Source: Sphingomonas sp. DG1-23
Lineage (GTDB): Bacteria; Pseudomonadota; Alphaproteobacteria; Sphingomonadales; Sphingomonadaceae
Length of the DNA stretch: 64,000 nucleotides
Assembly (NCBI RefSeq): GCF_030730875.1
Contig: NZ_JAVAMA010000013.1
Location: forward strand, 62,001-126,000
Direction of reading: 5' to 3'
The notes beneath the pieces were generated by a model. The model saw only the letters and a list, made by a program, of their open reading frames with translations. It searched no databases and was not told the DNA's origin. Each line of letters opens with the position of its first letter. The first letter of the stretch is position 1. A program made the translations under genes and the position numbers. This document shows positions 1 to 64,000 of this stretch, one piece after another.

Positions 1-760
1 AATAGCCCTTGGTCGCGGCCCAATAGTCCTCGGCCGCCTTCACCTCGAACCCGTCATTCCTGGTGTAGCTGTTGAGGACATATTCCTGGACGATCGGCGT
101 CAGCGCGCCGCTCACTTCGCCCATCTTGAGATTGTCCTGCCAGTGGATCCAGCCGGCGGGGGACAAGGCATGGCGGTTGATCCCGAGATAGCGGTCATAG
201 ACCGGCCCGCGGATCGCGTCGCGACGGGCGAGCGGGCGCCAGCTCTGCCCCGACTGCCAGCGGCGCACCCCGCCGACGCTTTCCCATTTGCCCCAGCCGC
301 CGTAGCGCGGGCTGTCGTCGACCTGATAGACGGTCTGCGACCAGACGCCCTTGCGCGCCTCGGGCGAGAGCGCGGTCCAGCGCCACGCATCCGGCCCGGC
401 ATAGGTCAACACGCGAGCGGGCTCATATTCCCAATCCTGCCGCCAATGCTTGATCACCATCGGCTTGCCGCCGGCATCGACGACGAGCAGATGCTGGAGC
501 CGGATCACCCGGCCATTGTCCTCGATCACCCGCACCGCCTCGAACCCGCCCGAGACCTTGGACGGAATCGGGGTGTAGTCGGCGCGCCACGGGGTCGCCT
601 CCTGCATGTCGAACTTGACCTTGTAATTGCCCGCCATGCCGAGGATGTCGGCGCGATCGGCCTCGAACGATCCGGCCGGGGCGGCCAGGGGCACGGCTTG
701 CGCGAAGGCCGGAAGCGGCGCGAGCACTGCCAGCGCGGCGGCGAAGCAAAGGCGTTTCAT
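1..760 (-). CDS. DUF6607 family secreted protein (3' end outside window)
   Basis: About 253 codons are visible; the gene runs off the left edge. It begins MKRLCFAAALAVLAPLPAFA, a clear signal peptide, so the product is exported. The mature part is rich in Trp and Tyr (for example IKHWRQDWEYEP and YQVDDSPRYGGWGKWESV), the pattern I associate with DUF6607, a family of unknown function. It starts 11 bases after the stop of the TonB-dependent receptor gene on the same strand, so the two are probably one operon. In this family a place next to heme or iron receptors is common as far as I recall; a role in heme or iron acquisition is inference only. Confidence 0.75.
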   Translation of the reverse strand, partial: MKRLCFAAALAVLAPLPAFAQAVPLAAPAGSFEADRADILGMAGNYKVKFDMQEATPWRADYTPIPSKVSGGFEAVRVIEDNGRVIRLQHLLVVDAGGKPMVIKHWRQDWEYEPARVLTYAGPDAWRWTALSPEARKGVWSQTVYQVDDSPRYGGWGKWESVGGVRRWQSGQSWRPLARRDAIRGPVYDRYLGINRHALSPAGWIHWQDNLKMGEVSGALTPIVQEYVLNSYTRNDGFEVKAAEDYWAATKGY

Positions 761-771
761 CGTCATTCCCC

Positions 772-2991
772 TCAGAAACGGACGCTCAGCGAGACGCTGC
801 CATTGCGGCCCGGCTGGCTATAGGCATCCTTGATCGGCGAACTGTTGGCGAGGCCGCGGATATCGGCCCATTGCCAATATTTGCGGTCGGTCAGGTTGAA
901 GACGCCCGCGCGCAGCGTCACGTCGGGCAGCACCCGCCAATATGCCGTGACGTCGAAGACCAGATAGTCGCCGCCGCGGAAGCAATTGGGCAGCGGCGCC
1001 GGAATCGTGGCGGTCGGCAGCGGATAGCAGGACGATCCCTGCGTCTCCTTATTCTTCTTTTGCCCGCCATAAGTGGCGGCCAGCCGCCCGCCAAAGGCGC
1101 GGCCCGGAGCGTCATAGCCGAGCCCCAGCACGGCGCGGAACGAATCGATCGACTGGAGCGGAGACCTGGCGCCGGTTCCCGACACCGCCGAGCCATCGGC
1201 ATAAGCGAGCGCCAGCGTCGCGCTGACGCCGGGTGTCGGGCGCACTTCGCCGCGCGCCTCGAACCCGCTCACTTCGGCGCCGGTCAAATTCACCCATTGA
1301 TAGATCCACGGATTGCCGGGTGTCGGGAAGGGAAGGCCGGTGGTTTCGACCTGCTCGATGAAATCCTGATATTCCGAATGGAAACCGGTCAGGTCGAGCG
1401 AGGCCCATTTGCCGGCGAAGCGCAGCCCGCCTTCGATGCTGCGGCTGGTCTCGGGGCGCAGATCGGGGTTGGGGATGCTGATATAGCCGACCGGCGGATT
1501 CTCGAAGAAATTGTTCACCTGGGAGGGCGAGGGCGCCTTGAAGCCCTCGGCATAATTGGCGAACAGCCGGAACGCCTCGCCGAGCCGCAGCACCGCGCCG
1601 AGCTTGGGCGAGACACGCGATCCGTCCTGCGCGGCGCCATGGAAGGTCGGCAGCAGCGGGTCGTTCTCGGGCTCGAGATCATAGGCGTCGAAGCGCAGCG
1701 CCGGGTAGAGCGTGAGCGGCCCGAGCGCGACTTCGCCCGACACGAACAGGCCCGCCAACATGAAATCGGTCTCGGGAAAGGCGCGGGTGGGAAAGGTCTC
1801 GCCTGCGGGCGGAACCACGCCGTCGCGCAGCCCCTTTTGACGGGTGAAGCTGATGTCGCCGCCGGCGACCAGCCGCACCCCGCCCACGCCGCCGCGGATT
1901 TCGGCGGCCGCGCCGTAGACGCGATTCTCGAAGGTGTTGAGCCGTTCGCGGTCGGCCGCGGGGGTGCGGTCCTCGTCGGTGAACTGGCGATCCTCGGAAT
2001 CCTGCCAATAGGCGGCGACATGGGCATAATCGATCGCGCCATCGCCCTGCCACGTCCAGTCGCCCGAGAACCGCTTGCGCTTGCCGGTGTCGCGGCCGCG
2101 GAGCAATTCGACCGAGGGGGTCAGCCCGCTCAGCACGTCGCTGGTCAGGAGCGTGTCGAGATATTCGCCGGTCAGGCGGAATTTATGACTGCCGAGCGCA
2201 TAGACGATCCGGCCGAGCAGGGCGTTCGAGCGGCCGTCCTGCGGATTGGGCTCGGTGCGCAGTCCGCCGGTGCCGCCGACGGTTCCCTTGTTGTCGAGTT
2301 CGGACCAGTCGCGACGGGTGTACGCGAGCATCGCCGACAGGTCGCCGCTGCGGCCGGCGAGGATCGCGGTCTCGCTGAACTCGTTGTCGGCCGAACTCCA
2401 CGCGGCGCGCGCCAGCCCGCCGATCGCCTTGCCGCCCGGCAGGAAGTCGATCGGATCGCTGGTGACGAAGCTCACTGCGCCCGCCAGACCATCGCTGCCA
2501 TACAGCGCCGAGGCGGGGCCGCGCAGGATCTCGACCGATTTGACCAGCCCGAGATCGACATAGTCGCCGCGCCCCGCCGCCTGCGCGCCGAAGGCGAAGC
2601 CGTCGGGCATGCGCACGCCGTCGACCTGCATCAGCACGCGATTGCCGCCAATACCACGGATGACGAAGCCTTCATTGCCGGCGCGCCCGGTGGCGCCGAG
2701 CGCGGCGCCGAAGCGCGCCGGGCCGCGCGGCACGGTGATGCCGGGTTCGAAGCGAACCAGATCCTTGATGTCGGTCGCCAGCTCGTCGGCGATGCGGCGT
2801 TCGTCGATCACGGTGACGGTCGCCGGCGCGTCGACGGTGGCGAGCGGCTGGCGCGTCGCGGTGACGGTGATCGGGCGCGGATCGACCACTTCCTCGCCCT
2901 GCGCCGACCCGCCTTGCGTCCCGTCTTGGGCGAACGCCGGCGCCGCCATGGCGCACGCCAGAACGCTGATCCCCGTTGCCCACCGCTTCAT
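772..2991 (-). CDS. TonB-dependent receptor, heme/hemoglobin type
   Basis: A 739-residue outer-membrane receptor that would import a ligand with TonB energy. The chosen start gives the signal peptide MKRWATGISVLACAMAAPAFA and has AGGGCGG just upstream; a longer reading frame exists but would bury the signal. After cleavage comes a TonB-box-like stretch (PRPITVTATRQ), then a plug domain with ASALYGSDGLAGAVSF, then a long beta-barrel ending in the usual aromatic residue (SLSVRF). The C-terminal block NLTDRKYWQWADIRG matches heme/hemoglobin receptors. The heme-receptor FRAP and NPDL boxes are present as FKAP and NPDLRPETS, but I see no histidine between them, where HemR-type receptors keep a heme ligand. 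Substrate is therefore uncertain. A Fur-like palindrome lies just upstream. Confidence 0.88.
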   Translation of the reverse strand: MKRWATGISVLACAMAAPAFAQDGTQGGSAQGEEVVDPRPITVTATRQPLATVDAPATVTVIDERRIADELATDIKDLVRFEPGITVPRGPARFGAALGATGRAGNEGFVIRGIGGNRVLMQVDGVRMPDGFAFGAQAAGRGDYVDLGLVKSVEILRGPASALYGSDGLAGAVSFVTSDPIDFLPGGKAIGGLARAAWSSADNEFSETAILAGRSGDLSAMLAYTRRDWSELDNKGTVGGTGGLRTEPNPQDGRSNALLGRIVYALGSHKFRLTGEYLDTLLTSDVLSGLTPSVELLRGRDTGKRKRFSGDWTWQGDGAIDYAHVAAYWQDSEDRQFTDEDRTPAADRERLNTFENRVYGAAAEIRGGVGGVRLVAGGDISFTRQKGLRDGVVPPAGETFPTRAFPETDFMLAGLFVSGEVALGPLTLYPALRFDAYDLEPENDPLLPTFHGAAQDGSRVSPKLGAVLRLGEAFRLFANYAEGFKAPSPSQVNNFFENPPVGYISIPNPDLRPETSRSIEGGLRFAGKWASLDLTGFHSEYQDFIEQVETTGLPFPTPGNPWIYQWVNLTGAEVSGFEARGEVRPTPGVSATLALAYADGSAVSGTGARSPLQSIDSFRAVLGLGYDAPGRAFGGRLAATYGGQKKNKETQGSSCYPLPTATIPAPLPNCFRGGDYLVFDVTAYWRVLPDVTLRAGVFNLTDRKYWQWADIRGLANSSPIKDAYSQPGRNGSVSLSVRF

Positions 2992-3008
2992 TTCCGCCCT
3001 TTCGCTAC

Positions 3009-3023
3009 TGCGACTGACTCGCA
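3009..3023 (-). promoter_or_regulatory. Fur-box-like palindrome upstream of TonB receptor
   Basis: On the gene strand the sequence is TGCGAGTCAGTCGCA, flanked by AA and GT. It is a 7-1-7 inverted repeat with one mismatched pair and lies 18 bases before the receptor ATG, where a repressor could block transcription. It resembles the AATGCGAATCATTCGCATT type of Fur box seen in many proteobacteria. Binding by Fur is inferred from the palindrome and from the iron/heme-type gene behind it. Confidence 0.5.
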
Positions 3024-3144
3024 TTATCTGCGGGGTAGGAAGGTTGCCGTTCGGGGTCAACCCCGTAACGAGCGTAGATCGCGGTCCGGGGCGCAGCCGA
3101 TTTTCATGTGACGCCAGAGCAACAGCGCGTTACAGCGGCCGATC

Positions 3145-4167
3145 ATGAAGAGGCCCAAGCTTTCCATCGTCGTCCCCTGCTACAATGAAGAGGCGTGCCT
3201 CGAGATGCTGCACGGCCGCATTTCGGCAGCGGCGCAGGCCAGTGTCGGGCAGGATTACGAGATCGTCCTGATCAATGACGGCTCGCGCGACGCGAGCTGG
3301 AAAGTGATGCAGCGGCTGTCGGAAGGCGATCCGCACCTCGTGGCGATCAATCTCTCGCGCAACCATGGTCATCAGCTCGCGCTCACTGCGGGGCTCGATC
3401 TGTGCGCCGGCGAGGAGATATTGATCATCGACGCCGATCTGCAGGACCCGCCCGAATTGCTGACCGACATGCGCGCGGCGATGAAGAGCCAAGGTGCCGA
3501 CGTCGTCTATGCGGTGCGCCGCAAACGCGACGGCGAGACGATCTTCAAGAAGATCACCGCGGCCTTCTTCTATCGGATGCTCGATCGGATCACCGACACG
3601 CCGATCCCGCTCGACACCGGCGATTTCCGGCTGATGACCCGGCGCGCGCTCGATGCGTTCCTCTCGCTTCCCGAACAGGCGCGCTTCATCCGCGGGATGG
3701 TCGCATGGATCGGATTCAAGCAGGTGCCCTTCCCCTATGACCGGCACGAGCGCCACGCCGGCGAGAGCAAATATCCGCTCGCCAAGATGATCCGCTTCGC
3801 GCTGGACGCGATCACCGGCTTCTCGACCGCGCCGCTGCGCTTCGCCAGCCATGTCGGGCTGCTGCTCACCGGCGCCTCGGCCTTGCTCGTGCTCTACATT
3901 CTGGTCGGCTGGCTGTTCGGCGCGGCGATCCCCGGCTGGACCTCGCTGATGCTCGTCGTCGTCGTGCTCGGCGCGGTGCAGATGTTCGTGCTCGGGATGA
4001 TCGGCGAATATCTCGGCCGGCTCTATGTCGAGTCGAAGCGGCGGCCGCTCTATCTGGTTGCCGACGTCGCCGGACCGGTGCGCGGGCATGCGTCGCTGGG
4101 GTATCGCTTCGAGGATTCGGGCGAAGTCAGTGTTTCGCCGCAGACCGTGCGGAGCGAGGCGGAGTAA
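3145..4167 (+). CDS. GtrB-like polyprenyl-phosphate glycosyltransferase (GT2)
   Basis: A 340-residue family-2 glycosyltransferase. The N-terminus SIVVPCYNEE and the DADLQDPPE motif near residue 96 mark the GT-A nucleotide-sugar binding site. Two hydrophobic helices near residues 235-258 and 268-292 anchor it in the inner membrane, the standard DPM1/GtrB plan. Such enzymes move a sugar from a nucleotide donor to undecaprenyl phosphate on the cytoplasmic side. A GtrA flippase-like gene and a large GT-C-like gene lie within 2.4 kb, which supports a Gtr-type pathway. The sugar cannot be told from sequence. It converges on the methyltransferase gene across a palindromic repeat. Confidence 0.85.
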   Translation: MKRPKLSIVVPCYNEEACLEMLHGRISAAAQASVGQDYEIVLINDGSRDASWKVMQRLSEGDPHLVAINLSRNHGHQLALTAGLDLCAGEEILIIDADLQDPPELLTDMRAAMKSQGADVVYAVRRKRDGETIFKKITAAFFYRMLDRITDTPIPLDTGDFRLMTRRALDAFLSLPEQARFIRGMVAWIGFKQVPFPYDRHERHAGESKYPLAKMIRFALDAITGFSTAPLRFASHVGLLLTGASALLVLYILVGWLFGAAIPGWTSLMLVVVVLGAVQMFVLGMIGEYLGRLYVESKRRPLYLVADVAGPVRGHASLGYRFEDSGEVSVSPQTVRSEAE

Positions 4168-4169
4168 TT

Positions 4170-4271
4170 CCCCTTCCGCTTGCGGGAGGGGTTAAGGGAG
4201 GGGCTGGCCTCTTCACGATACTTCGTAATATTGGCACGTCCTTCCCCGACCCCTCCCGCAAGCGGAAGGGG
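4170..4271. repeat. Palindromic repeat between convergent genes
   Basis: Perfect 22-base terminal inverted repeats, CCCCTTCCGCTTGCGGGAGG plus GG on the left and its complement on the right, enclose about 58 bases. The element begins 3 bases after the gtrB-like stop and ends 22 bases before the methyltransferase stop on the other strand. It could fold into a strong stem in either transcript and serve as a bidirectional terminator; no U-run follows, so that is inference. Confidence 0.75.
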
Positions 4272-4293
4272 AGCGCGTGGGGCACGTTTCGCG

Positions 4294-5022
4294 TTACTTC
4301 TTCGAAGCCAGCGCGATCAGCGACAGTCCGGGCGGCAGCGGCATCCGCCCGACCATATGCCGCTCGAGCCGGAAAATGCCTTCGAACAAGGTGTTGAGCG
4401 GCCTGGGCGGCGGCGAATCGTCGCTGTCGTCCTTGCCCATCAATTTGCCGGCGAAGCGCGCCGCGACCGCGACCGGGAAGAGCAGCGAGTTGAAATAGCC
4501 GAGCTTGCGACCCTGCAGTCCCGATTTCGCGAGCAAGGCGGCGAACCCCGATTTCGAATAGCGGCGCTTGTGGTGATTCACCACGTCGTGCGCGCTCCAC
4601 ATCCATTGGTGTGCCGGAACCGTGATAAGGATCTTGCCGCCCGGCTTGAGCGCCGCAGCGATCGCCTTCAATGCCGCGACATCGTCTTCGACATGCTCGA
4701 TCACGTCGAGCACCGCGACCAGATCATAGCTGCCCGGAGCGACGCCGTGGAGCTCGGGAAGCGGCGCGGTGCCGACCGGCTTGCCGAGACGCTCGCTGGC
4801 CTTGGCGCCGGCGGTCTCGTCGATCTCGATCGCATCGATCTCGCCGAACCGCGCGAGCATCGGCAGATTGTGCCCGGTGCCGCAGCCGATCTCGAGGATC
4901 CGCGCATCTTTCGGCAGATCGCCCCAGCGCGTCAGATAATCGGCGAGGATGTCGCGGCGCGCGCGGTACCACCAATGGGTGGTGTCGTGCGCGGCCATGC
5001 GTTCGTAGACGATGCGGTCCAT
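4294..5022 (-). CDS. Class I SAM-dependent methyltransferase
   Basis: A 242-residue protein with a class I Rossmann methyltransferase core: motif I ILEIGCGTGHNLPM near residue 42, an acidic IDAIEIDE after strand 2, and YDLVAVLDVIEHVEDD for motif IV. The VIEHVEDD form is typical of UbiE/COQ5-like and glycan- or lipid-linked methyltransferases. It begins one base after the gtrA-like stop (TAA-C-ATG) and so is translationally coupled to it. The neighbours suggest a polyprenyl-linked sugar or surface glycan as substrate; that part is inference. The C-terminus has a hydrophobic, proline-rich stretch that may touch the membrane. Confidence 0.8.
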   Translation of the reverse strand: MDRIVYERMAAHDTTHWWYRARRDILADYLTRWGDLPKDARILEIGCGTGHNLPMLARFGEIDAIEIDETAGAKASERLGKPVGTAPLPELHGVAPGSYDLVAVLDVIEHVEDDVAALKAIAAALKPGGKILITVPAHQWMWSAHDVVNHHKRRYSKSGFAALLAKSGLQGRKLGYFNSLLFPVAVAARFAGKLMGKDDSDDSPPPRPLNTLFEGIFRLERHMVGRMPLPPGLSLIALASKK

Positions 5023-5023
5023 G

Positions 5024-5425
5024 TTACCCGAATACCCAGATGCGATTGAGCGCGAAAGTGATCAGCGGCGTGACGAACAGGATCGGGATCAGCGGCCACC
5101 ACCACGGTCCGGCGAGCACCGCATCGTCGGTCAGCAGCCAGACGAAGAAGGTGTTGAGTCCATAGCTCACCAGCGAGACGAGGAAGAAGCGCCAGCTCGT
5201 CTGCGCCGCCTCGGCATTATGGCCGCGGAAGCTCCATTTGCTGTGGAGCAGATAGCCCGACAGCATCGCGACCAGATAGCCGCAGATATTGGCGACCTGC
5301 TCCGAGGTGATCTTGAACGCGGCGAGCGGCGAATAGACGAGCGTGTAGAGCGCGGTGGTGATTCCGCCGGCGATGCCGAAACGGATCAGCTGGCCGAGCA
5401 CGCCGCTGGCCATCAGAGATTCCAT
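5024..5425 (-). CDS. GtrA-family membrane protein (putative sugar flippase)
   Basis: A 133-residue protein with four predicted membrane helices. Family hallmarks include LIRFGIAGGITTALYTLVY at the N-terminus, a central LSGYLLHSKWSF and the C-terminal ITFALNRIWVF. GtrA proteins are thought to flip undecaprenyl-phosphate-linked sugars across the inner membrane. I chose the ATG before ESLMASG; an ATG four codons later or an upstream GTG are alternatives, and no site has a strong ribosome-binding sequence. It is the first gene of a two-gene unit with the methyltransferase and is divergent from the GT-C-like gene. Confidence 0.85.
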   Translation of the reverse strand: MESLMASGVLGQLIRFGIAGGITTALYTLVYSPLAAFKITSEQVANICGYLVAMLSGYLLHSKWSFRGHNAEAAQTSWRFFLVSLVSYGLNTFFVWLLTDDAVLAGPWWWPLIPILFVTPLITFALNRIWVFG

Positions 5426-5510
5426 TCGATGCAGGAATGCGGTCACTAGTCTAGCTTGCCCTCGCGCAGGGCGCCGCCCTAATGCGGAGCGCGGAGCGAG
5501 GGAAGTCATT

Positions 5511-7361
5511 TTGAAGCTGAGCGGATTAAGCGGGTTACGCCCGAAGGAAGAGCTCGACCGGCGTTGGCTGGCGGGGATGCTGATCTTCTGGCTGGGCGTG
5601 GTCGCCTGGTATCTGTGGCAGCGCCAGGGCAATATCCACTGGCTCGCGCTCGGCGACACCGACGACAATATGCGGCTGATGCAGGTCCGCGCCTTGCTCG
5701 CCGGGCAGGGCTGGTACGATCTGCGCCAATATCGGCTCGATCCGGCGATGGGCGGGTTCGACATCCACTGGTCGCGCATCATCGATTTGCCGATCGCCGG
5801 GCTGATCCTGGCGCTCAAGCCGTTCCTCGGCACCGCGGCTGCAGAGAAATGGGCGTGCGGACTGGCGCCGTTGCTGCCGCTGGCGGTGACGATGACCGGG
5901 CTCAGCCTCACTGTCCGCCGGCTGGTCGCGCCGCAGGCCTGGGCGCTGGCGCTGATCATCCTGATGGGCTGCACCTCGACCATGCTGATGTATGCGCCGC
6001 TGCGCGTCGATCATCATGGCTGGCAGCTCGCCTGTCTCGCGCTGACCGTCGCGGGCCTCGCCGACACGCGGCGCGCGCGCGGCGGCGCGACCGTCGGGCT
6101 GTCGAGCGCGCTGTCGCTCACCATCGGGCTCGAGATGCTGCCTTATTGCGCGATGGCGGGGGCGATCATCGCGCTGCGCTGGGTATGGGATGCGGGCGAT
6201 GCCCGGCGGATGCAGGTCTATGGCCTCAGCCTCGCGGGCGGTTCGGCGCTCGGCTTCGCGCTGTTCGCGTCGAACGCCAATCAGGCGCTGCGCTGCGACG
6301 CGCTGACGCCGGTGTGGCTGACCGTGATGGTCGCGGCGGGGACCTTGCTGTTCGCATTGTCGCTGCCGAGCCTCGGAAACCGCTGGATCCGTCTTGCGCT
6401 GGCCGCGGCGGCAGGCGGCGCGATCGTCGCGGGGTTCGTTTTGCTCTTCCCGCAATGTCTCGGCCGCCCCGAAATGGTCTCGGACGAACTGGCGCGGACC
6501 TGGCTCAACAATGTCCGCGAGGCGCGGCCGATCTACCGCCACCCGTTCAAGACCGGCTTCCCGATCGCCGCTCTGCCGGTGATCGGCATCCTCGGCGCCT
6601 TGGTCGCGACATGGCGGGCGCGGCGCAGCGAAGCGGCGGTGGCGTGGGCGGCGATCGCCCTGTTCACTGCGTTCGCCGCGGCGATGCTGCTCTGGCAGAT
6701 CCGCGCCGGACCCGCCGCGCAGATGCTCAGCGTGCCGGGCGCGACCGCGCTGGCATGGCTGGTGGTGCCGTGGTTCCTGAGCCGCTCGTCGATGCTGGTC
6801 CGCGTGTTCGGATCGGCGATCGCGTTCCTGATCGTCTCGGGGCTGTTCGCGGGTCTCGTCTTGCCCTGGCTGCCGGCGGACAAGGGCAAGCCGGGCAAGA
6901 CCGGCCCCGACAAGGTCGCGCAAGCCAATGCCGCCTGCGCGCGGGTAACGTCGCTGCGGCCGCTCGACGCGATCCCCAGGGCGATCCTGTTCAGCCATGT
7001 CGACATGGGGCCGCGGCTGATCACGATCACCCATCACGACGGAATTGCCGGCCCCTATCATCGCAACGGCGACGCGATCCTCGCGGTGCACCATGCCTTT
7101 ACCGGCCCGGCGAGCGGCTTTCGGCCGATCGCGGCGCGGCACAAGGCGCGCTATCTGCTGATCTGCCCGAACATGGCCGAGACGACGGTCTATCGCTCGC
7201 GCAGCCCGAACGGCTTCTATGGGCAGCTGCATCGCGGCGAGGTGCCCAACTGGCTCGAGCCGGTCGCGCTGCCGGCAAAGTCGCCGTTCCGGCTGTGGCG
7301 GATCCGCTACGACCTGCCCGACGTACCGGTCAGTGCCCCGAAAGCGCCGCCCCGGCGCTGA
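5511..7361 (+). CDS. Large polytopic membrane protein, GT-C glycosyltransferase-like
   Basis: About 616 residues with roughly ten or more membrane helices. After the first helix comes a loop with LALGDTDDNMRLMQVRALL and later GGFDIHWSRIIDLP, like the acidic first periplasmic loop of GT-C/STT3-type transferases. A hydrophilic C-terminal domain of about 130 residues follows the last helix. The TTG start is chosen because GAGGGAAG sits 5 bases upstream and it keeps the basic residues before helix 1; an ATG 22 codons later is possible. Homologues are often misnamed AcrB-family; nothing here looks like an RND pump. Next to gtrA- and gtrB-like genes it may be the sugar-adding enzyme. The last 32 bases overlap marC convergently. 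Confidence 0.65.
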   Translation: MKLSGLSGLRPKEELDRRWLAGMLIFWLGVVAWYLWQRQGNIHWLALGDTDDNMRLMQVRALLAGQGWYDLRQYRLDPAMGGFDIHWSRIIDLPIAGLILALKPFLGTAAAEKWACGLAPLLPLAVTMTGLSLTVRRLVAPQAWALALIILMGCTSTMLMYAPLRVDHHGWQLACLALTVAGLADTRRARGGATVGLSSALSLTIGLEMLPYCAMAGAIIALRWVWDAGDARRMQVYGLSLAGGSALGFALFASNANQALRCDALTPVWLTVMVAAGTLLFALSLPSLGNRWIRLALAAAAGGAIVAGFVLLFPQCLGRPEMVSDELARTWLNNVREARPIYRHPFKTGFPIAALPVIGILGALVATWRARRSEAAVAWAAIALFTAFAAAMLLWQIRAGPAAQMLSVPGATALAWLVVPWFLSRSSMLVRVFGSAIAFLIVSGLFAGLVLPWLPADKGKPGKTGPDKVAQANAACARVTSLRPLDAIPRAILFSHVDMGPRLITITHHDGIAGPYHRNGDAILAVHHAFTGPASGFRPIAARHKARYLLICPNMAETTVYRSRSPNGFYGQLHRGEVPNWLEPVALPAKSPFRLWRIRYDLPDVPVSAPKAPPRR

Positions 7362-7971
7362 AACTCGCGCGGATCCCGTCGATGACGAATTGCGCGGCGA
7401 GCGCGGCGAGGAGGACGCCGAGCAGCCGCGACACCACCGCCTCGATCTTGGCGCCGACGACGCGCATGATCGGGCCGGCGATCAGCAAGGCGAGCAAGGT
7501 CAGCGCGAGGATCGACGCCATCGCCGCGAGCACCACCGCCGAGCTGGCGAGCCCGTTCGACTGCGACATCAACAGCATCACCGAGGCGATCGACCCCGGC
7601 CCGGCGATCATCGGCATCGCCATCGGGAAGATCGAGATGTCGGCGATCTCGTCGGCCTTGATCTTCTCGGCGCGGTCCTCGCGACGTTCGGTGCGCTTCT
7701 CGAACACCATTTCGAGCGCGATCAGGAACAGCATGATCCCGCCGGCGATGCGGAAGGCATTGAGGCTGATGCCGAGCGCGCGCAGCAACGCCTCGCCGAA
7801 CAGAGCGAAGCCGAACAGGATCGCCGAGGCGACGAGCACCGCGCGCACCGCCATGGCACGGCGGTGCGCCGCGCTCGCGCCGGTAGTGAGCCCGGCAAAG
7901 ATCGGCGCGCAGCCCGGCGGATCGATCACCACGAAAAAGGTGATGAAGGCGGAGATGTAGAGCTCGATCAT
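7330..7971 (-). CDS. MarC/NAAT family integral membrane protein
   Basis: A 213-residue protein with six hydrophobic segments. FVVIDPPGCAPIFAGLT near the N-terminus and FPMAMPMIAGPGSIASVM in the middle are the two conserved re-entrant motifs of the MarC (UPF0056) family, whose transport substrate is not settled. The start codon overlaps the stop of the upstream SnoaL-like gene in an ATGA arrangement, so the two are coupled. The 3' end overlaps the convergent GT-C-like gene by 32 bases. Confidence 0.9.
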   Translation of the reverse strand: MIELYISAFITFFVVIDPPGCAPIFAGLTTGASAAHRRAMAVRAVLVASAILFGFALFGEALLRALGISLNAFRIAGGIMLFLIALEMVFEKRTERREDRAEKIKADEIADISIFPMAMPMIAGPGSIASVMLLMSQSNGLASSAVVLAAMASILALTLLALLIAGPIMRVVGAKIEAVVSRLLGVLLAALAAQFVIDGIRASFSAGAALSGH

Positions 7972-8576
7972 TTGGGGGCCGCGACTTCGTCGGAGACGAC
8001 CCGGACGAAATCGCGGCCATCCCAGGTCGATGCGCTGAAGGTTCGCGCGCCGGCAGAGGTGACTTTCCAGCCCCAGCTGAGCGAGCCGTCGGGCGATTGA
8101 TCGCCTCCGGTTTTGACGCCAGGCTCCGGGAAGGCCGGGGTGGAGGACATCAGCATCTGCTCGCACGACGCCCTGGTGCGCCGCGGCTCGGACGGCCGGG
8201 GCCGCGGCTTGTCGAGCGTGTCGCCCGCGTCAACCAACCATTTCCAGCCGCCATCGGTCTGCTTTTGCCAGACGGTGGTGAAATAGCCGACCGACCCGTC
8301 GGGCCGGTTCCAGCCGCCGGTGCTGACCGCTGCCTTGCCGTCGCACGATTCGTAGATCTCCGTCGGCCACCATTCCACCGACCGCGGCGGATCCTTGCGG
8401 TCCTTCAACCACTCCTGCGCCTTGACCGGCTCGGGCACGAACATCGTGGCGGTGTCGGCTGCGAATGCGCGAAACGCGGTCCATTGCCCCTTTTCCTGCG
8501 CCATGGCGTTGAAGGCGCGTTCGGCGTCCATCGCGGTCTGCGGCGCGGCGGCTTGCAGGAGGAGCAGGGCCAGCAT
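7968..8576 (-). CDS. Hypothetical protein, SnoaL/DUF4440-like
   Basis: A 202-residue protein starting [13 protein letters not shown], a short hydrophobic leader that may be a signal peptide. The body (AERAFNAMAQEKGQW, then VGYFTTVWQKQTDGGWKWLV) resembles the NTF2/SnoaL fold found in small binding proteins and isomerases, with a C-terminal extension of about 60 residues. No catalytic residues can be named. It begins inside the stop codon of folD (TGATG) and its own stop overlaps the marC start (ATGA), so folD, this gene and marC are probably read as one unit. Confidence 0.7.
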   Translation of the reverse strand: MLALLLLQAAAPQTAMDAERAFNAMAQEKGQWTAFRAFAADTATMFVPEPVKAQEWLKDRKDPPRSVEWWPTEIYESCDGKAAVSTGGWNRPDGSVGYFTTVWQKQTDGGWKWLVDAGDTLDKPRPRPSEPRRTRASCEQMLMSSTPAFPEPGVKTGGDQSPDGSLSWGWKVTSAGARTFSASTWDGRDFVRVVSDEVAAPK

Positions 8577-9451
8577 CAGATCTCCTTCTCGTCGAGCGCG
8601 ACTCCCTCGCGGCGGTGCGCGGCCACCAGGGTATTGCGCAGCAGCACCGCGATGGTCATCGGGCCGACCCCGCCGGGCACCGGGGTGATCGCCCCCGCCA
8701 CGCTCGCGGCGCTGTCGAAATCGACGTCGCCGGTGAGGCCGTTCTCGGTTCGATTGATGCCGACGTCGATCACGGCGGCGCCGGGCTTGAGCCACTCGCC
8801 CTTGACGAAGTGGGCGCGCCCGACCGCGGCGACGACGATGTCGGCGTGCTTGAGATAGTGCGGCAGGTTCTTCGTGCGCGAATGGGCGACGGTGACGGTG
8901 CAGCTCTTCGCAGTCAGCAGCGCCGCCATCGGCTTGCCGACGATGTTCGAACGACCGACCACCACGGCGTCGAGCCCCGAAAGATCGCCCAGCCGGTCTT
9001 CGAGCAGCATCAGGCAGCCGAGCGGGGTGCAGGGGACGAAGCCGGGCAGTCCGGTGGCGAGGCGGCCGGCATTGACCGGGTGGAAGCCGTCGACATCCTT
9101 GTCGGGGTCGATGCGCAGCAGCACTTCGTCGGCATCGAGATGCGCGGGCAACGGCAATTGGACGAGGATGCCGTCGACGACGGGATCGGCATTGAGCTGG
9201 TCGACCAAGGCCAGCAACGTCGCCTGATCGGTGTCGGCGGGGAGCCTGTGCTCGAAGCTCTCCATTCCCGCTTCGCGGGTCTGCTTGCCCTTGGAGCGGA
9301 CATAGACCGCCGATGCGGGATCCTCGCCGACCAGCACCACCGCCAGCCCGGGCGCGCGGCCCGTCGTCTGCCGGAATGCGGGAACCCGTTCGGCAAGCCG
9401 GGCGCGAAGCCCCGCCGCGAATGCCTTGCCGTCGATCAATGCTGCGCTCAT
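8576..9451 (-). CDS. folD: Bifunctional methylenetetrahydrofolate dehydrogenase/cyclohydrolase
   Basis: A 291-residue cytosolic enzyme that interconverts 5,10-methylene-, 5,10-methenyl- and 10-formyl-tetrahydrofolate with NADP. The active-site stretch [13 protein letters not shown] contains the catalytic Tyr and Lys. Other signatures are [27 protein letters not shown] and the NADP-site motif [13 protein letters not shown]. Length is normal for the family. The start overlaps the end of the DUF167 gene by 4 bases (ATGA), placing it in the yggT-DUF167-folD run. Confidence 0.97.
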
Positions 9452-9762
9452 GGCTCGCGTCCATAGAGGCTGGCGGCGATCTTCGCCAGCGCATGCGCGT
9501 CGCCGGCGATCGCGAGCCGCTTGAGCCGGGCAGTGTCGCCGGCGATCAAGGTCACTGCGCGCTTCGGAACGCCGAAAGCCTTGGCCACCAAAGGCGCCAG
9601 CGCCGCGTTCGCCGCGCCTTCGACGGGCGCCGCCGCCAGCCGCGCGGCGAAATGCTCCGCGGTGCCAGCGGCGAAATTGTCGCGGGACGCGCGCGGCGTC
9701 ACCCGCACGGCGATTTCGATCCCGTCGGGGCGCAGCGTCCAGGCCGCGCCCGCGCGGCTCAG
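9448..9762 (-). CDS. DUF167 (YggU) family protein, unusual start
   Basis: About 104 residues of the small DUF167/YggU fold: [14 protein letters not shown], then [18 protein letters not shown], then [16 protein letters not shown]. Function is unknown; the family is small and cytosolic. Its frame contains no ATG, GTG or TTG between the yggT coding end and the conserved domain. The best candidate is a CTG that overlaps the yggT stop as CTGA, the same geometry as the ATGA overlaps nearby, so reinitiation after yggT would explain its translation. A GTG within AVRV would remove conserved residues. The exact start is therefore uncertain. The 3' end overlaps folD by 4 bases. Confidence 0.75.
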
Positions 9763-10061
9763 AGCGGCGCGCCGATCGCGATGCGGTAGAGCGCGGGCAT
9801 CACTGCCTGCTGCAGGATCAGCAGGATCACCAGCACCACCATCGGCGAGAGATCGAGCCCGCCGAAGTCGGGCAACACCCGCCGGATCGGACGGTAGATC
9901 GGATCGGTCATCGTTTTCAGCGCGCGCCAGATCGCACCGACATATTCGTTGTGGGTGTTGATCACGTTGAAGGCGATCAGCCAGGACAGGATAGCCTGGA
10001 CGATGATGATCCACCAGATGACCGTCAGGATGATCTGGAGGATGTCGAGGATCAGGATCAA
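9759..10061 (-). CDS. YggT family membrane protein
   Basis: A 100-residue protein with two YGGT-type hydrophobic segments: [20 protein letters not shown] at the N-terminus and [17 protein letters not shown] near the end. Between them lies the signature [20 protein letters not shown]. YggT proteins are linked to cell division, osmotic stress or membrane protein folding in different organisms, without a settled mechanism. It is the first gene of a coupled run leading through DUF167, folD, the SnoaL-like gene and marC. Confidence 0.93.
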
Positions 10062-10107
10062 ACCCGGTGCTCCGAAAGAAGTGATTGGTGCCTAGATAGC
10101 GCGTGGA

Positions 10108-11007
10108 TCAGGCGTGGACCAGCGTGCCGGCGCCGCGCCGCGTGAAGATTTCGAGCAGCATCGCATGCGGCACGCGTCCATCGAGGATCACCGCCGCATC
10201 GACTCCCGCCTCGACCGCGGCGACGCAGGTCTCGACCTTGGGGATCATGCCCCCCGAGATGGTGCCGTCGGCCTTGAGCGCGGCGATGCCCGCGGGATCG
10301 AGGTCGGTCATCAGCTCGCCCGATTTGTCGAGCACGCCCGCCACGTCGGTGAGCAGGAAGAAGCGTTTGGCGCCGCATGCCCCGGCGATCGCTCCGGCCA
10401 TGGTGTCGGCGTTGATGTTGTAGGTGTGGCCGTCGGTGCCGAGCGCGATCGGCGCGACGACCGGGATGAAGCCCTGCGCCGCGAGCGACTTCAGGATCGA
10501 GGCATCGACCGCGACCGGCTCGCCGACAAAGCCGAGATCGACATGACGCTCGATTCCGCTGAGCGGATTGGGATCGCGGCCCCGCACCTTCTCGGCAGTG
10601 ACGAGCGCGGCGTCCTTGCCCGAAATGCCGACCGCCTTGCCGCCGGCCTGGCCGATCCAGCCGACGATTTCCTTGTTGATCGATCCGGCGAGGACCATCT
10701 CGGCGATCCGCGCGGTTTCGGCATCGGTGACGCGCAGGCCGCCGACGAACTGCGATTCGACGCCGAGCCGCTTGAGCATTGCGCCGATCTGCGGCCCGCC
10801 GCCATGGACGACGATCGGATTGATCCCGACGGCCTGGAGCAAAACGACATCCTCGGCAAAATCGCGCGCGAGTTCGGGATCGCCCATCGCGTGGCCGCCA
10901 TATTTCACGACGAAGGTCGCGCCGGCGTAGCGCTGCAGATAGGGCAAGGCCTCGGTGAGCGTTTCGGCCTTGGCGAGCAGCGCGGGATCGGGTGCGTTAT
11001 CGGTCAT
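10108..11007 (-). CDS. argB: Acetylglutamate kinase
   Basis: A 299-residue amino-acid kinase that phosphorylates N-acetyl-L-glutamate in the second step of arginine synthesis. The nucleotide site starts with [12 protein letters not shown]; the acetylglutamate site holds [25 protein letters not shown] and [11 protein letters not shown] follow, all in the order of the AAK superfamily. The segment before GHAM carries the N-terminal helix of hexameric, arginine-inhibited forms, so feedback inhibition is likely. The gene is separated by 46 bases from yggT on the same strand, and 57 bases from the queuosine-precursor transporter upstream. Confidence 0.97.
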
Positions 11008-11064
11008 CGCGCGCCCTTAGGGCAAAGTTGCCGTTGCCCCAAGCCCGTCGGAGCGCCCGGTCCT

Positions 11065-11742
11065 TCAGAGCGAACGCCGGCGATCGAGCGAGCGGCCGAG
11101 GCCGACGAAGAAATAGATCAACGGCGGTACCAGCACGAGGCTGAGCACCACCTTGGTGAGCATCTGGCCGACGAGCAATTCGGAGATCGGAAACACGCCG
11201 TAAAAAGCGATGGTGATGAAGATCAATGTGTCGGCGATCTGGCTGAGCATGCTCGCGATCGCCGCGCGCAGCCACAGCATCCGTCCGCCGCCGCTCTTGA
11301 GCGCGCTGAAGATCGTGACGTTGAGGATCTGCGAGATGCCATAGGCGACGATTCCGCCCAGCCAGATCCGCGGCGTGCCCGACATCATCAGCTCGAAGGC
11401 ATGCAGCCGATCGGGTTCCATGCTCGGCGAAGCCGGCAGAGCGAGCACCAGCAGCGAGAGCAAAACCGACGTGACCAGCGGGACGAAACCCCACAGCACC
11501 AGCCTTCGTGCGGTTTCCGGTCCGTTGAGCTCGGCAACCGCACTCGACACCGCGACCAGCAAGAGGAAGGCGAATATCCCGGCCTCGACTGCGAGCGGGC
11601 CGATTCCGACCCAATTGCCGATCTGCGAAATCGGCCCGAGCGACACCTGCTTGTTGCCGAGCACGCCGGCGATGCAGACCATGCCGCCGTAGAAAATCGA
11701 GAGAAAGAACAGCGAGCGCGTGATGTTGGGCCGGATTTCCAT
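11065..11742 (-). CDS. Queuosine precursor transporter (VUT/YhhQ family)
   Basis: A 225-residue protein with six or seven membrane helices. Family features visible are the N-terminal FYGGMVCIAGVLGNKQVS, a central YGISQILNVTIFSALK, and the C-terminal RAAIASMLSQIADTLIF with its polar residues in the helix. VUT/YhhQ proteins import preQ0 or related 7-deazaguanines for tRNA queuosine. The same window carries gluQ, which further modifies queuosine in tRNA-Asp, so the pathway is active here. It is transcribed away from the nucleoside transporter gene. Confidence 0.85.
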   Translation of the reverse strand: MEIRPNITRSLFFLSIFYGGMVCIAGVLGNKQVSLGPISQIGNWVGIGPLAVEAGIFAFLLLVAVSSAVAELNGPETARRLVLWGFVPLVTSVLLSLLVLALPASPSMEPDRLHAFELMMSGTPRIWLGGIVAYGISQILNVTIFSALKSGGGRMLWLRAAIASMLSQIADTLIFITIAFYGVFPISELLVGQMLTKVVLSLVLVPPLIYFFVGLGRSLDRRRSL

Positions 11743-11873
11743 CGGCGGACGCTAGCGGCAAACCGGGCGGCGGGAAAGATGCCGCGGTCCCTCTGGTCTG
11801 ATCGCACGCAGCGTGTATGCTCGCGGTTTTGCTGGCCAAATCGGGGAGCCGGCTCGGGGGCGCGGACCAGCGG

Positions 11874-13172
11874 ATGACTCAGTTTCCGATCGGGATTTTC
11901 GGCATCATGGCGATTCTCGCCATCGCCTGGCTGCTTTCGAGCAACCGGCGCGCGATCCGCCTGCGCGTGGTCGGGGCGGCATTCGCGCTGCAGGCCGGAG
12001 TCGCCGTGCTCGTGCTGCGTACCAGCTGGGGCCAGGCGGCGCTGCACAGCCTGTCGAACGGCGTCTCCGCATTGCTCGGCTATGCCGGCGCCGGCACCAG
12101 CTTCCTGTTCGGCCCGCTCGCCAAACCCGAATTGGGCGGTCAGAGCTTCGCGATCGCCGCGCTGCCGGTGATCATCTTCTTCGCGGCCCTGGTGTCGATC
12201 CTCTACCATCTCGGCGTGATGCAGTTCGTCATCCGCTGGATCGGCGGGGGAATCGAGAAAGTGGTGGGGACGACCAAGGTCGAATCCTTGTGCGCCGCCG
12301 CCAACATCTTCGTCGGGCAGAGCGAATCGCCTTTGGTCATCCGTCCCTATCTGGCACGGCTGACGCCCTCGCAGCTGTTCGCGGTGATGACCGTCGGCAT
12401 GGCCGGCGTGGCCGGCACCATCCTCGCGGCCTATGCCAGCCTGCTCGGTCCGCAGGCGCTCCCCTATCTGCTCGCCGCTTCGTTCATGGCGGCGCCTGGC
12501 GGCCTGCTGATGGCCAAGATCATCATGCCCGACGACCTCGCGTCGGCGAACGGCGAACTGCCGCTCGGCGACGATCCCGAGGACGAAGCGATCAAGGTCG
12601 CCGAGCACGATCTGGAGGAGGAGCGCGCCGCCAATCTGATCATGGCCGCGGCGACCGGCGCGTCGACCGGCGTCAAGATCGCCGTCGCGGTGGGCGCGAT
12701 GGTGCTGGCTTTCGTCGCACTGGTCGCGCTCGCCAACGGGTTGCTCGGCGGCGCGGGCAACTGGATCGTCTATGCCAGCGGTAATGCCGAATGGGCGCAA
12801 TGGTTCAAGGATCTCAGCTTCCAGCGCATCATCGGCACTGTGTTTGCGCCGGTGATGTATCTGCTCGGCATCTCGTGGCACGATGCGGTCGAGGCGGGCG
12901 GGCTCTTCGGCACCAAGGTCGTGCTCAACGAGTTCGTCGCGTTCATCGATCTCGGCACCATGAAGGATCTCGCCCCGCGCACCGTGGCGATCGTCACCTT
13001 TGCGCTATGCGGTTTCGCAAATTTCAGCTCGATCGCGATCCAGATGGCCGCGACCGGCAGCCTCGCGCCCAACCAGCGGCCGATGATCGCCAGGCTGGGG
13101 GTCCGCGCGCTGATCGCGGGGAGCCTCGCGAATCTGATGTCGGCGGCGCTGGCGGGATTGCTGCTTCCGTGA
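11874..13172 (+). CDS. NupC-type concentrative nucleoside transporter
   Basis: A 432-residue CNT-family permease coupled to H+ or Na+. The signature FVGQSESPLVIRPYL contains the Gln and Glu that contact the nucleoside, and LFGTKVVLNEFVAF carries the second conserved NEF block; GFANFSSIAIQMAATG near the end completes the family pattern. I chose the ATG giving MTQFPIGIFG; the frame stays open upstream but without membrane-like sequence. Its stop codon overlaps the GTG of the next gene (GTGA). A charged, Glu-rich loop sits near residues 225-255. Confidence 0.92.
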   Translation: MTQFPIGIFGIMAILAIAWLLSSNRRAIRLRVVGAAFALQAGVAVLVLRTSWGQAALHSLSNGVSALLGYAGAGTSFLFGPLAKPELGGQSFAIAALPVIIFFAALVSILYHLGVMQFVIRWIGGGIEKVVGTTKVESLCAAANIFVGQSESPLVIRPYLARLTPSQLFAVMTVGMAGVAGTILAAYASLLGPQALPYLLAASFMAAPGGLLMAKIIMPDDLASANGELPLGDDPEDEAIKVAEHDLEEERAANLIMAAATGASTGVKIAVAVGAMVLAFVALVALANGLLGGAGNWIVYASGNAEWAQWFKDLSFQRIIGTVFAPVMYLLGISWHDAVEAGGLFGTKVVLNEFVAFIDLGTMKDLAPRTVAIVTFALCGFANFSSIAIQMAATGSLAPNQRPMIARLGVRALIAGSLANLMSAALAGLLLP

Positions 13173-13630
13173 AGATGATGCGCGTGATCGGCGCGGGGCT
13201 GACTGCGTTCGCCGCGGCGCCGGCCCTGGCCTGTCTGCCGCCGCCGCCCGGCACGCCGACACCGCCGCCGCCCGGCGAGCCGCAGCTTGCCGAACTGACC
13301 TTCCGCGGGGCGCGCGAGATCGTCGAGGGCGTGGTGATCGCGGTCCGCGCCGACGCGAGCGCCCGGTTCGAGATCCGGCACGTCTATAAGGGCACGCTTC
13401 GGCGCGGTGCGGTCCTCGATGTCCGATACCATGCCCCGATGCCCTGCGGAGCGCCGACTCCGCCGCCGCCGCGCAAGGGCGGACATGGCGTGCTCGCCTT
13501 CACCACCGAGCCGCAGATCGACTTCGTTCCGGCCGCGCTGGTCGACCGGATGATCGCCGACAAATGGATCGCGCCGGGCCCGCGCGACCGCCGGCCTCAG
13601 CGCGTCGGCACGGGCTCGGCGCCCGAATAA
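13169..13630 (+). CDS. Small secreted proline-rich hypothetical protein
   Basis: About 153 residues with a signal peptide ending AAAPALA, followed at once by a proline-rich tract ([16 protein letters not shown]) and a beta-rich body. Two short PTPPPPR/PPPP repeats frame the domain. A GTG overlapping the nupC stop is the coupled start; an ATG two codons later works equally well. The Cys right after the signal has Ala-Leu-Ala before it, so a lipoprotein is possible but the lipobox is poor. Function not recognised. The last 34 bases overlap the convergent dehydrogenase gene. Confidence 0.6.
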
Positions 13631-14466
13631 TCGTAGAAGCCGCGCTTGGTCTTGCGGCCGTACCAGCCGGCCTCGACATATTTGACCAGCAACGGCGCAG
13701 GGCGGAACTTCGGGTCGCCGGTGCCTTCGAACAGCACCCGGGTGATCTCGAGACAGGTGTCGAGTCCGATAAAGTCGGCGAGGGTGAACGGTCCCATCGG
13801 ATGATTGAGCCCGAGCTGGCAGGCGGCGTCGACATCGGGGATCGTCGCGACGCCCTCGCCCAACGCGAAACAGGCTTCGTTGAGCATCGGCATCAGCACG
13901 CGATTGACGATGAAGCCGGGGGCGTCGTTGGCATGGACGATCCTTTTGCCGAGCGACTGGCCGAACTTCTCGACCGCGGCAACGGTCGCATCCGATGTGG
14001 CGAGGCCGCGGATCAGTTCGATCAGCCCCATCACCGGCACCGGATTGAAGAAGTGCACGCCCATGAACCGGCTGGCATCGGGCGCGGCCTGGGCGAGGCG
14101 CGTGATCGGGATCGACGACGTGTTGCTGGCGAGGATGGCGTCGGGCCCCAACGCCTTGCCGACGGTCTCGAAGATCGTCCGCTTGATCGCCTCGCGCTCG
14201 GTCGCCGCCTCGATCACCAGTTCGCAGGAGGCCATGCGCGATACATTGTCGAGCGGCTGGATGCGGGCGAGCGCGGCCTCGGCCTCGGCAACGCCGATCT
14301 TTTCCTTCTCGACCTGCCGGGCGAGCTGCTTGCCGATCCCGGCCTTGCCCGCTTCGGCGCGGGCGAGGTCCACATCGGACAGCAATACGGTATAGCCCGC
14401 CTGCGCCGCGACCTGCGCGATTCCCGCACCCATCTGTCCCGCACCGATCACGCCTATCGTCTGCAT
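13597..14466 (-). CDS. 3-hydroxybutyryl-CoA/3-hydroxyacyl-CoA dehydrogenase
   Basis: A 289-residue NAD-dependent dehydrogenase acting on 3-hydroxyacyl-CoA in fatty acid or butyrate/PHB-type metabolism. It starts with the Rossmann motif [18 protein letters not shown]. The catalytic His lies in [15 protein letters not shown], followed by [18 protein letters not shown] and the C-terminal [19 protein letters not shown]. The start chosen puts the Rossmann strand at the N-terminus, as in the family; an upstream ATG would add nine mostly basic residues. It stands alone, divergent from the DUF1176 gene. Confidence 0.93.
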
Positions 14467-14529
14467 CGTCCGTCTCCGTCGCTTTCGCGCCACCTACCGC
14501 CGCGAGACGGGTTCGGCTAGAGTTGGACG

Positions 14530-15537
14530 ATGCTGATCCTCGCGCTCCTCGCCGCGGCACAGGCCGCGACCGGCCCCACCGAAGTCAAATCGTTCGGCGA
14601 TTGGGCCGTGGCCTGCGACAATCTGCGATATTGCGAGGCGGCGTCGCTGATGGCCGACGAGACTCTCGACACCGTGCCGCAGATCGCGATCACGCGGGAG
14701 GGCGGCGCGGCGGGGGCGCTGGCGATCGATATCTGGCCCGACGCCGAATATCGCGGCGGCTATCGGCTCGAGATCGACGGCCGGACCATGCTGGTCGGGA
14801 CGCTTGCCGGCAAGAGCCTCGTCGTCACCGGCACGCAGGCGACGCAACTGGCCGAGGCGATGCTCAAGGGGCAGGCAATCGTTTTGCGCGGCGACGACAA
14901 GGCGCTGAGCCAGGCGTCGCTGAAGGGCATTTCGGCGGCCTTGCGCTATTTCGACGCGCAGCAGGGCCGGGTCGGCACCACGACCGCGCTCGTCGCCAAA
15001 GGCACGGCGTCCGCGGGCACGGTGCCCGGCGTGCCCGCGGCGCCGCGCGTGGCTTTCGTGCGCCCCGTGGGCAAGCCGGCGGCGATCTCGGCGGCGCTGC
15101 GTGCGGCGATGGGCAAGCAATCCGATTGCGACAGCGTCTATGCCGGCGGCGAGGGCGATCCCCCGCAGACCGAGACCTATGCGCTTGGCGGCGGCAAGAC
15201 ACTCGCGTTGGTCCCGTGCGGCAGCGGCGCGTATAATTTCTCGAGCGTCCCCTTCGTGATCGACGGCGGCAAGGCAGTGGTCGCACGTTTCGATCAGGTG
15301 CCGGGCTGGACCGAGGCCGAGGGCATCGCGACTTTGGTCAATGCCGGCTGGGATCCGGCCAAGGCCGAGCTTTCGAGCCATCTCAAGGCGCGGGGGATCG
15401 GCGATTGCGGCGCTTCCGAAACCTATGTCTGGGACGGGGCGATGTTCCGGCTGGTCGAGGCGCGGGCGATGGGCGAATGCCGCGGCTCGGCCAATTGGCT
15501 GCGGACCTGGAAGGCCGAGGCGGTGCCGGCGCGCTAG
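14530..15537 (+). CDS. DUF1176 family exported protein
   Basis: A 335-residue protein with a short leader (MLILALLAAAQAATG). EVKSFGDWAVACDNLRYCEA at the N-terminus and VPGWTEAEGIATLVNAGWDP plus ECRGSANWLRTWKAE at the C-terminus match DUF1176, a periplasmic or secreted family of unknown function. Paired Cys residues (DN..YC and similar) suggest disulphides. In the middle, a linker (ASAGTVPGVPAAPRV) is coded by a perfect inverted repeat with 11-bp arms at 15011-15040. Its last 4 bases overlap the convergent egtD. Confidence 0.85.
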   Translation: MLILALLAAAQAATGPTEVKSFGDWAVACDNLRYCEAASLMADETLDTVPQIAITREGGAAGALAIDIWPDAEYRGGYRLEIDGRTMLVGTLAGKSLVVTGTQATQLAEAMLKGQAIVLRGDDKALSQASLKGISAALRYFDAQQGRVGTTTALVAKGTASAGTVPGVPAAPRVAFVRPVGKPAAISAALRAAMGKQSDCDSVYAGGEGDPPQTETYALGGGKTLALVPCGSGAYNFSSVPFVIDGGKAVVARFDQVPGWTEAEGIATLVNAGWDPAKAELSSHLKARGIGDCGASETYVWDGAMFRLVEARAMGECRGSANWLRTWKAEAVPAR

Positions 15538-16511
15538 GGCGCCATCCGCAGCGGCTGCGCCTCGCACAAGATCAGGCCGAACCAGTCCTGCGGATCAGTC
15601 CATTCGCGGATCGGGGTCCAGCCGCCGGCGCGCAGCAGCATCCGGCCGCCATTGGGCCCATATTTGTGGCTGTTCTCGGTGTGGATCGTCTCGCCCGCCG
15701 CGATCTCGAACGGCCGGCCATCGACCGAGAAGGCCACGTCGCGCTGCGCCTCGAGATGCATCTCGATCCTGGCGGCGTCGGCATTCCAGATCGCACGGTG
15801 ACGAAAGGCCTCGACCGGGATCGTCCCGTCGAGCTCGCGGTTGATCCGCTCGAGCAGATTGCGGTTGAACGCGGCGGTGACGCCCTGCGCATCGTCATAA
15901 GCGGGGATCAGCACGTCGGGCGACTTGACCCGGTCCATCCCGATCAGCAGCCGCGCACCCTCGCCCAGCCATTCGCGCATCGCGCGGAGCAGATTGACCG
16001 CGTGAAAAGCCTGCATGTTGCCGATCGTCGAGCCGGGGAAGAAGCCGAGCTTGGGCAGCCCCGCGACTTCGTGCGGAAGCGGCACCGGGCGCAGGAAATC
16101 GGCCTCGACCGGGAGCACCGGAAGCCCCGGGAAGCCCTTGGCCAGCTCGCGCGCCGAATGGCGGAGGAACTCGCCCGAAATATCGATCGGCACATAGGCC
16201 GCGGGGTGGATGGCGCGCAGCAGGATCGGCGTCTTGGCCGACGAGCCCGAGCCGAACTCGACCACCGCGGCGTTGCTCGCCGCGAGCGCGCCGAGCTGCG
16301 GGCCGATCTGCATCAGCAGCGCCGTCTCGGTGCGGGTCGGATAATATTCGGGCAGATCGGTGATCGCCTCGAACAATTCCGAACCGCGGCGATCGTAGAA
16401 CCAGCGCGCCGGGATCGCGCGCGGCTGCGCGGCGAGGCCGGTCAGCACATCGGCGCGGAAATTGGGATCGGCGAGCCCGCGCTCGCCATCCTCCAGTTCC
16501 TGCTTGAGCAT
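15534..16511 (-). CDS. egtD: L-histidine N-alpha-methyltransferase
   Basis: A 325-residue EgtD that trimethylates histidine to hercynine with SAM, the first step of ergothioneine synthesis. The N-terminus RWFYDRRGSELFEAITDLPE and YYPTRTETALL are family hallmarks; VVEFGSGSSAKTPILL is SAM motif I; LLIGMDRVKSPDVLIPAYDD follows in the middle. It starts 2 bases after the egtB stop, so both come from one mRNA. Length is normal. egtA, egtC and egtE are not in the window. Confidence 0.96.
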   Translation of the reverse strand: MLKQELEDGERGLADPNFRADVLTGLAAQPRAIPARWFYDRRGSELFEAITDLPEYYPTRTETALLMQIGPQLGALAASNAAVVEFGSGSSAKTPILLRAIHPAAYVPIDISGEFLRHSARELAKGFPGLPVLPVEADFLRPVPLPHEVAGLPKLGFFPGSTIGNMQAFHAVNLLRAMREWLGEGARLLIGMDRVKSPDVLIPAYDDAQGVTAAFNRNLLERINRELDGTIPVEAFRHRAIWNADAARIEMHLEAQRDVAFSVDGRPFEIAAGETIHTENSHKYGPNGGRMLLRAGGWTPIREWTDPQDWFGLILCEAQPLRMAP

Positions 16512-16513
16512 CG

Positions 16514-17830
16514 TTACAGATCCTTGGCCAGACGCACGCCGGTGAACTGCCAGCGCTGGTGCGGATAGAAGAAGTTGCGGTAGCTCGCCCGGACATGACC
16601 GCGCGGCGTCGCGCAGCTGCCGCCGCGCAGCACGAACTGCCCGCTCATGAACTTGCCGTTATACTCGCCGACCGCGCCCTCTGCAGTGCGGAAGCCGGGA
16701 TAGGGACGATAGGCGCTGCCGGTCCATTCCCAGACATCGCCGAAGAAAGCGGGGCCGCCGGGCGAGGGGCGGGGTTCGACGGCACCGGCGCGGTCGAGCT
16801 GGTTGCCGAGGTTCGGATCATGGCCGGATGCCGCGGCTTCCCATTCGAACTCGGTCGGCAGCCGCGCGCCGGCCCAGCTGGCATAGGCATCGGCCTCGAA
16901 GAAGCTGACATGGGTGACCGGCGCGGCAGGATCGACCGGGCGGCGGCCGTCGAGCCCGAAGCGAGTCCAGCCGCCGTCGCGCCGCTCCCAATAAAGCGGC
17001 GCTTCGATCGCCTCGGCTTTTACCCAGGCCCAGCCGTCGGACAACCAGTGGCGCGCGTCGCGATAGCCGCCATCCGCGATGAATGCCGCCCATTCGCCAT
17101 TGGTAACCGTCCGGTTGGCAATCGCATGCGGCGTCAACAGCGCCTGATGCCGCGGGCCTTCGCAATCGAACGCGAAATGCAGGCCGGTGCCGGTTGACAC
17201 GCTTGACACGATACGCGGTTCGTCCGGCGCGGTTGACACGCCGGCGTCGCCTATATCGACGAGCCCGCCGACGCACGCGATCCAGTCGAGCGGGCCGGGC
17301 ATCGCGACCGGGACCTTGGGGTCTCCCGGCCACAAGGCAGGCGCGAGCGGATTGACCGAAAAATGATGGAGCACGTCGGTGAGCAGCAGCTCCTGATGCT
17401 GCTCCTCATGATTACAGCCGAGCAGGATCAGCGCCTGAACGGGCTCGGCAAGTCGCGGGAGCGCGGCGATCAGCGCCGCGTCGACCGCTTCACGATACTG
17501 CAGGATTTCGTCGAGCGACGGACGCGACAGCATGCCGCGGCGCGGACGAGCGTGGCGCTGTCCTTCGGCTTCGTAATAGCTGTTGAACAGGAACGGCCAG
17601 CGTTCGTCATATAGCCGGTAGCCGACAACGTGATCGCGCAGCACGAACGTCTCGAAAAACCAGGTGGTATGCGCGAGATGCCATTTGGCCGGCGAGGCAT
17701 CGTCCATCGACTGAATCGTCGCATCGGCATCCGAGAGCGATCCAATGAGATCCACGCTGAGCGCGCGCACCGCGGCGAAACGCGACGCGAGGGCGGAGGA
17801 AGCCGGGGGTACGTCGCGCTCCGTTCTCAT
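16514..17830 (-). CDS. egtB: Ergothioneine sulfoxide synthase EgtB
   Basis: A 438-residue non-heme iron enzyme joining a thiol donor to hercynine with oxygen. The N-terminal DinB-like part holds the iron ligands in [13 protein letters not shown] and [18 protein letters not shown]. The C-terminal FGE-sulfatase-type domain runs from [16 protein letters not shown] to [20 protein letters not shown]. Between them, where I recall a short EIG..G..FAFD connection, there is an extra stretch with GVSTAPDEP and SSVSTGTG coded by three in-frame copies of GTGTCAA. No egtA or egtC is nearby, so the thiol donor (Cys or gamma-Glu-Cys) is not known. First gene of egtB-egtD. Confidence 0.95.
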
Positions 17831-17881
17831 TATGTTCCTTTACGGCGCGGCCGCCGTAGCGTCAAGGAAAATCAACCCAGA

Positions 17882-18439
17882 TTAACGCGAAGCGCCGGGC
17901 ACCCACAGAACGTCGCCGGCACCGTTCCGGTTCATCGCGCGCGCCGCGACGAACAGGAGATCGGAAAGGCGGTTGAGATATGCAAGTGCCTCGGCGCCGA
18001 GCGGGACCTGCGCGGCGGCGGCGACGGTGGTCCGCTCGGCACGGCGGACTACGGCGCGCGCGAGGTGGAGCGCGGCGGCGGCGGGATCGCCGGCGGGCAG
18101 GATGAAGCTGGTCAGCGGATCGAGCGCGGCATTGAGATGATCGATCCGCGCCTCGAGCCATTCGACCTGGCCCGGCATGATGCGCAGCGCGCCCTCGATC
18201 GCGAGCGGGGTGGCGAGATCGGCGCCGAGATCGAACAGGTCGTTCTGGATGCGCGCGAGCATCTCGCTGAAGACGCCCGGGCCGATCGCGGCGCGCGCCA
18301 CGCCGATCGCGCTGTTCGCCTCGTCGACGTCGCCGATCGCCGCCATGCGCGGATCTGCCTTGGACACGCGCGATCCGTCGACCAGCCCGGTGCTGCCATC
18401 GTCGCCGGTACGCGTGTAGATCTTGTTGAGCTTGACCAT
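17882..18439 (-). CDS. PduO-type ATP:cob(I)alamin adenosyltransferase
   Basis: A 185-residue enzyme that makes adenosylcobalamin from ATP and cob(I)alamin or its precursor. KIYTRTGDDGSTGL at the N-terminus is the ATP-binding loop, IGDVDEANSAIGVARA the next conserved block, and RLSDLLFVAARAMNR at the C-terminus the corrinoid-facing motif of the PduO/MMAB family. Whether it acts in cobalamin synthesis, salvage or beside methylmalonyl-CoA mutase cannot be told here. It is divergent from the winged-helix regulator and 51 bases from egtB. Confidence 0.93.
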   Translation of the reverse strand: MVKLNKIYTRTGDDGSTGLVDGSRVSKADPRMAAIGDVDEANSAIGVARAAIGPGVFSEMLARIQNDLFDLGADLATPLAIEGALRIMPGQVEWLEARIDHLNAALDPLTSFILPAGDPAAAALHLARAVVRRAERTTVAAAAQVPLGAEALAYLNRLSDLLFVAARAMNRNGAGDVLWVPGASR

Positions 18440-18503
18440 CGGCGCCGTCCTACGCCGCCCGCGCGCGATTGGCCATCGGGGCGGTGGCGGCTATGCCGAG
18501 GCA

Positions 18504-19580
18504 ATGACCGCAGCCAGCTTCCGCTTCGATCGCTTCCGGCTCGACACCGGCGACCGCCAGCTCCGCTGCGACGACGCGCCGGTCGAGCTCAACGGCCGCT
18601 ATTTCGACGCACTGGTGCTGCTGGTGCGCGAGGCCGGCACTCTGGTCTCGAAGGACCGCTTCTTCGGCGAGGTCTGGCGCGGCGTGCCGGTGACCGACGA
18701 GGCGCTGACCCAATGCATCCGCACCTTGCGCCGTCAGCTCGGCGACAGCGCGGTCAGCCCGCGCTTCATCGAGACCGTCCCCAAGCACGGCTATCGCTTC
18801 ATCGCCCCGGTCGAGCCTGTCGAGGGACCGGGTGCCGCGACACCGCAGGCGGCCGCGGCGCCGGGATTCGGGCGCGCGCTGCTGCTGGTCGGCGGTGCGG
18901 GCACGCTCGGAGCGGGCGGCGCCGGCGTGATCGGCGGGCTGATCTATGGCTTCATCGCCGCGTCGCAGCCGCTTCAGCCGGGCATAGGGACGATTTCGGT
19001 GCTGCTGGTGTTGCTGTGCGCGACGACGCTCGTCGCTTTGCTCGGCGGCGCGGGGGTCGCGTTCGGGATCGCGGCTGCGGAAGCCGCCGCGCCGCGGAGC
19101 TGGCTATGGCGCATTGCCGGAGGCGCGGGCGGGGGATTGCTCGTCGGCGCGATCGTCAAGCTGCTCGGGCTCGACGCGTTCAGCCTGTTGCTCGGCCAGT
19201 CGCCCGGCGACATCACCGGCGCGGGCGAGGGGGCGCTGCTCGGCGGCGCCGTCGGCCTCGCGAACTGGCTGGCGGTACGCGCGCGCTCCACGCGGCGCGG
19301 CGTGGCGATCGCGGCATTGGCCGGCGGGGCAGGGGGCGTGACCACGGTCTTGCTGGGCGGGCGGCTGATGGCGGGGAGCCTCGATCTGCTCGCCCGGGCC
19401 CTGCCGGGCTCGCGGCTGCGGCTCGACGCGATCGGGCGCCTGCTCGGCGAAACCGGGTTCGGACCGGTCAGCCAGAGCGTGACCGCGGGGCTCGAAGGCG
19501 CGCTGTTCGGCGGCTGCATCGCCGGCGCGATGCTGCTCGCGCGCCATGGCCTGCGCGAAACACGGTTTATCCCGCGCTAA
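18504..19580 (+). CDS. Membrane-anchored winged-helix regulator (OmpR/CadC-type)
   Basis: A 358-residue protein. Residues 1-105 form an OmpR/PhoB-type winged helix: FDRFRLDTGDRQLRC, a recognition region LTQCIRTLRRQLGD, and the wing VPKHGYRFIAPVEP typical of CadC-like regulators. There is no receiver domain. The rest is a Gly/Ala-rich set of about five or six hydrophobic segments (for example GGAGVIGGLIYGFIAA and LLVLLCATTLVALLGG) with no obvious periplasmic sensor domain. That is unlike CadC, which has one helix and a periplasmic domain. A PilZ gene and a mini membrane protein follow on the same strand. Signal and targets unknown. Confidence 0.8.
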   Translation: MTAASFRFDRFRLDTGDRQLRCDDAPVELNGRYFDALVLLVREAGTLVSKDRFFGEVWRGVPVTDEALTQCIRTLRRQLGDSAVSPRFIETVPKHGYRFIAPVEPVEGPGAATPQAAAAPGFGRALLLVGGAGTLGAGGAGVIGGLIYGFIAASQPLQPGIGTISVLLVLLCATTLVALLGGAGVAFGIAAAEAAAPRSWLWRIAGGAGGGLLVGAIVKLLGLDAFSLLLGQSPGDITGAGEGALLGGAVGLANWLAVRARSTRRGVAIAALAGGAGGVTTVLLGGRLMAGSLDLLARALPGSRLRLDAIGRLLGETGFGPVSQSVTAGLEGALFGGCIAGAMLLARHGLRETRFIPR

Positions 19581-19640
19581 GCTTGTCGCGCGACGGAGCG
19601 TAAACGCTGCCTTGCTATCGGGAAGGCAGGGGAGTCCGCC

Positions 19641-19973
19641 ATGAACCCGACCGACGACAACCGAAACGACGCGCTGATAAGCCGATTGGCCGAGGCCGAT
19701 CGCCGCACCAATCCACGCACGCCCACTGCGCTGACCGCGACGATCCGCGCCAGCGGCGAGGTGCGCCGGATCAAGGGCGAGGTCGCCGACGTCTCGGTGG
19801 AGGGGTGCAAGATCTACACCTGGGGTCTGCACGAAGGCGACGAAGTGTGGATCGCGATCGCGCATCTCGCGCCGATGCCGGCGCGGGTCGCCTGGGCGGG
19901 CGAGGGCGTGGTCGGGCTCAAGTTCAAGGGCACGCTCCACCAGTCGCTGGTGACGCATCTCGGCTTTTTGTGA
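19641..19973 (+). CDS. PilZ domain protein
   Basis: A 110-residue single-domain PilZ protein. The c-di-GMP motif RxxxR appears as RRTNPR near residue 24 and the second part as DVSVEGCKIYTWG (the DxSxxG pattern), with VGLKFKGTL at the end. Both halves of the binding signature are intact, so it likely binds cyclic di-GMP. It lies 60 bases after the membrane regulator gene and 18 bases before a 31-codon membrane peptide on the same strand. Confidence 0.88.
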   Translation: MNPTDDNRNDALISRLAEADRRTNPRTPTALTATIRASGEVRRIKGEVADVSVEGCKIYTWGLHEGDEVWIAIAHLAPMPARVAWAGEGVVGLKFKGTLHQSLVTHLGFL

Positions 19974-19991
19974 GCCTGAAGGGGTGAGACG

Positions 19992-20087
19992 ATGCGCCGT
20001 CCGCCCCTGCTCGATCTCGAACTGGCGGTGCTGATCGGCGTGATGGTGATCGCGCTGATCTGGTGCGTGGTCATGCTGATCCGCTGA
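19992..20087 (+). CDS. 31-residue single-helix membrane peptide
   Basis: The frame begins MRRPPLLDLELAVLIGVMVI, continues ALIWCVVMLIR and stops. It is preceded by AAGGGGTGAGACG, a good ribosome-binding sequence, and starts 18 bases after the PilZ stop. Basic residues at the N-terminus followed by one hydrophobic helix fit a small inner-membrane protein with its N-terminus inside. No family recognised. Spacing suggests co-translation with the PilZ gene, perhaps as a membrane partner; that is inference. Confidence 0.55.
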   Translation: MRRPPLLDLELAVLIGVMVIALIWCVVMLIR

Positions 20088-20115
20088 GGGGGGCGGGTTC
20101 GCGCCCAAGCCCTTT

Positions 20116-20268
20116 GTCATCCCGGATGTTTAGGCTTTCCCGGAAAACCGCAGGTCTTACGCTGGAAAGCCTTCAGTCCGCCGCTGGTACATGCCTCCCG
20201 GTGGATCCCGGAAAGCTCGTTTTTCTGATCAAATCATAGATTTGAAGAAAATCGGCTTCCGGGATGAC
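20116..20268. repeat. Degenerate palindromic element with GTCATCCCGGA ends
   Basis: GTCATCCCGGA on the left and TCCGGGATGAC on the right form perfect 11-bp terminal inverted repeats. Inside are smaller arms (TTTCCCGGAAA and ATCATAGAT-like AT-rich pieces). It fills most of the 209-base gap between the 31-codon ORF and the convergent HIG1 gene. The ends match the family seen at 36.0, 45.5 and 57.7 kb. No gene seen inside. Confidence 0.65.
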
Positions 20269-20296
20269 GATAATTTGGTTCAGCGTTGGGCCCTGG

Positions 20297-20527
20297 TCAG
20301 CCCTTGGCGGAGAGGATCAGCAAGAGCAGCGCGATGATCCCGATCGCCACGGCCTGGAGCAGGATGCGCTGCTGCATCAATTTGTTCGAGCGCAGCGCGC
20401 GTTCGCTCGGGCCTTCGCCTTCGAGATCGCTGGTGGTGGTCTGGGCCATGTTGACCAGACCCTTGATGAGCACGAAGACCACCGCGAGCATCGCGGCGAG
20501 GAGCAAGGCGGCGAGGAAGAAGGTCAT
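20297..20527 (-). CDS. HIG1-domain twin-transmembrane protein
   Basis: A 76-residue protein with two membrane helices (LAALLLAAMLAVVFVLIKGL and LLQAVAIGIIALLLLILS) joined by a polar loop. The loop end ALRSNKLMQQRILLQ is the bacterial form of the HIG1 motif. Related proteins in alphaproteobacteria and mitochondria associate with respiratory complexes, mostly cytochrome oxidase; a role here is inference. It starts 9 bases after the gluQ stop and probably shares its transcript. Confidence 0.8.
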   Translation of the reverse strand: MTFFLAALLLAAMLAVVFVLIKGLVNMAQTTTSDLEGEGPSERALRSNKLMQQRILLQAVAIGIIALLLLILSAKG

Positions 20528-20536
20528 CGCGACTCT

Positions 20537-21508
20537 CTACGCCTTTGCCGACGCGAAGCCAACCGGAAGCAGACCCTGGCGGAGCCGGTCGGCGAGCGCG
20601 GGGCCGTCTTCGCCGGCAAGCCGCATCGCCTCGAGCGTCGGTGCGCCGTGGCGCTTGGCGAGGCGCCGGCCGTCGGGGCCGAGCAGCAGGTCATGGTGGC
20701 GATATTCGGGGATCGGCAGATCGAGCAGCGCCTGGAGCAGGCGGTGGACATGGGTCGCCGCGAACAGATCCTTGCCGCGGACGACATGGGTGATGCCCTG
20801 CGCGGCGTCGTCGACGGTGACGGCGAGATGGTAGGAGGCGGGGGCGTCCTTGCGGGCGAGGACGACGTCGCCGTGCGAGAGGGGATCGGCGCGGATCTTG
20901 CCGGCGAGGGCGTCGTTCCAGATTAGCTCCTCCCCGAGCTTGTCTCGGGGAGGGGGACCATCGCGAAGTGATGGTGGAGGGGCTGCCGGCGTAGCCGGCG
21001 AGCTTCGCCCGCCGCCCCTCCACCAGCCTGCGGCTGGTCCCCCTCCCCGAGCGAGCTCGGGGAGGAATTGCAGAGCGGCCTCCACATCCAGCCGCCAGCT
21101 GTGAGGGCGGGACAGGTCCGGCGCGTCGAGCCCCCGGCAAGTGCCCGGATAGAGCGTCCCCTCCGGCCCGTGCGGGGCGGAGAGGCTGGCGGCGATGTCG
21201 GCGCGGGTGCAGAAGCAGGGATAGAGCAGGCCCATGCCGCGCAGCCGATCGAGCGCCGCCTGATAGCGGTCGAGCCGCTGCGACTGGAAGGTCACCGGGC
21301 CGTCCCAGCCGAGCCCGAGCCATTCCAGATCGCGCTGGATCGCCGCGACATGTTCGGGGCGGCTGCGTGTGCCGTCGATATCCTCGATGCGCAGGCTGAA
21401 GCGGCCGCTGGTGGCGCGCGCGAAATCATGCGCCCGGATCGCCGAAAAGGCGTGGCCGAGATGGAGCCGCCCGGTCGGGCTCGGCGCGAATCGGGTGTGC
21501 ACAACCAT
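20537..21508 (-). CDS. gluQ: Glutamyl-queuosine tRNA(Asp) synthetase with in-frame insertion
   Basis: A 323-residue truncated GluRS-like enzyme that attaches glutamate to queuosine-34 of tRNA-Asp. TRFAPSPTGRLHLGHAFSAI is the HIGH region; YPCFCTRADI and YPGTCRG carry the zinc-type Cys; VVRGKDLFAATHVHRLLQAL and the KRHGAPT block (KMSKS equivalent) follow. Between DVEAAL and WNDALAGKIRAD there are about 48 extra residues rich in Gly, Pro and Arg, coded by a palindromic element also found at 63.8 kb. Family members I recall are near 280-300 residues, so the insertion explains the excess. The frame is open throughout; activity is not assured. The ATG before VVHTRF is used. Confidence 0.9.
   Translation of the reverse strand: MVVHTRFAPSPTGRLHLGHAFSAIRAHDFARATSGRFSLRIEDIDGTRSRPEHVAAIQRDLEWLGLGWDGPVTFQSQRLDRYQAALDRLRGMGLLYPCFCTRADIAASLSAPHGPEGTLYPGTCRGLDAPDLSRPHSWRLDVEAALQFLPELARGGGPAAGWWRGGGRSSPATPAAPPPSLRDGPPPRDKLGEELIWNDALAGKIRADPLSHGDVVLARKDAPASYHLAVTVDDAAQGITHVVRGKDLFAATHVHRLLQALLDLPIPEYRHHDLLLGPDGRRLAKRHGAPTLEAMRLAGEDGPALADRLRQGLLPVGFASAKA
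20927..21070. repeat. 144-bp palindromic element inside gluQ
   Basis: Terminal arms CTCCTCCCCGAGCT and its near complement AGCTCGGGGAGGAATTG enclose nested palindromes, with GGTGGAGGGGC facing GCCCCTCCACC and CCAGCCTGCGGCTGG as an inner hairpin. The outer thirds match the element at 63779-63919 almost base for base; the middle differs. Its length is a multiple of three and all its codons are open in the gluQ frame. The short copy at 26344-26378 has the same ends. Confidence 0.85.
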
Positions 21509-21604
21509 CAAACCGGCCCTTGACCGCGAGTCGCGGCATATGCTGTCATGCGCCCGTCACCATTCCCGGCCAGGGAGCGGGGGCCGCAACAGGTGAGGGA
21601 GCGC

Positions 21605-22171
21605 ATGTATCATCCCGATCTGATCCGCCATCCCGATGGTTGCCCCGCGCTCGTCCTCAATGCCGATTACACGCCGCTCAGCTATTATCCGCTCAGCGTC
21701 TGGCCATGGCAGACCGCGATAAAAGCCCTGTTCCTCGATCGGGTCGACGTGGTCTCCTATTACGAACGCGAGGTCCGAAGTCCCAGCGCGAGGCTGAAGC
21801 TTCCTTCGGTCATCGCGCTCAAACAATATGTCAGACCTTCCCAATTTCCTGCCTTCACGCGCTTCAACCTGTTTCTCCGCGACAAATTCTCCTGCCAATA
21901 TTGCGGGACCCAGCGCGACCTCACCTTCGATCACGTCGTTCCCCGCGCCCAGGGCGGGCGCACCACCTGGGAAAATGTCGCGACTGCCTGCGCGCCGTGC
22001 AACCTCAAAAAGGGCGGACGCACACCCAGAGAGGCGGCGATGCCGCTCCATATCGAGCCGATCCGCCCGACCAGCTGGCAGCTGCAGGAGCATGGCCGGC
22101 GCTTCCCGCCGCACTATCTCCACCAGACCTGGCGCGACTGGCTCTATTGGGACGTCGAGCTCGAAGCCTGA
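21605..22171 (+). CDS. HNH endonuclease family protein
   Basis: A 188-residue protein with an HNH nuclease domain in the middle. The zinc-ribbon CQYCGTQRDLTFDHVVPRAQ supplies the first two Cys and the catalytic His, ENVATACAPCNLKKGGRTP the Asn and second Cys pair. The N-terminal part (LVLNADYTPLSYYPLSVWPW) is the usual extension of the chromosomal HNH family in alphaproteobacteria. GAGGGAG lies upstream of the chosen ATG. No phage or intein genes surround it, so it looks like a resident gene; its role is unknown. Divergent from gluQ. Confidence 0.9.
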   Translation: MYHPDLIRHPDGCPALVLNADYTPLSYYPLSVWPWQTAIKALFLDRVDVVSYYEREVRSPSARLKLPSVIALKQYVRPSQFPAFTRFNLFLRDKFSCQYCGTQRDLTFDHVVPRAQGGRTTWENVATACAPCNLKKGGRTPREAAMPLHIEPIRPTSWQLQEHGRRFPPHYLHQTWRDWLYWDVELEA

Positions 22172-22236
22172 TCCCCGTTCCGACTGGGCAATCGCGGCGT
22201 GGCGCCTATAGGGCGTGCGGCCGACGAGGAGTGAAG

Positions 22237-22617
22237 ATGCGTATCCTGTTCCCTGTTCTGATTCTCGCCGGCGTTGCCGGCCCGGTTGCGGCTTCCGAGA
22301 ACGATATGCCGGCGCGTTTCCACGGCGAATGGGCGGTCCGGCCGAGCGCGTGCGGCTCGAAGAGCGGCGACAATACCGGCGGCATGACGATCAGCGCCAA
22401 AACGATCGGCTGGTATGAGGAGAGCGTGGCGATCAAACGCGTCACTTTGCTCGGCCGCGACAGCGTCCGCTACGAAGGCATCCTGTCGAACTATGACGGC
22501 GAGGAGCCCGTGTCGGCGACCTTGCGGCTGTCGGCCGACGGCAAGCGCCTGATCGCGGCGGGCTATGCCGACGGTCCGAACAGCCCGGCGCCCGACCTGC
22601 TGCGGTGCACGAAGTAG
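22237..22617 (+). CDS. Small secreted hypothetical protein
   Basis: A 126-residue protein. MRILFPVLILAGVAGPVAAS is a good signal peptide and GAGGAGTGAAG precedes the ATG. The body reads FHGEWAVRPSACGSK...SAKTIGWYE...and ends with a Cys near the C-terminus (LLRCTK), so one disulphide is possible with the Cys at the start of the domain. The layout (signal, FxGxW start, short beta-rich body) is common in sphingomonad periplasmic proteins of unknown function. It lies between the HNH gene and the PBP gene with no overlap. Confidence 0.65.
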   Translation: MRILFPVLILAGVAGPVAASENDMPARFHGEWAVRPSACGSKSGDNTGGMTISAKTIGWYEESVAIKRVTLLGRDSVRYEGILSNYDGEEPVSATLRLSADGKRLIAAGYADGPNSPAPDLLRCTK

Positions 22618-22718
22618 AGCTGCGGCGCCGGGCAGCTTGCCGCGCGAGCTGTCTTATAATAACAACACACTATGGCGTATCGCTTTTCCCAAGGGCCAGA
22701 GGTGGATAAGAGGCGCTG

Positions 22719-24935
22719 ATGGCCCGTGAACCCGGCTCCGGCGACATCCGCTTCCCGCTCCGGCGGCAGAGCGATTCGGGCGAGGATTCGTCGGGGGCGC
22801 CGGTGCGCGCCTGGCGCCCGAAGAACGCCGATCCCGCGCCGCTGGTGGCGGTCGGCAAGCCGGCGCCCGAAGCATTGCGCCCCAGCCTCACCGATCCGTT
22901 CTGGCGCCCCGCGCCGCCCCCGGCCCCGCCGCCGCCCGTGCCCCCCGAGGGACTGCCGCCTTCGGGCGAGGGCGGCGCCAACCTGCCGGCGATACCCAGG
23001 CGGTTCCGCTTTCGCTGGCGTTGGCTGAGCTGGGGCATTGCCGGATTCATCCTGTTGTTCGTGCTCGCGGTGGCGTGGCTGGCGCTGACCGCGCCGCTCT
23101 CCAAGTCGCTCCAGCCGCCGGCGCCGCCTTCGATCACCTTGCTCTCGGCCGAGGGCAAGCCGATCGCGCGGCGCGGCGCGGTGATCGCGGCACCGGTCGA
23201 CGTGACCAAATTGCCCAAACATGTCGCCGCGGCATTCGTCGCGATCGAGGACCGGCGCTTCTTCGGGCATATGGGTATCGATCCGCGCGGCATCCTCCGC
23301 GCTTTCCTGCACAATTCGACGAGCGACGGCCGCTCGCAGGGCGGCAGCACGATCACCCAGCAGCTCGCCAAGAACGCCTTCCTGACCTCCGACCGGACGG
23401 TCACCCGGAAGATGCGCGAAGTGATGATCGCCTTCTGGCTCGAGGCGTGGCTGTCGAAGGAGGAGATCCTCTCGCGCTATCTCTCGAACGTCTATTTCGG
23501 CGACAATGTCTATGGCCTGCGCGCCGCCGCGCAGCATTATTTCAGCGTGGCGCCCGAGAAGCTGACGGTCAGTCAGGCGAGCCTGCTCGCCGGTCTGGTC
23601 AAGGCGCCGAGCCGGCTGGCGCCGACCGGCAATCTCAAGGGCGCGCGCGACCGGCAGAAACTGGTGATCGGCGCGATGGTCGCCAGCGGCGCGCTGAGCG
23701 AGGCGGAGGCGGCGCGGGTGCGCCCGGCAGTGCTCAGGGTGAGCAAGGACAAGGAATTGCCCAACGGCACCTATTTCGCCGATTGGGTGCTGCCCGAGGC
23801 GCGCGACCGCGCCGGCGGGGTGGCGACCGAGCAGACCGTGAAGACTACGCTGGAGGCGAACATCCAGGCGGCGGCCGAGCGCGCGGTGCGCGGGGCGGGG
23901 CTGAAGAAGACCCAGATCGCGCTGGTCGCGATGCGCCCCGACGGGCGGGTGGTCGCGATGGTCGGCGGCAAGAGCTATCGGGACAGCCCGTTCAACCGCG
24001 CGACGCAGGCGCGGCGGCAGCCGGGATCGACCTTCAAGCTGTTCGTCTATCTCGCGGCCCTGCGCGCGGGGATGACTCCCGACAGCATCGTCGACGATTC
24101 GCCGGTGACGATTGGCGAATGGTCGCCGGCCAACAACGACGGACGCTATGCCGGCAAGATCACCCTGCGCCAGGCCTTCGCCAAATCGAGCAACGTCGTC
24201 GCGGCGCGGCTGACCAACGAGATCGGCGTCGGCAAGGTGATCCGCGCCGCGCGCGATCTCGGCATCTCGACTCCGATCGCCAACGAGGCGTCGATCGCGC
24301 TGGGCACCTCGACGGTGTCGCTGCTCGAACTGACCGCAGCCTATGTCGCGGTGGCGAACGGAAGCTATCCGGTGCGCCCGCGCGGGCTCGACGATGCCGA
24401 GTCCGCCGACGACTGGCTGGCGGCGCGGCTGGGCTCGGCGACGCGGATCCCGGGGGGCGAACTCGAGGATCTGCGCTCGATGCTCGGCAGCGTGGTGAGC
24501 GCGGGCACCGGACGCAGCGCGGCGCTGTCGATCCCCGCTTTCGGCAAGACCGGGACGACGCAGGACGCGCGCGACGCGTGGTTCATCGGCTATGCCGGCG
24601 ATCTGGTCGCCGCTGTGTGGATCGGCAACGACGACAATTCGCCGATTCCGGGCCTGTCGGGCGGCGGCATCCCGGCACGGGTGTGGCGCGACTTCATGGT
24701 CCGCGCGCTCGGCGTGTCGCTGCCGCCGGCGCCGGTGGTCGAGGCGGAGGCCGACAACGAAATGACCCTCGACGACGTGTTCAACAGCGTCGGCGAGTTC
24801 GTCGAGGGCATGCCGATCGAGACCGAAGTCGACGAGGGCCGCCGCATGCGCGACGAGGAAGCTCCACCGGAAGGGGACGAGGAGTTCCCCGGCGACGCGC
24901 CGCCACCGCCGCCGCGCCGCGGGCGACTGGAGTAA
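22719..24935 (+). CDS. Penicillin-binding protein 1A, bifunctional class A PBP
   Basis: A 738-residue enzyme that polymerises and cross-links peptidoglycan. Residues 1-100 are a cytoplasmic, proline-rich tail; one helix spans about residues 103-124. The glycosyltransferase domain has EDRRFFGHMGIDPRG, GGSTITQQLAKN and LSNVYFG. The transpeptidase domain carries the SxxK motif as PGSTFKLF, SxN as KSSNVVA and KTGTTQDARDAWF. All catalytic motifs are intact. The C-terminal 60 residues are acidic and proline-rich. A perfect TATAAT lies 60 bases before the start, but with no well-spaced -35. A small secreted protein gene follows at 29 bases. Confidence 0.95.
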   Translation: MAREPGSGDIRFPLRRQSDSGEDSSGAPVRAWRPKNADPAPLVAVGKPAPEALRPSLTDPFWRPAPPPAPPPPVPPEGLPPSGEGGANLPAIPRRFRFRWRWLSWGIAGFILLFVLAVAWLALTAPLSKSLQPPAPPSITLLSAEGKPIARRGAVIAAPVDVTKLPKHVAAAFVAIEDRRFFGHMGIDPRGILRAFLHNSTSDGRSQGGSTITQQLAKNAFLTSDRTVTRKMREVMIAFWLEAWLSKEEILSRYLSNVYFGDNVYGLRAAAQHYFSVAPEKLTVSQASLLAGLVKAPSRLAPTGNLKGARDRQKLVIGAMVASGALSEAEAARVRPAVLRVSKDKELPNGTYFADWVLPEARDRAGGVATEQTVKTTLEANIQAAAERAVRGAGLKKTQIALVAMRPDGRVVAMVGGKSYRDSPFNRATQARRQPGSTFKLFVYLAALRAGMTPDSIVDDSPVTIGEWSPANNDGRYAGKITLRQAFAKSSNVVAARLTNEIGVGKVIRAARDLGISTPIANEASIALGTSTVSLLELTAAYVAVANGSYPVRPRGLDDAESADDWLAARLGSATRIPGGELEDLRSMLGSVVSAGTGRSAALSIPAFGKTGTTQDARDAWFIGYAGDLVAAVWIGNDDNSPIPGLSGGGIPARVWRDFMVRALGVSLPPAPVVEAEADNEMTLDDVFNSVGEFVEGMPIETEVDEGRRMRDEEAPPEGDEEFPGDAPPPPPRRGRLE

Positions 24936-24964
24936 GGCGTAGCGGCTGAAACAAAGGGGGGCAT

Positions 24965-25279
24965 ATGAAGCAGGCGACCAAAGCTTTGATGGCAACGACG
25001 TTGAGCGCATTGCTGTATCCGCAGCACGCGCTGGCGGTCACCGAATGCCCGGTGAACGTCCAGTCCCTGTTCACCGGCGACGACGGCTCGCTATGGATCA
25101 TCTACACCAATGGCGGTTCCGGCGTGATCACCAGGGCCGATCCGGACTTCGAGACGACGACATCCTTCGCGATGTCGGCGCTGCTCGCGTCGCGCCCGAT
25201 CACCGTGCGCTATGCCGCGAACGGCGTGGCCTGCACCGCTTCCGGCCAACACGATCTGGTGGGCCTGTATCTGCGCTAG
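24965..25279 (+). CDS. Small secreted hypothetical protein
   Basis: A 104-residue protein with a signal peptide (MKQATKALMATTLSALLYPQ then HALA). AAGGGGGGCAT before the ATG is a strong ribosome-binding site. The mature part has two Cys (TECPVN and VACTAS) that may pair, and aromatic beta-strand-like pieces (GSLWIIYTNGGSG). No family recognised. It follows the PBP1A gene by 29 bases on the same strand and may share its transcript. Confidence 0.6.
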   Translation: MKQATKALMATTLSALLYPQHALAVTECPVNVQSLFTGDDGSLWIIYTNGGSGVITRADPDFETTTSFAMSALLASRPITVRYAANGVACTASGQHDLVGLYLR

Positions 25280-25327
25280 CGCTGCGGCCGGTTGACCTTG
25301 GCGGCGCGGCCTCGCAAGGGTCGGGGC

Positions 25328-26329
25328 ATGCGCTTCTTCTCGGACAATGCCGCCCCGGTCTGCAGCCAGGTGCTCGAGGCGCTGGCGCGCGTGAACGTGC
25401 TCGACACCGCTTATGACGGCGATCGCTGGTCGCAGCAGCTCGACGGCGCCTTCTCGGACCTCTTCGAAACCCCGGTGCGGGCATTGTGGGTGCCTTCGGG
25501 GACGGCGGCGAACGCATTGGCGCTGGCGGCCTTGTGCCCCCCGCACGGCAGCGTGGTCTGCCACCGCGACGCGCACATCCAGAACGACGAATGCGGCGCG
25601 CCCGAATTCTACACCCATGGCGCCAAGCTCGCCCTCGCCGAGGGGCCGGGCGCGAAGCTGACTCCCGAGAGCGTGACGGCGGTGCTCGATCGCGTCCAGA
25701 CGGGCGTCCACTGGGTCCAGCCGCACGCGATCTCGATCACCAACGCCACCGAATATGGGCTGGTCTATACCCCCGATCAGGTCGCCGCGATCGGCGACGC
25801 GGCCAAGGCGCGCGGACTGGCTCTGCATATGGACGGCGCGCGCTTTGCAAATGCGGTCGCGCATCTCGGCTGCACGCCTGGCGAAGTGACGTGGCGCGCC
25901 GGAGTCGATGTACTGAGCTTCGGCTTCGTCAAGAATGGCGGGATGAGCGCCGAGGCATTGGTCTTCTTCAGGCCCGAGCTCGCCGAGGCGACATCGTATC
26001 GGCGCAAGCGTGCGGGGCTGCTGCTGTCGAAGGGCCGATACCTCGCGGCGCAGCTGCTCGCGATGCTGGAGGGCGATTTGTGGCTGGCCAATGCGCATGC
26101 GGCGAATGCGGGCGCAGCGCTGTTGGCGGAGGCGGCGGGCGATCGGCTGGTCCATCCGGTCGAGGCGAACGAGGTGTTCCTCAAGGTCAGCCCGGAAGAG
26201 GCCGCTTCGCTGCGCGCGCTCGGCTTCGATTTCTACGACTGGGCGCCGGGCGAAGTGCGGCTGGTGACGTCGTGGGACCAGAGCGCGGAAGCGATCCGGC
26301 CGCTTGCCGATGCGATCGGACGGTTGTGA
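25328..26329 (+). CDS. Threonine aldolase-family PLP enzyme
   Basis: A 333-residue fold-type I PLP enzyme of the beta-eliminating lyase/threonine aldolase group, which splits L-threonine or L-allo-threonine to glycine and acetaldehyde. MRFFSDNAAPVCSQVLEAL starts the family pattern; VPSGTAANALAL binds the cofactor phosphate; ALHMDGARFANAVAHLG holds the Asp that pairs with the pyridine nitrogen; DVLSFGFVKNGGMSAEAL contains the Schiff-base lysine. A start 12 codons earlier is open but lacks support. Substrate stereospecificity is not visible. Confidence 0.88.
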   Translation: MRFFSDNAAPVCSQVLEALARVNVLDTAYDGDRWSQQLDGAFSDLFETPVRALWVPSGTAANALALAALCPPHGSVVCHRDAHIQNDECGAPEFYTHGAKLALAEGPGAKLTPESVTAVLDRVQTGVHWVQPHAISITNATEYGLVYTPDQVAAIGDAAKARGLALHMDGARFANAVAHLGCTPGEVTWRAGVDVLSFGFVKNGGMSAEALVFFRPELAEATSYRRKRAGLLLSKGRYLAAQLLAMLEGDLWLANAHAANAGAALLAEAAGDRLVHPVEANEVFLKVSPEEAASLRALGFDFYDWAPGEVRLVTSWDQSAEAIRPLADAIGRL

Positions 26330-26343
26330 GGATGGGTGTCACC

Positions 26344-26378
26344 CAATTCCTTCCCGAGACCAGCTCGGGGAGGAATTG
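26344..26378. repeat. Short palindromic element directly before EamA start
   Basis: CAATTCCTTCCCGAG and CTCGGGGAGGAATTG form a near-perfect palindrome around a short centre. The ends equal those of the long elements in gluQ and at 63.8 kb. The ATG of the transporter follows without a gap, and GGGGAGGA inside the right arm is the only Shine-Dalgarno sequence available. Confidence 0.8.
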
Positions 26379-27296
26379 ATGTCGGACCAGCCACCGCCGC
26401 AATCCGCCCGCCTCTCGATCCTGATCCCCTTCCTCGTCGTCACGCTGATCTGGGGATCGACGTGGATCGTGATCCGCGACCAGCTCTCGGTGGTGCCGCC
26501 GAGCTGGTCGGTGAGCTACCGCTTCGTCGTTGCAGGAATCGTGATCCTCGGCTGGGGGCTGGTCCGGGGCGATTCGCTCAAGCTCGATGCGCGCGGCTGG
26601 GGCTTTGCCGTCGCGCTCGGATTCGCGCAGTTCGTGCTCAACTTCAACTTCGTCTACCGCGCCGAGCAGCACATCACGTCGGGCGTGGTGGCAATCGTCT
26701 ATGCGCTGCTGCTGGTGCCCAACGCGATCCTCGCGCGGGTGTTTCTCGGGCAATTGATGGGACGCCAGCTGCTGATCGGATCGGCGGTGGCGATGGCCGG
26801 CGTGGCGTTGCTGTTCCTCCACGAGGCGCGGCTGAGCGACGCCGGGCCCGAAGCGGCATTGATCGGGATCGGGATCGCCTTGCTCGGCGTGCTCTCGGCC
26901 TCGGTCGCCAATGTCATGCAGGCGACGAAGACCGCCAAGGCATATCCGATGGCGACGATCCTCGGCTGGGCGATGCTGAGCGGCGCGGCGATCGACGCCG
27001 TTTTCGCCTGGACGACCGTCGGCCCGCCGGTGATCGAGATGCGCTGGGGCTATGTGTTGGGGACGCTGTATCTCGGGGCGCTCGGATCGGCGCTGGCCTT
27101 CACCATCTATTTCCAGCTGATCCGCACGATCGGCCCGGCCAAGGCGGCCTATACCAGCGTGCTGATCCCGGTGATCGCGATGCTGCTCTCGACGCTCTAC
27201 GAGGGCTATCGCTGGTCGCTGCTGGCGGTGGCGGGGGCGGTGCTGGTGCTGATCGGGCTGGTGCTGGCACTCAAGGCGCGCAGGCCCAACCGGTAA
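26379..27296 (+). CDS. EamA/DMT superfamily transporter
   Basis: A 305-residue inner-membrane protein with ten predicted helices in two EamA repeats. The first repeat has VVTLIWGSTWIVIRDQLSVV; the second ends YFQLIRTIGPAKAAYTSVLI followed by a Glu helix, the usual motif. DMT proteins export amino acids or metabolites; the substrate is unknown. The threonine aldolase gene just upstream makes an amino-acid role conceivable. Start and ribosome-binding site are defined by the palindromic element. The last 91 bases overlap the convergent epimerase gene. Confidence 0.88.
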   Translation: MSDQPPPQSARLSILIPFLVVTLIWGSTWIVIRDQLSVVPPSWSVSYRFVVAGIVILGWGLVRGDSLKLDARGWGFAVALGFAQFVLNFNFVYRAEQHITSGVVAIVYALLLVPNAILARVFLGQLMGRQLLIGSAVAMAGVALLFLHEARLSDAGPEAALIGIGIALLGVLSASVANVMQATKTAKAYPMATILGWAMLSGAAIDAVFAWTTVGPPVIEMRWGYVLGTLYLGALGSALAFTIYFQLIRTIGPAKAAYTSVLIPVIAMLLSTLYEGYRWSLLAVAGAVLVLIGLVLALKARRPNR

Positions 27297-28045
27297 TCGG
27301 GGAAAAGCGGGCGCCAGCGCAGCACGCGCTTTGCCTTCAAATTCGCGACACGGCGATTCTCCGAATAGAAAGCCCGTGCCTGCGGGCCGAGATCGGCCTG
27401 CTCCAGCGGTACCAGCGGCGGCGGGGCGATGCCGAGCAATGCGCAGGCATAAGCGACCACGTCGCTCTGCGGCGCGGGCAGATCGTCGGCGAGGTTGTAC
27501 GCGCCCCTGGGGGCATCGAACCCTGCGGTCACGCCGGCAACGATGTCGTCGAGATGGATGCGACTGAACACCTGCCCGGGGACGTGGATCCGCCGCGCCG
27601 CGCCGTGCAACGCCCTGTCGAGCGGCGAGCGGCCGGGGCCGTAGATGCCCGGCAGCCGGAAGACGCGGGCGCCGAGCGCCAGCCACGCCGCATCGGCTTC
27701 GGCGCGCGCGGTGCGGCGGCCGGTGCCGGTCGGCGCGGCTTCGTCGACCCACGCGCCGTTTGCGTCGCCATAGACGCCGGTCGAGGAGAGATAGCCGAGC
27801 CAGCCGCGCGCCGCGGCGAGCTGCCCACCGAAGGCGGCGAGGACCGGATCCACTCCGTCGGGCGCGACCGTCGAGACGATATGGCTGGCGTGGGCGATCT
27901 CGAAGCCGACCCGCTCCCTGTCGGCGAAGGCGATGCTGTCGCCGCGGCCGTCGCGAGTCACTGCGGCGATCCGCCAGCCGCCGGGGGCGAGGTGCCGGGC
28001 CAGCGCGCTGCCGGTATAGCCGAGGCCGAAGATCAGCAGGTGCAT
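27206..28045 (-). CDS. NAD(P)-binding epimerase-like protein (YeeZ type)
   Basis: A 279-residue extended-SDR-like protein starting MHLLIFGLGYTGSALARHL, where GLGYTG is the nucleotide loop. LGYLSSTGVYGD matches the SS(T)xxYG active-site area, and VFRLPGIYGPGRSPLD the later family block. It most resembles YeeZ-type proteins, which lack the usual YxxxK pair and have no clear substrate. The last 30 or so residues are coded antisense to the 3' end of the EamA gene, and the final 20 (Ser/Thr-rich) look unconserved, as if an earlier stop was lost. A palindromic repeat lies 17 bases upstream. Confidence 0.82.
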   Translation of the reverse strand: MHLLIFGLGYTGSALARHLAPGGWRIAAVTRDGRGDSIAFADRERVGFEIAHASHIVSTVAPDGVDPVLAAFGGQLAAARGWLGYLSSTGVYGDANGAWVDEAAPTGTGRRTARAEADAAWLALGARVFRLPGIYGPGRSPLDRALHGAARRIHVPGQVFSRIHLDDIVAGVTAGFDAPRGAYNLADDLPAPQSDVVAYACALLGIAPPPLVPLEQADLGPQARAFYSENRRVANLKAKRVLRWRPLFPDYRLGLRALSASTSPISTSTAPATASSDQR

Positions 28046-28061
28046 ATGGCTGCTCGTGCTC

Positions 28062-28138
28062 GTGCTCCTGCGAGAGCAGGAGCCCAGGATCGCGAGCAAA
28101 TCCCTTTGGGCCCTGGGCTCCTGCTTTCGCAGGCGCAC
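28062..28138. repeat. GTGCTCCTGC palindromic repeat, copy 1
   Basis: GTGCTCCTGCGAGAGCAGGA and GCTCCTGCTTTCGCAGGCGC arms, each itself a small hairpin, flank a variable centre. Two closely related copies lie at 43398 and 59244. This copy separates an M28 peptidase 3' end from the epimerase start on the same strand. Confidence 0.85.
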
Positions 28139-28159
28139 TGCTCGCTCGCTTGCTGAAGC

Positions 28160-29803
28160 CTAGCGCGCGCCGGTGCCACCGAAGCGCGTCCCGAAGAAAT
28201 CGCCCTTCATCCAGCCCGGCCGCGCATCGGCGTCGGCGATCGCGCGCGCGGCGGCATAGTTCACGCGGGTGAACTTCACGGCGGCGGCCCAGTCGATCGG
28301 CAACGCCAGATCGTCCGAGGGCTTGTGGTAGTGATTGGCGAGGAAGGCCTGCTGCGCCGCCGCGCCCGGGCCGCCTGGGCCGGTGTCGATCGATACCGCG
28401 GGGATCCCCGCCTGGACGAAGCTGTAATGATCCGAGCGGACGAAGAACATCTCCTCGGGCGCGGGATCGGGCACGACCTTCAATCCCTCGGCGGCCGCCG
28501 CAGTGGCATAGACCGCGCCGAGGCTCGAGCGCTCGCCGCCGAGCACGACGATATCCTGCATCGCGAAAGTGAGGATCGGCATGTCGAGATTGATGTCGGC
28601 GATCAGGCTGCCCCGCGGTACCCCGGGATGCGCGGCGAAATAGCTCGATCCGACCAGCCCCTTTTCCTCGGCGGTGACCGCGACGAACAGGATCGACCGG
28701 CGCGGCGGCTTGCCCGATGCCCGAAAAGCGCGCGCGACCTCGAGCATGGTTCCGACGCCGACGGCATTGTCCATCGCGCCGTTATAGATGGCGTCGCCTT
28801 TCTCGGGTTCGCCGATGCCGACATGATCGAGATGCGCAGTGAGCACGAGATACTCGCCGCGCAGCGCCGGATCGGACCCCTCGAGCAGCCCGACGACGTT
28901 GCTGCTGCGGCTGGCGCGGACCTCGGTCTTCGCCGCGAGCGCGAGCGTGCCGACCAGGGGGCCGGTGGGGAGACGGGTGCCGCGGCGTTCGGCGGCGAGC
29001 ACGTCACGCCACTTGATCCGCGATCCGGCGAACAATTTCTCGGCGCCGGCCTGCCCGACATAGCCGACCACCGGCGCGCCCGGGGCGATCATGTGCGCCT
29101 TGCCGTCGTGGCCGATCCATGTGGTGCGCTCATAATCGTAATAGGGCGCCATCGCCTCGAGCGGGAATTCGCCGCGGCGCTCGAGCGATTCGAGGATGAT
29201 CACGGCCTTGGCGCCGCGCGCCTCGGCAAGCCGGGCCTTTTGGTCGTCGTCGCCGAGATGCGCGGCGACTTCGTCGGGAAGCCCGGCGGGGACCCCGGCA
29301 TAGAGTGCGACGATCTTGCCGCGCACGTCGAGCCCGCGATAATCGTCGCGCTTGCCCTCGGGATAGACGAGGCCGTAGCCGGCGAAAACCACCCCGCCCG
29401 AGGCCCGGAATTCCGGCGTCGCCGGCACGCCCAGATTGACGAAATCGATCCCGAACTGGAGCGGGATCGCACCGCCGCGAATGAGCGTCCATTTCGCCTT
29501 TTCGGCGGGCTTGTAGGTGGCGAGCCCGACCGGCTGGAACCAATTGCCCTGGGCGCCGGGCTTCAGCCCCGTCGCGAGCATCTGCGCCGCGACATATTCT
29601 GCGGCCACGTCATAGGCATGCGTTCCCGCCTCGCGTCCGCGCAGCGAATCGTCGGCAAGGAACTGGACATGCGCCTTGAGCGCCGCCTGTTCGGGCGGGA
29701 GTTGCTGCGCACCTGCGGGGGAGGCGCACAGCAGGGCGGCAAGCATGATCCCCCTCCCTTTCAGGGAGGGGGAGACGAAGGAGGAGGCGCGTCCGCGGGT
29801 CAT
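28160..29803 (-). CDS. Secreted M28 family metallopeptidase, copy 1
   Basis: About 547 residues. The zinc-site motifs of M28 aminopeptidases are complete: LTAHLDHVG (His, Asp), GAMDNAVG (bridging Asp), TAEEKGLVG (catalytic Glu pair), INLDMPIL (Asp) and NHYHKPSDD (His). A protease-associated insert lies in the first half. The chosen ATG overlaps the stop of the upstream paralogue (ATGA) and gives a basic leader before LAALLCASPAGA; an ATG 19 codons later has a stronger ribosome-binding site, supplied by a hairpin. Last of three tandem paralogues on this strand. Confidence 0.9.
   Translation of the reverse strand: MTRGRASSFVSPSLKGRGIMLAALLCASPAGAQQLPPEQAALKAHVQFLADDSLRGREAGTHAYDVAAEYVAAQMLATGLKPGAQGNWFQPVGLATYKPAEKAKWTLIRGGAIPLQFGIDFVNLGVPATPEFRASGGVVFAGYGLVYPEGKRDDYRGLDVRGKIVALYAGVPAGLPDEVAAHLGDDDQKARLAEARGAKAVIILESLERRGEFPLEAMAPYYDYERTTWIGHDGKAHMIAPGAPVVGYVGQAGAEKLFAGSRIKWRDVLAAERRGTRLPTGPLVGTLALAAKTEVRASRSSNVVGLLEGSDPALRGEYLVLTAHLDHVGIGEPEKGDAIYNGAMDNAVGVGTMLEVARAFRASGKPPRRSILFVAVTAEEKGLVGSSYFAAHPGVPRGSLIADINLDMPILTFAMQDIVVLGGERSSLGAVYATAAAAEGLKVVPDPAPEEMFFVRSDHYSFVQAGIPAVSIDTGPGGPGAAAQQAFLANHYHKPSDDLALPIDWAAAVKFTRVNYAAARAIADADARPGWMKGDFFGTRFGGTGAR
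29750..29772. repeat. Hairpin at the M28 copy-1 start
   Basis: On the gene strand CCCCCTCCCT-GAA-AGGGAGGGGG is a perfect hairpin with 10-bp arms. It lies 3 bases before an internal ATG of the M28 gene, so its right arm would be both Shine-Dalgarno sequence and stem. If the upstream ATG is used, it is translated as part of SPSLKGRG. Confidence 0.8.
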
Positions 29804-31407
29804 TTCGCGCCCGGACCGCCGTACAGCGTTCCGAAGAAATCGCCCTTGTTCCATAACGGACGCTGATCGGCATCCGCCAGCGCGCGGGCGATGGCATAAT
29901 TGAGCTTCACGAAGCGAACGCCCTGGCCGAAATCGATCAAGCCGATTTCGTCCGAAGGCTGGTGGTAATGCTTCTCGCCGAAGGCGTCGATCGCCGCCTT
30001 GCCCGGGCCGGCGGGGCCGGGCTCGAGCGACACCGCGGGAATGCCGGCGCGGACGAAGCTGTAATGGTCCGAACGCACGAAGCTGGCCTGCTCGGGCGCG
30101 GGATCGGGAGTGAGCGCGAGCCCTTCGGCCCTGGCGACCGCCGCGACCGTCGGCCCGATGCTGGTGCGATCGGCGCCGTAGACCACCAGATCCTCGAACC
30201 TGTAGGTCAGCACCGGCATGTCGAGATTGACGTCGGCGACGATGCTGCCCTTGGGCACGGTCGGGTTGGCGGCGAAATAGTCCGAGCCGACGAGCCCCTT
30301 TTCCTCGGCGGTGACCGCGACGAACAGGATCGAACGGCGCGGGCGCTTGCCGGATGCGACGAACGCCCTGGCGACTTCGAGCATCGCCGCGGTGCCGACG
30401 GCATTGTCCATCGCGCCGTTGTAGATCGTGTCGCCCCTCGCGTCGGGCTTGCCCACGCCGACATGGTCGAGATGGGCGGAGATCACGACATATTCGTTCT
30501 TGAGCGCGGGATTCGAGCCTTCGAGCAGGCCGACGACATTGTTGGCGCCGAGCGTCTTGATCTCGGTGTTGGCGGTGCCTTGCGCGGTGACGCCGAGCGG
30601 GCCGGTGGGGAGCTTCTTGCCGGCCTTGTCGGCGGCGAGGATTTCGGACCATTTGAGCTTCGCGCCAGCGAACAGCTTCTCGGCGCCGGCCATGCTCAGA
30701 TACGCGAAAGCGGGGGCGCTCGGCCCCTCCAGATGCGCGCGCCCATCGGGATCGGCCCAGGTCATTGCCGAACTGTTCCAATAGCCGATGCTCGCCTCGA
30801 ACGGGAAGATCGCGTGGCGGGTGGTCCCTTCGATCAGGATCACCCCGATCGCGCCATGTTCGGCGGCATTCTTCGCCTGCTCCTCGGGCTGGCCGAGATG
30901 CGCACGGACTTCGCTCTGGAGCGCATGCGGGGCGTCGCGCAGGATCGCGACGATCTTCCCCTTCACGTCGAGGCCCTTGTAATCGTCATGGCCGGTGGCG
31001 CGATCGGTGACGCCATAGCCGGCGAACACCACCGGTGCCGACAGCGCGAGCTTCGCCTCGCGGGCGTTCGAGCGGGCGACGAAGTCCTTGCCCCATTCGA
31101 GCGGAGTCGCCGTCGCGCCGCGAGCGAGCGTCAACGTACCGTGATCGGCGCCCTTGAACGAGACCAAAGGCACCGGCTGGAGCCACGCGCCATTGGGCGC
31201 GCCGGGCGCGAGCCCCGCGGCGAGCATCTGCGCGGCGACATATTGCTCGGCGATCGCCAGCTCGGGCGAGCCGGTATCGCGGCCGCGCATCGCGTCCGAG
31301 GCGAGGAAGGCGACATGCGCCTTTAGCGCGGCTTCCGGCGGCGTCAGCTCCTGCGCGATCGCGGGGGTGGCGAAGAGGAGAGGGAGGAGGATCGAGGACT
31401 TGCGCAA
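29800..31407 (-). CDS. Secreted M28 family metallopeptidase, copy 2
   Basis: About 535 residues, close in sequence to both neighbours. Zinc motifs SAHLDHVGVG, GAMDNAVGTA, TAEEKGLVG and KHYHQPSDE are intact. A TTG start is chosen because it gives the signal peptide (M)RKSSILLPLLFATPAIAQ with GGAG about 8 bases upstream; the open frame further upstream runs through a palindromic repeat and reads as low-complexity sequence. Likely a periplasmic or secreted aminopeptidase, perhaps active on peptides from outside. The stop overlaps the start of copy 1. Confidence 0.9.
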   Translation of the reverse strand: MRKSSILLPLLFATPAIAQELTPPEAALKAHVAFLASDAMRGRDTGSPELAIAEQYVAAQMLAAGLAPGAPNGAWLQPVPLVSFKGADHGTLTLARGATATPLEWGKDFVARSNAREAKLALSAPVVFAGYGVTDRATGHDDYKGLDVKGKIVAILRDAPHALQSEVRAHLGQPEEQAKNAAEHGAIGVILIEGTTRHAIFPFEASIGYWNSSAMTWADPDGRAHLEGPSAPAFAYLSMAGAEKLFAGAKLKWSEILAADKAGKKLPTGPLGVTAQGTANTEIKTLGANNVVGLLEGSNPALKNEYVVISAHLDHVGVGKPDARGDTIYNGAMDNAVGTAAMLEVARAFVASGKRPRRSILFVAVTAEEKGLVGSDYFAANPTVPKGSIVADVNLDMPVLTYRFEDLVVYGADRTSIGPTVAAVARAEGLALTPDPAPEQASFVRSDHYSFVRAGIPAVSLEPGPAGPGKAAIDAFGEKHYHQPSDEIGLIDFGQGVRFVKLNYAIARALADADQRPLWNKGDFFGTLYGGPGAK

Positions 31408-31420
31408 CGCGGTGGCTCCG

Positions 31421-31563
31421 AGCTCCCCTCCCTGCAAGGGAGGGGCTGGGGTGGGGTCGCGGCAGCCGGGGCTCGATGCCCCGGCTGCCGCCCGATTGCG
31501 GAGCAAGGAGCGCGGCTGCGCCGCGCACCCACCCCGAACCCCTCCCTTGCAAGGAGGGGCTTA
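31421..31563. repeat. Branched palindromic repeat between M28 copies 2 and 3
   Basis: Left arm CCCCTCCCTGCAAGGGAGGG with GGTGGGGT and right arm ACCCACCCC with CCCTCCCTTGCAAGGAGGGG pair across the element. Inside, GGCAGCCGGGGC-TCGAT-GCCCCGGCTGCC makes a separate hairpin at 31461-31490. It forms the leader region of copy 2 and fills most of the 163-base gap. Confidence 0.8.
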
Positions 31564-31570
31564 TTTCAGG

Positions 31571-33256
31571 TCACTTCTCCATCGGTCCGCCGAACAGGGT
31601 GCCGAAGAAATCGCCTTTCTTCCACATCGGCTGCTGATCGGCATCGGCGATCTCGCGGGCGATGCGATAATTGACGTCGACGAAGCGCGCACCCGATTCC
31701 CAGTCGATCATGGGCTGCTGGACCAGATCGTCCGACGGCTGGTGATAATGGGTGCGGAGGAACGCCTCGGTCGCCGCCTTGCCGGGGCCCTTCTCGCCCG
31801 GCCACAGGAACACCGAGGGGATGCCCTGCTGGACGAAGCGATAATGGTCCGAGCGGACGAAGAACGCCTCGTCGGGGCGCGGATCGCCGCCCATGCCGAC
31901 GCCGATCTGCGCCGCGGCGCGCTGGACGATCTCGCCGAGAGTAGAATGCGCCGCGCCGAACGGGGTGACGTCCTCGAACTTGTAGGTGAGGATCGGCATG
32001 TCGAGATTGACGTCGGCGACGAGGTTTTCCTTCGGCACGGTCGGGTTGTGCGCGAAATAGTCGGCGCCGACCAGGCCCTTCTCCTCGGCAGTGACCGCGA
32101 GGAAAAGGATCGAGCGGCGCGGCGGCTTGCCCGAGGTCTTGAAGCGCTTCGCCTCCTCGATCAGCGAGGCGATCCCGACGGCATTGTCCATCGCGCCGTT
32201 ATAGATCGTGTCGCCCTTCGCATCGGCCTTGCCGACGCCGACATGGTCGAGATGCGCCGAGAGCACGACGACTTCCTTGCCGATCGCCGGGTCGCTGCCG
32301 GGCAGCATGCCGGCGACATTGTAGCTGGTGATCGCGGTGTTGGCGGTGTTGAGCGTCACCGACAGCGTGACCGGCAGCTGGATCGCCTTGAAGGTCGCGT
32401 TGTCGTCCTCGGCGAGCCTGGCGACGGTCGCCCATCTGACCCTGGCGCCGTCGAACAGTTTCGCCGCGGTGGCGGTGCTCAGCATGCCGAGCCCGGGGGC
32501 GGTCGGCGTCGGGAGATGGCCGCTGCCATCGGCCTCGGCCCAGGTGACGCGCGGACGGTCCCAATTGGCCGCGAACGAACCGAAGGGATAATTGCCCCGC
32601 CCGGTGCGCGGCGATTCGAGGGTGATGTAGCCGATTGCGCCCTTCCGCATCGCGATCTCGGCCTTGGTGGCGGCGCTGCTGAAATGCGCGCGTTCCTCGG
32701 CGGGGAATTTGGACGGTGCGCCGCCGAAAAAGGCGACGATCTTGCCCCTGACGTCGACGCCCTTGTAATCGTCGCGGCCGAGCCCGGCGATGCCATAGCC
32801 GACGAACACCAGCGGCGCACTGAGCTGAAAGGCGGTCTTGTCGGGGTTGCCGGCGGGAACATAGTCGGTGCCGAAGACGAGGCTGACCGGCTGACCGCCC
32901 TTGCGGGTGAGCGTCATGCTGCCCTTGTCGGCAGGCTTGTAGCTGATCAGCGGCACCTTCTGGAGATACGAACCGTCATCCCCGGCGGGGCGCAGACCCT
33001 GCGCATAGAATTGCGACGCGACATATTGCGCGGCGATGTCATATTCGGGGCTGCCCGCCTCGCGCCCGCGCAGCTGATCCGAGGCGAGGAACAGGATATG
33101 GCTCTTGAGCGCCGCCTGATCGGCGGGGAGCTCGGCGTTGAGCAGGGCGTTGGTCTGGGCGGGAGTCGGCGCGGGCGTGGGGGCCGGAGCCTGCTGCGCC
33201 GGCGCCGGAGCGGCGGTCAGCGCGATCAGGCCGAGCGGCGCAATCAGTCGAAACAT
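31571..33256 (-). CDS. Secreted M28 family metallopeptidase, copy 3
   Basis: A 561-residue M28 peptidase. Signal peptide MFRLIAPLGLIALTAAPAPA is followed by a Pro/Ala/Thr linker (APTPAPTPAQ). Zinc motifs SAHLDHVGVG, GAMDNAVGIA, TAEEKGLVG, VNLDMPIL and THYHQPSDD are all present. It is the first of the three tandem copies and is divergent from pepN across 107 bases, so peptide-handling genes are clustered and may share control. Length is typical for the PA-domain-containing M28 subgroup. Confidence 0.92.
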   Translation of the reverse strand: MFRLIAPLGLIALTAAPAPAQQAPAPTPAPTPAQTNALLNAELPADQAALKSHILFLASDQLRGREAGSPEYDIAAQYVASQFYAQGLRPAGDDGSYLQKVPLISYKPADKGSMTLTRKGGQPVSLVFGTDYVPAGNPDKTAFQLSAPLVFVGYGIAGLGRDDYKGVDVRGKIVAFFGGAPSKFPAEERAHFSSAATKAEIAMRKGAIGYITLESPRTGRGNYPFGSFAANWDRPRVTWAEADGSGHLPTPTAPGLGMLSTATAAKLFDGARVRWATVARLAEDDNATFKAIQLPVTLSVTLNTANTAITSYNVAGMLPGSDPAIGKEVVVLSAHLDHVGVGKADAKGDTIYNGAMDNAVGIASLIEEAKRFKTSGKPPRRSILFLAVTAEEKGLVGADYFAHNPTVPKENLVADVNLDMPILTYKFEDVTPFGAAHSTLGEIVQRAAAQIGVGMGGDPRPDEAFFVRSDHYRFVQQGIPSVFLWPGEKGPGKAATEAFLRTHYHQPSDDLVQQPMIDWESGARFVDVNYRIAREIADADQQPMWKKGDFFGTLFGGPMEK

Positions 33257-33364
33257 GCAAAATCCCTGAAAGTCTGGAATGGCTTATCGGTAGCAGCGCG
33301 CAACCGATAGGCAAGCGGACAGTTTGTTGTGGCGGCCATGGGGGCCGATCCTATATCGCGGAGC

Positions 33365-35956
33365 ATGATGGCAGACGCTCAGACCGCAACCCAGGCGCCC
33401 CATGTGACGCGCCGCGACGATTACCGCGAACCCGATTGGCGCGTTCCCGAGATTGCGCTCGACTTCGATCTCGATCCCGCCGCGACGCGGGTGCGCACGA
33501 CCTTGTGGGTCGAGCGCAACGGGACGCACGATCGTCCGCTGCGGCTGGACGGCGACGGGCTGACTGCGCTCAGCGTCAAGGTCGACGGTGTCGAGGTGGC
33601 GGGCTGGACGATGGACGGCCCCAACCTCGTCGTGCCGCTGAGCGGTGCGGCGCACACGATCGAGACCGAGGTCGAGATCGCGCCCGAGCGCAACACCCAG
33701 TTGCAGGGGCTCTATGCGTCGGGCGGCATGCTGTGCACCCAGTGCGAGGCCGAGGGCTTCCGCCGGATCACCTTCTTCCCCGATCGGCCCGACGTGCTCA
33801 GCCGCTACAAGGTCAAGCTGACCGCCGACAAGGTTCGCTTCCCGGTGCTGCTGGCGAACGGCGACCCGATCGCCAAGGGCGATCTCGAAGGCGGGCGGCA
33901 CTGGGCCGAATGGCACGATCCCTTCCCCAAGCCGAGCTATCTGTTCGCGCTCGTCGCGGGCGACCTCGTCGCCAACCGGGGCAATTTCACGACCATGTCG
34001 GGGCGCGACGTGCAGCTCGGCATCTGGGTCCGCGCCCCCGATCTGGCCAAGACCGATCACGCGCTCCACGCGCTCAGGCTGAGCATGGCGTGGGACGAGA
34101 AGGTCTATGGCCGCGAATATGATCTCGACGTTTTCAACATCGTCGCGGTCGACGATTTCAATTTCGGGGCGATGGAGAATAAGGGCCTCAACGTCTTCAA
34201 CAGCCGCTACATCCTGGCGGACCCCGATACCGCGACCGATTATGATTACGACGCGATCGCCGCGGTGGTCGCGCACGAATATTTCCATAATTGGTCGGGC
34301 AACCGCGTCACTTGCCGCGACTGGTTCCAGCTCTCGCTGAAAGAGGGCTTCACCGTCTTTCGCGATCAGAGCTTCTCGGCCGACCAGGGCAGCGCCGCGG
34401 TGAAGCGGATCGAGGACGTGCGCGGGCTGCGCGCGTCGCAATTCCCCGAGGATGCCGGCCCGCTCGCGCATCCGGTGCGCCCCGACGAATATATCGAGAT
34501 CTCGAACTTCTATACCGCGACGATCTACAACAAGGGCGCCGAAGTCATAAGGATGATGGCGACGATCCTCGGGCCGCAGAAATTCCGCGCCGCGACCGAC
34601 CTCTATTTCGATCGCTTCGACGGCACCGCCGCGACCTGCGAAGATTTCGTCCAGTGCATGGAGCAGGCCGGCGGAGTCGATCTGACCCAGTTCCGCCGCT
34701 GGTACAGCCAGGCCGGCACCCCGCGGGTCTCGGCGACGCTCGCGCAGGAAGGCGGCCGCGCCCGGCTGACGATGCGCCAGCTGGTTCCGCCGACTCCGGG
34801 CCAGCCGGTCAAGGAGCCGATGGTCCTGCCGTTGAAGCTCAAGCTGTTCGGCGGGTTCACCGGACGGGCGATGTGCGAAGAGCAACTCATCCTGCTCAAG
34901 GACGAGACGCAGGAGCTGCTGTTCGAGAATTTGTCCGAGACGCCGGTTCTGTCGATCAATCGCGGCTTTTCCGCGCCGATCGTGGTCGAGACCAATCGCA
35001 CCGCGAAGGACCTCGCTTTCCTGTCGGCGCACGACGACGATCCGTTCGCGCGCTACGAGGCGATGCAGCAATTGATGCTCGACACGTTGGTGGCATCGGT
35101 CACCAACGGCACCGCCGATCACGCGGCGGCGATCGAGGCGGTACGCAACACGCTGCGCGACGCGGCGCTCGACCGGGCGTTCGTCGCCGAGGCGGTGCTG
35201 CTGCCGTCGGACAGCTTCATCGGCGACCAGATGGCGGTGGTCGAGCCCGAGGCGATCTTCCGCGCCCGCGAGGCGCTGCGGCAGGATCTGGGCAAGGCGC
35301 TCGCGACCGAATGGCGCGCGGCCTATGAAGGCAGCCTCGCCAACCGTTTCGAATATTCGCCCGCCGCCAAGGGTGCGCGGCGGCTCAAGACGGTTTCGCT
35401 CGGCTATATCGCCGCGAGCGGGGCCGCGGACGCCGATCAGCTGGCGTTCGACCAGTTCAGCAATGCCGACAATATGACCGACCGGCAGGGTGGGATGACC
35501 ACCTTGGTCAACGGCGCCTCGCCGCTGCGCGAGGCGGCGCTCGAGGCATTCTACCGGCGCTATCAGGGCAATGGCCTCGTGCTCGACAAATGGTTCCAGG
35601 CGCAGGCGCTGTCGACCCGCGAGGATACCGCCGAGGCCGTCGAGCGGCTGGCCGCGCATCCGGACTTCACGCTCTCCAACCCCAATCGCGCGCGTTCGCT
35701 GATCGGCGCGTTCAGCGTCAACCAGCGCGCCTTTCACCATGTGTCGGGGCGCGGCTATCGCTTCGTCGCGGACCAGTTGATCGCGCTCGACAAGTTGAAC
35801 CCGCAGACCGCCGCCAAGCTGGTCCCGCCGCTCGGCCGCTGGAAGCGCTTCGACGAGGGTCGCGCCGCGAAGATGCGCGCCGAACTCGAGCGGATCGTGG
35901 CGACGCCGGGGTTGAGCAAGGACATGTTCGAACAGGCGTCGAAGTCGCTGGATTGA
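33365..35956 (+). CDS. pepN: Aminopeptidase N
   Basis: An 863-residue M1 zinc aminopeptidase of the E. coli PepN type, cytosolic (no signal peptide). The exopeptidase motif GAMENKGLNVFNSRY sits before the zinc site VAHEYFHNWSGNR, with the third ligand in SLKEGFTVFRDQSF. Later blocks (RMMATILGPQKF, FRRWYSQAGTP) and the helical C-terminal domain match the family in order. The start at MMADAQ or the next Met is chosen over an earlier ATG in the divergent promoter region. Ends just before a repeat cluster. Confidence 0.96.
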   Translation: MMADAQTATQAPHVTRRDDYREPDWRVPEIALDFDLDPAATRVRTTLWVERNGTHDRPLRLDGDGLTALSVKVDGVEVAGWTMDGPNLVVPLSGAAHTIETEVEIAPERNTQLQGLYASGGMLCTQCEAEGFRRITFFPDRPDVLSRYKVKLTADKVRFPVLLANGDPIAKGDLEGGRHWAEWHDPFPKPSYLFALVAGDLVANRGNFTTMSGRDVQLGIWVRAPDLAKTDHALHALRLSMAWDEKVYGREYDLDVFNIVAVDDFNFGAMENKGLNVFNSRYILADPDTATDYDYDAIAAVVAHEYFHNWSGNRVTCRDWFQLSLKEGFTVFRDQSFSADQGSAAVKRIEDVRGLRASQFPEDAGPLAHPVRPDEYIEISNFYTATIYNKGAEVIRMMATILGPQKFRAATDLYFDRFDGTAATCEDFVQCMEQAGGVDLTQFRRWYSQAGTPRVSATLAQEGGRARLTMRQLVPPTPGQPVKEPMVLPLKLKLFGGFTGRAMCEEQLILLKDETQELLFENLSETPVLSINRGFSAPIVVETNRTAKDLAFLSAHDDDPFARYEAMQQLMLDTLVASVTNGTADHAAAIEAVRNTLRDAALDRAFVAEAVLLPSDSFIGDQMAVVEPEAIFRAREALRQDLGKALATEWRAAYEGSLANRFEYSPAAKGARRLKTVSLGYIAASGAADADQLAFDQFSNADNMTDRQGGMTTLVNGASPLREAALEAFYRRYQGNGLVLDKWFQAQALSTREDTAEAVERLAAHPDFTLSNPNRARSLIGAFSVNQRAFHHVSGRGYRFVADQLIALDKLNPQTAAKLVPPLGRWKRFDEGRAAKMRAELERIVATPGLSKDMFEQASKSLD

Positions 35957-36012
35957 GCGTTTGGTTGGAAGGCGCATCCCCACAAGAAGTAAGAAGGGCG
36001 CACTGCACCCGT

Positions 36013-36192
36013 CGTCACCCCGGACTTGTTCCGGGGTCCACTCCTCCACGGGTCCATTCGACTCGACTCTTACCCTGACCTCTCCGACAGCCCGGCTTGG
36101 CCCGGTGGACCCCGGAACAAGTCCGGGGTGACGGATTGATTGGTTTCGGATTGCGCCTTCGCTTGAGATCCCGGCTTTCGCCGGGATGACGG
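36013..36192. repeat. Paired palindromic repeats between pepN and phoD
   Basis: CGTCACCCCGGACTTGTTCC and GGAACAAGTCCGGGGTGACG are 20-base outer arms enclosing about 80 bases (36013-36133). A second hairpin, ATCCCGGCTTTCGCCGGGAT, follows at 36168-36187 just before the phoD stop on the other strand. The 236-base gap between these convergent genes holds nothing else that I can see. Confidence 0.8.
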
Positions 36193-37806
36193 CTAGGCCA
36201 TCACATTCCGACCGCGCTGCACCACCGCGGTATGGCCCACCCGCGCTGCGGGATTCCGCGTCAGGATCGTGTCCATGAACACCCAGTCGTTCGAGGCGCG
36301 CTCGGGAGTCAGGGTCAGCGCCATATAGCCGCGGCGGCTGGTGTCGCACCATTTGAGCTCGGGGTTGGTCGCGATCAACGCGGCGGCGATCACTTTGGGA
36401 TCGGTCGCGTTGCCGCCTTCCTGACCCGGCGAAGTGACGCTGTGCCCGGCAAACTCGACTCCGGCGGGCTTGCCGTCCCGGGCGAGATCGAATGCCCAGG
36501 CATTGTGGCTGTCGCCGCACAGGACGAGCAGATTGGCGCCGGCCGCCTGCGCCGCGCCGAGGAAGCGCGTGCGGCTGGCGGGGAAGCCGCCCCAGCCGTC
36601 GAGATCGGCGGGGATGCCGATCTTGCTGGCGAGCACGCTGTTGCGCGCCGATTGACGTGCGCTGTCGGACGCATCGGGTTTGAGCCATTCCAGAGATTGT
36701 TCGGGCCGGCGCAATTTGCCCATGATCGTGCCGAATTGCGCGACCTGCCATTTGCGGCCGCTGCGCACCGAACGCGCCATCGCATGGGCGAGCCACACTT
36801 CCTGCTCGCTGCCGAGCATCGTCCGGGTCGGATCCTGCAATGCCCCGTCGCGGAATTCGGCGAGCGCGGCGGCGGGGTTCGCCGTGCGGAAGAGCGCCCC
36901 GACCCCGAGCTCCTCGCTGCGCGCGATCAGCCGGGTCTCGGTGCGGAACAAGGTCGCCAGTCCGCCGATGTCGTAGCTGCCCCAAGGCGTTTCCGAAACC
37001 GGCATCCATTCCTTGAACGCCTGCAGCGCCGCGGCCTTGCGGGTGCTCCACAGGCCTTCGAATTCGGGCTGATGGTTCTGCGCGCCGGCCTCGCGCGAAT
37101 TGTTGGTCGATTCGTGATCGTCCATCTGGACGAGCATCGGCTTGAGGCGGTGGAGCGCCTGCAGATCGAGATCGGCGCGATAGCTGGCATAGCGCAGGCG
37201 ATAATCGGCGAGATGGACCATTTCGCTCACCGGCTCAGGCCAGCGCCCGTCGACCGCACCGCTTTCGGGCGCGTAGCCGCCTTTGGCATATTCGTAGAGA
37301 TAGTCGCCGAGATGGACCCACAGGTCGATGTCGCTGCGCGCGGCGGCATGGGCATAGGCGTTGAAATAGCCGAAGGGCAGGTTCGAGCAGGAGAAGATCG
37401 CGATGCCGAAGCGGCGGACATCGCCTTCGGGCAGGGTTTGCGTCCGGCCGACGGGCGAAAAACTGCCGTCGGGGGCGACGAAGCGGTAGAAATAGCGCGT
37501 TCCGGGGGCGAGACCCTGCACGGTGATCTTGGCGGTATGGTCGCGCCAGGGGCCGGTGGTCAGCTCGCCGCCGCTCAGGATGCGCGCGAAATCCTCGGTG
37601 GACGAGACTTCGGCGCGCAGTTTCGCGGGGCCGCCTTCCTTTGGCACGTAGCGCGTCCACAGCAACATCGTGTCGGGGCCGGGCTCGCCGCTGGCGACCG
37701 AATGGGTGAAGCCGCTGCTCGGCTGGCCCAGCGCGAAGCCGGGGATCGACAGTGCGGCGAGCCCGAAGGTGCCGGTCAGCAGCAGGTGGCGGCGATCGAT
37801 GTTCAT
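36193..37806 (-). CDS. PhoD-like alkaline phosphatase
   Basis: A 537-residue metallophosphatase. The N-terminus NIDRRHLLLTGTFGLAALS is a twin-arginine signal, fitting export of a folded metalloprotein. HSVASGEPGPDTMLLWTRYV starts the family domain; ALFSCSNLP-like FSCSNLPFGYFNAY, HLGDYLYEYAKGG, QMDDHESTNNS and LVLCGDSHNAWAFDL supply the metal-binding Asp, Asn and His residues. PhoD enzymes cleave phosphodiesters and monoesters. Only a weak half-site CTGTCAC lies upstream, so phosphate control is not shown. Confidence 0.93.
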   Translation of the reverse strand: MNIDRRHLLLTGTFGLAALSIPGFALGQPSSGFTHSVASGEPGPDTMLLWTRYVPKEGGPAKLRAEVSSTEDFARILSGGELTTGPWRDHTAKITVQGLAPGTRYFYRFVAPDGSFSPVGRTQTLPEGDVRRFGIAIFSCSNLPFGYFNAYAHAAARSDIDLWVHLGDYLYEYAKGGYAPESGAVDGRWPEPVSEMVHLADYRLRYASYRADLDLQALHRLKPMLVQMDDHESTNNSREAGAQNHQPEFEGLWSTRKAAALQAFKEWMPVSETPWGSYDIGGLATLFRTETRLIARSEELGVGALFRTANPAAALAEFRDGALQDPTRTMLGSEQEVWLAHAMARSVRSGRKWQVAQFGTIMGKLRRPEQSLEWLKPDASDSARQSARNSVLASKIGIPADLDGWGGFPASRTRFLGAAQAAGANLLVLCGDSHNAWAFDLARDGKPAGVEFAGHSVTSPGQEGGNATDPKVIAAALIATNPELKWCDTSRRGYMALTLTPERASNDWVFMDTILTRNPAARVGHTAVVQRGRNVMA

Positions 37807-37967
37807 GGCGTGGAGGGTCCCCTTCGTCGCAAAGCCTGTACGCGAAACTTGGCGGGTTCGTGACAGCGCGCCGGTGCGCGGCTAAGCAGCGGCGAGGTCG
37901 TTCGCAAATAACTGGAATTTCGCATGCACGTGTGTGCAACCGCAGCCGGGCGGGTCATTCTTAGCTG

Positions 37968-39521
37968 ATGGCAGAGGAGCGCGCCGTGGCGATGGCACGC
38001 GAACCGCGGCTGCCTTCACTTGCCGCTGCCCTCGAGGCGCTGCCGCATTGGTCGATCCTGCTGGTCGCCGCGATCGCCGTGCGCGCGGTCGCGTTCGGCA
38101 ATCCGGTGGTGCATGTCGACGAGGAATTCTATTTCCTGACCGCGCAACGGATGCTCGAGGGCGCGCTGCCTTATGTCGACATCTGGGACCGCAAGCCGAT
38201 CGGGCTGTTCCTGATCTATCTGCCGGCGGCGGCGTTCGGGCCGGTAATCGGGCTCTGGGCCTATCAGACGATGGCGCTGGCCAGCGTGGTGGTCACGGCG
38301 CTGCTGATCGCGCGGCTGGCCGAGCGCGGCGGCTGGGGCAAAGGCGGGCTGGTCGCGGGGCTGCTCTATCTGTTCATGCTCGGCTTCGGCGACGGCCAGA
38401 GCGGGCAGGCGCCGGTATTCTACAATCTGCTTACCGCCGCGGCGATGATTCTCGCGGTGCCGTGCGGCGCCTCGGCAGCGAACACCCGGCTGCGCAGGGC
38501 GCGCGCGATCGGCGCGATGGCGCTGATCGGCGTGGCGCTGCAGGTCAAATATTCGGTGCTGTTCGAGGGCATGTTCCTCGGGCTGTGGCTGCTCTGGCGC
38601 GAGCATCGGCTCGGGCGCGCGAAGGTGCGGATCGGGTGGTTCGGAGTCGAGCTGATCGCGGTGGCGATGGTGCCGACCTTCCTCGCCTGGGGAGTCTATG
38701 CCGCGATCGGGCACGGCTATGCGTGGTTCTACGCCAATCTCGGCTCGATCCTCGACCGCAACAGCGATCCGGCGCTGGAGCTGCTCGGCAACTTCCTCAA
38801 GGTGGCGCTGATCCTCGCCCCGCTGCTGGTCGTCAGCGGGCTTTCGCGGCACGTTCCGACCAGCGACGAAGGCGAGCGGCCGATCCGTGCGCTCTATTTC
38901 GGCTGGCTGATCGCATCGGTGTTCGGGCTGATCGTGTTCGGGACGTGGTTCAACCATTATGCGCTGCCGGTGATGCTGCCGGCCTGCCTGTGCTGCGCCG
39001 GGTATCTCGGCAGCGTGGCAGCGGGCCGGAGGATCGTCGCGCCGCTGCTATTGCTGGTCGCCGGCGTGGGCGGCGAGATCACCGTATGGAGCGCGAAGTG
39101 GCATCGCGGCGACGCGGAGCAGCTCGAGACCCTGGCCGAGGCGATCGGCCGCGGTCCGGGATGCCTGTACGTCTATTCGGGCAATTCGAGCCTCTATTCG
39201 CACACCGGGCGCTGCGCGCTGAGCCCGTGGGTCTATCCCAGCCATCTGACGCGCGAGCGCGAGAATGGTGCGGTCGGAGTCGATCAGTTGACCGAGATCG
39301 GCCGGATCTTCGACCAGCGGCCGGAGATCGTCGTGATGGGGCCTGCATTTTCCGGCGAGCGCATGGAATCGCGGCGGCTGGTGGCGGATCGGCTGACCGC
39401 GGGCGGCTATGCCTCGCGCGGACGCTACCCGCTCGGCAAGACGCTGCTGGAGGTCTACGCCGCGCCGGGCAGCACGGCCGGCGTCGCGTCGCCGCGCCGC
39501 GCCGCGAGAAGCCCTTCATAA
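37968..39521 (+). CDS. Polytopic glycosyltransferase, GT39/ArnT-like
   Basis: A 517-residue membrane protein with about ten helices. After helix 1 the loop VVHVDEEFYFLTAQRMLEG carries the acidic DE motif of GT-C enzymes, followed by LPYVDIWDRKPIGLFLIYL. The N-terminal half matches the PMT_2/ArnT group, which moves a sugar from a polyprenyl carrier to lipid or protein on the periplasmic side. Acceptor unknown. The start is uncertain: a second ATG 8 codons in is possible, and neither has a clear ribosome site. The last 67 bases overlap a convergent GT4 gene. Confidence 0.8.
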   Translation: MAEERAVAMAREPRLPSLAAALEALPHWSILLVAAIAVRAVAFGNPVVHVDEEFYFLTAQRMLEGALPYVDIWDRKPIGLFLIYLPAAAFGPVIGLWAYQTMALASVVVTALLIARLAERGGWGKGGLVAGLLYLFMLGFGDGQSGQAPVFYNLLTAAAMILAVPCGASAANTRLRRARAIGAMALIGVALQVKYSVLFEGMFLGLWLLWREHRLGRAKVRIGWFGVELIAVAMVPTFLAWGVYAAIGHGYAWFYANLGSILDRNSDPALELLGNFLKVALILAPLLVVSGLSRHVPTSDEGERPIRALYFGWLIASVFGLIVFGTWFNHYALPVMLPACLCCAGYLGSVAAGRRIVAPLLLLVAGVGGEITVWSAKWHRGDAEQLETLAEAIGRGPGCLYVYSGNSSLYSHTGRCALSPWVYPSHLTRERENGAVGVDQLTEIGRIFDQRPEIVVMGPAFSGERMESRRLVADRLTAGGYASRGRYPLGKTLLEVYAAPGSTAGVASPRRAARSPS

Positions 39522-40657
39522 TAGCGCATCAGCTCGACCGTGTGGTCGCGGTCGCTGCGCACCTTGCCTGCGGCGACCCTGGCGGCGGCGCGCAGGATCG
39601 CCGGCTCGCGCGCGAACATCCGGCGGATCGCATCGGCGGCCGACAGCGCATCGCGCGCGGTATAGGTCTCGGCGAACAGGGGATCGGCGATCTCGGCGAA
39701 ACCGCCTTCGTCGGGGCCGACCAGCGGCAGCCCCGAGGCCAATGCCTCCGACGCGACCAGCCCGAACGGCTCGGCATCCGAGCCGTGGATCAGGGCGTCG
39801 CAGCTCGCCATGATCCGCGACAGGCGGACGCGGTCATAGACCGGGCGGAAGATGCGGATGTGCGGGCTGCCGGCGATGCGGTCCTCGAGCTTGCGGCGCT
39901 CGGGGCCGTCGCCGATCAGGATCAGCCCGACCGGCAGATCGGTCGCCGCCGCCTCGACCGCGTCGATCACCAAAGGCCAGCGCTTTTCCTTGTGGTGGCG
40001 GCCGAGCCCGAGCAGCAGATGCCCCTCGGGCGGCAGGCCGCATTGCTCGAGCAGGGCGACGCGCAATTTCTCGTCGCGCAGATCGGGCGAGAACCAGCTG
40101 CGCTCGATCCCGAGCGGCATCGACGCATCGACGGTCATGCCGCGACGGCGGAAGCGCTTGGCGAGCGCGGGGCCGTTGGTGACGAGCGCGTCGTAATGGC
40201 CGAGGAAGCGGTTCATGTAGCGCGTGTACCAGGCGAAGGCGTTCTCGACCTGGATGGGCGAGGCGACGCTGTCGAGCCAGCGCTGCGGATAGGCGCCGAT
40301 CTGGTCGCCATGCGCGAAGAACACCTTGAGCGATGGGCCCTTCCACCTCGCCACGGTCCAGGCGGGGAGCCAGGGCGAGCTGCATTCGAGGATGTCGGGC
40401 TGGAGCTGGTCGAGCAGCTTCCACACCGGCTCGTCCTTGACGAAGATGCAGTAATTGCGGTCGAGCACCAGGGCCGGCGACTTGACCCAGAGGATACGGC
40501 CGCCGCCCGGGCGATCCTCGACACCGTCCTCGAGCGCGGGAGCGATGACGGTCAGCTCATGGCCCATATCGGCCATGATGCCGATCTTGCGATCGATATA
40601 GGTGCGCACCCCGCCGCCGGTGGGCGAATAGAATTCGTTGACGTCGACGATGCGCAT
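39455..40657 (-). CDS. Glycosyltransferase family 4
   Basis: A 400-residue GT-B enzyme. The N-terminal acceptor lobe begins MRIVDVNEFYSPTGGGVRTY with the GGG loop; the donor lobe has LLLGLGRHHKEKRWPLVIDA and the GT4 motif HGSDAEPFGLVASEALASG, where the E-x7-E pair binds the nucleotide sugar. It is cytosolic or membrane-associated and probably builds a surface glycan or glycolipid. Upstream on the same strand are a DUF2141 gene and a multi-helix membrane protein, forming a three-gene unit. The 3' end is antisense to the GT39-like gene for 67 bases. Confidence 0.9.
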   Translation of the reverse strand: MRIVDVNEFYSPTGGGVRTYIDRKIGIMADMGHELTVIAPALEDGVEDRPGGGRILWVKSPALVLDRNYCIFVKDEPVWKLLDQLQPDILECSSPWLPAWTVARWKGPSLKVFFAHGDQIGAYPQRWLDSVASPIQVENAFAWYTRYMNRFLGHYDALVTNGPALAKRFRRRGMTVDASMPLGIERSWFSPDLRDEKLRVALLEQCGLPPEGHLLLGLGRHHKEKRWPLVIDAVEAAATDLPVGLILIGDGPERRKLEDRIAGSPHIRIFRPVYDRVRLSRIMASCDALIHGSDAEPFGLVASEALASGLPLVGPDEGGFAEIADPLFAETYTARDALSAADAIRRMFAREPAILRAAARVAAGKVRSDRDHTVELMRYYEGLLAARRGDATPAVLPGAA

Positions 40658-40668
40658 GCTCCGCCTCC

Positions 40669-41181
40669 TCAGTCCAATGGGCCGAAGCCGCCGAGACCCT
40701 TCAGATACTGCGCGCGCACGGTGATCTGGCCGCCATTGGCGGGAACGTTGACCAGAGCCTGACGCACCTTGGGGCGGCTGCGGCCGAGCCGCTGGTTGCT
40801 CGGAAAGCCGGCGCCGTCCTGCCAGAAATTGAACTTGTTCTTGCCGTCGCGGTCATGGGTGAACAGCAACGCCCATTGCCCGGCGCTCGGCGCGCGGATG
40901 CACAAGGTGACCGGGCCCGAGGCGGGGGTGGGCGCCCAGATGCGGCGCATCTGCTTGCCCTCGGCCTTGATCGTGCGATCGTCCTTGAGGAAATCGGCTT
41001 CGTTGCCCGGATAGATTTCAAGCTTGAGCCGGCCGCCGCGATCCTTGAGCCCGGTGACGTTGACGTAGAGCTTGGGGCCGACGCCGTGCGCGCACGAGCC
41101 GTCGAGCGGGTCCTGCGCGCGGGCGGCGCCGGGCAGCGCCAGCGCGGCGAGCGCGAGGGAGAGAAGAGCGGGGCGGATCAT
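40669..41181 (-). CDS. DUF2141 family exported protein
   Basis: A 170-residue protein with a signal peptide (LLSLALAALALPGAARA). LYVNVTGLKDRGGRLKLEIY near the start and ALLFTHDRDGKNKFNFW later are DUF2141 hallmarks, a beta-sandwich periplasmic or secreted family of unknown function. A pair of Cys (GSCAHG and TLCIRA) may form a disulphide. Its ATG overlaps the stop of the upstream membrane protein gene (ATGA), and the GT4 gene follows 11 bases after its stop. Confidence 0.88.
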   Translation of the reverse strand: MIRPALLSLALAALALPGAARAQDPLDGSCAHGVGPKLYVNVTGLKDRGGRLKLEIYPGNEADFLKDDRTIKAEGKQMRRIWAPTPASGPVTLCIRAPSAGQWALLFTHDRDGKNKFNFWQDGAGFPSNQRLGRSRPKVRQALVNVPANGGQITVRAQYLKGLGGFGPLD

Positions 41182-42164
41182 TGCTTGTTCCTCGTGATCA
41201 ATGCGTGCGCGCTGAAGCCCGCGATCAGTGCGACATGGGCGAGCAGGGTCAGCGCCGCGATCAGCGCCATCAATTCGGAAAGGGCTTCGCCTTGCCCGAT
41301 CACCACGCCGGCGATCGTCGCGAAGGCGACTTCCTTGTTGGGGACCAGAGGCAGGCGCCAGACGAGCAGGCGGCCGGCGGCCATCAACAGCCAGAAGCCG
41401 ACCGAGACCTGCGGAAGCGCGAAATGCCACGCGACCGCGATCAGGAACGAGCCGGTCAGGATGCGCGCGCAATGGACGCCGAAGATCCACCACAAGGTGC
41501 CGCGCGGCAGCGAGAACACCCGCCGCGAGAAGATCATGAACGGCAAGGAGGTGGCGACGATGATCGCGATCGAGCCCCACACCCAATTCTGCTGGACATG
41601 GGTGAGCAGGCCCATGCCGAACGGCGCGGCGAGCAGGATCATCGCCAGGGTGACCATGTTGCCGGCGATCGCCGACAAGATCGTCACGTCCTTGACCGCG
41701 CCGAACGGGGCCGCGACCATCTGGGTGCGCTGGCGCGCCCAGGCGTAGAAATAGGCCTCGCCCGAATAGCCGATCAGGACTTCGTTCGAGATGCGCTTCT
41801 TATGCAGCGCGGCCATTCCCGCCAGCGGGATGTTCCACAGCCGCTTGAAGATGATGTAGTCGAAAGTCGGCGGGCCGAGATAATAAAGCGCGAAGGCGAG
41901 ATAAAAGAACGGGCTGGTCGGCAGCCGCCGCGACAGCCCGGCGAGCCCCGAATCGAACAATTCGTGCGCGAGCGCGCCGATCATCAGCAAGGTGAGCGCG
42001 CCGCCGAGCAGCATCGGCCAGCGGCGGCGGATCTTTTCGACGGGTTCGAGCCCGGCAAGGTCGGGCGCGCCCGACAACGGGGCTTCGACAGCGCTGGTGT
42101 TCACCGAAGCCTCCACTGCTGGTTCATTCACTGGGTCATGTTCCGCTGCAGACACGTAAAACAA
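41178..42164 (-). CDS. Polytopic membrane protein, flippase-like (UPF0104-type)
   Basis: Up to 328 residues. After an acidic N-terminus of about 45 residues there are seven or eight helices, beginning WPMLLGGALTLLMIGALAHE, with FYLAFALYYLGPPTFDYIIF and PFGAVKDVTILSAIAGNMVT. The pattern resembles the lysylphosphatidylglycerol synthase transmembrane/UPF0104 group, often found beside glycosyltransferases. The start is unsure: the first codon is a TTG lacking a ribosome site, and GTG codons 3, 11 and 16 codons on are alternatives. Coupled to DUF2141 and a GT4 gene downstream. Confidence 0.65.
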   Translation of the reverse strand: MFYVSAAEHDPVNEPAVEASVNTSAVEAPLSGAPDLAGLEPVEKIRRRWPMLLGGALTLLMIGALAHELFDSGLAGLSRRLPTSPFFYLAFALYYLGPPTFDYIIFKRLWNIPLAGMAALHKKRISNEVLIGYSGEAYFYAWARQRTQMVAAPFGAVKDVTILSAIAGNMVTLAMILLAAPFGMGLLTHVQQNWVWGSIAIIVATSLPFMIFSRRVFSLPRGTLWWIFGVHCARILTGSFLIAVAWHFALPQVSVGFWLLMAAGRLLVWRLPLVPNKEVAFATIAGVVIGQGEALSELMALIAALTLLAHVALIAGFSAHALITRNKQ

Positions 42165-42178
42165 ATATCACTTTGTTT
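42159..42178. promoter_or_regulatory. AT-rich inverted repeat in divergent region
   Basis: AAACAAA-TATCAC-TTTGTTT is a perfect 7-bp inverted repeat with a 6-base centre. It is the most AT-rich spot in a very GC-rich window and lies between the divergent membrane-protein and GT4 genes. An operator for both is possible; no regulator can be named. Confidence 0.35.
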
Positions 42179-42295
42179 CCGCGTCTTGCATCGCCTCCCC
42201 GAAATGCGCGCCCGTGCGGAGATGGCGGATTGACAGCAGAATGCGGTTTATTGCGGGGGCGATTTGGGCCTAAGGATGGCAAACCGCAAGGGCAG

Positions 42296-43390
42296 ATGTT
42301 GCACCGCACCTATTCCGAAACCGCACGACACATCCTCAGCTACGCCCAGACGATGCAGGGCGGCGGGGTGGAACGTGCGTTGCTGCGCATGACCGAGGGC
42401 TGGCTGCGCGCCGGCCGGCGGGTGACGCTGGTGCTCGGCAGTGACGCGGGCCCGCTGGCCGCGGAAATCCCGCAAGGCGCGGAGCTGATCCATCTCGGCG
42501 ATGCGCGCTATTCGGCGCTGTTCGGGCTCGCCGGACAAGTTCGGCAGGCGGCGCCCGACCTGATCTTCTGCCCGGGCAATCATTATAGCGCGATCGCGGC
42601 GCTGACCCGGCTGCGGCTGGGGCGCGCCGCTCCGCCGATCGTCGCCAAGGTGTCGAACGCTTTGGTCCGTCCCGAGCAGGGCGGCCTGGAAGCCTGGGCC
42701 TATCGCCGCTGGCTGCGGCTCCACCCGCACTTTCTCGATCATGTCGTCGCGATGACCCCCGCGATGGCGGCCGAAGCGATCGCCGAGATGCACGTGCCGG
42801 CCGAGCGGGTGAGCGTGATCGCCAACCCGCCCGCCTTGCCGCGCCTCGACGCGGCGCCGGTGCCGCTACCCGAGGGGCGCTATATCGTCGGGGTGGGCCG
42901 GCTCGAGCCGCAGAAGCGCTGGGATCGACTGATCGCCGCGCTGCCGCGGCTGGCCGACCAGGAGATCAAGCTGCTGATCCTTGGCGAGGGCAGCGTGCGC
43001 GGTGCGCTGGAGGCGCAGGTGGCAGCGCGGGGGCTCGGCGCGCGCGTGTCGATGCCGGGCCATGCCGGCGACCCGCTGCCGGCGCTGGCGGGGGCGGCGC
43101 TGGCGGTGCTGACTTCGGACTATGAAGGGGTGCCGGGGGTGCTGCGCGAGGCGTTGTCGGTGGGGACGCCGGTGGTTTCGACCGAATCGAGCGTCGCGGT
43201 GCGCGAGATCGTGACGGGGCCTGCGCTGGGCACGGTGATCGCGCGCGAGGATGCGGATGCGCTGGTCGCGGCACTCGACCATTGGCTCGCGCCCGGACGC
43301 GCCCGGCCGGCGCCGGTGGGGGCGACGGGCGATCCGATCGCGGAGTATCTGGCGTTGTTCGACCGGCTGCTTGCCGAGCGCCAACCTTGA
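42296..43390 (+). CDS. Glycosyltransferase family 4
   Basis: A 364-residue GT-B enzyme. LSYAQTMQGGGVERALLRM forms the N-terminal nucleotide loop with GGGVER; RYIVGVGRLEPQKRWDRLI starts the donor lobe and LTSDYEGVPGVLREALSVG is the GT4 E-x7-E motif with the E pair at positions typical for the family. The ATG before LHRTYSET has AAGGGCAG just upstream; the open frame continues further but reads as random sequence. Together with the divergent GT4/DUF2141/membrane unit it marks a small surface-glycan region. Followed by a palindromic repeat. Confidence 0.9.
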   Translation: MLHRTYSETARHILSYAQTMQGGGVERALLRMTEGWLRAGRRVTLVLGSDAGPLAAEIPQGAELIHLGDARYSALFGLAGQVRQAAPDLIFCPGNHYSAIAALTRLRLGRAAPPIVAKVSNALVRPEQGGLEAWAYRRWLRLHPHFLDHVVAMTPAMAAEAIAEMHVPAERVSVIANPPALPRLDAAPVPLPEGRYIVGVGRLEPQKRWDRLIAALPRLADQEIKLLILGEGSVRGALEAQVAARGLGARVSMPGHAGDPLPALAGAALAVLTSDYEGVPGVLREALSVGTPVVSTESSVAVREIVTGPALGTVIAREDADALVAALDHWLAPGRARPAPVGATGDPIAEYLALFDRLLAERQP

Positions 43391-43397
43391 AGGCGTT

Positions 43398-43475
43398 GTG
43401 CTCCTGCGGAAGCAGGAGCCCCGAGTCACGGGCGGTGCGCTTGCGCGCCTGGGGCTCCTGCTTTCGCAGGAGCAC
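43398..43475. repeat. GTGCTCCTGC palindromic repeat, copy 2
   Basis: GTGCTCCTGCGGAAGCAGGA at the left and TCCTGCTTTCGCAGGAGCAC at the right. The ends are near identical to the copies at 28062 and 59244; the centre differs. It sits between the convergent 3' ends of the GT4 and TonB receptor genes. Confidence 0.88.
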
Positions 43476-43490
43476 TGCGGCTCTCCCGCC

Positions 43491-45530
43491 TCAGCGCAAT
43501 CGATACCGCAATCCCAGCCAGAGCGTGCGCGGGGTGGCGCGCTCCACCACGCCGGGCCCGCTGATCCCCGCTTCGACGCGCGCATCGGTGAGGTTCTCGG
43601 CCCGCGCTTCGGCGACGAGGCTGCGGGTCAGCGGCAGGGCCGCCACGGCGTCGAAGGTAAGCGCGTCGGCGAGTTCGCGGCTGTTCTGGTCGTCCTCGAA
43701 CTGCGGCGAGGCGTAGCGCGCGGTGAGCGATGCGCCGCGATCGCCGCGATGCCATGCCAGCGTCGCCGAGGCCTGGTGCTGTGCGGTCTGTGCGGGGCGA
43801 AGCCCGTCGAGCGCTGCCGCCACGCCCGATGCGTGCACCCGCGAATCGGCAAAGGCATAAGACGCCGACAGGCTGACCGGTCCCGCCTCGAACCTGCCGT
43901 CGAGCTCGACTCCGCGCGCCTCGACTGCATCGAGATTTTGACGCTGGCGATAGACTCCCGCCGCCGAGACGAAGCCGACGCCGGGGAAGGCCCCGGGGCC
44001 GTTGGCGAGCGTCACATTGGCGATCGCATCGTCGAGCCGGTTCCAATAGCCAGTGGCGCGCAGGGTCAGCGCCGGGGCGAGGCGCCAGTCGAGCCCGATC
44101 TCGGCGCCGGTCAGCCGCTCGGGATCGAGCGCGGCGTTGGCGGCGGTGGCATCGGCGCCGACGCGGAACGGTCGGTAGAGTTCGTTGAGCGTCGGCAGCC
44201 GCCAGCCGCGATAGGCCGCCGTCCGCAAGGTGACTTGGCCTGCGGCGAAGGCAAGGCCGACCCGACCGGTCGCCTCGGTGCCGCTGCGGTCGGCGAAAGC
44301 AAGGTCGGTGAGCGCGGCACCGCCGGCAAGCGGCCGCTCGACCAGCGAGCCATCGGTGATCGTCCAGCGATCGAGCCGCCCGCCGGCGTTGAGGGTCAGC
44401 GCGCCGGCTTCGTAGCTCGCATCGAAGAAACCGCCCAAGGTGGCGCTCTCGCCGCCGGCGACGCGGCGGCGTGTCGGGGTGCCGGCGACGAAGGTGTACA
44501 GTTCCCGGGTTCGTCCCGAGACGTGTCGCACATCGCTGCCCAGCCGAAGCGTGATGCCGCCGCCGATCGGGGGAGCGATCTCGACGCGGCCGCCCATGCC
44601 GGTGGCGGGAACATTATATTGGTCGAGCGTCGGCGATGCGGCGGTCCGCGTATCATTGACGCTGGCGAAGCCGCTCGCGAACTGGCGGGTCTGCAGATAG
44701 GCCAGCGCCGACCAGCCCCAGCCACCGTTCTTGACGATCCGGATACTGGCATCGGCGCCGTCGCTGGCGACGCGGGTGAAATCCACGCCGCGATCGCGCA
44801 GGTCGGTGAAGCCGGAAACATTGGTCTGGAGCTCGGCGCCGCCGCCAAGATCCACGACGCCACGCAACGCAAGGCTAGCTTGCTCATAGGGCGCGGCACG
44901 ATCGGCGGGACCGCGATCCTCTGCGACCACGGGAATGAAACCGTCGCCGCGGGCATATTGGCCGGCGACCGTGACGAAGCCGCCGCCGAGTTTGGCCGAG
45001 GCGAGGGCAGTGGCGTCCATGCTGTCGCGGCTGCCATAGGCGGCGCGCAACTGGAGCGGACCGAGATTTTCGGGCGACCCGCTGGTCAGGTCGATCGTGC
45101 CGGCGAGCGCGCCGGGCCCGGCATAGCCGCTGCCGCCGCCACGGGTGATGCGGACCGCGGCGAGGCGTTCGGGCAGATAGGCCGGAAACGCCACCCAGCC
45201 GCCGAACGGGTCGGTCTGCGGTACGCCGTCGAGCATGACCAGAGCGCGGCTCGATGCGTTGCCGCCGAGGCCGCGCAGAGTCACCCCCTGGCTGGTCGGA
45301 TGCGCCGAGCGCGAATCGGAGCGGCGAAACTGCGCGACGCCGGCGGCGTCGCGCAGCGCGTCTTCGAGCCGGTTGCTCGCAGTGGCGGTCAGGCGCTCGC
45401 GGGGAATCACGACCACGTCGTACGCAGCCTCCCCCGGCGGCGCGTCGAGCCCGCGGCCGGTGACGATGATTTCGTTGGGGTCGGTCTGGGCAAAAGCGGG
45501 GGCGGCGACAAGGAGCGAGCCGATCGCCAT
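43491..45530 (-). CDS. TonB-dependent receptor
   Basis: A 679-residue outer-membrane receptor. Leader IGSLLVAAPAFAQ is followed by a TonB box-like EIIVTGRG and a plug with TSQGVTLRGLGGNASSR and ALVMLDGVPQTDPFGGW. Barrel strands follow, with GWRLPTLNELYRPFRVG matching the LNELY block, ending GLRYRLR without a final aromatic residue, unlike most receptors. It most resembles cobalamin/siderophore-type receptors of the BtuB-like class; ligand unknown. The start codon lies 8 bases inside the gap beside a palindromic repeat, and the frame stays open through the repeat, so the start is only probable. Confidence 0.88.
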   Translation of the reverse strand: MAIGSLLVAAPAFAQTDPNEIIVTGRGLDAPPGEAAYDVVVIPRERLTATASNRLEDALRDAAGVAQFRRSDSRSAHPTSQGVTLRGLGGNASSRALVMLDGVPQTDPFGGWVAFPAYLPERLAAVRITRGGGSGYAGPGALAGTIDLTSGSPENLGPLQLRAAYGSRDSMDATALASAKLGGGFVTVAGQYARGDGFIPVVAEDRGPADRAAPYEQASLALRGVVDLGGGAELQTNVSGFTDLRDRGVDFTRVASDGADASIRIVKNGGWGWSALAYLQTRQFASGFASVNDTRTAASPTLDQYNVPATGMGGRVEIAPPIGGGITLRLGSDVRHVSGRTRELYTFVAGTPTRRRVAGGESATLGGFFDASYEAGALTLNAGGRLDRWTITDGSLVERPLAGGAALTDLAFADRSGTEATGRVGLAFAAGQVTLRTAAYRGWRLPTLNELYRPFRVGADATAANAALDPERLTGAEIGLDWRLAPALTLRATGYWNRLDDAIANVTLANGPGAFPGVGFVSAAGVYRQRQNLDAVEARGVELDGRFEAGPVSLSASYAFADSRVHASGVAAALDGLRPAQTAQHQASATLAWHRGDRGASLTARYASPQFEDDQNSRELADALTFDAVAALPLTRSLVAEARAENLTDARVEAGISGPGVVERATPRTLWLGLRYRLR

Positions 45531-45538
45531 CCACAGTC

Positions 45539-45648
45539 CGTCACCCCGGCCGAAGTGCCGGGGCCCACTGCGCAGATAGCAAGACGCTGCATGCCGGAAG
45601 CGCATCCCTGGCCGCCTGGCGGACCCCGGCACTTCGGCCGGGGTGACG
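45539..45648. repeat. Palindromic repeat with CGTCACCCCGGCC ends, copy
   Basis: CGTCACCCCGGCCGAAGTGC and GCACTTCGGCCGGGGTGACG are 20-base outer arms. The sequence just outside, ATAATGTCGGTCACC, recurs at the copy at 57.7 kb. It separates maiA from the downstream TonB receptor on the same strand and would form a strong hairpin in a shared transcript. Confidence 0.85.
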
Positions 45649-45658
45649 ATAATGTCGG

Positions 45659-46279
45659 TCACCGAGGCGCGACGCGATCGGGGTGCGCGGCGGCGAAGGC
45701 TTCGAGCGCCATCGCCGCGGAATCGGCGGCGACCAGCCTCGGGAAGGCGTCGAGCGGGGTGCCGAAGCGGCGGGCGTTGAACATCTGGGGGACGAGGAAG
45801 ATGTCGGCCACGCCCGGCGCATCGCCGCCGAGGAAGGGCCCGTCGCCGGCCATCGCCTCGAGCGCGGCAAAGCCTTCGGCGATCCAGTGGCGGGTCCATT
45901 CGTCGCGCGCCTCGTCGTCGACCCCCATCGCCTTGAGCCGGCGCATCACGCGCAGATTGTTGAGCGGATGGGTGTCGGCGGCGATCACCAGGGCACGGGC
46001 GAGGGCTGCGGCGCGTTCGTCGGGATCGGCGGGGATCAGCCGCGGTTCGGGGTATCGCGCGTCGAGCCAGTCGATGATCGCGAGGCTCTGGGTCAGCACC
46101 TTGCCGTCGATTTCGAGCGCGGGAACGAAGCCCTGCGGGTTCAGCGCGAGATGCTCGGGCGAGCGCTGCTGGTTCTCGAGCAGCATCACGTCGCGGCGTT
46201 CATAGGCGAGGCCCTTCAGATTGAGCGCTATGCGGACGCGAAAGGCTGCGGACGAGCGGAAATAATCGTGAAGCAGCAT
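45659..46279 (-). CDS. maiA: Maleylacetoacetate isomerase (zeta-class GST)
   Basis: A 206-residue glutathione-dependent isomerase of tyrosine/homogentisate or gentisate breakdown. The zeta motif appears as FRSSAAFRVRIALNLKG: the serines are kept, but the usual Cys and Trp (SSCSWRVR) are Ala and Phe. The Cys is not essential in characterised enzymes, as I recall, so activity is plausible. NPQGFVPALEIDG binds glutathione and VADIFLVPQMFNA lies in the C-terminal domain. GGGAGG precedes the ATG. It starts 16 bases after the AI-2E transporter-family gene. No other gene of the pathway is in view. Confidence 0.88.
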   Translation of the reverse strand: MLLHDYFRSSAAFRVRIALNLKGLAYERRDVMLLENQQRSPEHLALNPQGFVPALEIDGKVLTQSLAIIDWLDARYPEPRLIPADPDERAAALARALVIAADTHPLNNLRVMRRLKAMGVDDEARDEWTRHWIAEGFAALEAMAGDGPFLGGDAPGVADIFLVPQMFNARRFGTPLDAFPRLVAADSAAMALEAFAAAHPDRVAPR

Positions 46280-46295
46280 GGTGCCTCCCCTTGGC

Positions 46296-47465
46296 TCAGG
46301 TAACGGGGGGCTGCCCCGGCGGTTCCGCGATCGTCGCCGTGCCGGCGACGGTATCGCGGTGGCGGATGCGCCAGTGGAAGCCGCGCGGCGCATTTTCCAC
46401 AGCCTTGGCGGCGCGTTCGGCCTCGCTTTCGAGCGCGACCTTGATCATCGCGACGATCGGGTCGGCGAGCGCCAGCCCCATCACCCCGAACAGGGTGCTG
46501 GCGAGGATCTGCGCCGACAGGGTCAGCGCCGGCGGCAAGTCGACGGTGCGCTTGGCGACGATCGGGATCAGCACATAGCCGTCGAAGGTCTGCACCCCGA
46601 AATAGATCGCGATCGCCCATAGCCCCTGGTCGACGCCGGCGCTGAACCCGACCGAGACCATCAGCACGCCGCTGATGAACGCGCCGATATTGGGGATGAA
46701 GGCGAGGATGCCGGTGATGATGCCGAGCAAAAGCGCCATCGGCACGCCGGCGATCGACAGCAGGATCCAGGTCAGCACGCCTTCGAACAGCATGCCGAGC
46801 AGACGCCCGGCGAGCAGCACGCGCAGCATCCGCGCCATCCGCGCGATCGTCACCGAGAAATCGTCGCGCGCGCCGACCGGCACCATCCATTGCAGCCCGC
46901 GCTCGTAGATCCGCGGCTCCAAAGCGACGAACAGCCCGATCGACATCACCATCAACAGGCTGGCGCCGGCGCCGAGAACGGTGCCCACCGCCGAGGTCAG
47001 CCGGCCGATCGAACCCAGCGCCTGTTGCGCCATGCCGCTGAGATCGGCGCGGCCGGGCATCAGCCCGAGGCCCGAGATCCATTCGACCACCCGATTGCCC
47101 TGCACCTCGAGCGTGGTGCGGAGCTGCTCGGCCTGCTGGGCGATCTGGACGCCGGTGAGATAGAAGACCCCGCCGATGAAGCCGAGCGCGAACAAAACCA
47201 CGATCAGGATGCGCAGGCCGCGCGGGATCGGCGCGACCCGGCCGAGCAATCGCGCGCCGCCGTCGAGCATCGAAGCGAAGACCAGTCCGCCGAAGATGAT
47301 CAGCAAAGGCTGGATCAGCAGCACCACCAACGCGGTGGCGATCGCCAGCCCGAACCATACCGAGGCGCGCTTGAGCTCGGCGCGCACGAGCGGATCGCGC
47401 AATTCGTTGGGGCCGGGCTGGTGGACGACCTGGACGCCTTCGCTTTGCGGAGAATCGGCGCTCAT
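46296..47465 (-). CDS. AI-2E family transporter (PerM-type)
   Basis: A 389-residue membrane protein with about eight helices and a long amphipathic central part (residues about 100-170, with QAEQLRTTLEVQGNRVVEWI). The C-terminal half GIITGILAFIPNIGAFISG and YVLIPIVAKRTVDLPPALTL are the family signature. Members transport autoinducer-2, ions or unknown solutes; no specific substrate is claimed. The start overlaps the lepB stop (ATGA), tying it to the pdxJ-acpS-lepB run. Confidence 0.9.
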   Translation of the reverse strand: MSADSPQSEGVQVVHQPGPNELRDPLVRAELKRASVWFGLAIATALVVLLIQPLLIIFGGLVFASMLDGGARLLGRVAPIPRGLRILIVVLFALGFIGGVFYLTGVQIAQQAEQLRTTLEVQGNRVVEWISGLGLMPGRADLSGMAQQALGSIGRLTSAVGTVLGAGASLLMVMSIGLFVALEPRIYERGLQWMVPVGARDDFSVTIARMARMLRVLLAGRLLGMLFEGVLTWILLSIAGVPMALLLGIITGILAFIPNIGAFISGVLMVSVGFSAGVDQGLWAIAIYFGVQTFDGYVLIPIVAKRTVDLPPALTLSAQILASTLFGVMGLALADPIVAMIKVALESEAERAAKAVENAPRGFHWRIRHRDTVAGTATIAEPPGQPPVT

Positions 47466-48343
47466 CGGGCCTCCTGCGTCGGGTGGAGCGACGTGCCGGC
47501 GCGGCCGCCGCGGAACGAAGCGGGCCAGCTCAGCGGGTTCCAGCTCGCGCTGCCGTCCAGTGAGAAAGTGAGGAATTCGGCGCGGCCGCCGATATTCTCC
47601 CACGGCACCGGCCCGCCGAGCCCGTTCTGCGCGATGGTGAAGCGGCTGTCGGCGCTGTTGTCGCGATTGTCGCCCATCAGGAACACCCGGCCCTGCGGCA
47701 CCTTGATCTCGGGATAATTGTCGCCGGGGCTCCAGCCGAGATCGACGGTGTCGTAGGATCGGCCTTCGGGCAGGGTCTCGCGGAAGATCGGCAGCCGGCA
47801 GACCGCCTTGCCCTCGGCCGTGCGGACGAGGCGGTCGCGATAATGGTCGGGGTCGCAGCGGGTGTTGGCGTCGACCGGAATGTCGCGGGTGCCCGCGGCG
47901 CGGCGCGGGATCGGCTTGCCGTTGAGCCAGACCACGCCTTCGCGCACTGCGATGCGGTCGCCCGGAAGCCCGATGACGCGCTTGATGTAATCGGTCTCGG
48001 TGCCCGGCGGGGTGACGATCACCACGTCGCCGCGCTTCGGCAGGCTGCCGAACAGCCGGCCCGGCATGAACGGCAGCAGATGGAAGGTCGGTGTGACGAA
48101 GCTGTAGCCATAGGGATATTTGGTGACGACCAGCCGGTCGCCGACCAGCAGCCCCGGCATCATCGATTCGGACGGGATGTAGAAGGGCTTGGCGACGAGG
48201 CTGTGGAAGCCGAGCACCGCGAGGATCAGCCAGAAGATTCCGCGCAATTCGGCCCACCAGTCGGTGCCGCGCCGCGCGTCCTTACCCTGTTCCTTGAAAT
48301 CGTCTTCGTGCGTCAACGCCAACTCGTCCGCGGCCATGGCCAT
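47462..48343 (-). CDS. lepB: Signal peptidase I
   Basis: A 293-residue inner-membrane serine peptidase that removes signal peptides. One helix near residues 33-51 (FWLILAVLGFHSLVAKPF) precedes the catalytic Ser in YIPSESMMPGLLVGD. The Lys of the Ser/Lys dyad is in DYIKRVIGLPGDRI, and FLMGDNRDNSADSR is the conserved box E. The true start is the ATG that shares a base with the acpS stop (TGATG). Many exported proteins in this window carry signals it would cut. Confidence 0.97.
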   Translation of the reverse strand: MAMAADELALTHEDDFKEQGKDARRGTDWWAELRGIFWLILAVLGFHSLVAKPFYIPSESMMPGLLVGDRLVVTKYPYGYSFVTPTFHLLPFMPGRLFGSLPKRGDVVIVTPPGTETDYIKRVIGLPGDRIAVREGVVWLNGKPIPRRAAGTRDIPVDANTRCDPDHYRDRLVRTAEGKAVCRLPIFRETLPEGRSYDTVDLGWSPGDNYPEIKVPQGRVFLMGDNRDNSADSRFTIAQNGLGGPVPWENIGGRAEFLTFSLDGSASWNPLSWPASFRGGRAGTSLHPTQEAR

Positions 48344-48756
48344 CAATCGTCCTTCCCGACCGCGATCGCCTCGATCATCACCATGGCGAACGCCCAGGGA
48401 TGATCGTCGGTCAGGGTGAGATGCACCTTCGCGACGTGGCCGTCGGGAGTGAGGGCGTCAAGCCTCGCTTTCGCTCCCCCGGTCAGCGCCAGCGTCGGCG
48501 CTCCCGAAGGCGCGTTGACGACACCGATGTCCTTGAGGAACACTCCCTGCTTGAACCCGGTTCCGACCGCCTTCGAAAAGGCTTCCTTGGCGGCGAAGCG
48601 CTTGGCGAGTGTCGCGGCGTAATTGTGCGGACGCCGGGCCGCCTTTTTGAGCTCGATCTCGGTGAAGGCGCGCTGCTCGAAGCGCGCGCCGAAACGGTCG
48701 AGCGAGGACTGGATCCGCTCGATGTTGCACAGGTCGGAGCCGAGGCCGAGGATCAT
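48343..48756 (-). CDS. acpS: Holo-[acyl-carrier-protein] synthase
   Basis: A 137-residue phosphopantetheinyl transferase that activates acyl carrier protein. [20 protein letters not shown] carries the first metal-binding Asp, [16 protein letters not shown] the second acidic residue with its KEA motif, and [20 protein letters not shown] the C-terminal strand. Length is typical. The start overlaps the 91-codon membrane gene by 4 bases and the end overlaps lepB, in the common pdxJ-acpS-lepB order of alphaproteobacteria. Confidence 0.97.
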
Positions 48757-49028
48757 GCGAGCAGGAGAAGATTAGAGTTCAGGACGGCGAGATTGAATGC
48801 GAAAAGCAGCATCAGAAGCAGGATCGCAGGCATCATTTTCCCCTCGCCCCGCAAAAGCGCAGTGCCCGCCAGGCCTACGATTTGCAGCGCCGGCCATAGC
48901 AAAAGGTCGAACCGGCTTGCCACGATCGCGTAAAATGTGAGCAATCCGGCATATGCCAGCCAGAGAATGTTGGCCCAGCGGAGGATCGTGTAGGTCGCCG
49001 CGACCGCAAATCCGGGCGCCGCGGTCAA
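48753..49028 (-). CDS. Small membrane protein between pdxJ and acpS
   Basis: About 91 residues with three hydrophobic helices: [40 protein letters not shown] and [20 protein letters not shown]. The only start near the pdxJ end is a TTG overlapping the pdxJ stop as TTGA, and the stop overlaps the acpS start as ATGA, so it is held in the operon by coupling on both sides. Base composition is slightly lower in GC than its neighbours. No family recognised; a link to lipid or precursor metabolism is only suggested by position. Confidence 0.6.
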
Positions 49029-49753
49029 CGCGCCGAATCCATCAGCGCGCGCATCCGCCGGACCACCGGGGCGAGGCCGTCGAAGATCGCCTCGCCGATC
49101 AGGAAATGGCCGATGTTGAGTTCGGCCACCTGCGGGATCGCGGCGATGGGGACGACATTGTCGAAGGTCAGGCCGTGCCCGGCATGCGGCTCGAGCCCGG
49201 CCTTGACCGCGAGCGCCGCGGCATCGGCGATGCGGCGCAATTCTTCGGCGCGTTCGGCCTCGGCCAGCTCGCAATAGCGGCCGGTGTGCAGCTCGATCAC
49301 CGGCGCGCCGAGGCGCAGCGCGGCGTCGATCTGGCGCTCGTCGGGCTCGACGAATAGCGACACCCGGCAGCCGGCATCGCGCAATTTGGCCACCATCGGC
49401 GCGAGATGGTTATGCTGGCCCGCCGCATCTAGCCCGCCCTCGGTGGTGCGCTCCTCACGCTTTTCGGGAACGATGCACACGGCGTGCGGGCGATGGCGGA
49501 GCGCGATCGCGAGCATTTCCTCGGTCGCCGCCATTTCGAGGTTGAGCGGGATCGTCAGCTCGGCGGAGAGCCGGGCAATGTCGTCGTCGGTGATATGGCG
49601 GCGATCCTCGCGCAGATGCGCGGTGATTCCGTCGGCGCCCGCCTCGGCGGCGAGCAGGGCCGCGCGCACCGGATCGGGATAGCCCGACCCGCGCGCGTTC
49701 CGCACCGTCGCGACATGATCGATGTTGAGGCCGAGGCGCAGCTTGCCGGTCAT
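49025..49753 (-). CDS. pdxJ: Pyridoxine 5'-phosphate synthase
   Basis: A 242-residue TIM-barrel enzyme that condenses 1-deoxy-D-xylulose 5-phosphate with 3-amino-2-oxopropyl phosphate, the last ring-forming step of vitamin B6 synthesis. [17 protein letters not shown] is the conserved start with the catalytic Glu and His further on; [36 protein letters not shown] and [12 protein letters not shown] match the family loops in order. A hairpin-forming repeat sits 9 bases upstream of the ATG. Confidence 0.97.
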
Positions 49754-49761
49754 CCGCCCAT

Positions 49762-49832
49762 CCGTTCGTTTCGAGCGAAGTCGAGAAACGCATCCCGAGA
49801 TCCCGTTTCTCGACTTCGCTCGAAACGAACGG
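49762..49832. repeat. Long perfect hairpin between pyrE and pdxJ
   Basis: CCGTTCGTTTCGAGCGAAGT and CGAGAAACG on the left are fully complementary to CGTTTCTCG and ACTTCGCTCGAAACGAACGG on the right: 29-bp arms and a 13-base loop. It lies 18 bases after the pyrE stop and 8 bases before the pdxJ ATG, so transcripts passing through would carry it right at the pdxJ ribosome-binding site. Confidence 0.88.
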
Positions 49833-49850
49833 GGAAGGGGCGGCTACAGC

Positions 49851-50435
49851 TCATGCCGCCGCCCTGCTTCCGGGCTTGATCGCCGGGATCGCCGCGAGCT
49901 CGGGCGGCAGCGCGTCGGGGGCGTAAACGGGGACATCGAGCTCGAGCAGCGCGAAGAAGGGAATGTCGAACGTCGCCTTGCCGCCCGAGCGATCGACCAA
50001 AGCCGCCATCGCGATCACTTCGCCGCCGGCTTCCTCGATCGCCTTGATCGCCTCGCGTGACGAGAGTCCGGTAGTGACGACGTCCTCCATCATCAGCACC
50101 TTTTGGCCCGATTCGAGGCGGAAGCCGCGGCGGAGCTCGAAGGTCCCGGTCGGGCGCTCCACGAACATCGCCGCGACGCCCAGCGCGCGCGCCATTTCGT
50201 GCCCGGCGATCACTCCGCCCATCGCCGGCGACACCACTGCCGAGATCTGTGTGCGCAGACCGGCCGGAATCTGCGCCACGAGCGCTTCGGCGAGCCGCGC
50301 GCCCCGCGCCGGGTCCATCAGCACGCGCGCGCATTGGAGATAACGCGAACTCCGGAGCCCCGAGGAAAGGATGAAATGACCCTCGAGCAGTGCGTCCGCG
50401 GCGCGGAACTCCGCCAGAATCTCGTCTCGGGTCAA
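49851..50435 (-). CDS. pyrE: Orotate phosphoribosyltransferase
   Basis: A 194-residue enzyme of pyrimidine synthesis that makes OMP from orotate and [24 protein letters not shown] is the N-terminal motif, and the PRPP loop is [40 protein letters not shown] holds the flexible catalytic loop residues. The TTG start gives the usual [10 protein letters not shown] and has AGGAG 8 bases upstream; a GTG three codons earlier would overlap that sequence. Probably first gene of the reverse-strand run to maiA, separated from pdxJ by a hairpin. Confidence 0.95.
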
Positions 50436-50513
50436 CGCACGCACTCCTTCTGCTCCGGGCGGCGCAACTCTTAGGCGGGGCACCCCGCCGCCGCAACGGC
50501 CATGCAAAAAGGG

Positions 50514-50541
50514 TTGAGAATGGGCATGAGCCGCGTATAGG
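50514..50541 (+). promoter_or_regulatory. ctaC: Putative promoter of the cytochrome oxidase genes
   Basis: TTGAGA and TATAGG are spaced by 16 bases, close to the housekeeping sigma consensus, and lie 67 bases before the ctaC ATG in the region divergent from pyrE. A small hairpin, GGCGGGG-CA-CCCCGCC, lies upstream at 50474-50489. Inferred from sequence only. Confidence 0.4.
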
Positions 50542-50608
50542 CCGCTGACTCGGTTCCTTTTCCTTTCTTGCCGACGGCGCAGCCACGCCAACAGGGTGAA
50601 AATAGACG

Positions 50609-53432
<2,824 letters not shown>

Positions 53433-53458
53433 GCCCTCGGCCGAAAGACGCACGCAAG

Positions 53459-53491
53459 CGCCCCGGAGGAAACTTCGGGGCGTTTTCGTTT
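53459..53491 (+). terminator. Intrinsic terminator after ctaD
   Basis: CGCCCCGGAG-GAAA-CTTCGGGGCG is a 10-bp stem (one G-T pair) with a GAAA loop, followed by TTTTCGTTT. This is a textbook rho-independent signal 26 bases after the ctaD stop. Confidence 0.85.
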
Positions 53492-53569
53492 GCCAGAACG
53501 GGCCCGGGCGCGACATTGGTTCGTTGAGGCGAAACGGCGGATTCGGCCGGCGCGCGTGAAAGGTCGACA

Positions 53570-53857
53570 ATGTACAAATGGGCATATGGCGGCTGGGCCA
53601 GCGCGGGGATCGATGCCTGGACGCTGGGGATGGAAGCTTCGGAAGTGATCGGCCTGCGCGCGGCGAAGATGGCTGCCGGGGGAATCGACGCTGCGGAAGA
53701 AGCGCAGCTGATGGTCTCGGAGAAGATGCTCGCCGCATTCGAACTCCAGGCGGCGATGGTCAGCGGCGGACTCGGCGGAGATCCGTTGGTCGGCACCCGC
53801 AAGGTGCTGCGGCACTATCGCCGCAAGGTGAAGGCCAATCGCAAGCGGCTGGGCTGA
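53570..53857 (+). CDS. Conserved-looking hypothetical protein, helical
   Basis: A 95-residue soluble protein starting [20 protein letters not shown]. The middle is strongly helical and rich in Ala, Glu and Met ([20 protein letters not shown]), and the C-terminus is basic ([19 protein letters not shown]). GAAAGG lies about 8 bases before the ATG. The alternation of hydrophobic and acidic residues resembles short phasin-like proteins, but that is a weak similarity and no function is claimed. It sits between the ctaD terminator and ctaB. Confidence 0.6.
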
Positions 53858-53906
53858 AAGGGACCTTTCCCGACCTCGCCTGCCAGCCTATAGCGCCCGA
53901 CGAGTC

Positions 53907-54809
53907 ATGAGCACGTCCGCCGCCACTGTCACCCTTCCCGCCGAATGGCGCGATTTCCTTGCGCTCACCAAGCCGCGGGTGATGACGCTCGTCGTGTTCA
54001 CCGGATTGTGCGGGATGCTCGCGGCGCCGGTGCCGATACATCCGATCCTCGGCTTCACCGCGATCCTGTGCATCGCCTTGGGCGCGGGCGCGGCGGGGGC
54101 GCTCAACCAATGGTATGAGGCCGATCTCGACGCCAAGATGAAGCGGACGCAGGGGCGGCCGCTGCCGGCGGGGCGGATGGACCGCCAGTCGGCGCTGCAT
54201 TTCGGGGTGGGGCTCGCCTGTTTCAGCCTCGCCTTGATGTATTTCGCGATCAATCTGGCGGCGACCCTGATCCTCGCGGTTTCGATCCTGTTCTACGTCT
54301 TCGTCTACACGATCTGGCTCAAGCGTCGGACGCCGCAGAACATCGTCATCGGCGGGGCGGCGGGGGCGTTTCCGCCGCTGATCGGCTGGGCGGCGGCGAC
54401 CGGCGACGTCGCGTTGCTGCCGGCGCTGCTGTTCGCGCTGATCTTCCTGTGGACCCCGCCGCATTTCTGGGCGCTGGCGCTGTTCGTGAAGACCGATTAC
54501 GCCAATGCCGGGGTGCCAATGCTGCCGGTGGTGGCGGGCGAGAAGACCACCCGCAGCCAGATCGGGCTCTACACCTTGCCGATGGTCGCCGCGGCGATCG
54601 CGCCATGGCCGCTCGGGCTGACCGGGGCGATCTATGGCTGGTCGGCGGTGCTGCTCAACGCGATCTTCCTCGCTTTGGTCGTGCAGGTCGCGCTGCGCCG
54701 TTCGACCGAAGGCGATGCGATGGTGCCCGAGAAGCGGCTGTTCAAATATTCGATCTTCTATCTGTTCCTGATGTTCGGCGCGCTCGTCGTCGATAGGTGG
54801 CTTGCATGA
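53907..54809 (+). CDS. ctaB: Protoheme IX farnesyltransferase (heme O synthase)
   Basis: A 300-residue UbiA-family membrane enzyme that farnesylates heme b to heme o, the precursor of heme a for the oxidase encoded around it. The first Asp-rich motif area reads [20 protein letters not shown], the classic NxxxDxxxD site; the second is [19 protein letters not shown]. Nine helices are predicted. Its stop overlaps the ATG of the 46-codon gene (ATGA). Confidence 0.97.
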
Positions 54810-54946
54810 CCGATTCCGATTCGACCGATCTGATCCGCGCCCGCCAGCGTTCGCGCGCGCGGATCATGGGGCTGCTGCTCGCGGCCTTCGTCATCCTCGT
54901 CTTCGCGATCTCGATCGTGAAGATGCAGATCGGCCATTCGGGATGA
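54806..54946 (+). CDS. CoxF-like small membrane protein
   Basis: A 46-residue protein: [20 protein letters not shown], one helix ([18 protein letters not shown]), then KMQIGHSG. The position between ctaB and ctaG, the acidic-then-basic N-terminus and the single helix fit the short CoxF-type proteins of alphaproteobacterial oxidase operons, whose role is not well known. Start and stop each overlap a neighbour by 4 bases (ATGA), so it is surely translated with ctaB and ctaG. Confidence 0.7.
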
Positions 54947-55476
54947 CCCGCAACCTGCGCACTGCGCTGCTCGCCGGGCTCGGCGTCTGCACGATGACCG
55001 GCGTGGGCTTCGCCAGCGTGCCGCTCTACCGGATGTTCTGCGAAGTGACCGGGCTGAACGGCACCACCCAGCGCGGGCTGCGCGCGCCGGGCACCACCGG
55101 CGACAAGATCACGGTGGCGTTCGACAGCAATGTCAGCCCGAAGCTGCCCTGGACCTTCACCCCCGAGCGCCGTGCCGACACGATCGACGTGGGCGGGCGC
55201 GACATGGCGTTCTTCAAGGCGAAGAATCTTTCGGACAAGCCGGTCACCGGCACCGCGACGTTCAACGTCACCCCTGCCGCGGCGGGCAAATATTTCACCA
55301 AGATCCAGTGCTTCTGCTTCACCCAGCAGACGCTTCAGCCGGGCGAGGAGGTCCGCATGCCGGTGATCTTCTATGTCGACCCGGCGATCGAGAAGGATCC
55401 CGACGCGCGCGACATTCAGGAAATCACGCTTTCCTACACATTTTACCCGGTAGATTCCGGCAAGACTGCAAGCTGA
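54943..55476 (+). CDS. ctaG: Cytochrome c oxidase assembly protein CtaG (Cox11-like)
   Basis: A 177-residue copper chaperone that delivers Cu to the CuB site of subunit I. One N-terminal helix (TALLAGLGVCTMTGVGFASV) anchors an immunoglobulin-like periplasmic domain. YRMFCEVTGLNGTTQRG and the copper motif KIQCFCFTQQTL (CxC) are intact, and DPDARDIQEITLSYTFYP matches the conserved end. Start overlaps the upstream small ORF by 4 bases. A 271-bp inverted-repeat element begins at its stop codon. Confidence 0.96.
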   Translation: MTRNLRTALLAGLGVCTMTGVGFASVPLYRMFCEVTGLNGTTQRGLRAPGTTGDKITVAFDSNVSPKLPWTFTPERRADTIDVGGRDMAFFKAKNLSDKPVTGTATFNVTPAAAGKYFTKIQCFCFTQQTLQPGEEVRMPVIFYVDPAIEKDPDARDIQEITLSYTFYPVDSGKTAS

Positions 55477-55746
55477 GGGCTCGAATCCGCTTCCCGCAAT
55501 GGTCGGGACGGAGGCGAGTTTGCCCGCTGGGACGGAGCGACGAGTGCGCGATGCCAGAGCATCGTGATCGACGAGCGACGCGCTTCAGCGGGCAAATTCG
55601 CCCCGCCGCTTCGCGGTCGTCCGTCGCAGGCCACCGGACGGCGTCAGTCGGCTTGCCCGGGCATTCCAGCCCGGTCGGCGCCGCCTGCCTTGCCGATGAC
55701 CTGCGACGGACGATCACGACCGTTGCGGGAAGCGGATTCGAGCCCT
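55476..55746. mobile_element. MITE-like element between ctaG and ctaE
   Basis: 30-bp terminal inverted repeats match at 29 of 30 positions (left begins AGGGCTCGAATCCGCTTCCC). Two nested palindromes lie inside: one with GCGAGTTTGCCCGCTG against CAGCGGGCAAATTCGC, one with GTCCGTCGCAGG against CCTGCGACGGAC. There is no open frame of its own on the sense strand that I would trust. It fills almost all of the 306-base ctaG-ctaE gap, the largest non-coding gap in the window. No target-site duplication is obvious, so mobility is inferred from shape alone. Confidence 0.65.
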
Positions 55747-55782
55747 AAAGCAGCGCCAAACCGAAGAGACAGGGACGAGCCG

Positions 55783-56664
55783 ATGGCGGGTGCCAAGAAC
55801 CATCAATATCATATCCTTCCGCCGAGCATCTGGCCGTTGTTCGGCGCGATGGCGGCGTTGGTGCTCGCCGCGGGCGGCATCATGTGGATGCACAGCATGC
55901 CGAGCGCGAACCTCGTGTTCTTCGCCGGGGTGGCGGCGATCCTGATCACCTTTTTCGGCTGGTGGTCGGACGTGATCCGCGAAGCGCATGCCGGCGATCA
56001 CACCCCGATCGTCCAGCTTCATCTGCGCTACGGCATGATCCTGTTCATCGCTTCCGAAGTGATGTTCTTCGTCGGCTGGTTCTGGGCGTGGTTCGATTTC
56101 GCCCTGTTCCCCTCGACGGTCGACGCGGTCGGCGGGACGTGGCCGCCCAAGGGCATGCACGTGTTCGACGCGTTCCAGCTGCCTTTGCTCAACACGCTGA
56201 TCCTGCTCTGCTCGGGCTGCACCGTCACCTGGGCGCATCACGGCCTGCTCCACAATCAGCGCGGCGGCGCGATGAAGGGCCTGTGGGGCCTGATCGGCGT
56301 CGGCGAGAATGATTCGGTGAAGAAGGGCCTGTGGCTCACCGTGCTGCTCGGCATCAGCTTCACTGCGCTGCAGGCGCTCGAATACAGCGAGGCGCCGTTC
56401 CCGTTCAAGGCGGCGAGCGAGCATGGCAGCAGCTATGGCGGCGCCTTCTTCATGGCGACCGGCTTCCACGGCTTCCACGTGCTGGTCGGCACGATCTTCC
56501 TGATCGTCAACCTGGTGCGCGTCTATAAGGGCCACTTCACGCCGCGCCAGCATTTCGGCTTCGAGGCGGCGGCCTGGTACTGGCACTTCGTCGACGTGGT
56601 GTGGCTGTTCCTCTTCGCCTCGATCTATGTCTGGGGCGGCTGGGGTGCACCGGTGCACGGCTGA
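55783..56664 (+). CDS. ctaE: Cytochrome c oxidase subunit III
   Basis: A 293-residue subunit with seven helices. HQYHILPPSIWPLFGAMAAL opens the family pattern; LRYGMILFIASEVMFFVGWF carries the conserved Glu, TVTWAHHGLLHN and ATGFHGFHVLVGTIFL follow, and HFGFEAAAWYWHFVDVVWLF is the C-terminal signature. The ATG is fixed by homology; the frame is open upstream into the MITE-like element. DUF983 starts 1 base after the stop. Confidence 0.97.
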   Translation: MAGAKNHQYHILPPSIWPLFGAMAALVLAAGGIMWMHSMPSANLVFFAGVAAILITFFGWWSDVIREAHAGDHTPIVQLHLRYGMILFIASEVMFFVGWFWAWFDFALFPSTVDAVGGTWPPKGMHVFDAFQLPLLNTLILLCSGCTVTWAHHGLLHNQRGGAMKGLWGLIGVGENDSVKKGLWLTVLLGISFTALQALEYSEAPFPFKAASEHGSSYGGAFFMATGFHGFHVLVGTIFLIVNLVRVYKGHFTPRQHFGFEAAAWYWHFVDVVWLFLFASIYVWGGWGAPVHG

Positions 56665-56665
56665 A

Positions 56666-57064
56666 ATGCCCGAACCGTCGAACCCATCGGGGGGAGGCAG
56701 CGCCACGCTGCCTCCCCCTGTTGATTCGGGGCTCCGCGGCTGCTGCCCGCGCTGCGGCGCCACGACCCTGTTCCGCAGCTTCGTCGCCTTCGCCGATCGC
56801 TGCAGCGGCTGCGGCCTCGATTACGACACGTTCAACGTCGGCGACGGCCCGGTCGTCTTTCTGACACTCGGCATCGGCGCGCTGGTCACCGCGCTGGCCT
56901 TGTGGGTGGAATTCACTTTCGCGCCCGGCCTGCTCGTCCATGCCGTGCTGTGGATCCCCTTCACTTTGACGCTCACCGTGCTGGCGCTCCGCGTCGCCAA
57001 GGGCTGGCTGCTCGCGCTGGAATATCGCAACCGCGCGCGCGAAGGCCGGATCGCGGGCGAATGA
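56666..57064 (+). CDS. DUF983 protein with hairpin-coded N-terminus
   Basis: A 132-residue protein. A zinc-ribbon-like pair, GCCPRCGATT and DRCSGCGLDY, is followed by two helices (PVVFLTLGIGALVTALALWV and AVLWIPFTLTLTVLALRVAK). DUF983 proteins sit in alphaproteobacterial oxidase loci and are thought to help assembly. The first 25 residues (MPEPSNPSGGGSATLPPP onward) are low complexity and partly coded by a perfect hairpin at 56690-56718. The start is 1 base after ctaE and the stop overlaps the SURF1 start. Confidence 0.88.
   Translation: MPEPSNPSGGGSATLPPPVDSGLRGCCPRCGATTLFRSFVAFADRCSGCGLDYDTFNVGDGPVVFLTLGIGALVTALALWVEFTFAPGLLVHAVLWIPFTLTLTVLALRVAKGWLLALEYRNRAREGRIAGE
56690..56718. repeat. 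Perfect hairpin inside the DUF983 coding start
   Basis: GGGGGAGGCAGCG-CCA-CGCTGCCTCCCCC has 13-bp arms without mismatch and a 3-base loop. It starts 24 bases into the coding region and is read in frame as GGGSATLPPP. In mRNA it would fold right behind the start codon. Confidence 0.85.
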
Positions 57065-57672
57065 CCCGGCGCATCCCCCTCATTCCCACCCTGATCGTCG
57101 CGCTCGCGGTCGCGACGATGATCGGGCTGGGGCTGTGGCAGCTGGTGATCCGCAAGCCGCAGAAGGAAGCGGCGCTGGCGCAGCTGGCGGCCAACCCGTC
57201 GCGGCCCGAGATCGCGTTTCCGCGGCTGCCCGACGACGCGCTGCTGTTCCGCCGGGCGCACGGCATGTGCGTCGAGCCGGTATCGGGCAGGCTCACCGGC
57301 GCGGGCAATGCCGGCTTCCGCTACATCGTCGAATGCCGGACCGGCGGCGCCGAAGGGCCGGGGATGCTGGTCCAGCTCGGAACCACCCGCGATCCGATGG
57401 CGAAACCGGTGTGGAAGGGCGGCGCGGTCCGCGGCACGATCAGCCATGCCCCCGACGGCCGCTCGATGCTCGCCTCGCTGTTCGATCGCACGCCGAAGCG
57501 GCTGCTGCTGGTCGCGGACACGCCTGCGGCGGGGCTGGCGCCCAACGGCACCCCCGATCTTTCCTCGGTGCCCAACAACCATCTGGCGTATGGCGTCCAG
57601 TGGTTCCTGTTCGCGCTGGTGGCGAGCGTGATCTACGTTCTCGCCCTGCGCTGGCGTGGGCGCGCCAGATAA
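57061..57672 (+). CDS. SURF1 family oxidase assembly protein
   Basis: A 203-residue protein with a helix at each end (IPLIPTLIVALAVATMIGLG and WFLFALVASVIYVLALRW) and a periplasmic domain between, the SURF1/Shy1 plan. GLGLWQLVIRKPQKEAAL and NNHLAYGVQWFLFAL are the family motifs. SURF1 proteins help insert heme a into subunit I. Its last codon and stop (AGA TAA) run directly into the flank of the palindromic repeat at 57678, so the repeat appears to supply the stop. Confidence 0.9.
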   Translation: MTRRIPLIPTLIVALAVATMIGLGLWQLVIRKPQKEAALAQLAANPSRPEIAFPRLPDDALLFRRAHGMCVEPVSGRLTGAGNAGFRYIVECRTGGAEGPGMLVQLGTTRDPMAKPVWKGGAVRGTISHAPDGRSMLASLFDRTPKRLLLVADTPAAGLAPNGTPDLSSVPNNHLAYGVQWFLFALVASVIYVLALRWRGRAR

Positions 57673-57677
57673 TGTCG

Positions 57678-57786
57678 GTCACCCCGGCCGAAGTGCCGGG
57701 GTCCACTGTGCCCGAATGCGAGACCCTCAGTTTCGAGGTTCTTGTCCATCCTTCCGGTCGACCCCGGCACTTCGGCCGGGATGACG
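57678..57786. repeat. Palindromic repeat with GTCACCCCGGCC ends, copy
   Basis: GTCACCCCGGCCGAAGTGCC and GGCACTTCGGCCGGGATGAC arms; close relative of the copy at 45539, including the outer ATAATGTCG. It lies between SURF1 and thrC and ends 60 bases before the thrC start. Confidence 0.85.
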
Positions 57787-57845
57787 AAGCCGGCTAAAGT
57801 TTGGCTTCCTTGCTCCGTGCCGTGTCGGCCGCTAACTCCGCCGCC

Positions 57846-59237
57846 ATGCGCTACCAAAGCACCCGCGGCACCGCACCCTTGCTCGGCTTTCGAGACGTCA
57901 CGCTGGCCGGCCTGGCCAGCGATGGCGGGCTGTATGTCCCCGAGACATGGCCGAGCCTCACGCGTGCGGAGATCGCCGGACTTGCCGGGCTGTCTTATGT
58001 CGAGACCGCCGTCCGGGTGATGCTGCCGTTCGTTGGTCCGGATCTGTCCGAAGACGAATTGCGCGCGCTCTGCAGCCAGGCCTATGGCCGCTTTGCGCAC
58101 GCCGCGGTGACGCCGCTCGTCCAGCTCGACCACCAGCATTGGCTGCTCGAGCTGTTCCACGGCCCGACGCTCGCTTTCAAGGACGTCGCGCTCCAGCTGC
58201 TCGGACTGCTGTTCGAGAAGTTCCTGACCGGCACCGACAAGCATCTGACCATCGTCGGCGCGACTTCGGGCGACACCGGCAGCGCCGCAATCGACGCAGT
58301 CGCCGGCCGCGTCGGCATCGACATCTTCATGCTTCACCCCAAGGGTCGCGTCTCGGAAGTCCAGCGCCGCCAGATGACCACGGTGCTCGCGCCCAACGTC
58401 CACAATATCGCGATCGAAGGCAGCTTCGACGATGCGCAGGCGCTGGTGAAGGCGATGTTCAACGATGCCGCGTTCGCCGGGCGCTTCCAGGTGACCGCGG
58501 TCAATTCGATCAACTGGGCGCGGCTGATGGCGCAGGTGGTCTATTATTTCTACGCCGCGGTCCGGCTCGGCGCTCCGGAGCGCGAAGTTGCGTTCGCGGT
58601 GCCCACCGGCAATTTCGGCGATGTGTTCGCGGGCTATGTCGCGGCGAAGATGGGGCTGCCGATCGCGAAGCTGGTGGTCGCCACCAACGTCAACGACATC
58701 CTCCATCGCGCCCTGTCTTCGGGCGATTACTCGACCGGCACGGTGACGCCCACTGCGGCGCCGTCGATGGACATCCAGGTCAGCTCGAACTTCGAGCGGC
58801 TGCTCGCCGATCTCGCCGGAGGCCCGGTCGCCGATCAGATGCGCAGCTTCGAGGCGAGCCGTGCGATGCAGCTCACCAATGCCCAGCGTGACGGCGCGGC
58901 GGCGCTGTTCGCCAGCGACCGGATCGATTCGGACGCGATGAACGAGGCGATCCGCTGGGCGCATGCCGAGGCGGGCGAAGTGCTCGACCCGCACAGCGCG
59001 ATCGGCCTCGCCGCGGCGCGCCGCGCCGATCTGCCGGCGGAGGTTCCCGTGGTGACGCTCGCCACCGCGCATCCGGCGAAGTTCGCCGAAGCGGTCGAAC
59101 GCGCCACCGGGCTGCGTCCGCCGGTGCCGGCGCGGGTGGGCGATCTGCACGAGCGCCAGGAGCGCTACGACGTGCTCCCCGCCACCTTCGAGGCCGTGAC
59201 CGCCTATATCGCCGAACGCGCGACGCCGAAGGCCTGA
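57846..59237 (+). CDS. thrC: Threonine synthase
   Basis: A 463-residue PLP enzyme that converts O-phosphohomoserine to threonine. MRYQSTRGTAPLLGFRDVTL is the typical N-terminus; the Schiff-base Lys is in FHGPTLAFKDVALQLLG; GATSGDTGSAAIDAV binds the cofactor phosphate, and AVPTGNFGDVFAGYVA follows. The length fits the long, fungal/proteobacterial-type ThrC. No clear ribosome-binding sequence precedes the ATG, and the frame is open 15 codons further upstream from a TTG. Confidence 0.96.
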   Translation: MRYQSTRGTAPLLGFRDVTLAGLASDGGLYVPETWPSLTRAEIAGLAGLSYVETAVRVMLPFVGPDLSEDELRALCSQAYGRFAHAAVTPLVQLDHQHWLLELFHGPTLAFKDVALQLLGLLFEKFLTGTDKHLTIVGATSGDTGSAAIDAVAGRVGIDIFMLHPKGRVSEVQRRQMTTVLAPNVHNIAIEGSFDDAQALVKAMFNDAAFAGRFQVTAVNSINWARLMAQVVYYFYAAVRLGAPEREVAFAVPTGNFGDVFAGYVAAKMGLPIAKLVVATNVNDILHRALSSGDYSTGTVTPTAAPSMDIQVSSNFERLLADLAGGPVADQMRSFEASRAMQLTNAQRDGAAALFASDRIDSDAMNEAIRWAHAEAGEVLDPHSAIGLAAARRADLPAEVPVVTLATAHPAKFAEAVERATGLRPPVPARVGDLHERQERYDVLPATFEAVTAYIAERATPKA

Positions 59238-59243
59238 CGAGCG

Positions 59244-59322
59244 GTGCTCCTGCGAAAGCAGGAGCCCAAGGTCACGCGCGAATCGGGCCTGTGGCTCTGG
59301 GCTCCTGCTTTCGCAGGAGCAC
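59244..59322. repeat. GTGCTCCTGC palindromic repeat, copy 3
   Basis: GTGCTCCTGCGAAAGCAGGA at the left and TCCTGCTTTCGCAGGAGCAC at the right; near identical to copies at 28062 and 43398 in both arms. It separates thrC from the methyltransferase gene on the same strand and could act as terminator or RNA-stability element. Confidence 0.88.
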
Positions 59323-59343
59323 AAGGCTGGATAAGGGAGGCGC

Positions 59344-60213
59344 ATGAACCTCATCACTCTCACCGGCGAGCCCTGGGCCGATTACGGGCTGATCGATTCC
59401 GGCCATGGCCGCAAGCTCGAGCGCTACGGCAAATACCGCTTCATCCGCCCCGAACCGCAGGCGATGTGGGCACCCGCGTCGGAGGATTGGGATGCGCATG
59501 GCGAGTTCCTGCCCGCCCCCGATGACGAAGGCGGCGGCCGCTGGCATTTCTCCACGCCGACCCCGCGCGAAGGCTGGCCGCTCGAGTGGAACGAAGTGAC
59601 CTTTACCGCGCAGACCACGCCGTTCCGCCATCTCGGCTTCTTCCCCGACATGGCGCCGGTGTGGAGCTGGATGCGCGCGCAGACCGCCGATCTGCCCGCG
59701 CCCGAGGTGATGAACCTGTTCGGCTATACCGGGGTCGGCACGCTGGCGATGGCGGCCACGGGCGCGCGGATGACCCATGTCGACGCGTCGAAAAAGTCGG
59801 TCGCCGAGGGCAAGGCAAATGCCGCGCTGTCCGGCATGGAGGATCTGCCGATCCGCTGGATGATCGACGATGCCGGCAAGTTCGTCGCGCGTGAGGTCCG
59901 CCGCGGCCGGCGCTATGACGGAATCATCCTCGATCCGCCCAAATGGGGACGCGGGCCCAATGGCGAGGTGTGGAAGCTCGAGGAAGGGCTGCCCGGGCTG
60001 ATCGCCGACACGCGCAAACTGCTCGATATGGAATCGCGCTTCCTGTTCCTCACCGTCTATGCGGTGCGGATGTCGGCGCTGGCGATCGGCGAGCTGGTCC
60101 GCCAGTCGTTCGGCGATCTGGGCGGCAAGGTCGAGGCCGGCGAATTGACCGTGCGCGAGGAAGCCCGCGGGCTCGAACTGCCCACCGCGATCTTCGCACG
60201 CTGGAGCCGCTAG
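59344..60213 (+). CDS. Class I SAM-dependent (rRNA-type) methyltransferase
   Basis: A 289-residue protein. LPAPEVMNLFGYTGVGTLAM has the SAM-binding loop, MTHVDASKKSVAEGKANAAL the acidic strand-2 end, and YDGIILDPPKWGRGP the DPPK motif shared with RlmI/RlmL-like enzymes that methylate rRNA bases. The N-terminal 100 residues resemble a small beta-domain rather than the PUA domain of RlmI. A substrate in rRNA is likely from the family but unproven. GGGAGG lies before the ATG. Its last 4 bases overlap the convergent ccmB. Confidence 0.85.
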   Translation: MNLITLTGEPWADYGLIDSGHGRKLERYGKYRFIRPEPQAMWAPASEDWDAHGEFLPAPDDEGGGRWHFSTPTPREGWPLEWNEVTFTAQTTPFRHLGFFPDMAPVWSWMRAQTADLPAPEVMNLFGYTGVGTLAMAATGARMTHVDASKKSVAEGKANAALSGMEDLPIRWMIDDAGKFVAREVRRGRRYDGIILDPPKWGRGPNGEVWKLEEGLPGLIADTRKLLDMESRFLFLTVYAVRMSALAIGELVRQSFGDLGGKVEAGELTVREEARGLELPTAIFARWSR

Positions 60214-60854
60214 CTCCGTCCCATCCGGATTGCCGCCCCCGCGACGAACGGGCAGCCTGCGACCAGCAACAGGCTCACCGCCGCGAGCAGCTTGAACGCG
60301 CCCGGCTGGTCGGCCGTGGCGCCGGCGCCGAAGATCAGCAGCGGCACGGCGAAGGGCAGCATCACCAGCCCCGCCAGCGCACCCGCGCCGCGCAGTCCGG
60401 CGACCAGAGCGGCGGTGGCCACGCCGAGCGCGGCCAGGCCCGGCGTGCCGATCGCAAGGCCTGTCAGCAGCGGCAGCACTGCGCTGCCCGGCAAATGCAG
60501 CAGCGCCGCGGCCACCATCGTCGCCGCGAGCAGGGCCGGCGCGAAGCCGAGCCAATGGCCGACCATCTTCGCGGCCGCCACGCCGGTGTCGGAAAGCCCG
60601 CGTGCGGCGAACTGGTCGAGCATTCCGCTCTCGGCATCGGGCGTCACCAGCCGCTCGACCGGGAGCAATGCCGCGAGCAGTGCCGCTGCCCAGATCACGC
60701 CACCGCCGACCCGCGCCAGCAGCCTGCCATCGGGGCCGATCGCGAAGGGAAACAGGATCGCGACGAGCAGGAAGAAGGCGATCGGCATCAGCAGCCCGCC
60801 GGTGCTCCACGCGCGGCGCAACTCGCGCCGGGCGATTGCGACGAACGGGCTCAC
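60210..60854 (-). CDS. ccmB: Heme exporter protein CcmB
   Basis: A 214-residue ABC permease subunit with six helices, needed with CcmA for system I cytochrome c maturation (release of holo-CcmE from CcmC). FVAIARRELRRAWSTGGLLM is the conserved N-terminus; LLPVERLVTPDAESGMLDQF and AKMVGHWLGFAPALLAATMV match family blocks. The GTG start overlaps the ccmA stop (GTGA). ccmC and ccmE are not in the window. Cytochrome c made here would feed the oxidase encoded 5 kb away. Confidence 0.93.
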   Translation of the reverse strand: MSPFVAIARRELRRAWSTGGLLMPIAFFLLVAILFPFAIGPDGRLLARVGGGVIWAAALLAALLPVERLVTPDAESGMLDQFAARGLSDTGVAAAKMVGHWLGFAPALLAATMVAAALLHLPGSAVLPLLTGLAIGTPGLAALGVATAALVAGLRGAGALAGLVMLPFAVPLLIFGAGATADQPGAFKLLAAVSLLLVAGCPFVAGAAIRMGRS

Positions 60855-61420
60855 AGCCGTACTTCCAGCGCATCGGGCAGTGCGATCGGCAAGTGCGTCG
60901 CTACCAAGGCGATCCCGCCATCGTCGCGGTGATCGGCAATCCGCTGTTCGAGGATCTCCACCGCATGCGAATCGAGCCCGTTGGCGGGTTCGTCGAGCAG
61001 CCACACCGGCGCGCCGCTCGCCAGCACCCGCGCGAATGCGGCGCGGCGCCGCTGGCCGGTCGACAGCAATCGCACCGGCACCTGCGCCAGTCGGGCGAGC
61101 CCGACCGCGGCCAGTGCGCCTTCGACCGCGTTCGCATGCCCGTCGATCCGCGCCCAGAAACGCAGAGCCGCGGCGAGGCCGAGCTCGGGATCGAGCGCGG
61201 CGGTCTCGGCGAGCAATGCCCGCGCGCCTTCGCCGGTCACGCGCCCCGCCGCTGCCGGCAGCAGCCCGGCGGCGATCCGGATCAGACTCGATTTTCCGGT
61301 GCCGTTGGGCCCGCTGATCAGCGCCGCGCCGCCGGGGGCGAGCGCAAAGCTCAGCCGTTCGAACAACAATCGTCCACCGCGCGCGCACGTCACATCGGCG
61401 AAGGACAGGCCGGCGCTCAC
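60851..61420 (-). CDS. ccmA: Heme ABC exporter ATP-binding protein CcmA
   Basis: A 189-residue ABC ATPase. Walker A is [19 protein letters not shown], the signature [19 protein letters not shown], Walker [12 protein letters not shown], and the switch His lies in ALVATHLPI. It powers CcmB in cytochrome c maturation. The GTG start overlaps the stop of the zincin gene (GTGA) and the stop overlaps the ccmB start in the same way, so all three are coupled. Confidence 0.95.
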
Positions 61421-61821
61421 CCGGCCATGTCTTCCAGCGCATGCATATCCTTGTCGGACAGGCCGAAATGATGCCCGACCTCGTGCACCACGATATGCGC
61501 GACCAGTGCCTGCAGCGACACGCCGGTATCGGCCCATTCGTCGAGGATCGCGCGGCGATAAAGGTGGATGCGATCGGGCAGCCCCCCCGAATCGAAGGCG
61601 GATTTCTCGCCGAGCGGGCGGCCGTGATAGAGGCCGGTGAGCTCGAACGGATCCTCGATCCCCATCGCGTCGAGCGTCTCGTCGTCGGCGAATTCCTCGA
61701 CGAGCAGCACCACGTCGGCGAGATGCTCGGCAAAAGGCGAGGGGATGCGGGCAAGCGCCTCGCGGGCGAGGCCCTCGATCATTGCCGCGTCCGGCGCGTG
61801 GGAAGCCGCTTGCCCGCTCAT
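61417..61821 (-). CDS. Zincin-like metallopeptidase family protein
   Basis: A 134-residue protein. The motif [16 protein letters not shown] contains HExxH plus a downstream Asp, as in the short, cytosolic minimal-zincin family (PF06262). [20 protein letters not shown] and [13 protein letters not shown] are family-typical surroundings. Its physiological substrate is unknown. Two ATGs four codons apart are possible starts; neither has a clear ribosome site and the downstream one is used. It is first in a coupled run with ccmA and ccmB, a common neighbourhood in sphingomonads as far as I recall. Confidence 0.88.
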
Positions 61822-61869
61822 CCGCGAACCCATAGGCGGAGGGGTGAAGGCTGGGCAAGGAGGGCGATC

Positions 61870-62157
61870 ATGGTGGCGCGGTTGACCGAGGGACACAGGC
61901 GCGAGTCGCTTGCCGCTATTCCCGACTGGAGCTGGGACGAAGCCCGCGACGCGATCACGCGGCGGCTGACCTTCCGGGATTTCAGCGAGGCTTTCGCGTT
62001 CATGACGCGGGTGGCGTTGCTCGCCGAGAAATCCGACCATCATCCCGAATGGTCCAATGTCTGGAACCGGGTCGACATATTGCTCACCACGCACGATGCC
62101 GGTGGGCTGTCGCAACGCGACATTGCGATGGCGCACGCGATCGACGGATTGCTCTAG
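61870..62157 (+). CDS. Pterin-4a-carbinolamine dehydratase
   Basis: A 95-residue PCD/DCoH-fold enzyme that recycles the pterin cofactor of phenylalanine hydroxylase. [20 protein letters not shown] and the active-site stretch [17 protein letters not shown] (with the His pair) followed by [18 protein letters not shown] are complete. AAGGAGGG precedes the ATG. With maiA in the window it hints at aromatic amino-acid turnover, but the two genes are 15 kb apart. The end overlaps the SDR gene by 4 bases on the opposite strand. Confidence 0.95.
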
Positions 62158-62945
62158 GCGATCGCGCCGCGCCGCATCTGCTTGCGCAGCGCGCCCGGCA
62201 TCCAGCGCGCCGCAAAGGCGAGGCGGCGCGCGGTCTTGCCGATCAGGATATGGACCTTGTCGCGCTGGATGCCGTTCCAGATCTCCTCGGCCGCCTGATC
62301 GACCGGCGTGAATTCGAGGCCCGCGGCGCGCACCGAATCGCGTGCGGTGCGATTGGTGCCCGAGACGTTCGAGTCGAGCAGAGGCGTGTCGATGAAGCTC
62401 GGCATCACCACGCGGACCTTGATCCCCTCGGCGGCCCATTCGGCGTCGAGCGCTTCGGACAGTCCGCGCACCCCGAACTTGACCGCGGCATAGAGCGCCA
62501 GCCCGCTCGACCCATAGATCGCCGCGGCGGAGGCGGTGTTGACCAGGGTCGCGCCCGGCGTCGCCTTGAGCAGGGGATATGCCGCGCGGGCGCCGTTGAT
62601 GACGCCGACCAGATTGATCCCGACGATGCGGTCGATCTCGTCGTCGGTCGCGCCGGCGAGCTGTCCGCCCACGGCGATGCCGGCATTGTTGAACAGCACG
62701 TCGAGCCGTCCGCCGCTCGCCGCGGCGAAAGCGGCGAGGGCATCGCGCCACTGGTCGCGATCGCGGACATCCATGACATGAATGGTCGCCATGCCGGCGG
62801 GGAGCATCGCCTGCGTCGCCGCGAGCCCGGCGGCGTTGACGTCGGCGAGCCCGACCCGCCAGCCGCGTGCGGCGAACAGCTTCGCGACCGCCTGGCCGAT
62901 GCCCGACGCGCCGCCGGTGATGAATATCGCTTTCTCGCCTGCCAT
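62154..62945 (-). CDS. Short-chain dehydrogenase/reductase
   Basis: A 263-residue classical [23 protein letters not shown] is the TGxxxGIG cofactor loop, [15 protein letters not shown] the NNAG motif, and [20 protein letters not shown] with [11 protein letters not shown] the Ser-Tyr-Lys catalytic set. A charged residue after strand 2 (ADVNAAGL) is Asp, which favours NAD over NADP. The substrate is not visible. The C-terminal 50 residues are basic and more like SDRs acting on lipids or ketones. Confidence 0.9.
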
Positions 62946-62997
62946 TCCGCCCCCCTGTTTTTGACCTTTTGCGCTTCATCCCGCACAAAAGCCGGCG

Positions 62998-63765
62998 ATG
63001 CCAGAGCAAAGCCGCAGCGTTACCTACAAAAATGTCAGTAATGTCTATGCGGGCGGCGTGACGGCGGTGGACCATGTGTCGCTCGAGATTGCCGGCGGCA
63101 GCTTCGTCGCCTTGGTCGGCGCCTCGGGATCGGGCAAATCGACCCTGCTCAAGATGGTCAACCGGCTGATCGAGCCGAGCGCGGGCGAAGTGCTGATCGG
63201 CGGCGAACCGGTACACGCCGAAGCGCCGCATCTGCTGCGCCGGCGGATCGGCTATGTGTTCCAGAATATCGGGCTGTTCCCGCATATGACCGTCGGCGAG
63301 AATGTCGCGATCGGGCTGCGGCTCGCCGGGGAACGCGATAGCGCCGCGCGCGTCGCCGAATTGCTCGATCTCGTCGAACTCCCCGCCGAACTCGCGCGGC
63401 GCCTGCCCGATGCGCTGTCAGGCGGCCAGCGCCAGCGCGTCGGCGTGGCGCGTGCGCTTGCCTGTCGGCCCCGGCTGTTGCTGATGGACGAACCGTTCGG
63501 CGCGCTCGACCCGGTGACCCGCGACGGACTCGGCAAGGCGATCCGCGCGCTGCACGACAGAATGGCACTCACCACCATCCTCGTCACCCACGACATGGCC
63601 GAGGCGCTGCTCCTCGCCGATCGTGTGCTGGTGATGGAAGCCGGGCGGATCGTCGCCGACGGCAGCCCGCGCGCGTTGCTGTCGGGAAAGGCCGGGACCG
63701 CGGCCGAAGCGCTGATCGGAGTGCCGCGCGAACAGGCGCGGCGGCTGGCGGAGCTGGAGAAGTGA
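62998..63765 (+). CDS. Osmoprotectant/glycine betaine ABC transporter ATPase (OpuCA-like)
   Basis: A 255-residue ATPase. Walker A is VGASGSGKSTLLKMVNRL, the Q-loop GYVFQNIGLFPHMTVGENVA, the signature DALSGGQRQRVGVARALA, Walker B LLLMDEPFGALD, and the switch His in LVTHDMAEALLLADR. NVYAGGVTAVDHVSLEI and VNRLIEPSAGEV are typical of the quaternary-amine subgroup. It lacks the C-terminal CBS domains of OpuCA, so the protein is the short form. A permease gene starts 154 bases later. Confidence 0.9.
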   Translation: MPEQSRSVTYKNVSNVYAGGVTAVDHVSLEIAGGSFVALVGASGSGKSTLLKMVNRLIEPSAGEVLIGGEPVHAEAPHLLRRRIGYVFQNIGLFPHMTVGENVAIGLRLAGERDSAARVAELLDLVELPAELARRLPDALSGGQRQRVGVARALACRPRLLLMDEPFGALDPVTRDGLGKAIRALHDRMALTTILVTHDMAEALLLADRVLVMEAGRIVADGSPRALLSGKAGTAAEALIGVPREQARRLAELEK

Positions 63766-63778
63766 GGGGGACAATCCA

Positions 63779-63919
63779 GTTCCTCCCCGAGCTTGTCTCG
63801 GGGAGGGGGACTGCCGCGCAGCGGTGGTGGAGGGGCGCCGTCGAAGACGGCGGCTACGCCGCCGCCCCTCCACCAGCCTGCGGCTGGTCCCCCTCCCCCA
63901 GCGAGCTGGGGGAGGAATT
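63779..63919. repeat. Palindromic element before the ABC permease
   Basis: The outer parts (TTCCTCCCCGAGCTTGTCTC at the left, and GCCTGCGGCTGGTCCCCCTC toward the right) match the element inside gluQ. GCCGTCGAAGACGGC is a centre not shared with it. Its right end GGGGAGGAATT stops exactly where the permease GTG begins. Confidence 0.88.
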
Positions 63920-64000
63920 GTGAGCGCCGCCTTCTCCCGGGTGCCCGAATTGCTCGCCGAGCATCTGCTGCTGGCGCTCTCGGCGCTGCTGCTCGGGCTG
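63920..64000 (+). CDS. ABC transporter permease, partial (OpuCB-like)
   Basis: 27 codons are visible before the right edge: a GTG start, SAAFSRVPELLAEHLLL and ALSALLLGL. The pattern (short polar N-terminus, then EHL-rich first helix) fits the permease of glycine betaine/choline importers. GGAGGA from the preceding palindromic element lies 4 bases before the GTG, which fixes the start. The ATPase of the same system is just upstream. Confidence 0.7.
   Translation, partial: MSAAFSRVPELLAEHLLLALSALLLGL

Follow-up and report, generated by a model that had tools for sequence, protein, structure and literature searches.

The gluQ locus and its insert

The window analysed here is a stretch of 64,000 nucleotides from the genome of Sphingomonas sp. 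DG1-23 (4.59 Mb), and positions refer to this window unless stated otherwise. Its minus strand holds a stop-free ORF of 324 aa (20537-21511) for which the best GluQRS model is NCBIfam NF004315, matched with an E-value of 1.1e-97 and split into two stretches. Solved GluRS/GluQRS chains align to the ORF on each side of the gap. Residues H17/G19/H20, C99/C101/Y121/C125 and RLAKR (283-287), which we take to be the signature and zinc motifs, are invariant (alignment A1).

The gap is occupied by a palindromic insert of 144-147 bp, here called a family A element. The initial annotation had placed an element in frame within gluQ, between two conserved blocks, and its coordinates are correct: positions 20927-21070 (144 nt) correspond to GluQRS residues 148-195 (48 aa), no stop is introduced, and both the split model match and the solved structures flank the insert. 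The palindrome is equally clear, as positions 20920-21076 folded as single-stranded DNA gave -68.9 kcal/mol (z -10.5), and none of 200 dinucleotide shuffles was as stable. No Rfam match at the gathering threshold was found over 20400-21700. The features of the locus and the further family A copies in the window are as follows.

20537-21511, minus strand: gluQ, tRNA glutamyl-Q(34) synthetase GluQRS, 324 aa, with insert (ORF, NF004315, conserved residues)
20924-21070, minus strand: family A palindromic element (fold, repeats in own genome, missing from most relatives by match score)
20928-20953: outer (end) hairpin, TCCTCCCCGAGC...CTCGGGGAGG (sequence; such a unit stands alone at L038, L039, L040, L043 and L045)
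20954-20983: inner arm bearing its own small hairpin (sequence and fold)
20984-21013: variable centre of the element (length and sequence differ among copies)
21014-21041: second inner arm, the inverted counterpart of the first (sequence and fold)
21042-21066: second end hairpin, CCTCCCCGAGC...CTCGGGGAGGA, then ATT (sequence, comparison with other copies)
26345-26378: solo end palindrome of family A, with GGAGG ahead of an ATG at 26379 (sequence comparison)
63778-63920: family A copy flanked by two reading frames; the outer GGAGG lies 4 nt ahead of a GTG at 63920 (sequence comparison)

An AlphaFold2 model of GluQRS (42 aligned sequences) had a mean pLDDT of 82, with most residues outside the insert above 85. 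Within the insert, residues 161-190 scored 43-50 per block of ten, and confidence was also low at residues 110-123 and the C-terminus. In the model, a helix (143-154) extends into the first residues of the insert, and a strand (197-200) comes after it. Foldseek searches with the model recovered GluRS and the Escherichia coli GluQRS structures 4a91 and 1nzj. On this prediction, the enzyme is probably intact and the insert forms a disordered bulge on it.

Family A in the Sphingomonas sp. DG1-23 genome

The ends and arms of the element had been described as common to copies at 63.8 and 26.3 kb, and both copies are real. The first aligns with the gluQ element over two stretches, of 62 nt (97 % identity) and 59 nt (88 %), and the second, a solo end palindrome, is 80 % identical over 30 nt. 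Across the whole genome the element gave 73 match rows, a number that includes both strands, so that one copy often accounts for two rows. It therefore belongs to a repeated family, as had been proposed. About 40 places were followed, one of which, in L042, was not recovered by a second BLAST search.

There are 26 near-full copies, which measure 130-169 bp between fixed ends (the longest exceed 150 bp) and have a G+C content of 74 %. They share a plan consisting of an end hairpin, an inner arm with a small hairpin and a variable centre, followed by the inverted repeat of this plan, and terminal inverted repeats are evident from folding and from comparison of copies. The end unit (29-33 bp) also stands alone. 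On average, 5.3 of the 6 reading frames are open in a near-full copy vs 3.7 in dinucleotide shuffles. However, the 26 copies averaged, which include those in gluQ and in an imuB-like gene, are related, and the open frames are thus a property of one family rather than 26 independent tests. As near-full copies are mostly free of stops, they are easily read through.

Codon statistics flagged four of the approximately 40 places as in frame, two of which, in gluQ and in the imuB-like gene, were upheld on reading; copies that break a gene would escape this test. The other two (L019 and L033) were rejected, as both sit upstream of reading frames. The suggestion of a coding-compatible family is hence borne out in part: a second gene carries an in-frame copy, but most copies are apparently not intragenic.

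No target-site duplication was found for the 26 copies with k = 2-9, and flank matching was near that of a cross-pair control (the right end of copy L036 was misplaced in this comparison). Insertion as such is therefore not directly seen. The Y1 transposase associated with REPs (Y1_Tnp) had no match in this genome. Among 295 genomes of the same genus, it was matched in 33, whereas family A was matched (E<=1e-3) in 259.

The outward end of family A, GGGGAGGAATT, often lies directly before a start codon, as if providing the ribosome-binding site. This was seen at 63911-63922 and 26369-26381, and elsewhere in the genome at L002, L004, L018, L025, L027, L043 and L045. For 56 family A ends, a strong ATG follows the GGAGG 7 times at 3-12 nt and 7 times (6 ends) at 13-22 nt, compared with 0-5 times per 10-nt bin at 23-112 nt. 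The enrichment is modest, and plain proximity to genes may account for it.

Other repeats were also noted in the window. A further compound palindrome, of the GTGCTCCTGCGAAAGCAGGAGCCC type, is present in three copies (28062-28141, 43398-43478 and 59244-59325). Inverted repeats that are strong but differ in sequence, and that may represent more palindromic families, lie at 4169-4272, 36013-36133, 49762-49832 and 55476-55746. Three related stretches of about 1.7 kb in tandem (28158-33130) are probably paralogous genes.

Inserts at gluQ in related genomes

The 295 genomes were searched with the insert-bearing protein and then with an insert-less relative as query. A gluQ-level match was found in 287, and the remaining eight, with only a weaker, gltX-like match (E 1e-32 to 1e-39 with the insert-less query), were left out. 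A long insert in the GluQRS loop is present in 43 of the 287 (41 spanned in full among the matches listed, together with G227 and G088). The other 244 lack a long insert by match score, which was the sole basis for about 195 of them, including the divergent genes of G241 (2.4e-94) and a small number of other genomes. Most homologues are thus without the 48 residues, and it is not the case that all close homologues carry them in a form lacking the palindrome. Neither the matches listed nor the loci that were read showed a long insert elsewhere in gluQ.

The frame is kept in 42 of the 43 long inserts, the exception being G088, where it is shifted. This bias contrasts with the lengths of the near-full family A copies in the Sphingomonas sp. 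DG1-23 genome, which fall evenly into the three phases (8/9/9). The encoded peptides are rich in Gly, Pro and Arg. Frame breaks without a long insert were found in the gluQ of G026 and G177, the break in G259 comes after the loop, and in G273 the gene is cut by the contig end.

In a family-wide search, 28 of 397 genomes, some of the same genus, passed E<=1e-60. Of the 23 new loci that this search yielded, two (L259 and L260) have in-frame GluQRS loops of 198-210 nt. Of 80 named records, mostly of Sphingomonas, 76 could be parsed, and the 16 with long gluQ loops, including Sphingobium sp. AP50, are all in frame, though several of these duplicate loops from the 295 genomes and are not additional species. 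Records of Sphingomonas naasensis (L147) and S. gei (L146) are among those with inserts. Other repeat-like peptides, for example of the PSPLVGEGWGEG and PFGLSLSK types, were noted in the GluQRS loop of L259, L260, L281, L273 and L220, all outside the genus; these were recognized by peptide, with a fold energy for L220 only.

Different palindrome families in one loop

The 43 inserts were sorted into families A (22, plus the variant in G288), B (10, including G109), C (5) and D (3), leaving those of G130 and G142. Assignment was by pattern for 36 inserts, by eye for six (G252, G114, G279, G288, G130 and G142) and by peptide for G109. In an all-against-all BLAST comparison, A and B separate only at E 1e-8, a level at which family C splits into four pieces (one piece at 0.01). 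The best A-B match, between G109 and G185, is 84 % identical over 44 nt (E 2.7e-8), and by this comparison the two families are distantly linked or have exchanged sequence. We note that, given this link, switches between A and B need not be separate insertions. Families C and D gave nothing better than E 0.03 against A or B, and the G130 insert matches D over a short stretch of 19 nt (E 7e-4). Judged by such matches, the gluQ loop is occupied by at least three groups (A/B, C and D) that show no detectable relation to one another.

Nearly all are palindromic. The fold z-score was -3.3 or lower for 41 of 42 parsed inserts, the exception being G142 (z 0.2), which has no palindrome; control stretches of 160 nt from the N-terminal flank had a mean z of +0.5 (range -1.9 to 3.3). 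Families B and D are also dispersed, with 14-54 match rows in each of six genomes and 39-84 in each of four, respectively, counting both strands and including the genome of the window among those counted. The copies of families A, B and D that were examined are compound palindromes of about 115-170 bp.

Turnover, scars and the source of the copy in the window

A gluQ tree was built from the two flanks only (248 columns) for 89 of the 91 loci fetched from the 295 genomes (G109 and G262 were not parsed), including 47 non-carriers. With A and B treated apart, parsimony gave at least 25 changes; there were 17 for presence or absence (short remnants scored as absent) and 14 among carriers. Merging A and B reduced these to 20 changes and 7 among carriers (5 without G130 and G142), and the A/B states alone required 6. 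These counts are indicative, because 23 of the 86 inner branches are starred. Two pairs of sisters carry different families: G051 (A) and G121 (B), with support of 100/79, and G264 (A) and G256 (B), with 100/67.

Loss was also seen. In G200, the sister of the carrier G011 (100/93), the element is reduced to the first ATCCTCCCCG and the last GAATTATGG, and the G200 loop reads as an in-frame deletion scar of the element present in G011. Short palindromic or end-like remnants were recognized by eye in G175, G163, G046, G225, G196, G111 and G235.

When 24 copies from its own genome were compared, the insert in the window was closest to copy L002 (91.4 % identity), which was judged to be intergenic. 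Five more, including the imuB-like copy, were 80.7-87.9 % identical. The best of the 41 other parsed gluQ inserts reached 80.3 %, and for six carriers the identity of the coding flanks was 80-87 %. The closer match to an own copy supports a recent origin of this insert from the local repeat pool. Inheritance from a shared gluQ insert was considered for the copy in the window and judged unlikely on the same identities.

A second gene with in-frame palindromes

Locus L008, which lies outside the window (G000:C4:166526-168490), is an ORF that we presume to be imuB-like; it matches DNA polymerase IV models weakly (best 40 bits vs a curated cut-off of 381). Two palindromes are read in frame within it, one from family A (loop 1) and one from family C (loop 2), and each of these loops varies across the genus. 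Among 16 of the 30 loci fetched, loop 1 encodes family A type peptides in nine, a short one in G121 and other repeat-like peptides in G096, G125 and G031, with none obvious in G088, G072 and G075. In loop 2, CGTC-type peptides are present in seven of the 16 and not in the other nine. When 20 stretches from these loops were folded, 19 had z-scores of -6.6 to -15.9, and G125 loop 1 had -1.3. As far as these comparisons go, the pattern found at gluQ recurs in the imuB-like gene.

Relationship to known palindromic elements

The nearest parallels are the palindromic elements of Rickettsia (RPE), described in the parts of the sources available to us as dispersed repeats of about 105-150 bp that belong to several families, many of them in frame in conserved genes (PMC10969869, PMC2229807, PMC3733652). 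As far as the available sections go, the stem-loop families recovered in PMC2267715 include RPE-4 to -7. Family A is likewise a dispersed palindrome of comparable size found in frame, in gluQ and the imuB-like gene, though it is likened to RPE by architecture and not by sequence. It differs in its G+C content of 74 %, in its occurrence in a genus outside Rickettsia, and in the use of the same loop by different families.

Bacterial MITEs (ERIC/RU-1, YPAL/RU-2, Correia and RUP) have terminal inverted repeats and stable hairpins and include some in-frame fusions, according to the portions of PMC2229807 available. Family A shares the terminal inverted repeats and stable hairpins, but no target-site duplication was found for it.

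REPs are a further point of comparison. A REP unit measures 20-40 bp; the full family A element exceeds this, but the 29-33 bp end unit can stand alone. Family C gluQ inserts start with CGTCAC/T, which resembles CGTC-tagged REPs. In contrast, no GTAG/CGTC end tag is present in the copies of families A, B and D examined, and inspection of family A copies gave AATTCCTCC...GGAGGAATT as the ends. The 'E. lithoralis' and S. alaskensis named next are, we assume, an Erythrobacter and a Sphingopyxis, both of the order Sphingomonadales. In the sections available, PMC3733652 places REPs within tRNA synthetase and truB genes of 'E. lithoralis' and S. alaskensis, considers CGTC repeats of 'S. wittichi', and describes recB in two Xanthomonas species as hit at about one common site. 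The gluQ gene may be among those tRNA synthetase genes.

The statement in the initial annotation that no such element had been described for this group is consequently too strong, and in-frame palindromes are not new as such in this bacterial order, going by those sections. Among the papers listed for palindromic elements in sphingomonads, Rickettsia elements and GluQRS insertions, we found no description of family A or the gluQ site, nor of a site at which one family takes the place of another. The re-use of one site by different palindrome families looks new.

Origin and persistence of the inserts

We consider it likely that a non-autonomous palindrome of this genome entered the gluQ loop and is read in frame, and that a tolerant loop has been reused by different families over the history of the genus. 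A family A repeat would have been copied or moved from the repeat pool of its own genome into the loop. This movement within the genome would leave no target duplication and would sometimes end in genes, a mode of movement that we infer. Given an element that is G+C-rich and almost stop-free, and selection for in-frame outcomes, GluQRS would still be made and remain active, its catalytic domain enlarged by about 48 residues, probably disordered, that separate a helix from the strand after it. An insert would be retained in loops that can tolerate it, provided that it preserves the frame. The gluQ loop would be a tolerant 'safe harbour', occupied in turn by families A and B, C, D and perhaps others, which replaced one another, lost their palindrome, or shrank by deletion to short in-frame scars.

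A possible though less favoured account is that one or a few old insertions founded the site and that the sequences that followed came through ectopic gene conversion or interspecies exchange of gluQ segments instead of fresh insertion. By eye, the ends of most A and B inserts share a phase and differ in position by no more than a few codons, and this agrees with such an account, as does the 44-nt stretch common to A and B. Among 18 pairs of inserts compared, those of G041 and G256 are 92 % identical, whereas the coding flanks are 80-81 % identical; inserts more alike than their flanks fit exchange between species. The inserts of G146, G105 and G209 are likewise 85-89 % identical to that of G192, though these genomes are scattered on the tree. 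However, the lack of a detectable relation of C and D to A/B argues against this account. For the insert in the window, the closer match to own-genome copies than to any gluQ insert argues against inheritance or exchange, and is still compatible with conversion from an own copy.

Targeted integration, in which common machinery recognizes a local DNA feature at the gluQ site and the imuB loops, so that target choice and not only tolerance would be at work, appears improbable to us. All the long gluQ inserts that were read lie within one stretch of a few codons, and families A and B have the same architecture (end hairpin and inner hairpin, inverted), both of which speak for such machinery. Against this, target duplication was not found for family A copies, and the Y1 transposase is matched in few of the genomes and not in that of the window; no common mobilizer is known.

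The open frame kept in many lineages and the Gly/Pro/Arg-rich residues could also indicate that the insert has been domesticated and benefits GluQRS, for instance as an Arg/Gly/Pro segment that binds RNA. This is very doubtful, since different families, and hence different peptides, take each other's place, the insert was deleted in at least one lineage, and the AlphaFold2 model leaves it unstructured. That gluQ is a decaying pseudogene with a frame left open by chance is scarcely credible despite the high G+C content, which keeps frames open, and the broken gluQ of a few relatives (G026, G177 and G259, and G088 with an insert), given that 42 of the 43 inserts keep the frame, that conserved residues are retained on both sides and that the core is modelled with high confidence.

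Entry of own-genome palindromes into a tolerant loop therefore remains our preferred reading. Tolerance, rather than targeting, would be the lowest-cost account of the shared site, with conversion or exchange covering part of the turnover. A more speculative extension, which we hold to be unlikely, is that the GluQRS and ImuB-like loops are long-lived landing sites where families arrive, displace one another and leave in-frame scars via common, putative hairpin-recognizing machinery. If so, the protein sequence of such loops would be a record of past genomic repeats.

Implications

Gene models in these genomes contain repeat-derived residues, and this should serve as a warning to those who use them. 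The gluQ loop offers a set of replicated natural experiments, in which the same loop holds different peptides and empty and scarred relatives are available, that bear on whether peptides born from DNA repeats are neutral, harmful or useful. The effect of such peptides is termed still unexplored for Rickettsia in the accessible part of a review (PMC10969869). With palindromes that would have repeatedly entered and left a defined position of a protein in a widespread genus, the GluQRS loop may serve as a natural test case for repetitive DNA becoming protein.
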